DNA of 28,115 nt from Candidatus Fermentibacterota bacterium (GTDB taxonomy: Bacteria; JAFGKV01): positions 1 through 28,115 of the forward strand of contig JAUXFG010000040.1 of NCBI GenBank assembly GCA_030620115.1, in the 5' to 3' direction. The notes beneath the pieces are model-generated. The model did not search any database, was not told the origin of the DNA, and worked only from the letters and a program-made list of their open reading frames with translations. Both the position numbers and the translations under genes were made by a program. Shown piece by piece: positions 1 to 28,115 of this stretch. Within the stretch, counting starts at the first letter, position 1, and every line of letters begins with the position of its first letter.

Positions 1-3000
1 CGGGTTGTTCAGGCTGTCGTCTATGCATGCCCAGACAAACCACGTGCCCTCAGGGGCTGAAAACACGTCCCATACAGCCTGACCCGTGTCAGCGCCGGCT
101 TCCTCTACCGTGGCTATAATCTCCTCGGCGCCGCTGTAGACGTCATCGTCATCGTAGCCTATGGTAACCGTTGCGTTCCGCTCAGGACATGAATCTATCC
201 ACTCGATGGTGTACGATGTCCCTGCGCTGTGCGTCTCGCCTGCGGCCGGTGAGATCAACTCGATGGTGGGCGCCGCCCGTACATTCAAACAGAGCTCCGT
301 CTCTCGCTCGACTACTTGCGTCCCCAGATCTCCTCGGATCCGTACGCGATAGTGCCCCGCCTCACTGAACGCATACGTACCCGAATAGACCCGTGTGCGC
401 TCTTCGTTCAACGTGAGGCTTGCCACTACATCACCGCTCTGGTCTACCAGCTCAAACGCCTCGTTCTCCAACCTCTCCCATTCCAACTTCACCTCTATTG
501 TATCCGTTACTCCTTCTGCTATGCTCCCTGTGCTCAGCAACCGCAGCTCTATGGGGCTCGATCCCCTGGCTATCATGCTGTACTCTATGCTCGGATCCTC
601 GGATACCTCTAATTGCCACTGCCCGACTTGAGGACTCTCCACCTGCCACTGGTACAACCCTGAGTTGGTGTAGCTCGGGCCCACCAGACTCCCGCCCGGG
701 TCCTTCAACTGATATATGCCCCTGGATCGCTCTTTTCCCTCCTCGCGCTCCTTCCTGATTGCCCTCCCCGACCATGCGGACAGCGACACCATTACATCGA
801 GCCGGCTCATCGTTGAGTCTGCGCGCACATAGATCGTATCAGATCCTGCCCCGTCCACCTGTGCCAGGAACGCACGGCTCTCTATCACCAGCGGGATCAC
901 CTTGTACAATGACTCAACTTCCGCTGCCCCGTATGCTTCGAAGTACCCGCCTCCCGATATCCGTGCTGCTTCTCGCAATTCTTCGCTGCAGTTGCTTCCG
1001 TACAGTGCTCCCCCATTGGCCATCAGGAAAATCGGGTCCCACTCCGCTACCTCATGATACGTTGCTGCAACCTGTTCGAGACTGCTGCCAAGGTTGTGAT
1101 AGAAGTCGCTCCATATGCAGATCACCTTGGGCTCGTCATACTCGGCCATAGCGTACAAGGCCGCTTCAAGCAACGGATTCTCCACATCCGTGTTCGGCAT
1201 ATAGCCGGCAAAGGGGTTTACCGGGTTGTATTGCCCCGGCTCGTGCACACCCACGATCTGCGGCGCCGCGGTCCCCAAATACCCTCGTGCATCCTCCAGG
1301 CTGAAGCCGTAGTCTGCGATCTGCTCTATCGTCATGCTGTAGAACCGCCACGCCGCCACTCGCCAGTGCGCTCCTTCATCTTCATCAGCCATCATGTAGT
1401 CTATCAGACGTTGCGGCGAATAGACCTGCGAAAGCTCCCATCCCGCCAGGTTCATGGACGAGCTCGCATCGATTGCGATACAAACGTCCTGGAATGGGGC
1501 AATGTAGCATGCTTGGGTCATATCCCAGTGATAATCGTCCCGCGCTTGGCCTCGACCTCCGCCGGGGCTTTCCGATTCATAGTCGTGCCACTGGCCTGTG
1601 CTGTCTCTATACGCCTCTGTGCTTGGATCCGCGTCCAGAAGGTTTCCCTGGCGATCCCTCCCGTACCCGGCTATCGCCATCTCGCCTCCCATCCGGTTGC
1701 GCATGCTGTCCCATGTGGTGAAAGGGAGCTTGCCGGTCCAGTGAAACTCCGTGCTGTCGTAATCCACCTTCGCCAGTGTCAACTCTAACACCGGATATTC
1801 TCCTCGCATCTGGAGGATCAGTGATTCCTCCATACATGGCTCATTCAGCCAGACTTCAAGAAAAAGCGTATCTCCAGGAAGTGGCATTACCTCCTCCATT
1901 TCCACCTCAAGCTCGCCGTTCACCCATTCTCCGTGGTAGAATTCTATCCGTTCCCTTCCACCCGACGTCCCAAGAATACCTTTCAGCTCTTTCATCATCT
2001 GCACAGAGTAATCCAGCACAATACCCCGTTTCAAATCAGACAGTATCGGGCCGCTCGAGCCATCATACGCCTTCAGCGTGACGTCGTACTTCCCATCTAT
2101 GAAGCTGTCTCCAACCTGATCCCATTCATACGCGAAGTTCCTCCCCGTCTTCGTCATCGCATCCCCTGAAACCATGGTCGTGTTGTTGTATAACCATTCG
2201 ATATCAATGGTCATGGACTGCACGGACAAAGGGTCGGAAACATCCGTGTTGAAGCCTCTTCCCATGACATCAATCGTACCCCACCCCATGGGCCACGTGG
2301 ATTCTCTATCGTCAGTCGTATTCTTTCTCACCCCCGACTTCGGATTGCTTGCCGACTTGCGGAACCCCGGCATGACGAGAGGATACTCATAGGGCTGTGC
2401 ACCCGGCGTCTCCAGGTCCCAGTCCAACGTATCCCCTGCAAGATCCACGGTCCCCGAGATCGTCAACCGCATGTCCCCATACATCTTGGAGATGTCGTCT
2501 TCTGTGACACTTTCTATCTTCCCATGCCACCAGTCGTTCGCCACGTAGAGCGTATCCCAATCATCATTGCCGGTCGCTGCAGGTTGGAACTGAAGCTCGC
2601 TTCCATCTGTCAGGATCAACTTCACGGTTGGATCAACGCCACCGTGTCCATCCAGCAACATAGATTCATTGAACAGCACATAGATCTCGAGTTCCCCAGG
2701 CTGGATTTCTGATCTCAGCACATAGTTCGTATCCGCTTCGTCCCAGGCTCCATCCTCATCATCGTCAACATCGTCCCCATCCATGAACTCATCCCCATCA
2801 TCGTTGTCGTCGTCTGAGTTCCTGAAGCTATCTCCATCCATGTCTTCATCCATCCAGTTGAACACGCTGTTTCCATTCAGATCGCCTTCGTTCAACTTCG
2901 TAATTGCGCTCTGGATCAATAATACGATTTTGATCCTTGGAGGCGCCAATGCCTCAAAGAAGTTGACCCGCCCTGCTCCGAGATGATCCGGACCACGCAA

Positions 3001-4935
3001 TGGTTCACTGGATGAGTTCAGCTCGTCGGTCACATCCCCATGCACATCATCCACCGCTCCTCTGAGGATTCGCACAATCTTCTCCGATGTGGTCGAATTA
3101 TTGGCTGTGATATCATGTTGGTCCTTGACCAGCGCTGCCAAAGCTGCCGCTATGGGGGTCGCAAATGATGTACCACTGACCCCGTCAATCCATAGGGAAT
3201 CGTTGCAAGGCCCTATCGGCCTCCCATCGCAGAGCAAGAACATATCCTCCGCCGGAGCACAGAGTTGCGGCCCCCATTCCCCGGTTCCCCAGCCGCTTCC
3301 ATGAGTGCCTGGTGGTGTGCCGGTGAAGTATCTTCTGTTCTCATCGTCCGTACCGGCTACTTTCACAACGGAGGCATAATCCGCGGGAAACAGACGATCG
3401 TCGGACGGATCCTCATGATCATTCCCTGCGACTGCAAAAGAAACAACGCCTGACGCCCAAGCTGCAGCAAGGCTGTCCTCCACGCCACGCGAGTAGACAT
3501 ATAGCCCGATGCTCATATTGATGATGTCTGCCCCCATGGCACGGGCATAGCCTATCCCCACAGCGAGCCGTTCGTTGAACAGCACATAGTCGGGCGGGTC
3601 TATACTGCTGAATCCTATTGCCATCATCCTGCAGCCCGGGTTCCCGCCAGCGCCATAATCACCATTGTTGGTGGCTGCACCAACCACCCCAGCCACCATT
3701 GTTCCATGATAAGTGAGAAGAGGTGTCCCGGTCGAGTCCTCAAGATTCACTGCATTGACATCATCCACAAAACCATTGCCGTCATCGTCTATTCCATTCC
3801 CCGGGGTCTCGTTGGGGTTAACCCACCACCGGCCTACCAAGTCCTCATGGTCCATCTTGAAGCCCTGATCGATGATCGCCACAATCGTGGTCGCTGATCC
3901 CACTTGAAGATTCCACCCCTCAGGCGCATCAACATCGAAGTCTCGAGAATCATCACCGTCCGAATCGCCCCCATCGGCATCCCTGTTCTGCAGGAAGTGC
4001 CATTGTGAATGCGCTGGATTCGAGCTATAGTTTGGGTCATTGGGATCATTTCGTTCAGGAATATAGGCTCCAATATGGGGATATGCTTGGCATTCAACGT
4101 TTCTTACCTCTGGCCTGTCATACAAGCGATCGCACATCTCTCCTACGCTGACAGTGTCTGCAATGAAAAAGAAGCCATTGGGCGTTGTCCACGAAGGACC
4201 GATTCTGGAGAAGTCCGCTCGCGGATTCAAAAGGATAAGATGCTCCGACTCTGAGAACGCTTGGATCTCGGCGGCGGTGAGCGGATCCACAAAACTTACC
4301 TGGATTTGATTCTTGCCGATGAGGACCCTGCTTCGCCCAGCCGCATCCACAGCAAACGGCGTTGGATGAGCGCCGAGATGCGGCACACCCACAATGTTCT
4401 CTCCCCATCGTGGATCGACATGTTTCGCCTCCACCTCGGTCAGATGTCTTGCTTCAGCAACCGGATCAACGCCAAGGGGAACCTCGAGCTCAAAATGTGT
4501 GCTCGCATACCCTTTGGACTTGGTGAGTACTGTCAGCCCCCGGCTTGCGAGGATAGCCTCTACCTCATCCAAGGGAAGACGATCCGGACATGACAGAGAC
4601 ATTGCCCATCGTTGTCCATGGGGATTGGCTTCGTCCTTTGCACGCACCGGCCGAGTCAAGTATCGAACAGCTTTGACTTCCTCTTCTGTCAGGGCTTCCT
4701 CTCGCCCCACTCGAAGTCGATCAATCACACCTTCATCCACGATTCGTTTCTTGAGCGCCAGCTCCTCCTCCGCACTTAGTCCCAGGTCTACTTCGGCCAT
4801 GTATTCCTCAATCTGACTCCTATGACCTCCACCAAAACCCCAGGCCATACTGCTGAAAGACGACTGTTCGGTCACCCCCATTGCCGCAATGCATACCAGC
4901 GCCAGCATGGGGATCATGCAGATTCGCGATTTCAT
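1..4935 (-). CDS. Large secreted S8 (subtilisin-like) serine protease with Asp-rich segment and VWA domain; 3' end outside window
   Basis: The frame is open from the ATG at 4935 to base 1 (1645 codons visible, no stop), so the C-terminus is cut by the window edge. A strong AAGGAGG lies 5 bases before the ATG. The order of parts is: a hydrophobic signal peptide (about 1-21); a propeptide region (about 30-325) resembling two fervidolysin-type units; an S8 core with Asp356 (VAIIDQGFKMDH), His410 (YHGTMVAGVVGA), oxyanion Asn505 (AVAGND) and Ser590 (GTSFATPIAAA), so the triad is complete; an Asp-rich, thrombospondin-3-like segment likely to bind calcium (about 680-733); an uncharacterised region; a von Willebrand A domain with MIDAS motif DASSS at 1156-1160; and beta-sandwich-like sequence to the edge. 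It is probably a cell-surface or exported protease, with the VWA domain serving adhesion or substrate binding. The substrate is unknown. A truncated paralogue lies directly upstream. Confidence 0.94.
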   Translation of the reverse strand, partial: MKSRICMIPMLALVCIAAMGVTEQSSFSSMAWGFGGGHRSQIEEYMAEVDLGLSAEEELALKKRIVDEGVIDRLRVGREEALTEEEVKAVRYLTRPVRAKDEANPHGQRWAMSLSCPDRLPLDEVEAILASRGLTVLTKSKGYASTHFELEVPLGVDPVAEARHLTEVEAKHVDPRWGENIVGVPHLGAHPTPFAVDAAGRSRVLIGKNQIQVSFVDPLTAAEIQAFSESEHLILLNPRADFSRIGPSWTTPNGFFFIADTVSVGEMCDRLYDRPEVRNVECQAYPHIGAYIPERNDPNDPNYSSNPAHSQWHFLQNRDADGGDSDGDDSRDFDVDAPEGWNLQVGSATTIVAIIDQGFKMDHEDLVGRWWVNPNETPGNGIDDDGNGFVDDVNAVNLEDSTGTPLLTYHGTMVAGVVGAATNNGDYGAGGNPGCRMMAIGFSSIDPPDYVLFNERLAVGIGYARAMGADIINMSIGLYVYSRGVEDSLAAAWASGVVSFAVAGNDHEDPSDDRLFPADYASVVKVAGTDDENRRYFTGTPPGTHGSGWGTGEWGPQLCAPAEDMFLLCDGRPIGPCNDSLWIDGVSGTSFATPIAAALAALVKDQHDITANNSTTSEKIVRILRGAVDDVHGDVTDELNSSSEPLRGPDHLGAGRVNFFEALAPPRIKIVLLIQSAITKLNEGDLNGNSVFNWMDEDMDGDSFRNSDDDNDDGDEFMDGDDVDDDEDGAWDEADTNYVLRSEIQPGELEIYVLFNESMLLDGHGGVDPTVKLILTDGSELQFQPAATGNDDWDTLYVANDWWHGKIESVTEDDISKMYGDMRLTISGTVDLAGDTLDWDLETPGAQPYEYPLVMPGFRKSASNPKSGVRKNTTDDRESTWPMGWGTIDVMGRGFNTDVSDPLSVQSMTIDIEWLYNNTTMVSGDAMTKTGRNFAYEWDQVGDSFIDGKYDVTLKAYDGSSGPILSDLKRGIVLDYSVQMMKELKGILGTSGGRERIEFYHGEWVNGELEVEMEEVMPLPGDTLFLEVWLNEPCMEESLILQMRGEYPVLELTLAKVDYDSTEFHWTGKLPFTTWDSMRNRMGGEMAIAGYGRDRQGNLLDADPSTEAYRDSTGQWHDYESESPGGGRGQARDDYHWDMTQACYIAPFQDVCIAIDASSSMNLAGWELSQVYSPQRLIDYMMADEDEGAHWRVAAWRFYSMTIEQIADYGFSLEDARGYLGTAAPQIVGVHEPGQYNPVNPFAGYMPNTDVENPLLEAALYAMAEYDEPKVICIWSDFYHNLGSSLEQVAATYHEVAEWDPIFLMANGGALYGSNCSEELREAARISGGGYFEAYGAAEVESLYKVIPLVIESRAFLAQVDGAGSDTIYVRADSTMSRLDVMVSLSAWSGRAIRKEREEGKERSRGIYQLKDPGGSLVGPSYTNSGLYQWQVESPQVGQWQLEVSEDPSIEYSMIARGSSPIELRLLSTGSIAEGVTDTIEVKLEWERLENEAFELVDQSGDVVASLTLNEERTRVYSGTYAFSEAGHYRVRIRGDLGTQVVERETELCLNVRAAPTIELISPAAGETHSAGTSYTIEWIDSCPERNATVTIGYDDDDVYSGAEEIIATVEEAGADTGQAVWDVFSAPEGTWFVWACIDDSLNNP

Positions 4936-4947
4936 GATTACCTCCTT
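3775..4947 (-). repeat. Tandem duplicated segment, downstream copy (within intact S8 gene)
   Basis: This stretch runs from the Shine-Dalgarno sequence to just past the catalytic Asp. It is repeated in the same orientation at 5212-6370. The lengths are 1173 and 1159 bp; the difference is explained by five fewer signal-peptide codons and one extra base between ribosome site and start position in the upstream copy. Confidence 0.9.
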
Positions 4948-5011
4948 CTCTGATTCCATGACGTTCGGCTCTCATTAATCAGCTTGTGGATCATGTGTGC
5001 CGACCTCCTGT

Positions 5012-5027
5012 ACAGCTCAAGAGCTGT
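5012..5027. promoter_or_regulatory. 16-bp inverted repeat in the leader of the large S8 protease gene
   Basis: ACAGCTC-AA-GAGCTGT is a perfect 7-bp inverted repeat with a 2-base centre. It lies about 77 bases upstream of the protease ATG, in the 138-bp gap between the truncated copy and the intact gene. There is no T-tract, so it does not look like a terminator; an operator is more likely. I see no convincing -35/-10 pair beside it. Confidence 0.35.
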
Positions 5028-5073
5028 TGCCGAGAGCCACCCAAAGCAACAATGACAACCTCGATGGATGATG

Positions 5074-6681
5074 CTATCCAGCAGCATCGCTCCTGTCAAT
5101 GCTTCCAACATCCCAATGACTTCTGATCCTCAACATTAGCAAGTTCGAGTCCATAGCCACTCGCTTCAAGGTGCATGGGCGATTATACACCGTGAAGTGA
5201 GTGGCCATGATATTGCCATCATCGTCTATTCCATTGTTCGGGATCTCTCCAAGATTGACCCACCACCGACCTGCCAAGTCCGGATGGTCCATCTTGAAGC
5301 CCTGATCTATGATCGCCACTATCGTGTTCCCTGATCCCAATTGCAGATTCCACCCCTCAGGCGCATCTACGTCAAAATCCCGAGAGTCATCATCGTCTGA
5401 GTCACTGCCATTGGCATCCCTGTTCTGCAGGAAGTACCATTGTGAATGCGCTGGATTCGAACTATAGTTGGGGTCATTGGGATCATTTCGTTCAGGTATG
5501 TAAGCCTCGAAACGAGGATATGCCTGGCATCCAACGTTTCTTACCTCTGGCCTTTCATATAAGCGGTCGCACATCTCTCCTACGTTGACAGTGTCTGCAA
5601 TGAAGAAGAAGCCATTAGGTGTTGTCCACGAAGGCCCGATTCTGGAGAAGTCCGCTCGCGGGTCCAGAAGGATTAGATGCTCCGACTCCGAGAACGCTTT
5701 GATTTCGGCGGCGGTGAGCGACTTGACAAAACGCACCTGGATTTGATTCTTGCCGATGAGCACCTTGCTTCGCCCAGCCGCATCCACAGCAAACGGCGTT
5801 GGATGGGCATGCAGATGCGGCAGACCCACAATGTTTTCTCCCCATCGTGGATCGACATGTTTCGCCTCCACCTCGCTCAGATGTCTTGCTTCAGCAACCG
5901 GATCAACGCCAAGGGGGACCTGGAGCTCAAAATAGGTGCTTGCATACCCTTTGAACTTGCGAAGCACTGTCAATCCTCGGCTTGCGAGGATAGCCTCCAC
6001 CTCATCCAAGGGAAGACCATCCGGACATGGCAGGGTGATCGCCCACCGTTGCCCATGGGGATTGGCTTCGTCCTTTGCACGCACCGGCCGAGTCAAGTAT
6101 CGAACAGCTTTGACCTCCTCTTCTGTCAGGGCTTCCTCTCGCCCTACTCGAAGTCGATCAATCACACCTTCAGCCACGATTCGTTTCTTGAGCGCCAGCT
6201 CCTCCTCCGCACTTAGTCCCAGGTCCACCTCGGCCATGTATGCCTCAATTTGGCGATCATGGCTCCCCTCGAAACCCCAGGCCATACTGCTCAAAAACGA
6301 CAGTTGCATCAGCCCCGCAATCATGCCAAGCCACAGCACGCAATGCCTGAGTCTCGTTGACCCCCTCCTTGAACGAAGCACATCATTCTCCAGGGGCTCC
6401 GCAGGATATCTCACTCTTGCCTGCATATCCCCCTCCGACCATTCAGCCTTATCTACTTCGATGGGGTCAGGAAGCCCGGCCCGCTCGATCTTCACCACAG
6501 CTTTCTTGGCATACGGCGCGAAGTTATCAATGATGACTCGAGCTGAATCTCGGACAGAGCGTCCCTGATGATCTAATGAATCCATACCCGCCGATAAGCC
6601 ACGACACAGTGCAAGATACCGGGATTGCTCCACGTGGAGCAATCGGTAATGACCCCGGAATCCGCCCAGCCTGTCGGACAT
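5074..6681 (-). CDS. Truncated S8 protease paralogue lacking catalytic His and Ser (probable pseudogene or propeptide-only protein)
   Basis: The frame from the ATG at 6681, 8 bases after the parB stop, encodes 535 residues. The first 108 codons resemble nothing I know and run through the parS palindrome. From about 6357 onward the sequence is collinear with the start of the large S8 protease: hydrophobic signal segment, propeptide region and the catalytic Asp motif (VAIIDQGFKMDH). Homology stops just after NGIDDDGN (near 5212), followed by 45 unrelated residues and a stop. The His and Ser blocks are absent, so it cannot be an active protease. By hand alignment about 42 of roughly 365 residues differ, without indels after the signal region. 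At the place of the ancestral start the well-preserved AAGGAGG (6364-6370) is followed by ACG (6357-6355) instead of ATG. The true start could be 6681, a GTG at 6339 or an ATG at 6324. It is either a decaying duplicate or, speculatively, a stand-alone propeptide acting on the intact protease. Confidence 0.75.
   Translation of the reverse strand: MSDRLGGFRGHYRLLHVEQSRYLALCRGLSAGMDSLDHQGRSVRDSARVIIDNFAPYAKKAVVKIERAGLPDPIEVDKAEWSEGDMQARVRYPAEPLENDVLRSRRGSTRLRHCVLWLGMIAGLMQLSFLSSMAWGFEGSHDRQIEAYMAEVDLGLSAEEELALKKRIVAEGVIDRLRVGREEALTEEEVKAVRYLTRPVRAKDEANPHGQRWAITLPCPDGLPLDEVEAILASRGLTVLRKFKGYASTYFELQVPLGVDPVAEARHLSEVEAKHVDPRWGENIVGLPHLHAHPTPFAVDAAGRSKVLIGKNQIQVRFVKSLTAAEIKAFSESEHLILLDPRADFSRIGPSWTTPNGFFFIADTVNVGEMCDRLYERPEVRNVGCQAYPRFEAYIPERNDPNDPNYSSNPAHSQWYFLQNRDANGSDSDDDDSRDFDVDAPEGWNLQLGSGNTIVAIIDQGFKMDHPDLAGRWWVNLGEIPNNGIDDDGNIMATHFTVYNRPCTLKRVAMDSNLLMLRIRSHWDVGSIDRSDAAG
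5212..6370 (-). repeat. Tandem duplicated segment, upstream copy (within truncated S8 gene)
   Basis: This is the partner of 3775-4947. Conservation is highest over the propeptide. The signal-peptide codons have diverged strongly, and the 3' boundary near 5212 is sharp, where the reading continues into unrelated sequence. No transposon end or target-site duplication was seen at the boundary, so unequal recombination is a likely origin. Confidence 0.88.
6623..6644. promoter_or_regulatory. parS: parS-like ParB binding site
   Basis: This is a perfect 22-bp palindrome whose 16-bp core is TGCTCCACGTGGAGCA. The classical bacterial parS is TGTTTCACGTGAAACA, and as I recall a GC-richer form TGTTCCACGTGGAACA is used by Myxococcus. 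The core here differs from the latter at two symmetric, mutually compensating positions. It begins 45 bp downstream of the parB stop, a usual setting for parS. It lies inside the open frame assigned to the truncated S8 copy, which weakens the case that this part of the frame is coding. Confidence 0.85.
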
Positions 6682-6688
6682 TGCTGAG

Positions 6689-7525
6689 CTAACTTCCCTT
6701 CGCGTCTTGAGGCAACTTGACGAGAAGATTGGCGATCCTCTCAAGATCCTCAAACGACTGAAAGTGGATCTCGATAAGACCTCGCTTCCCCCGATACTTG
6801 ACCTTCACTTCGGCTGCCAATGCTCCCATCAACGTGTGTTGGAGCGCTGGAATGTCCATGCTCCGCTGAGCATCCCTAGCGCATCCTAGAGACCTCCGCG
6901 TAATCTTCTCCAGCTCTCTAACCGAGAGCTCCTCTGAGATGACGGCTTTCGATAGAACAATCTGTTGCTCAAGATCGGCGATCCTGAGAAGAACCTTGGC
7001 ATGGCCAGGCGTCAGGCTCCCATCTCCAACGGCTGCCTGGAGCTCAGGGGGAAGAGTCAGAAGCCGCAGCGTGTTCGAAACTGTCCCTCGCTTCTTGCCG
7101 ATTCTCGTTGCGACCTCCTCCTGCGTCAAGCCTCCCTGGCTCATCAACTCCTTATAGGCTGCTGCCGTTTCAATAGGGTTCATGTCCTCACGCTGAATAT
7201 TCTCCACGAGCGCCAGCGTGAACGCCTCCATGTCTTCCACATCGTCCTTGACAATAGCCAGCACCGTCTTCGTGCCTGCCCGGCGCGCCGCCCTCAGTCT
7301 CCTTTCGCCGATGACAATCTGGTATGCACCTTCGATCTTTCGTACCACGATGGGCTGCAGCATACCTTGCTTTTTCAGGGAGTCGGCAAGCTCCTCAATG
7401 CTCTCCTTGTCGAACCGCTGTCTGGGCTGCAACGGGCTTGGTTGTATCTCGTCAATTGGCAGGTGAACTATAGCTGTGGCCTTCTCCGGTTTGCCACTGA
7501 TCTTTGGCTCTTCCGATCTATCCAT
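6689..7525 (-). CDS. parB: Chromosome-partitioning protein ParB (ParB/Spo0J family)
   Basis: A 278-residue ParB of usual length. The N-terminal CTP-binding domain (about 20-110) shows IQPSPLQPRQRF, GERRLRAARRAG and ENIQREDMNPIETAAAY. The central helix-turn-helix reads LTQEEVATRIGKKRGTVSNTLRLL, and a C-terminal dimerisation region follows. ParB loads at parS as a CTP-dependent sliding clamp and, with ParA, segregates replication origins and recruits SMC. The ATG at 7525 is preceded by AGAGGGG at a proper distance. A near-ideal parS palindrome lies just beyond the stop. parA usually sits directly upstream on the same strand, but that side (7526-8850) holds no such gene and I found no decayed ParA motif there. 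Family assignment is secure. Confidence 0.97.
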   Translation of the reverse strand: MDRSEEPKISGKPEKATAIVHLPIDEIQPSPLQPRQRFDKESIEELADSLKKQGMLQPIVVRKIEGAYQIVIGERRLRAARRAGTKTVLAIVKDDVEDMEAFTLALVENIQREDMNPIETAAAYKELMSQGGLTQEEVATRIGKKRGTVSNTLRLLTLPPELQAAVGDGSLTPGHAKVLLRIADLEQQIVLSKAVISEELSVRELEKITRRSLGCARDAQRSMDIPALQHTLMGALAAEVKVKYRGKRGLIEIHFQSFEDLERIANLLVKLPQDAKGS

Positions 7526-7770
7526 GAGAATTCACCCCTCTGTCTGCACCAGGCGCGCACCTATCCCATCACTTCAGCCACCTCAGCTATCCAAATCGGC
7601 CTCTTCCATGTTCACAATTCGATTCCTTTAATTCTCTCGGATATGTATGAGAGATCTCCATATGCTTCCGATAATGCAGGATTTCTCCTTCTTTAAGTCC
7701 ACTCCTCTTATCATATCTCTGAAATCCAAATCATTTCATGCAACTTCTCTTCAAGTACGAGCGGCCTCAC

Positions 7771-7804
7771 AGAAATCCCCCTCAATCCCCCTTTGAAAAG
7801 GGGG
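7771..7804. repeat. C-run/G-run hairpin, REP-like
   Basis: A C-rich half (CCCCCTT at 7787-7793) pairs with AAGGGGG (7798-7804) across a 4-base loop. It is preceded by a second C5 run at 7777-7781. Similar dispersed hairpins are common between genes in several uncultivated and deltaproteobacterial genomes. It could act as a weak terminator or be a passive repeat. Confidence 0.5.
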
Positions 7805-8459
7805 ACGAAGTCGGATGCCAGGATCTATTGGGAAGTCGCTTCATTTCTCTATGTATTGTTTCATGTCTCTCCATATCTCAGCTGATCCAAACTCCATCAT
7901 CCGTCTCGATTTATTTGTCTCTTCTCAGACACTCCTCGCCTTCATCTTCATCCCATCACCCACGGTTGAACCGGCTGCCTTCTGTCCGTTCCGAGGCGGT
8001 TTTGCCCCAATAACCAAGCTAACGAGTATCATAGCAAAAGCTGCCAGCTCGCATGATTGTCTTCCATGTATCTGTTCCGGATGAATTGACCGCTGCCTCC
8101 TTCTTGGGCACAGTATGTCTCAACTTGCCGGTGTCGTTCACAGTAGGGCATTGCTCGAGTTTGTCAAGATCTCATAAACCTCTCAACCGAGCTACGAATG
8201 CCAACCGAAGTTCCCCGTTTGGCCCTTCATTCGTGCGAGCAACATCAACCCCGTCAGTACCAGCGTCGCTACCAGGACCAATGGTCCTTGATACCAAACC
8301 TAATGCCGATTCAAATCCTCAACCACACTCGGGAGAATTCAGGGGGCACAGCCAGACAATTTCGCTGAACGAGAATGACCAAAATCAATGTGTAGACAGC
8401 AAGGACAAGAAGCAGCGCCAGCAGACCCCTCAGACCCGCCGATCATCCTCCTCGGGCCC

Positions 8460-8727
8460 TCTAATGGTCAGCACAGCAATAAGTTCGCAGTCATAGGCAC
8501 ATATTCGCCTCAGATTCGGACTCCTCGAGGGAACGAAACCGGAGGCATAGCTTAACCACGACCGAGGATTTCGCGATATGGGCGAGGTGTGGGCGAAGGG
8601 AGGCGGTTGACTGGAACTGTGGCGACCTGATGGAGAAGAATATAGTTTCTTTTCCTGATTCTAATCGGGTTCGAGCAGAAATAGGTTCGCATTCTTGGCG
8701 CACAGATTTGCCTCAGATTTGGTCTCT
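8460..8727. repeat. Diverged direct repeat pair about 200 bp apart
   Basis: The stretch 8460-8524 is repeated at 8660-8727. The last 28 bases (8497-8524 against 8700-8727) match at 23 positions, with a shared GCCTCAGATT core. The first part also aligns (TCTAAT, AATARGTTCGCA) with a few gaps. Nothing coding is conserved between the copies. Confidence 0.55.
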
Positions 8728-8736
8728 CCCATGTAG

Positions 8737-8768
8737 GGGCGCGGTCCGCCAGCTGGCGGACCGCGCCC
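8737..8768. repeat. 32-bp perfect palindrome upstream of the aminotransferase gene
   Basis: Each 16-base arm is GGGCGCGGTCCGCCAG followed by its exact reverse complement, so the RNA would form a very stable hairpin with almost no loop. It ends 82 bases before the aminotransferase ATG. No T-tract follows on either strand. It is most likely a REP-type repeat; an attenuating leader structure is possible. Confidence 0.65.
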
Positions 8769-8850
8769 ACCGGCCTGCCACGGCGGAGCCTTGGCGTAGA
8801 CGGGAGGCGTAGTCCAAAGAGGAAAAACAGAAGATTGACGAGGAGATGAC

Positions 8851-10131
8851 ATGACGACAGTAGACCAAAGGTTGGCCTCACGCGCCAAAGAAAGGAGCCC
8901 CTCTCCAATCCGGGAGCTCATGCCCTACCTTTCCATACCCGGCATGATCTCGCTGGGCGGTGGATACCCCAACCCGGAGACCTTCGTGTTTCGGAAACTG
9001 GGCATATCGTTCAAGAGCGGGAGAACGCAGCAGATCTCCGGGGCGGATGCCATAGCCGCATCGCAGTATGGGCCAACATCGGCACACCGGGAGCTTGGAC
9101 CCACTCTCCTGCAATGGCATAAGCACAAGGATGGCGTCACCCTCTCTGAACAGGAACTTTTAGTGCTGAATGGGAGCCAGGAAGGGCTCTTCATTATGGC
9201 ATATCTCTTCCTGGAGCAGGACGATTGCGTCGTGGTGAGTGATCCGGTTTATCCAGGGGCATCCGGTGCGGTTTCGGCCTTCTGTCGCAACTTCATTGCG
9301 GCGCCACTGGATGCACACGGGATGGATACGGCCCGGTTGGAAAAACGATTGAGGGAGCTGCAGGCGCGGGGGGACAAACTCCCGAAGTTCGTGTATACCG
9401 TGCCGTCCGGGCACAATCCCGGTGGGGTCACGATGTCACTGGAGAGAAGGAAACATCTGCTTACCCTTGCAGAACTCCATGACTTTCTCATCCTGGAAGA
9501 CGATCCCTATCAGCTTGTTCAGCTCGAAGATGAGGAGACGCTCCCGACGCTACAGGCGCTTGAGGGGGAGCCCCGGCGTGTGATACGGCTTGATTCATTC
9601 TCCAAAATCTTTGCGCCAGGTCTCCGATTGGGGTATGCCACCGCTCATGCGGATATCATCCGGCAGTTTGTGCTCTTCAAGCAATACGCAAACCTCCATA
9701 CCAGCATGCTCGTGCAGGCGATGCTTCATTCGTATCTGAAGGAACATGGATTCGACGAGTTCCGGGCGGAGATCAAGGCGAACTGCTTGCTTTACCGGAA
9801 TAATCGTGATGCCATGGTGGAGGCGGCAAGAGCGTATCTGCCGCCGGAAGTCACGTTTAACATTCCAGGACACGGCATGTTTATCTGGTTTATTCTCCCC
9901 AGTGGCTTCGATGCTGAACGCATGATCCGGCAGGATAGCGAGGCGCTCAAGGTACTGCTCGTGCCCGGCGCCGCATTCGCCATTGACACTGATCTAAAAA
10001 ACTGTATGCGCGCGAGCTTCAGCATGGTGGAGGACGAGACGATACGCGAAGGAATGCGCCGTTTCGCGCAGATGATTTCTCGTGAAGGCGAACGAATAGA
10101 AGGGGAGAGATTAGAGGGGGAGAAATCGTGA
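8851..10131 (+). CDS. PLP-dependent class I/II aminotransferase (LysN/KatII-like)
   Basis: A 426-residue fold-type I aminotransferase. It opens with the N-terminal block of the 2-aminoadipate/aromatic aminotransferase group (LSIPGMISLGGGYPNPETF) and has the substrate-carboxylate loop VPSGHNPGG, the ILEDDPY aspartate that contacts the pyridine nitrogen, and the Schiff-base lysine K252 in SFSKIFAPGLRLG. These proteins move amino groups between amino acids and 2-oxo acids in the cytoplasm. The exact substrate (2-aminoadipate, branched-chain or aromatic) cannot be read from sequence. GAGGAG precedes the ATG. The stop overlaps the GTG of the next gene (GTGA), suggesting translational coupling. The C-terminus carries a short Glu/Arg repeat (EGERIEGERLEGEKS). 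Confidence 0.95.
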   Translation: MTTVDQRLASRAKERSPSPIRELMPYLSIPGMISLGGGYPNPETFVFRKLGISFKSGRTQQISGADAIAASQYGPTSAHRELGPTLLQWHKHKDGVTLSEQELLVLNGSQEGLFIMAYLFLEQDDCVVVSDPVYPGASGAVSAFCRNFIAAPLDAHGMDTARLEKRLRELQARGDKLPKFVYTVPSGHNPGGVTMSLERRKHLLTLAELHDFLILEDDPYQLVQLEDEETLPTLQALEGEPRRVIRLDSFSKIFAPGLRLGYATAHADIIRQFVLFKQYANLHTSMLVQAMLHSYLKEHGFDEFRAEIKANCLLYRNNRDAMVEAARAYLPPEVTFNIPGHGMFIWFILPSGFDAERMIRQDSEALKVLLVPGAAFAIDTDLKNCMRASFSMVEDETIREGMRRFAQMISREGERIEGERLEGEKS

Positions 10132-11453
10132 TTCGAGGTCTTGTTTCCATCCTCCTTGTGTGTCTCACATCTGCGTCCTTGTCCCGGCAACCTCTCTCCG
10201 TTGATGTAGTGACGTTCAAGGCGGAAAGCGGCAACACACTCGTGGAGGTTTTTCTCAAGCTCTCCACGGACAGCCTCGGCACGATTTCGACGCCGGAAGG
10301 AAAACGCATCGTGGTCGCCTTCTCGGTGACGGTCGAGGATTCAAGCGGCGTGGCACAACTGTCAGACAGGTGGGAACGGCAGCTGACCGAGCCGCCAAGA
10401 GCTGACCACGAAGGCCAAGTCTATTTCATCGACAGCTCAACTCTCGAGCTCCCCCCGGGACAATACACCCTGCTGGTCTCGGCGGAGGATCGTGCAACCC
10501 ACAGAGTGCACCAAGTTCGAAAAACAAGGCTCGTCCCTTCCTACAATGCTCCCGGGTTGCAGGTTTCGGATATCCTTCTTTCCGGCACCATAACTAAGGC
10601 GGATACCGAGGGGCAGTTCGTACGCTCAGGATACAAGATCACCCCGAACCCGGACAGGATATTCGGCGCAAGGAGCCGCACCTTCTTCGTGTACCAGGAG
10701 ATCTATCACCTATCGTCCGGCGCAGGGCTCCAGGATAGTCTCAGCGTGTCATACCGGCTGAAGGATGAGTTTGGCCGGGAGGTACGGTCATACGCCCCCA
10801 GTGGGGGACGGAGGACAGGGGACACCATGGTGAATGTGGCCGGCCTCAGCATCGCGGGGTTATCTCCGGGACGATATGTACTTGAGATCGGGGTACAAGA
10901 CAAGAGGAGCGGCCTCAGAACAAGCTCTCGCATCGGCTTCGAGGTCGTGCCGCCCAGATCCCTCCAAATCGAGGAAGAGTTGTCGATGGAGGATATTCAG
11001 AAGAGTCTGGATCTGCTGTTGCATCTCGCCTCATCACGAGAGCGCTCCCTTCTCGAGAGTCTCGACGAGCAGGGCAAGAAGAATTTCGTGCGACGATTCT
11101 GGATGGATCGAGATACCGACCACTCAACGCCCGGCAATCCATACAGAGTAGAAATGATACGGAGATATGATTACGCCAGCGAGCACTTCTCAGGGCATTC
11201 CCCCGGCTGGTTGAGCGACAGAGGAAGGGTCTATATTATCTACGGCCCCCCGCGAGAGATCCAGAGAAACGTGTCGAATCCCGGGACGCGTGACTATGAG
11301 ATATGGATCTACGCCCTGGAAGGAGAAACAGAATTCGTATTCGTAGACGAGCACGGGTATGGAGAGTACCGCCTGGTTCACTCCAATGCCAGGGGCGAGA
11401 TCGAGAATCCACAGTGGGAGCAGCTCGTCCGACAAATCAGCAGAGATCGCTAA
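10128..11453 (+). CDS. GWxTD domain-containing protein, probably exported
   Basis: 441 residues, starting at a GTG that overlaps the upstream stop and has AGGGGGAG ahead of it. A hydrophobic N-terminus (about 1-20) looks like a signal peptide. The middle (about 20-280) has repeated beta-sandwich character (PPGQYTLLVSAED, SPGRYVLEIGVQD). The C-terminal third matches the GWxTD domain: a helical stretch with FVRRFWMDRD, then PGWLSDRGRVYIIYGPP, with Ser in place of the usual Thr, then a beta-rich end. The domain is known from Bacteroidetes, Acidobacteria and candidate phyla and has no established biochemical role. Coupling to the aminotransferase is therefore interesting but unexplained. The stop overlaps the convergent fabH stop. 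Confidence 0.88.
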   Translation: MIRGLVSILLVCLTSASLSRQPLSVDVVTFKAESGNTLVEVFLKLSTDSLGTISTPEGKRIVVAFSVTVEDSSGVAQLSDRWERQLTEPPRADHEGQVYFIDSSTLELPPGQYTLLVSAEDRATHRVHQVRKTRLVPSYNAPGLQVSDILLSGTITKADTEGQFVRSGYKITPNPDRIFGARSRTFFVYQEIYHLSSGAGLQDSLSVSYRLKDEFGREVRSYAPSGGRRTGDTMVNVAGLSIAGLSPGRYVLEIGVQDKRSGLRTSSRIGFEVVPPRSLQIEEELSMEDIQKSLDLLLHLASSRERSLLESLDEQGKKNFVRRFWMDRDTDHSTPGNPYRVEMIRRYDYASEHFSGHSPGWLSDRGRVYIIYGPPREIQRNVSNPGTRDYEIWIYALEGETEFVFVDEHGYGEYRLVHSNARGEIENPQWEQLVRQISRDR

Positions 11454-12484
11454 CCTACCGGTGAGAAGTGGGGGCTACAACCCCATTTGATCAAGATAGC
11501 TCCCCATGTATAGCCCCCGCCAAATGCGGTGAGGACAATGAGATCGCCCCTCTTGATCCGGCCCTCCGCCGCTGCCTCGTGGACCCCTATGGGGATGGTG
11601 GCGGAGGTAGTGTTTCCATATCTGTCGATGTTGATGAGCACTTTCTCTCTGGGGATCTTTAATCTCTTGGCCACCGCTTCGATGATCCTCAGGTTCGCCT
11701 GGTGAGGCACCAGGAGCGTGACGTCATCAATCGTATAGCCGTTCTTCTCCAGCACCTCTGTGGTGGCTTGGGCCATATATGCGGCAGCAACCTTGAAGAC
11801 CTGGCGCCCCTCCTGGTGAAGGAAGTGCATGCCTGCGTCAACGGTGTCATGGCTTGGTGGGTTCAGGCTTCCTCCTCCCAACATGTAGAGGTACTGACCA
11901 CCGGAACCATCGACATGCAGCACCGCATCTATGATACCCTGCCTATCATCCGGAATCGGCTCAAGAAGGAAGGTGCCGCAGCCGTCCCCGAATAGAACGC
12001 AGTGATCCCGATTCGTCCAATCCGTGACTGACGTCAGCACGTCGACACCAACGATCGCCGCATTATCCACTGTTCCGCTGGCCACTGCTTGATAGCCCGT
12101 CACCAACCCATTGAGGAATCCGGAGCAGGCAGCAGAGAGATCATAACCCCAGGCATTCTTGGCCCCGATCTTCTCTTGCAACACACATGCGGTGGCGGGG
12201 AAAAACATATCCGGGGTGATCGTGGTAACGATGATGAGTTCAAGCTCCTCGGGTTTCATGCCCCGCTGGTCCAACGCGCGCAGCACCGCGGGCTTCGCCA
12301 ACTCCGAGGCGGGTGTCCCGGGGGTTGCGACGTGTCGCTCTATGACGCCGGTCCTGGTGCGAATCCACTCATCCGTGGTATCCACCATGGTTTCCAGTTC
12401 CTGATTGGTCAGTACTCGATCAGGAACAGACATGCCCGTAGCAGTAATCCCAACATTTCGAATAATCGAACCTGGCTTTATCAA
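11450..12484 (-). CDS. fabH: 3-oxoacyl-[acyl-carrier-protein] synthase III (FabH)
   Basis: FabH condenses an acyl-CoA with malonyl-ACP to start fatty acid synthesis in the cytoplasm. The full thiolase-like fold is present in 344 residues, with the triad Cys120 (LSAACSGFLNG), His261 (LLVPHQANLRIIE) and Asn291 (DRYGNTTSATIP), plus GVIERH near the N-terminus and GGGYTWGAILIKW near the C-terminus. The tail is about 12 residues longer than usual. The best start is a TTG at 12484 with GGAGGG about 8 bases upstream; the nearby ATG is out of frame. It is not beside other fab genes. A cluster of three GCAT/ATGC palindromes lies 70-110 bp upstream of the start. Confidence 0.97.
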   Translation of the reverse strand: MIKPGSIIRNVGITATGMSVPDRVLTNQELETMVDTTDEWIRTRTGVIERHVATPGTPASELAKPAVLRALDQRGMKPEELELIIVTTITPDMFFPATACVLQEKIGAKNAWGYDLSAACSGFLNGLVTGYQAVASGTVDNAAIVGVDVLTSVTDWTNRDHCVLFGDGCGTFLLEPIPDDRQGIIDAVLHVDGSGGQYLYMLGGGSLNPPSHDTVDAGMHFLHQEGRQVFKVAAAYMAQATTEVLEKNGYTIDDVTLLVPHQANLRIIEAVAKRLKIPREKVLINIDRYGNTTSATIPIGVHEAAAEGRIKRGDLIVLTAFGGGYTWGAILIKWGCSPHFSPVG

Positions 12485-12552
12485 AACTCATCCCTCCTCT
12501 GAACGCGACGAGCCTGTCGAGGGTATCAGTATGATGAGTGAAGGTTGAACCT

Positions 12553-12612
12553 CATTCCCCGCCGGGAATGGGCATTCATGCGCCGGCATTCATGCCAACT
12601 GCATGAATGCCC
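12553..12612. promoter_or_regulatory. Palindrome cluster between divergent fabH and coiled-coil gene
   Basis: Three copies of a GCAT-N2-ATGC palindrome are centred near 12576, 12590 and 12605, spaced 14 and 15 bp apart. The middle copy is the fullest (GGCATTCATGCC, 12585-12596). The outer two also pair with each other over 12 bases (12570-12581 with 12601-12612). A separate CATTCCC/GGGAATG hairpin (12553-12570) adjoins. The position between divergent genes suggests operators; an RNA hairpin in the fabH leader is the alternative. Confidence 0.5.
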
Positions 12613-12742
12613 TCCTGCACTGTGGGCCCGCACATCTCTGTTGGTGTAGTGCTCTGGGCTATCCAGTGAGGATTACGCATCAAACTCGGACGAGGTTAGT
12701 CTCTGAGCAGAGCAAGTCAATGCTTTTGCGTGCTGCGCCATG

Positions 12743-12771
12743 TTGACACCTCGGAACCCGGTGGGTAACAT
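12743..12771 (+). promoter_or_regulatory. Sigma-70-type promoter for the coiled-coil/M6 operon
   Basis: TTGACA (12743-12748), a 17-bp spacer and TAACAT (12766-12771) give a perfect -35 and a 4/6 -10 box. Transcription would start near 12778, leaving a leader of about 64 bases before the ATG at 12842. Confidence 0.6.
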
Positions 12772-12841
12772 CGGCATGCTTAGAAACCAGGAATGGTCTA
12801 TCGCACGGAGAATTGGAACCAGATATCAAGGAGGACGACTG

Positions 12842-13276
12842 ATGTCATTCTGGGACGAGGTACGCAAGGGTCTTGAGGAAGGCGCCCAAGCGCTGAAAAA
12901 GGGCGCGGAAGTGGTGGCGGAGAAGACAGAGGAAGCAGCAAAGGTGGCAAAACTCCGTTATGACATCCACGCGCAACGCCAGAGTATCAAGAAGATCTTC
13001 ACGGAGCTGGGCGGGCACGTGTTCGAGTTGGCCGAACAGGGTCACGCCACCGTATGGGACGATGAGCAAGTAAGCGCTCACCTTGCCGCGGTTCGTGAAG
13101 CCCGTCAGAAGATCAGCGAACTCGAGAAAGAGATGGCGGCAGTATCCACGAAGGGTTCCAAGAAAGAAGCCGGGGAATCGGCGGCAGAATCTGAGGGATC
13201 TGCTGAGACGGTCGAGGTTGTTGCCGAAGAACCAGTAGTCGAAGAGGAGCCACCGAAGAAGAGAACACGCAAGTAA
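12842..13276 (+). CDS. Small charged coiled-coil protein, function unknown
   Basis: 144 residues. The ATG at 12842 is chosen because AAGGAGG (12828-12834) sits 7 bases upstream; the longer in-frame version from 12740 would begin ahead of the promoter. The N-terminal part is a helix rich in Ala, Lys and Glu (LEEGAQALKKGAEVVAEKTE), followed by a coiled-coil region and an acidic tail ending in a Lys/Arg patch. There is no signal peptide or membrane segment. The N-terminal half resembles phasin- or YtxH-like amphipathic helices, but only in composition. It heads the run of genes that includes the M6 protease. Confidence 0.75.
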   Translation: MSFWDEVRKGLEEGAQALKKGAEVVAEKTEEAAKVAKLRYDIHAQRQSIKKIFTELGGHVFELAEQGHATVWDDEQVSAHLAAVREARQKISELEKEMAAVSTKGSKKEAGESAAESEGSAETVEVVAEEPVVEEEPPKKRTRK

Positions 13277-13312
13277 CCTGATTCCCCCACCCGGTAAGGC
13301 ATAGGACGAGCA

Positions 13313-15013
13313 ATGCGAGCTGTCACGATTTCGGTTTTGCTGCTCACCCTGCTCATGTGGGAACGTGCGATAGCCGTCCCCGCGTGCCCAGATGTGTGGC
13401 AAGATATTCCCGTACCCAATGGCAGCATTTCGGCGACTCTGCAAGGCGACGAGCGCGGATACTCGTGGATCGCAAGAGATGGCCATGCCCTCTCCATGGT
13501 CATCCCTTCCGCTGCCGACCATATGCGACCACATTCGTACGCACGCGCACCTGGTGTGCCCGCCGTAGGAACGGCCCTGGTCTACGTGGTAGCGGTATCG
13601 TTCCCGGACGTGGAGGGAGACGGCACGGTGGCGGATCTTCTGGCTGAGCTGGATGAGAGCGTCGGTGTCTACTACGAGACCATTTCGCGTGGTCAGCTCC
13701 TGCTCGATTTTCGAGCGCTCCACTCCGAATGGATTCCCGTGAACCAAAACCTCTCGTACTACGGTGCGGACGGGACCGGGGTTGACAATGCCAACGGGCC
13801 CATTTTCGAGCTTGCCCGTGAAGCATTGGTGGGCGTCGATCCATACGTTGACTTCTCTACGTTGGATCTCGATGGCAATCAAGAACTTGATGCCGGAGAG
13901 CTGCATCTCCTGGTGGTCCACTCCGGGGATGATCAAGCCTTCACCGGCATAAGCAGCGACATCTGGTCTCATCGATGGTGGATCTATGGCGAAACGTCAG
14001 GGTACTCCGATACCTTTCTTGACGGCATTCGCGTTTCCGAGCCCCAGATCTGGGGAAATGAGACCTCCCCCGGATATGCTCTGGTCGCACGACATGACCG
14101 TCTGGGCGTCATGTGTCATGAACTCCTGCACTGCTTCGGCGCACCTGATCTCTACGATGTGGGCGGCAATCCTCAAACGCCTGTGGGTCCGTGGTCCCTC
14201 ATGGACATTGGCGTGTGGCTTGGGACTCCTTCCGGCACCGCCCCCTGCAGGCCAGGAAGCTATCTGGAATGGGATGTGGATGCCGATCCAAGCAATGGTG
14301 TCTCGGGATGGATCGAGGCAAAGAAGGCCTATGATGGGGAACACTTGATATCACGGCTTGGAGGTGAGACAGGAGTCGAGCTGCTCCAGATCTCAACGCC
14401 GATATCTTCCGAATACTTCCTGGTGGAGAACCGGCAGCAGAACGGAATTGACTGCGGGTTGATTGAAGCCGGCATTCTCATCTACCACATCGATGAATCT
14501 CAGCCTGTGAACAACGATGAATCCAATCCACCGTACCGTGTTTGGTTGGAAGACCCCGGGCGCCGAGCGCAGAAGCGTGGAGCTGCCTACTCCGCCGACG
14601 ATGGCCCGGATCAAGCCGCTTTTACGCCGGCAACGGAGCCGTCTTCAGACTCAAACCGAGGAGAACCCACCAACATCGCCATCACGAGCATCGGGCTCGA
14701 AGGAGAGGAGATGACCTTCCTTCTCGCTGGAGCTGGGGGTACTCAGCCTGGAGAGTTCTTCCTCGCATGGCCGGTGCCGATCACTCCTGGCGCCCCGCTG
14801 ACCGCATTGTTGCCCGAAATCGGTGGACAGCAAGGAGTTCTGTCACTGTATAATCTCGGGGGGAGGCGAGTGGCGGCGCGGAATGTGATTGCGGGGTCAT
14901 ACTCATATCGCCTGGATCTGCCCCACGGGTTGAGTGCCGGAGCGTACGCTCTTGTGTACAAGTCCAGCGCGACGTCGTATTCCCTTCCCCTCGTGGTAGC
15001 CCCTGAACCTTGA
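13313..15013 (+). CDS. Secreted M6-family zinc metalloprotease with C-terminal FlgD/Por-like domain
   Basis: 566 residues. A signal peptide (about 1-21, ending near AIAVPA) precedes a propeptide-like region. The catalytic site reads HELLHCFGAPDLYD: zinc ligands His269 and His273, general base Glu270 and the downstream GxPDLYD of immune inhibitor A-type enzymes. The stretch PVGPWSLMDIGVW is also typical of M6. The last 75 residues (LLPEIGGQQGVLSLYNLGGRRV onward, in short pieces) resemble the beta-sandwich found at the end of proteins sorted to the surface in FCB bacteria, though a type IX sorting function is only inferred. The stop overlaps the next gene's TTG start. It probably degrades extracellular protein. 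Confidence 0.92.
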   Translation: MRAVTISVLLLTLLMWERAIAVPACPDVWQDIPVPNGSISATLQGDERGYSWIARDGHALSMVIPSAADHMRPHSYARAPGVPAVGTALVYVVAVSFPDVEGDGTVADLLAELDESVGVYYETISRGQLLLDFRALHSEWIPVNQNLSYYGADGTGVDNANGPIFELAREALVGVDPYVDFSTLDLDGNQELDAGELHLLVVHSGDDQAFTGISSDIWSHRWWIYGETSGYSDTFLDGIRVSEPQIWGNETSPGYALVARHDRLGVMCHELLHCFGAPDLYDVGGNPQTPVGPWSLMDIGVWLGTPSGTAPCRPGSYLEWDVDADPSNGVSGWIEAKKAYDGEHLISRLGGETGVELLQISTPISSEYFLVENRQQNGIDCGLIEAGILIYHIDESQPVNNDESNPPYRVWLEDPGRRAQKRGAAYSADDGPDQAAFTPATEPSSDSNRGEPTNIAITSIGLEGEEMTFLLAGAGGTQPGEFFLAWPVPITPGAPLTALLPEIGGQQGVLSLYNLGGRRVAARNVIAGSYSYRLDLPHGLSAGAYALVYKSSATSYSLPLVVAPEP

Positions 15014-15780
15014 TCGCCTCTTCTCCTGATTGGTTCATCATCCTGGGCTCCGGCACGGGCATTGTGACTCCGCGCCGCGCCGCACCGGCAGTTCTCATCG
15101 GGAGCGAGAAGTTTCTTGTCTTGGTGGACTGTGGTCCCGGCTGCCTTCTTCGCTTGAGTCAAACAGGCCTCGATGTCACCAAAATTGCGGCTGTTCTTTT
15201 CTCGCATTTTCATGTGGACCATTGCGCTGACCTGGCGCCACTCCTTTTCGCGCGCCGAGTACCCGAACTACCACGTGCCGAACAACCACTGGTGCTGGCA
15301 GGATTGGGCATGACAAATCATTACGCGGCCCTCCAAGGCCTACACGGCCAATGGGTCGAACCCCTGGAGGGTCCCCCAACGCTCATCGAGCTTCAAGAGG
15401 CCTGTTTCGATTTCGGGCCATGGCAGATCGAATGGACGCGCACGACCCATACTCCATCGAGTGTGGCGTATCGATTCGAGACTTCGTCCGGGCATTCACT
15501 AGTCATTTCCGGCGATACGGGCCCGAGTATAGCCCTGGAACAGCTTGCAAGGGATGTTGATACTCTTGTGCTGGAATGCGCATTCCCTGATCCATCCCCC
15601 TATCCCACGCATCTCTCCCCCACCACGGCCGGAGAGCTGGCGACCGCGGCAGGCTGCAAACGCCTGGTCCTCACCCACTTCTATCCCAGGATCGAGAGTT
15701 CGGATATCCTCCAGGGAATAAACAAGAGCTACCGCGGCCCCGTCATCTTGGCTGAGGATCTCTTGACGCTGGGCTGGTAG
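15010..15780 (+). CDS. Metallo-beta-lactamase-fold hydrolase (RNase Z-like)
   Basis: 256 residues, starting at TTG (TTGA overlap with the M6 stop). It carries the binuclear metal motif SHFHVDHCADL (His66, His68, Asp70, His71), a second motif around ISGDTGPS and a late histidine in VLTHFYPR. The LGSGTG opening and the general layout fit the RNase Z/arylsulfatase-like branch. No RNase Z exosite arm is evident, so tRNA 3' processing is unlikely and a small-molecule or phosphodiester hydrolase is possible. Tight coupling to a secreted protease and an HprK-like kinase may reflect a shared pathway or simple packing. It is predicted to be cytoplasmic. Confidence 0.93.
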   Translation: MIASSPDWFIILGSGTGIVTPRRAAPAVLIGSEKFLVLVDCGPGCLLRLSQTGLDVTKIAAVLFSHFHVDHCADLAPLLFARRVPELPRAEQPLVLAGLGMTNHYAALQGLHGQWVEPLEGPPTLIELQEACFDFGPWQIEWTRTTHTPSSVAYRFETSSGHSLVISGDTGPSIALEQLARDVDTLVLECAFPDPSPYPTHLSPTTAGELATAAGCKRLVLTHFYPRIESSDILQGINKSYRGPVILAEDLLTLGW

Positions 15781-15806
15781 GTGCGGGCGGAGAAAAGAGA
15801 CTGTTC

Positions 15807-16613
15807 ATGACGACATTCAGATTGAAGATCGCGGATCATCCCGTGGAATTTCGACTGCCTTCGGACAAACTCCTCGAATCCATGCAAGATCGATACGGTG
15901 GATTCCTCACTACGGAGAAGCCCTCAACCGTGTTCGATGTTTCTTTCTCCGAACACGCCGCGGCGCCAGTAGACATCGGAGTTATCGAGGCCTTTTTTGG
16001 CGGAAAAGATGTTCGGTACTGCCGGAATGATCTCTTGGTGACCATGGATGAGGAACTGCGCGAGGGCAAGGTCCGCATGCGTGAGAATCTTCTTACGCTC
16101 GATGCACTGCTTCGGATCTTCTATTCGATACTCCTCATACGTACCGGCGGCCTGCTCCTTCACGCTGCATCCGTCGGACTGGATGGTGCGGGCGCGCTTT
16201 TCATTGGAAAACCTGAACGTGGCAAGTCCGAGCTCTCCGAGATGGTGCAGGGCGAGCACCTCACCGACGAGCTTTCGCCCGTTCGTCCTTCCGATCACAA
16301 TTTTCTGGTGTACGGAAGCCCATTCTGGGGTCTGTTCGCCACCGGAGGGATCAACGCAGGGCTTCCTGCAAAAGCCGCCCTCTTTCTTTTCAGGGATAGG
16401 AAGACGCGAATCGAGCCCGCAGCCAGGCGTGTACTCCTGCAATCGCTTCTGCGCTGTGTGCTCAACTTCTCAAAGGAATCAGGCGTGGCGGAACGTGTTG
16501 TACAGAACTGCGTGGCATTCCTTGAAGCCGTACCTTCAGCACGACTTCTCACGCCGCCGGCCCCGGAGCTATGGCCATTGGTGAGAGCATTCATCGACAG
16601 ACAGGAAACCTAG
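15807..16613 (+). CDS. HprK-like P-loop kinase-related protein
   Basis: 268 residues. The C-terminal two thirds match the HPr kinase/PEPCK-like fold: LLLHAASV, a Walker A loop FIGKPERGKSELSE (Gly134 to Ser141) and a Walker B-like HLTDELSPV. Classical HprK is about 310 residues with a different N-terminal domain. Here the first 110 residues form a separate module of the kind seen in HprK-related kinases of uncultivated bacteria. No HPr or PTS gene is nearby, so its substrate is probably another protein or small molecule. The start is 26 bases after the hydrolase stop with AAAAGAG upstream. It is last in the operon and converges on the signalling operon. Confidence 0.8.
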   Translation: MTTFRLKIADHPVEFRLPSDKLLESMQDRYGGFLTTEKPSTVFDVSFSEHAAAPVDIGVIEAFFGGKDVRYCRNDLLVTMDEELREGKVRMRENLLTLDALLRIFYSILLIRTGGLLLHAASVGLDGAGALFIGKPERGKSELSEMVQGEHLTDELSPVRPSDHNFLVYGSPFWGLFATGGINAGLPAKAALFLFRDRKTRIEPAARRVLLQSLLRCVLNFSKESGVAERVVQNCVAFLEAVPSARLLTPPAPELWPLVRAFIDRQET

Positions 16614-16622
16614 CCCGGGCTC

Positions 16623-16689
16623 GACGAAACTCCCGACGAGGTTCCCGATGAAGTTCGAGACAAAGTTCGAGACAAAGTTTCAGGTCAGG
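16623..16689 (+). repeat. 12-bp minisatellite, five units, copy 1
   Basis: Five consecutive 12-base units run from 16623 to 16682: GACGAAACTCCC, GACGAGGTTCCC, GATGAAGTTCGA, GACAAAGTTCGA and GACAAAGTTTCA, followed by GGTCAGG. It fills the gap between the HprK-like gene and the convergent hybrid kinase and touches the kinase stop codon. The same motif, including the GGTCAG tail, occurs inverted at 21922-21976. Confidence 0.85.
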
Positions 16690-18616
16690 AGCTCGTGTCT
16701 TTCCTTATGACATGCTGCAGTGTTTTGCCAAGTTCCTGAATATTGTATGGTTTCGTAAGGACGGCCCTAAATCCCTTCTCCTCGTATCGCGACATTATTG
16801 GATCGTTGGAATAACCGCTCGACACAATCGAATTGACCTCCGGATCTATTTCAAGGAGTCTCTTCTGCGTCTCAATTCCCCCCATGCCTGCGGGTACGGT
16901 CAAATCCAAGAGAACGACTTCAAATGCATGACCTGACTCTTTCGCGCGCATATATACGTCGATGGCTTCGGCGCCGTCGCTCGCAAGCTCCACATCGTAC
17001 CCCATATGCCGAAGCATCTCTCCTGCAACATCTCTCACCACTTCCTCATCGTCCATGACAAGGATCCTTCCCCTCCCTTCATCGAGTTCCTCTTCCAGAT
17101 ACTCAGTCTTCCTGATTCTCTCTTGCGAAGCCGGCAGATAGATTTCGAAAAGCGTCCCAATTCCAGGCGTGGACTCCGCGCCAATGAAGCCATCATGCCT
17201 CTTGATAATTGAATAGGCGGTGGCGAGTCCCAACCCGCTCCCCTCCGTCTTGGTGGTAAAATACGGATCGAATATCCTGCCGAGATCTTCCTGTCTGATT
17301 CCTATCCCGTCGTCTCTTATGGAGATCTTGACATATCTCCCTGATTTGAGAGGCACCACATCGCCATCGGAAATCGTGACGGTCTCGGTTCGGATCCCAA
17401 TGATCCCACCTTCGGGCATTGCCTGTTCTGCGTTGAGAATGAGATTCTGGATGACCTGGCCGATTTGACCTCTGTCAATGTCGAGGGGTTGCACATTGTC
17501 TGACAACTTGAACTCGCACTTGACCTTGGAACCCCTTACGAGAAAGCTTGCCGAGTCCCGTAGCAGTTCCTCAATCGATGCAGATTCTTTGACGGGCGCG
17601 CCGCCTTTGGCGAATGTAAGGAGCTGATGTGTCAGGTTCTTCGCCAGTGTGGCTGCTCTCTCGGCATCTGACAAGATACGATAGATCTTCTCTGCGGGAT
17701 GGATTCCCGTCTTCGCTATGGAAATATTGCCCATGATCGCGGTCAGCAGATTGTTGAAATCATGCGCTATTCCGCCCGCGAGAATTCCTATTGATTCCAG
17801 CTTCTGTGCCTTTCTGAGCTCATCCTCCATCCTTCGTTTCTCAGTAATGTCCCTGACAAAGACGAGCATTGCTGGATGATTGTGGTAGTCGATAGCGCTG
17901 GCGTTTACTTCGACCAGTATTCTGAGGCCATCCTTATGCTGCAATGCAGTTTCGCATCCTTGTGCATTCTCTTCACTCGACATCAAACGTGCATATCTGC
18001 CCTGGATGTCTCTTCGCATATCCTCAGGAATGAACTCCTCATATCGTTTGTCGACGACCTCTTTGGCTGAGTAGCCTGCAATTCTAAGCAATTGATCATT
18101 GGAATACTTTATCAGGTTATCTTGTATGATGCAGATCCCATCATTTGAGTTCTCTACGACGTTACGATACTTCTCTTCGCTCTTCCTCGCTTCTTCTTCT
18201 GCCCGCTTTCGTTCAACGGCGTATCGGATGGAACGCGTGAGTAATCTTGCGTCCGCCATCCCTTTTCCTATGAAATCCTGAGCGCCGATTCGTACGGCAC
18301 GGACTCCAGTCTGCTCGTCATCAGCTCCGGTAAGCACCACAATGGGAATGCCCGGGCACTCGGTGTGAACCGTTAGAACGGTATCAATCCCTTGACTATC
18401 AGGGAGTCCAATATCGAGGAGCACTACTTCAAAGGAGCCATCGTGCAGACGCTTGATAGCGGCGGAAACAGAGCCTACGAGCTCCGTCTCATAGAGATGT
18501 GCATACTCACGCAGCATCCTCTGAACCAGCTTTGCATCGCCGGGATCGTCTTCAACTATGAGCACCGCCATCGGTTTCTCTGCGCCGAATGGGTTGTTCT
18601 CTGAGTTAGTTCCCAA
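16685..18616 (-). CDS. Hybrid histidine kinase: receiver-PAS-HisKA-HATPase-receiver
   Basis: 643 residues, no membrane segment. In order: receiver domain (about 16-135, phosphoacceptor Asp68 in LLDIGLPDS), PAS domain (about 147-260, ending in the DITEKRRMEDEL linker), HisKA with His285 (GGIAHDFNNLL), HATPase with LNAEQAM, RDDGIGI and GSGLGLATAYSI, and a second receiver (about 517-640, Asp571 in LLDLTVPAG). The HDFNN type resembles NtrB-like kinases. Receivers at both ends imply that it takes phosphate from an upstream kinase and relays it internally. The start is uncertain: TTG at 18616, overlapping the preceding gene by 11 bases, or ATG at 18568. It is last in the signalling operon, and no DNA-binding regulator is present. 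Confidence 0.94.
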   Translation of the reverse strand: MGTNSENNPFGAEKPMAVLIVEDDPGDAKLVQRMLREYAHLYETELVGSVSAAIKRLHDGSFEVVLLDIGLPDSQGIDTVLTVHTECPGIPIVVLTGADDEQTGVRAVRIGAQDFIGKGMADARLLTRSIRYAVERKRAEEEARKSEEKYRNVVENSNDGICIIQDNLIKYSNDQLLRIAGYSAKEVVDKRYEEFIPEDMRRDIQGRYARLMSSEENAQGCETALQHKDGLRILVEVNASAIDYHNHPAMLVFVRDITEKRRMEDELRKAQKLESIGILAGGIAHDFNNLLTAIMGNISIAKTGIHPAEKIYRILSDAERAATLAKNLTHQLLTFAKGGAPVKESASIEELLRDSASFLVRGSKVKCEFKLSDNVQPLDIDRGQIGQVIQNLILNAEQAMPEGGIIGIRTETVTISDGDVVPLKSGRYVKISIRDDGIGIRQEDLGRIFDPYFTTKTEGSGLGLATAYSIIKRHDGFIGAESTPGIGTLFEIYLPASQERIRKTEYLEEELDEGRGRILVMDDEEVVRDVAGEMLRHMGYDVELASDGAEAIDVYMRAKESGHAFEVVLLDLTVPAGMGGIETQKRLLEIDPEVNSIVSSGYSNDPIMSRYEEKGFRAVLTKPYNIQELGKTLQHVIRKDTSS

Positions 18617-19061
18617 TCTGCCTGCTCCCGGGCAGCTTGCATATCACAAGCCAATACTGTTCGATTTCTTTCATGACTCTCCTGAACTCGTGTGCGTCCA
18701 TTGGCTTCCCTATATATCCGCTCGCATGGAGCCGGTAGCTGTCAAGGATGTCTTGCTCTGAATCCGATGAGCTCAGAACAATCACCGGTATCATCTTGAG
18801 ATTCTCGTCATTCTTGACCCGTCTGAGAAACTCTATTCCACCCATGCCCGGCATACGCAGATCCAACAGAATCAAGCATGGTCGGGGGGTCTCCTCATCA
18901 TATCTCCCGTGACGATACAGGAAGTCGAGAGCTTCCTCGCCGTTCGCCACGACGAAGAGCCTGCTTGAACTTCCCTGATTAATCAGAGAGACTCTCACCA
19001 GCTTCTGGTCGCCGGGATCATCCTCCACAAGCAAGATGACGGCAGGTTCTGCTTTTTCCAT
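18606..19061 (-). CDS. Single-domain response regulator (Rcp1/CheY-like)
   Basis: 151 residues consisting of one receiver domain: acidic pocket VEDDPGDQK, phosphoacceptor Asp67 in LILLDLRMPGMGG, the conserved Ser in VLSSSDSE and Lys in YIGKPMD. The NGEEALDFLYRHG stretch and the longer alpha4 region are typical of Rcp1-type regulators that partner phytochrome-like kinases. It has no output domain, so it likely acts by protein contact or as a phosphate shuttle between the upstream kinase and the hybrid kinase that follows. The gene begins 40 bases after the kinase stop. Confidence 0.94.
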   Translation of the reverse strand: MEKAEPAVILLVEDDPGDQKLVRVSLINQGSSSRLFVVANGEEALDFLYRHGRYDEETPRPCLILLDLRMPGMGGIEFLRRVKNDENLKMIPVIVLSSSDSEQDILDSYRLHASGYIGKPMDAHEFRRVMKEIEQYWLVICKLPGSRQIGN

Positions 19062-19101
19062 TTGTCCCCATTCCCAAAAGGCAGGCGTTCACCGCGCTTG
19101 C

Positions 19102-20160
19102 TTATCTGTCCTCGCTTGCAGCCGGCAGGGTAAACCAGAATATGGCGCCCTGGTCTGGAGCCGACTCGACGCTTATAGCGCCTCCATGACGCATAACTAT
19201 CTTCTTGCATACCGCTAATCCGATGCCCGTACCCCCGCACTCCGCACGTGAGTGAAGACGTTGAAACATCCCGAATATCCTGTCGAGATCCTTCTCATCA
19301 ATTCCTATGCCGTTGTCTCGTACTTCCACGCGGATCATGCGATCTGGCTGTGGTGTGCTGGTGACAACAATCTCCGGTCTTACTCCCTTCCGATGGTATT
19401 TTAACGCATTCCCAATCAGGTTCTGGAGCAACTGGTGTACTTGGGATCGGTCAGCGTGCACTGACTGCAGCGGCTCCGGAACTCTCACGGTTCCTCCGGT
19501 CTCTTCGAGCTGTACGGCCAGCTCGAAATCCCCCAGATCCTTGATGACGACATTCAAGTCTGTTCGCTCAGCAGGATTGGCTCTCGTAGTGAGACGCGAG
19601 TACTTCAGCAGGTCGTCAATCATCTGCTGCATCCGGATCGCACCGGAAATCATGAACGCGAAGTTCTCTTGCTCATCCTCGTTCAGCTTGTTTTTCAGGG
19701 AATCCTGGAGAAGCTGTCCGAAAGCCGATATTTTTCGCATCGGCTCCCGTAGGTCGTGAGATGCAACATATGCAAAAGCCTCCAGCTCCTCATTGGAAGC
19801 TCTGAGCCTCCTGTTCGTCTCCTCGAGTTCCCTCTGAGTCCTGTCCAGCTCTCTTGTTCTTTCCGCTACTTTATCCTCCAGCTCCCTATAGGATTGGAAG
19901 AAAACAGTCACGAAAGCGATGATGAGGACTCCGACAACACTGAATACGAAAAGCGGTTGCGAATAGAATGCTCGGGCATCGTCCGTTTGCTTGTGGTCGG
20001 AATCGACCGCTTCCTCCTTCTCTGAAAACAGCTGGTCTTCAACTGCGCCGGCCGGCCTTGAAGGCGTATTCATGTTCATGCATGATGATTCGGTTGATCG
20101 TCCGGATACCACCAGCGAAAGCAACAATACTTGGGATATGATCAAGAGTCTCATATCCAA
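19102..20160 (-). CDS. Membrane histidine kinase
   Basis: 352 residues. A hydrophobic N-terminus (4-19) could be a signal peptide or first membrane helix. A short extracytoplasmic stretch of about 45 residues follows, then a clear membrane helix at 69-88, a coiled coil at about 91-128 (ELEDKVAERTRELDRTQREL), HisKA with His135 (YVASHDLREPMRKI) and HATPase with NLIGNALKYH, DNGIGI and GGTGIGLAVCKK. HDLREP kinases of this form commonly follow phytochrome or PAS sensors, yet no sensor domain is present here. The short outside loop or the membrane gene just upstream may supply sensing. The start is TTG 20160 or ATG 20154; ribosome sites are weak for both. Confidence 0.93.
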   Translation of the reverse strand: MDMRLLIISQVLLLSLVVSGRSTESSCMNMNTPSRPAGAVEDQLFSEKEEAVDSDHKQTDDARAFYSQPLFVFSVVGVLIIAFVTVFFQSYRELEDKVAERTRELDRTQRELEETNRRLRASNEELEAFAYVASHDLREPMRKISAFGQLLQDSLKNKLNEDEQENFAFMISGAIRMQQMIDDLLKYSRLTTRANPAERTDLNVVIKDLGDFELAVQLEETGGTVRVPEPLQSVHADRSQVHQLLQNLIGNALKYHRKGVRPEIVVTSTPQPDRMIRVEVRDNGIGIDEKDLDRIFGMFQRLHSRAECGGTGIGLAVCKKIVMRHGGAISVESAPDQGAIFWFTLPAASEDR

Positions 20161-20236
20161 ATCGCAATCCCGAGTTGCGTTTCCTCGTCTCTTGGCACGA
20201 ACAGATGGACTTCCAACAAGCGCACAAACGGATTCC

Positions 20237-20821
20237 TCAAGACCAGTATCTCTCCATCAGTATTCCGGCTCTCTGGATGCGGGGGGTGACATACTTGAGA
20301 AGCAATGGCGTGATGGTGATAGTCACAATGAGATTTCCTATCAACCAGCCCATGAACATATCGGAGACGTCGCTCCAGGGCGCGGCTCCGCCAACCGCGA
20401 GCATACACGTACCCCAGGCAGCTCCAATTATGTTGTTGAGTATCCATCCAAAGGCCATGAAAACAAGGAAATCCTTCTTCCTTCGAAGGCCAACATCAGC
20501 ACCAAACCTCTTGAAAGCCACCAGCGGTATCAAGACCTGCCACAAATCCGCCAATGACCAATAGAGATTGACCCCAAACGGCACGAAGCCAAAACCCGCG
20601 CCTAGTACGCACCCGATATACGCTGAGATGGCGCCCCATGCGCCGAACCACAATGCAAAGGCAATCATGAAGGCAACTGAAAGATAGAACGATGAGACTC
20701 CTGGGCCTACTTCATAGGCAATGACGCCAAAACGGGCCAGAAGGGAGTTGATCACTATGAGCGCCAGAAAGATCAGAACTTGAGTAGATCGTCGTGGTTT
20801 CCTTCTCTTGTCCGGGTTCAT
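20237..20821 (-). CDS. Polytopic membrane protein, MASE1-like sensor module
   Basis: 194 residues, very hydrophobic, with about six membrane helices between residues 13 and 178, a basic N-terminus (MNPDKRRKPRRS) and a basic loop (GLRRKKDF). Length and pattern resemble the MASE1 membrane sensor domain usually fused to kinases or cyclases. An ECF-transporter S-component is an alternative. AGGAGG stands 6 bases before the ATG. It ends 76 bases before the histidine kinase gene. The pair may be a split version of a MASE1-kinase fusion, and I see no frameshift that would join them. No catalytic motif is present. Confidence 0.7.
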   Translation of the reverse strand: MNPDKRRKPRRSTQVLIFLALIVINSLLARFGVIAYEVGPGVSSFYLSVAFMIAFALWFGAWGAISAYIGCVLGAGFGFVPFGVNLYWSLADLWQVLIPLVAFKRFGADVGLRRKKDFLVFMAFGWILNNIIGAAWGTCMLAVGGAAPWSDVSDMFMGWLIGNLIVTITITPLLLKYVTPRIQRAGILMERYWS

Positions 20822-21021
20822 CTTTGCCTCCTATGGAGGGATAAGTACCCCCCCCACTGAGGTGGGTGCGCAGAATGTGAAGAGAAGAAGCGCCCGGCTG
20901 ATACTGACTCGCTTGTTGGAGACCATGTGAGAGTCCAGCAAGCATTGTCAAACTGGGGGCTTCGTCCCAGCCGGCTGGGGAATCTCCCTGCGGGGTCATG
21001 ATTCCAAGGCCTGCACAAGGC

Positions 21022-21783
21022 TCAGAAGCTCCACGCAACCATGGCCTGCGGAAAGGATTCATCCTCGCCATCGATACCGAACTTGTTCCGGTAGTACTCA
21101 TACTCCATGCCCACCAATAGCTGTCCTTTCTTTCCCAAGAAATGGCCGACATCCAGGAGGAGTTGCGGCTGGGCGAGAATCTGGCGCACGCGATCTCCTT
21201 CGGCTCCGGTCACATCAACAAAGCCACGGAATCGCAGTTCCACAGGACCAACTGTGATAGGAACATCCCACGCGGGGATCAAAATGAAGGTGATATCGGT
21301 GTCTTCTAGATTGTCGTAGACCATCACATCCAGATTACAGAAGCTGAAGCCCGGGATACTGAAGTGGAGGGTCGAACCCCAAAGATAGGCTCTGAAGCAC
21401 GAGCCGGCGTTTATGGAAGCGGCGAATGATAGATCGTCAACAAATGCCCAGCCCGATTCGCATGCCAAGATCCGTCTCAGGCTCAGCCGCGTATACCACT
21501 CTCCATATACATCAGTGCCGGCTGCAAACGGTTCGGCAATATCAAAAAAGAAAAAATTGGAACCATAGCTCCAACCACTGGCGTGTGTGAGCGTGAGGAT
21601 ATCACGAACTTCGTCGCCAAGGCGAAAACCCTCCCCGTGAAGCAAATGAACCTCTGTGGAGCTCCACTCAGACGCCGGGACGACGCCTCCACAGATCGTG
21701 ATGGACCACACCAGAGCTGCCAGAACGAGAGCCATGGCTGTTCGTGGCCGTGGGATTTGTAGGGAGCCTTTGCAGGACTTCAT
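21022..21783 (-). CDS. Outer-membrane beta-barrel protein, Tsx/DUF5020-like
   Basis: 253 residues from the ATG at 21783, which has GGAGGA 7 bases upstream; a longer in-frame start at 21825 lies ahead of this site. The N-terminus (MKSCKGSLQIPRPRT, then a hydrophobic stretch to GVVPAS) is a signal peptide. The mature part alternates short amphipathic strands (YGEWYTRLSLRRIL, FRAYLWGSTLHFSIPGF) and ends with WSF, the aromatic C-terminus typical of outer-membrane barrels. The WSSTEVHLLHGEGF start and FFFFDIAEPF resemble the nucleoside-channel (Tsx)-like DUF5020 group. It is the first gene of the signalling operon, so it may deliver or sense the stimulus. Family placement is moderate. Confidence 0.75.
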   Translation of the reverse strand: MKSCKGSLQIPRPRTAMALVLAALVWSITICGGVVPASEWSSTEVHLLHGEGFRLGDEVRDILTLTHASGWSYGSNFFFFDIAEPFAAGTDVYGEWYTRLSLRRILACESGWAFVDDLSFAASINAGSCFRAYLWGSTLHFSIPGFSFCNLDVMVYDNLEDTDITFILIPAWDVPITVGPVELRFRGFVDVTGAEGDRVRQILAQPQLLLDVGHFLGKKGQLLVGMEYEYYRNKFGIDGEDESFPQAMVAWSF

Positions 21784-21843
21784 ATGCATTTCCTCCAGCG
21801 CTTTCGATGCCACAGCTAGAACCACACAATAGCTCTATTATTC

Positions 21844-21872
21844 AAGTTAGGGAGCTGACATATGACGGTCAA
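21844..21872 (-). promoter_or_regulatory. Promoter for the barrel/signalling operon
   Basis: On the minus strand TTGACC (21872-21867), 17 bp and TAACTT (21849-21844) form a plausible sigma-70 promoter, with transcription starting near 21837 and a leader of about 53 bases before the ATG at 21783. Confidence 0.5.
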
Positions 21873-21921
21873 CAGGAATCGCCCCTCGGATGGCAATTCA
21901 TACTTCCGATCTCCCTCGGTA

Positions 21922-21976
21922 CGCTGACCAGAAACTTTGTCTCGAACTTCGTCTCGAACTTCGTCTCGAACTTCTT
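21922..21976 (-). repeat. 12-bp minisatellite, copy 2 (inverted relative to copy 1)
   Basis: Read on the minus strand the units are GAAGAAGTTCGA, GACGAAGTTCGA, GACGAAGTTCGA and GACAAAGTTTCT, followed by GGTCAGC. The closing GACAAAGTTTCNGGTCAG matches the end of copy 1 at 17 of 18 positions. It lies about 50 bp upstream of the operon promoter. Confidence 0.85.
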
Positions 21977-22093
21977 CAATTCATGCCAAAGTCTCTTCCA
22001 TGAATGGTCCCGCCGACCAGCGGGTGGCGACGCTGATCGGAAACTCCAACTGCGAACCTCTCCCTCCAGTATCGAGAGGCGTCCCAAGATAGA

Positions 22094-22199
22094 CGAACAT
22101 TCAACATCGAACATCGAACGTCCAACGCCGAAGTCAGAGAGATCAGAAATTGGAGGCGTTCTTCGTTCCCATGGTTCAATGTTCGATGTTGAATGTTCG
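22094..22199. repeat. Long inverted repeat of ATGTTCGATGTT-type sequence
   Basis: The arms at 22094-22114 and 22179-22199 are perfect 21-base reverse complements, built from repeats of TTCGATGTT/AACATCGAA. Further imperfect units flank both arms. I recall similar GTTCGATGTT repeats dispersed in intergenic regions of planctomycete-like and candidate-phylum genomes. No coding role is visible. Confidence 0.7.
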
Positions 22200-22204
22200 A
22201 TGTT

Positions 22205-22330
22205 GAACGTTTCCGCCCGCCTGTCCTGCCTGTCCTGAGCGTAGTCGAAGGGAGCAAAGTCGAAGAAAGCAGAATCGAGGGGCGGGTGGCCCCACTAACC
22301 CGCATTTCTCATCCCGCGTCCGCCGCGGGA
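22205..22330. repeat. GC-rich dispersed-repeat cluster downstream of the TSUP gene
   Basis: It contains CCTGCCTGTCCTGAGCGTAG-TCGAAGGG, a motif I recognise as widely dispersed in environmental bacterial genomes. A GCGGGT/ACCCGC stem (22282-22287 with 22298-22303) and a TCCCGCG/CGCGGGA stem (22312-22318 with 22324-22330) follow. The last could help end transcription of the TSUP gene, though no T-tract follows. Confidence 0.55.
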
Positions 22331-22380
22331 CTGCAGCGCGACTGCCGGTGAGAGACCCGGGCAAGTCGAGAAGCTGTGGT

Positions 22381-23124
22381 CTATAGTGCCAATACCATGG
22401 TTCTTATGCTCAGGAATACGATCAAGATCCCCACGGTGCCCATGAGTACACGGGCGGGAACACGGCGGCACACATGCGCCGCAAGCGGCGCGGCAAGCAT
22501 TCCGCCGATGATGAGGCCCAGTATGATAGAGAGGTGTTCCCGCAGCGCCCCAAGGAACGCCACGAAGGTGAGCGCTTGCACCAATGTCACGAAAAATTCA
22601 GCCAGGTTCACCGTCCCGATGGTATGCCGGGGGCTGTTTCCTCGCGCCACCAGGGTACTGGTGACGATTGGCCCCCAACCCCCGCCCCCCATGGCATCCA
22701 TGAAGCCCCCTGCGGCGGCCAAGGGGAGCAGCCGCGTATGATCCACTCGAGGCGTTGTCTTTCTAAAGGTCTTGTAGATGATGCGGATGCCCATGATCAT
22801 CAGATAGGCGGCAACAAAGGGTTTGACCTTGGAGCCCGGCAGTTGGGTGAGCAGGTACGCCCCTACGATGCCGCCCAGCATGCCTGGGATCACGAGCCTC
22901 TTGAGGAGCCCCCGATCCACGTTTCCTAGTTTGAGGTGAGAGGTCCCTGACACCGCGGTGGTGAATACCTCAGCGGTGTGCACACTAGCGCTGGCAAGGG
23001 CTGGGGGTACGCCAAAGCTGAGCAGTAAGGTCGTAAGGCTGACCCCATATGCCATGCCGAGCGCGCCATCGACCATCTGCGCCAAGAAGCCGGCAGCAAC
23101 GAAATAGAGGATACTGTGTTCCAC
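22381..23124 (-). CDS. TauE/SafE (TSUP) family permease
   Basis: 247 residues with about eight membrane helices. The TSUP signature is present in both halves: GFLAQMVDGALGMAYGVSLT near the N-terminus and GGFMDAMGGGGWGPIVTST in the middle, with TVNLAEFFVT after it. Family members export or import sulfite, sulfoacetate and related anions across the inner membrane; the substrate here cannot be deduced. The start is GTG at 23124 with GGAGA about 8 bases upstream. It follows the AbrB-like gene by 51 bases on the same strand, so the two are probably co-transcribed from the operator-bearing promoter at 23388-23415. Confidence 0.92.
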   Translation of the reverse strand: MEHSILYFVAAGFLAQMVDGALGMAYGVSLTTLLLSFGVPPALASASVHTAEVFTTAVSGTSHLKLGNVDRGLLKRLVIPGMLGGIVGAYLLTQLPGSKVKPFVAAYLMIMGIRIIYKTFRKTTPRVDHTRLLPLAAAGGFMDAMGGGGWGPIVTSTLVARGNSPRHTIGTVNLAEFFVTLVQALTFVAFLGALREHLSIILGLIIGGMLAAPLAAHVCRRVPARVLMGTVGILIVFLSIRTMVLAL

Positions 23125-23175
23125 TTTCCGTCTCCTGTGGGTTTCCAGGGGCAGGCCAGATGATCACCGATGAGT

Positions 23176-23364
23176 TCATGCGGCTGGCTTCACCCGTACA
23201 ATGAAGATCGTGCCATCATTTAACAGCACCCACCTCAAACGTTCGCCATCCTCCAGGTTGAGTCTGTCGACGATTTCCTTGGGCACGGTGGTCCTCCGGC
23301 GGCTTCCCCTGATGGTGATATGAGTCTCGGAGATGAACTCCACATGATCGAGTTCGATTTTCAT
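23176..23364 (-). CDS. AbrB/MazE/SpoVT-type DNA-binding protein
   Basis: 62 residues from the ATG at 23364, which has AAAGGAG 6-7 bases upstream. The longer in-frame version from 23460 would read through its own promoter and operators. The sequence ITIRGSRRRTTVPKEIVDRLNLEDGERLRWVLL is a swapped-hairpin AbrB domain, usually a dimeric DNA binder. Such small proteins are often antitoxins, but no toxin gene is adjacent; instead a permease follows. Two matching palindromes in and just upstream of its promoter suggest that it represses itself and the permease. Family assignment is good; the regulatory role is inferred. Confidence 0.88.
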   Translation of the reverse strand: MKIELDHVEFISETHITIRGSRRRTTVPKEIVDRLNLEDGERLRWVLLNDGTIFIVRVKPAA

Positions 23365-23387
23365 CGCACTCTCCTTTACGAGGGATA

Positions 23388-23415
23388 AAGATAAACCAAA
23401 GTAATTTGGTGTCAA
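23388..23415 (-). promoter_or_regulatory. Promoter of the AbrB-TSUP operon, with operator in the spacer
   Basis: On the minus strand TTGACA (23415-23410), a 16-bp spacer and TATCTT (23393-23388) precede the AbrB-like gene. Almost the entire spacer is the palindrome at 23395-23410. The leader would be about 17 bases. A repressor bound here would block polymerase directly. Confidence 0.7.
23395..23410. promoter_or_regulatory. Operator palindrome O1 (ACCAAA-N4-TTTGGT)
   Basis: ACCAAAGTAATTTGGT: two perfect 6-base arms around a 4-base centre, placed between the -35 and -10 boxes. Confidence 0.75.
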
Positions 23416-23436
23416 GCCATTATCTATTGGTAATAG

Positions 23437-23452
23437 ACCAAACTGTTTTGGT
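23437..23452. promoter_or_regulatory. Operator palindrome O2 (ACCAAA-N4-TTTGGT)
   Basis: ACCAAACTGTTTTGGT has identical arms to O1, with its centre 42 bp away (about four helical turns), upstream of the -35 box. A smaller CTATT/AATAG palindrome (23424-23436) lies between them. Confidence 0.75.
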
Positions 23453-23460
23453 GCACTCAA

Positions 23461-23955
23461 AGGCCTGCTCGGGCATTCATCTTCGAAAAATGCCCGAGCC
23501 CGATATTCCGAGCCACTGGAAGCAATGGGGTATCTCCCCTGGCGGGAACCGTATTGATGTTTCGGCGACTAGTTCTCCCACGCCGAGTAAGGCCTCGATG
23601 ATCTCGAAAGGATCTCTTGCTGCCCCCAGTGAGATCCGGTATTCTCCATTGACCATTCCTTCCTTCCTGCTTTTTTGCGTGCATTGATCTCCCCGCACCG
23701 ACATGCAGTTGAGCAGGGGACCTTGGTTGTCGAGCCATCGACGAATTCGCCATACATACATCGCGAAGTTTCTGCACGCTTGAGAGTAGTCAGGCATGAG
23801 ATCAACAGGATGCTCGTCAAACGGACTGCGGTGTTCAGAATTGCTACTGCGCTGACCAACAGGCAAGATTATCAGGCACTGAGTCTCAGGGCAACGGTCT
23901 GGCATATGGAGAATCTTGCCGGCCTCAGCCATCCCGATCGCGAGAGGATAGGATC
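23461..23955. other. 495-bp region without a supportable gene, upstream of gatE
   Basis: Overlapping frames occur on both strands, the longest being 151 codons on the minus strand (23477-23932). None has a recognisable motif or good ribosome site. I see no clear promoter for gatE, RNA gene or repeat here. It may contain decayed coding sequence. Confidence 0.5.
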
Positions 23956-25932
23956 TTGAAAAACCACGTGCAGCAATCCATTGACTATGCCGAGGTTGGT
24001 CTCATTGCCGGCCTGGAGGTCCACCAGCAACTGCTCACCGACCACAAGATGTTCTGCCGTTGCCCGGCGGGGCTATACACGACGGAGCATGACGGTGAGT
24101 TATTGCGGCACATGAGGCCCACGCTCTCTGAGCTCGGAGAGTACGATGGCACCGCGCTCATGGAATTCAAGACCAAGAAGAACATCATCTATCTCCTGCA
24201 CAAGAGCAACGTATGCACGTATGAGATGGATGATACACCGCCTTTTCTGATGAATCAGAAAGCGCTGGACGTGGCCGTGGAACAGTGCCTGATGCTCGGT
24301 TGTGACATTGTCGACGAGGTGCACGTCGCACGCAAACAATACCTGGACGGCTCTATCCCCACCGGATTTCAGCGGACTGCAATCGTCGGCGTGAATGGGC
24401 GACTTCCGTTTCGAGATCGTGAGTTGTCCATCACGCAGGTGAGCGTAGAGGAAGATAGCTGCCGGGAGGTATCAGACAAAGGTCACCTCATTGTCTGGCG
24501 TACCGATCGCCTGGGCATGCCGCTTATCGAAACCGTGACAGGTCCGGACCTGCGCACACCGGACGAGGTTGTAGAGGCCATCCTGCTTATAGGCCGGGTC
24601 TGTAGGAGCACCGGGCATGTCCGTGTCGGGCTTGGCGCCAGCCGTCAAGATGTCAATGTCTCTGTGCGCGGCGGACGCCGTGTGGAGATCAAGGGCGTGC
24701 CGCAGGCTTGGTGGGCCCGCGGGCTGGTCCACGGTGAGGCGATTCGACAGGTGAACCTGCTGCGCTTGCGCGAAGAGTTGCACCAACGGGGATTCAAGCG
24801 GCCGGAGGACTTGGTCATCAGCCATTCCGACGTAACAGACCTGTTCGCGGCCTCGGCGCTGCCTTTCCTCAGCCCGGGGAACTGGGAACGCTTCGTGAGA
24901 CAGGAACACCGGCGACCTGGATTCGAGCTTGGGCAGGGGCCTTTCTGCGTGCGCGCGGTGAAGCTGACGGGACTTGCCGGAACCCTGAGTTGGCCCACTC
25001 AGCCTGAATACACCTTTGCGCATGAGCTGGCGGGCCGTGTGCGAGTCATCGCCGGGCTCGATCAGCAGCCGATTTTGCTCCATACTGAGAAATGGCCCGA
25101 CTATGCTGATTCTCATCGGGAACTCCGCAAGATCAAGCAGAGGCTTCGGTGTGGACCTCGTGACGTTGCGGTCATCATATGGGGGCCTATGCAGGACACC
25201 CTTGCCGCAGCGGACGAAATCCGCCTCCGCTTCCAGGACGCCATGGACGGCGTGCCTCTCGAAACCCGACAGCCATTCCTGGATGGAAGCACCGATTTCG
25301 AGCGGATCCTGCCCGGGCCGGATCGTATGTACCCCGACACGGACAGTCCGCCCATTCGGATGACACGTGAGCGAGTGAATCGACTCCAGACGACGCTTCC
25401 TCCGCCGCCTTGGGTCAGGGAGGAACGCTACAGTGCCGTGGGTATTCCGCAAAGTACGATTCATTTTCTCATCCGCCGAAATGGCGCGGCGCTTGTGGAT
25501 TATGTCGTCGAGGAATGCAAGGCCGGGCTTCGGGATACATGTTTCTTCTTCGGCGAGCGGCTCAAAGGGCTTCGCCGAAGCGGCATTCAGTTGGATGCGA
25601 TCTCGAAAGCGAGATGGTGTGAGTTCTTCCATGCCATAGCCGATCGACCGGTCCTTCAGGAAGCGTGGCGGGAGATACTCTCCTGGATGCTCGACGCACC
25701 TGACCGCACGGTGAATCAGCTCGTCGAGGAGAACGGGTTGTTGGAGGATACGTCCGGGTGGGACTGCCTGGTTACAGAAATCGTCGAGAGCTGTCATCCA
25801 AATCGCGACGATGGCTCTCCCGAACGACGATTCCGGTTCTACATGGGTCGAGTGATGCCGAAGCTGCGCGGCAGGGTGCCCGCTCGAGAGGTGGGCGCCG
25901 TCCTACGGCTGAAGTTGGAACGATCCAAATGA
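23956..25932 (+). CDS. gatE: Glu-tRNA(Gln) amidotransferase subunit E (archaeal type)
   Basis: 658 residues, slightly longer than archaeal GatE. GatE phosphorylates Glu-tRNA(Gln) and uses ammonia from GatD to make Gln-tRNA(Gln). Visible features are the GatB/E hallmark GLIAGLEVHQQLLTDHKMFC with the first Cys pair (CRC) of the metal site, KQYLDGSIPTGFQRT, the ATP and phosphorylation region (TQVSVEEDSCREV; GLGASRQDVNVSVRGG), and an AspRS-like insertion with GVPLETRQPFLDG and PDRMYPDTDSPPIRM. That insertion separates GatE from bacterial GatB. A YqeY-like helical tail ends the protein. The start is TTG at 23956 with GAGAGGA upstream; the residues after it match the usual GatE N-terminus. gatD follows after 25 bases. 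Bacteria normally use GatCAB, so this gene pair is unusual. Confidence 0.95.
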   Translation: MKNHVQQSIDYAEVGLIAGLEVHQQLLTDHKMFCRCPAGLYTTEHDGELLRHMRPTLSELGEYDGTALMEFKTKKNIIYLLHKSNVCTYEMDDTPPFLMNQKALDVAVEQCLMLGCDIVDEVHVARKQYLDGSIPTGFQRTAIVGVNGRLPFRDRELSITQVSVEEDSCREVSDKGHLIVWRTDRLGMPLIETVTGPDLRTPDEVVEAILLIGRVCRSTGHVRVGLGASRQDVNVSVRGGRRVEIKGVPQAWWARGLVHGEAIRQVNLLRLREELHQRGFKRPEDLVISHSDVTDLFAASALPFLSPGNWERFVRQEHRRPGFELGQGPFCVRAVKLTGLAGTLSWPTQPEYTFAHELAGRVRVIAGLDQQPILLHTEKWPDYADSHRELRKIKQRLRCGPRDVAVIIWGPMQDTLAAADEIRLRFQDAMDGVPLETRQPFLDGSTDFERILPGPDRMYPDTDSPPIRMTRERVNRLQTTLPPPPWVREERYSAVGIPQSTIHFLIRRNGAALVDYVVEECKAGLRDTCFFFGERLKGLRRSGIQLDAISKARWCEFFHAIADRPVLQEAWREILSWMLDAPDRTVNQLVEENGLLEDTSGWDCLVTEIVESCHPNRDDGSPERRFRFYMGRVMPKLRGRVPAREVGAVLRLKLERSK

Positions 25933-25957
25933 CAAGGGCCCTGCAAGAGAGGCGGAT

Positions 25958-27352
25958 ATGAGCCGATCCAATGATGAGCTGAAAGGTTACAGGGGTCTAT
26001 CGCGCAGCAAACTCACCGAATGGGGAATACGCGTCTGGAGTGATGTGCAAGTCCTCAACGACGCAGGCAGCATGTTCGAAGGCGTTGTCCTACCGCGTAG
26101 CGAGACTCTCGATGACCTACATATCGTCATCAAGATGAGGAACGGCTACAACATCGGCATCCACGTGGATCGGGTGCGTTCCATCAAGGAGGTCGGATAC
26201 AAAGAAGCGGTCTACAAGATCCCGGAGAAGGACTTCCCGCGCAGTCCCGAACTGCCCAATGTCACGCTTCTCGGGACAGGCGGGACAATTGCGTCGCGCC
26301 TAGACTATCGTACCGGTGCGGTCATCCCGGCGTTCACCCCCGGCGAACTCTACGGCGCCGTGCCTGAACTAGCCGACATCTGCAACTTGCAGACGAAAAA
26401 GCTGTTCGGTGTCTTCTCGGAAAACATGGCGAGCCGGGAGTATATCATTCTCGCGAAAACCATCGGAGACGAAATTGCCACTGGTGTAGATGGGATCGTT
26501 ATAGGCCATGGAACTGACACCATGGGCCATACTGCGGCCATTCTCAACTTCATGGTCCAGAACAGTCCCGTTCCCATCGTGGTCGTTGGCAGCCAGCGTA
26601 GCTCCGACCGACCTAGCAGCGACGCGGCCCTGAACCTCATCCACGCAGTGCGAGCGGCAGCATTCGGCAACATCGCCGAGGTACAAATCTGCATGTTCGG
26701 CCCGACCTCTGACCGCTACGGCCTGCTCCATCGCGGCACACGCTGCCGCAAGATGCATAGTTCCTACCGAAGCGCATTTCGCACCATCGGTGATATCCCC
26801 CTCTGCATAGTGAACCGGGACAGCTTCACCTATCTCACCGAGGACTATCTTCCGCGTGACTCACAGCGCCAGGTAGTCACTGATCCACTCTATGATGACC
26901 GCGCAACTATCCTCTACTACTACCCAGGCATGAGTCCCGATTTGGTCGATGCACTCGTAGAGAAGGGCTATCGTGGCATTGTTATTGCGGGTACGGGCCT
27001 GGGCCACGTCAACAAGCCTCTTTATCCTGCCCTCGAGAGGGCCATCAAGCTTGGAGTCCATGTAGTTATGACCGTGCAGACCCTCTGGGGGTATGCTCAG
27101 ATGTATGTCTACGATACGGGACGCGACCTTCTTGATATCGGCGTAGTGCCACTGGATAATATGTTGCCGGAAACCGCCCTGATGAAACTGTGCTGGGTGT
27201 TGGGGCATACGGATGAGCACGACGAGGTGCTGCGACTGATGCGCCACCCTGTTAACCACGAGATCACCGAGCGTGAACCCCACAACGGATACCTCATTCT
27301 GCAGGGTGGGCTGCCGGAGACCGAGGAGTTCACCAAATCGCACTGGAAGTAA
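25958..27352 (+). CDS. gatD: Glu-tRNA(Gln) amidotransferase subunit D (asparaginase-like, archaeal type)
   Basis: 464 residues. GatD hydrolyses glutamine or asparagine and passes ammonia to GatE. The N-terminal domain (about 15-90) has the GatD pattern GVVLPRSE, DDLHIVIKMRNGYNIGI. The asparaginase-like domain carries all four catalytic residues: Thr110 (LLGTGGTIAS), Thr186-Asp187 (IGHGTDTMGH) and Lys265 (GTRCRKMHSSYRSAF). GSQRSSDRPSSDAALNL is likewise typical of GatD and separates it from free asparaginases. AGAGAGGCGGAT precedes the ATG. The C-terminus is some 20-40 residues longer than archaeal examples. It forms an operon with gatE and converges on glutamine synthetase, which makes one of its substrates. 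Confidence 0.96.
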   Translation: MSRSNDELKGYRGLSRSKLTEWGIRVWSDVQVLNDAGSMFEGVVLPRSETLDDLHIVIKMRNGYNIGIHVDRVRSIKEVGYKEAVYKIPEKDFPRSPELPNVTLLGTGGTIASRLDYRTGAVIPAFTPGELYGAVPELADICNLQTKKLFGVFSENMASREYIILAKTIGDEIATGVDGIVIGHGTDTMGHTAAILNFMVQNSPVPIVVVGSQRSSDRPSSDAALNLIHAVRAAAFGNIAEVQICMFGPTSDRYGLLHRGTRCRKMHSSYRSAFRTIGDIPLCIVNRDSFTYLTEDYLPRDSQRQVVTDPLYDDRATILYYYPGMSPDLVDALVEKGYRGIVIAGTGLGHVNKPLYPALERAIKLGVHVVMTVQTLWGYAQMYVYDTGRDLLDIGVVPLDNMLPETALMKLCWVLGHTDEHDEVLRLMRHPVNHEITEREPHNGYLILQGGLPETEEFTKSHWK

Positions 27353-27381
27353 GACGAGCCCAGTTCGCGGCGGACGTAAGG

Positions 27382-28115
27382 CTATATATTGAAGTAGAGC
27401 GAGAACTCCTTAGGATGAGGCATATTCCGGACCAGCTTTGACTCCGCCCTCTTGGTTCTTATCAGTGCGGCAATGAGTTCCGGCGGGAATACCTCTCCGG
27501 CAAGAAGATAGGCGTGATCCTCTTCCAAGGCGTCCATGGCTTCTGTCAACGTTTCGGGAACAGACTTGAGGCTATCTCGCAACTCCTTGTGCGCGTCGTC
27601 GAACATGTCTTCCTTGAAGGGGCCAAAGCCCATTTCTTCGGCATTCAGGCTGCGTTTGATGCCGTCGATCCCCGCCATCAGCATGGCAGACATTGCGAGA
27701 TAGGGATTGCAGGTGGCATCGGGCGGACGGAACTCCATGCGCTTGTCTTCCGGTGATGTGGCATACTTTGGGATACGGATTGCGGCACTCCTATTCGCCA
27801 CGGTGAAGAAGAGCTTCACCGGAGCCTCGAAACCGGGGACAAGGCGTTTGTATGAATTGGTGCTGGGGTTCGTCACTGCAATGAGGGATCGCCCGTGATC
27901 GAGAATGCCCGCGACATACGAAAGGGCCATCTTGCTCAGCCCGGCATAGCCGGATTCCTCATAGAACCACGGCCCATTCTCGGAACGCAGCAGCTGGTGG
28001 AAATGCATCCCACTCCCTGCGTGACCATGAAGCGGCTCCGGCATAAACGTCGCAACCTTGCCATAACGGCGAGCCAGCATTCTTACGAAGTACTTGATGA
28101 TCATGCTCCGGTCAG
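27382..28115 (-). CDS. glnA: Glutamine synthetase, C-terminal part (5' end outside window)
   Basis: The frame enters from beyond base 28115 and ends at 27382, so about 244 C-terminal residues are visible. They include the ATP-binding and metal motifs of type I glutamine synthetase: KVATFMPEPLHGHAGSGMHFH, NPSTNSYKRLVPGFEAPV (Asn flap region), NRSAAIRIP and MEFRPPDATCNPYLAMSAML. It makes glutamine from glutamate, ammonia and ATP. The NLYDLP-type tyrosine that is adenylylated in enterobacterial enzymes is missing; the aligned region reads FGPFKEDMFDD, so control by adenylylation is unlikely. The end, MPHPKEFSLYFNI, is normal. An internal ATG at 28104 is not the start, since conserved sequence continues upstream of it. 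Confidence 0.96.
   Translation of the reverse strand, partial: DRSMIIKYFVRMLARRYGKVATFMPEPLHGHAGSGMHFHQLLRSENGPWFYEESGYAGLSKMALSYVAGILDHGRSLIAVTNPSTNSYKRLVPGFEAPVKLFFTVANRSAAIRIPKYATSPEDKRMEFRPPDATCNPYLAMSAMLMAGIDGIKRSLNAEEMGFGPFKEDMFDDAHKELRDSLKSVPETLTEAMDALEEDHAYLLAGEVFPPELIAALIRTKRAESKLVRNMPHPKEFSLYFNI

Follow-up and report, generated by a model that had tools for sequence, protein, structure and literature searches.

What does a gatE-gatD pair do in a bacterial genome, and how did it come to be there? Reviews of 2021-2022 describe the Glu-tRNA(Gln) amidotransferase GatDE as exclusively or only archaeal (PMC8762117; PMC9499178; PMC8007984). The pair studied here lies in a stretch of 28,115 nucleotides (the window), which is contig 235 of a draft MAG of a Candidatus Fermentibacterota bacterium (the window genome, G000; 4.1 Mb in 296 contigs, estimated contamination 1.6%). 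Our analysis suggests that gatE and gatD probably encode a working GatDE, which most likely is the sole source of Gln-tRNA in this bacterium and which belongs to a distinct bacterial branch of the enzyme family.

Integrity of the gatE-gatD pair

The two genes (Table 1) are separated by 25 bp, and both are complete, as the sequence-only reading had claimed. GatE matched two NCBIfam profiles over its full length and above their cut-offs (NF003107, 480.7 bits against 456; TIGR00134, 411.6 bits against 319.6), and GatD likewise exceeded the cut-offs of its two family profiles (NF003217, 488 bits against 310; TIGR02153, 483 bits against 324). The Pfam domains are those expected: GatB_N and GatB_Yqey in GatE, and GatD_N (PF18195, 51.9 bits, cut-off 25.7), Asparaginase and Asparaginase_C in GatD. 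We rejected the identification of GatD as a stand-alone type I/II asparaginase, because the GatD models score 483-488 bits compared to 352 bits for the type I asparaginase model and gatE adjoins the gene.

Table 1. Coordinates and description of the features at the gatDE locus, in positions of the window
Feature	Position	Strand	Description
gatE	23956..25932	+	Glu-tRNA(Gln) amidotransferase subunit E, 658 aa, TTG start; GatB/GatE catalytic domain, AspRS-like insert (about residues 283-432), helical and YqeY tail
gatD	25958..27352	+	Glutaminase (asparaginase-fold) subunit, 464 aa, ATG start
glnA	27382..28104	-	Glutamine synthetase type I, C-terminal part (TIGR00653, 2.5e-86)

All four catalytic residues that had been read in GatD are kept: T110, T186, D187 and K265, which by analogy to E. 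coli AnsB we take to be the asparaginase tetrad, are invariant across an alignment of 28 bacterial GatDs and are fixed in a set of 60, and the motifs TGGT, HGTD and RK are likewise fixed in 60 bacterial GatDs. The motifs of the GatE catalytic domain are fixed in 34 to 77 bacterial GatEs. Scores above the cut-offs, the expected domains and the fixed catalytic motifs thus indicate that gatE and gatD are complete and under constraint. In the structure comparison, 515 residues of the AlphaFold model of the window GatE (pLDDT 87.7) aligned with GatE of M. thermautotrophicus (2d6f; Z 37), and model residues 283-432 matched AspRS insertion domains at Z 10-13 (residues 283-431 against E. coli AspRS, Z 12.8). 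Because the model matches the AspRS insertion domain, the insert by which GatE differs from GatB, and which had also been proposed from the sequence, is present in the window GatE.

The sequence-only reading had further noted that both proteins are longer than archaeal examples and might have adapted. The greater length holds against the archaeal PDB chains (619-633 aa for GatE, 435-438 aa for GatD), whereas local adaptation does not explain it, since length is a trait of the whole bacterial branch and bacterial GatDs nearly always have 463-464 aa. For GatD, the additional length is accounted for by a C-terminal extension of about 25 residues (EREPHNGYLILQGGLPE...) that is conserved among bacteria.

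Of the neighbouring genes, those described as bacterial (parB, fabH, GWxTD and hybrid-kinase genes) were confirmed, but the proposed parS was not: no parS-like site with two or fewer mismatches to TGTTTCACGTGAAACA was found in the window. The glnA gene is convergent with gatD and runs off the window; in the neighbour scan, glnA was also located directly upstream of gatE in four further loci (G001, G002, L060 and L092). This adjacency is consistent with a role in glutamine metabolism, yet it is confined to a few lineages, and no conserved third partner was found besides gatE and gatD.

Routes to Gln-tRNA in the window genome and in other carriers

Gene absences in the window genome were tested by genome search. 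Only GatE matched PF02637 (GatB_Yqey), and the gatB model hit GatE far below its cut-off; the profile search of the genome gave no match to the amidase family (PF01425) and therefore no GatA. No GlnRS exceeded the family-model cut-off; when the GlnRS from a family relative served as query, only GluRS was returned, and no GlnRS fragment appeared at E values up to 10. The single class-Ic synthetase of the genome is a bacterial GluRS (TIGR00464, 483.6 bits), and a bacterial AspRS, EpmA and an AsnRS (552 bits) are encoded as well. Since AsnRS is present, GatDE is not needed for Asn-tRNA. Genes for tRNA-Gln(CUG) and tRNA-Glu(CUC) follow directly behind gltX, and glutamine codons are in normal use (156 of 4,422 codons in ten window genes). 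The absence of gatCAB and glnS, named beforehand as support for an essential role, was thus found in this assembly, and decay of gatDE alongside a full gatCAB was not seen there: gatDE is intact and neither GatB nor GatA was detected. With no GatB, no GatA and neither a GlnRS nor a fragment of one found, GatDE is most likely the only route to Gln-tRNA in the window genome, unless glnS lies in an assembly gap, and, judging from gene content, it is likely to be essential.

In such a cell, the single GluRS would attach glutamate to tRNA-Glu and tRNA-Gln alike. GatD would then split glutamine and release ammonia, while GatE would use ATP to activate the side-chain carboxyl of Glu-tRNA(Gln) and would amidate the tRNA-bound glutamate to give Gln-tRNA(Gln). 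Misacylation of tRNA-Gln by the GluRS of the window genome is not indicated by its sequence. Residue R358 of T. thermophilus GluRS is linked to discrimination; this GluRS keeps an arginine at that position, and a GlnRS-bearing relative has the same arginine, so that the position decides neither way. We accordingly did not use the type of GluRS as evidence of non-discrimination; in the GluRS tree, too, the GluRS clade is unrelated to GlnRS absence. Two relatives from the same family (G001 and G002) possess an intact gltX-glnS pair, whereas the window genome has a different GluRS subtype and no glnS, which we read to mean that the direct route was lost or replaced and that GatDE took its place.

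Could a GlnRS be hidden in an assembly gap, perhaps together with a second GluRS, and GatDE have an auxiliary part, as repair of Glu-tRNA(Gln) that GluRS makes in error or as a nitrogen-conditional second route? The assembly of the window genome contains 36 tRNA genes, five of which are not typed, and tRNA-Asp, tRNA-Ile and tRNA-Gln(UUG) are not among the typed ones; these missing tRNAs imply that content is missing from the 296 contigs, and glnS could lie in such a gap. GlnRS is moreover the usual companion of GatDE (see below), and both family relatives carry it. On the other hand, estimated completeness is 98.3%, other draft genomes with a cut glnS retain fragments of the gene whereas the window genome has none, and the GluRS of the window genome differs in subtype from that of the relatives, in which a second GluRS was not seen. 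We therefore regard a hidden GlnRS as unlikely, and GatDE as the probable sole supplier of Gln-tRNA.

The wider set of carriers shows that such sole use is not the rule. The set comprised 51 distinct GatDE-bearing genomes (52 listed, with G051 identical to G001), of which 49 were informative for GlnRS after an incomplete genome (G013) and an archaeal-labelled MAG (G048) had been left out. GlnRS was found in 42 of these 49, over the cut-off in 38 and as fragments, mostly at gaps or contig ends, in four (G011, G029, G036 and G046). Two of the latter had been candidates for GlnRS-lacking genomes but probably carry GlnRS and are counted with the genomes that have it, because the match starts at a 100-N scaffold gap in G029 and at a contig end in G046. 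GlnRS was absent in seven carriers, three of which (the window genome, G026 and G042) were also without GatB; GatB exceeded the cut-off in 18 of all 51. GatDE thus usually coexists with GlnRS in bacterial carriers, where it may repair mischarged Glu-tRNA-Gln or serve as a second route.

The frequent presence of GlnRS could also mean that bacterial GatDE has been repurposed, for instance as an amidotransferase for Asp-tRNA(Asn) or for a different substrate, and does not make Gln-tRNA. The 35 GatE alignment columns that are fixed or nearly so in bacteria and rare in archaea point in the same direction, as some of them are located in the conserved catalytic domain (bacterial RKQYLDGSIPTGFQRT compared to RKIVIDGSNVSGFQRT in P. 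abyssi). Against this, all catalytic residues are retained, and the three genomes without GlnRS and GatB would be left with no Gln-tRNA. Of 40 carriers searched, 34 had an AsnRS over the cut-off and fragments were seen in others, so that Asn-tRNA needs no amidotransferase; a role of GatDE in Asn-tRNA synthesis was rejected on this near-universal presence, and repurposing in general appears quite improbable.

A bacterial branch of GatDE

GatE was present in all three genomes sampled from the phylum, and a scan of species genomes returned at least 80 GatE loci, nearly all labelled as bacteria. Carriers among the matches listed include Ignavibacteria, Phycisphaerae (CP070718), Acidobacteria, Aminicenantes, Myxococcota, Zixibacteria, KSB1, Cloacimonetes, WOR-3, Fermentibacteria, Krumholzibacteria, Eisenbacteria, Gemmatimonadetes and others. 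Among these matches, the clade of the window GatE holds 79 MAG sequences from more than 12 labelled phyla; we took over the deposited labels, some of which must be incorrect, while the breadth is independent of any single label. Bacterial gatDE is also encoded on CP054675 (L061), an Ignavibacteria chromosome in a single contig, and on a contig of 1.3 Mb (JAGNLW010000001, L075). Within the class of one Ignavibacteria genome, GatE occurs frequently and patchily, with matches over the cut-off in 38 of 149 genomes. No GatE was found in the viral contigs searched.

Long contigs of this kind argue against a chimeric bin, in which either the gatDE contig or the GluRS contig would be foreign to the window genome. 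The genome is a draft MAG with an estimated contamination of 1.56%, and its GatE does not resemble the one in its family relatives; the genes flanking gatDE are nevertheless bacterial and of similar GC content, which speaks against the archaeal or chimeric contig named earlier as a refuting case, and the window and the GluRS contig agree in GC (55.2% and 55.6%). A chimera is thus very improbable.

In a GatE tree of 112 sequences, a branch with full support sets apart 79 bacterial MAG sequences, together with one from a MAG labelled Thermoplasmatota. Rooted with GatB, the bacterial and archaeal GatEs are sister clades (99 and 95 SH-aLRT), a root position that is provisional given long stems and a limited archaeal sample (Thermoplasmatota, one haloarchaeon and the two species with PDB chains). 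In the phylogeny that had been proposed as a check, the window GatE falls within the bacterial clade and is not nested in the sampled archaeal GatEs. The archaeal-type operon of the sequence-only reading is therefore not the oddity of one lineage: the gene belongs to a bacterial clade of many phyla, whose sister position to the sampled archaeal GatEs makes a recent transfer from archaea unnecessary. Such a transfer into this bacterium, as the exclusively archaeal distribution in the literature (PMC8762117; PMC9499178) might suggest, is hardly credible in view of this tree, of the 65-71% identity between the window GatE and its closest relatives among the matches listed (six MAGs labelled Acidobacteria or Myxococcota/Deltaproteobacteria) compared to 32% with archaeal PDB chains, and of a gatDE GC content that agrees with that of the window.

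Identity to GatE of the window genome's own family relatives is 47-48%. A single origin of these three GatEs was rejected by the AU test on a full-length alignment (p = 1e-8; 645 columns, 28 rows), whereas a trimmed set of 444 columns and 91 rows gave p = 0.20; separate origins are favoured, though not settled. Movement of gatDE between bacteria is the likeliest explanation, though not proven, and GatDE has probably long been present in bacteria and moves among them. On the evidence of its sequences, GatDE forms a separate and widespread bacterial branch, contrary to the reviews. We found no paper on bacterial GatDE in the open-access literature, although a report in a subscription journal is possible.

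Comparison with known systems and recognition of tRNA-Gln

The enzyme family itself is known; what departs from the reviews is a separate, widespread bacterial branch, which mostly occurs beside GlnRS and in the window genome probably acts alone. With archaeal GatDE (M. thermautotrophicus 2d6f, P. abyssi 1zq1) it shares both subunits, the domain order and the catalytic residues, including GatD_N and the asparaginase fold of GatD as well as the catalytic domain, AspRS-like insert and YqeY tail of GatE. It differs in its separate clade with about 32% GatE identity, in the 35 signature columns and the C-terminal extension of GatD, in the bacterial-type GluRS partner, in the first base pair of its tRNA-Gln and in the GlnRS that is often found beside it, a pairing ruled out for archaea in published accounts (PMC9499178). 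The archaeal host expected of an archaeal signature protein is missing, since window genome and clade are bacterial; that expectation is a claim of the reviews about distribution and not a property of the enzyme. Bacterial GatCAB catalyzes the same overall reaction, and GatB is homologous to GatE in the catalytic and tail domains, but GatCAB uses the amidase GatA instead of the asparaginase-like GatD, contains a GatC subunit and has a GatB without the AspRS-like insert. GlnRS yields the same product, Gln-tRNA(Gln), by direct charging with glutamine.

A bacterial branch in many phyla contradicts the account of GatDE as exclusively archaeal, and pathway predictions that take GatDE matches as archaeal contamination would be wrong for such genomes. 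It also raises the questions of how GatDE reads bacterial tRNA-Gln and what purpose an amidotransferase has in a GlnRS-bearing cell. One possible scenario, which we put forward tentatively, is that GatDE, rather than being an archaeal signature, is an old enzyme of two domains of life with a deep bacterial branch that co-evolved with bacterial U1-A72 tRNA-Gln. By remaining active beside GlnRS, whether to repair Glu-tRNA(Gln) or to provide a second route, it would allow lineages like that of the window genome to lose GlnRS and revert to indirect charging.

Archaeal GatDE is reported to recognize the A1-U72 pair and the D-loop of tRNA-Gln (PMC9499178), the D-loop by its smaller size in this tRNA (PMC4810234). 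The tRNA-Gln genes seen in carriers, that of the window genome included, all begin with U1-A72 (7/7), and their D-loops have 7 nt in every case, compared to at least 8 nt in the tRNA-Glu genes. The tRNA-Gln of the window genome thus shares the small D-loop with the archaeal substrate and departs from it in the first base pair. As one feature is common to both and the other is not, bacterial GatDE, which would have to accept a U1-A72 tRNA-Gln with a small D-loop, presumably uses another mode of recognition for the acceptor end of its tRNA. At one further locus (L041), a tRNA-Gln gene is located about 110 bp from gatE on the opposite strand.

GatE in an archaeon-labelled genome

The bacterial clade of GatE includes one sequence (locus L116) from a MAG labelled as a Thermoplasmatota archaeon (G048), which shares 43% identity with the window GatE; for the PDB chains from archaea the figure is about 32%. 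This placement reflects either a binning error or the acquisition of a bacterial gene by an archaeon. The same MAG also yields a GluRS match of archaeal look.

GluRS, GlnRS and gene order in carriers

The GluRS gene gltX adjoins glnS in the family relatives (G001:C209 and G002:C227) and in several further carriers, an arrangement seen in many GatDE-bearing bacteria, and tRNA-Gln lies close to these genes in some cases. Two GluRS-like genes per genome are found in G026, G011, G031, G038 and G045. In G026, which has neither GlnRS nor GatB, one of the two lies near tRNA-Gln(UUG) and may be a GluRS reserved for tRNA-Gln. The GlnRS frame of G044 spans 843 residues and has a further match, to the tail section of the gatB model. 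The usual order among carrier loci is gatE-gatD; at L051, L052, L094, L109 and L118, gatD adjoins gatE in an altered layout (divergent, convergent, or gatD upstream).

Other features of the window

The sequence-only reading had paired the ParB/Noc-like gene with parS, a claim that found no support, as no parS-like 16-mer with up to two mismatches occurs anywhere in the window. The second of two adjacent subtilase-like genes looks like a truncated tandem duplicate, because it diverges from the first in the catalytic region and stops early.

Positions of individual features in the window and at carrier loci
Feature	Locus	Position	Strand	Remark
Subtilase-like secreted protein gene	window	1-4959	-	first near-copy
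Subtilase-like secreted protein gene	window	5074-6753	-	second near-copy
ParB/Noc-like gene	window	6689-7525	-	
Tandem array	window	21933-21974		12-bp unit AACTTCGTCTCG
Tandem array	window	22174-22211		14-bp unit GTTGAATGTTCGAT
tRNA-Gln(CUG) gene	L041	7819-7890	-	~110 bp from gatE, divergent
GatE, bacterial clade	L116 (G048)	167-1882
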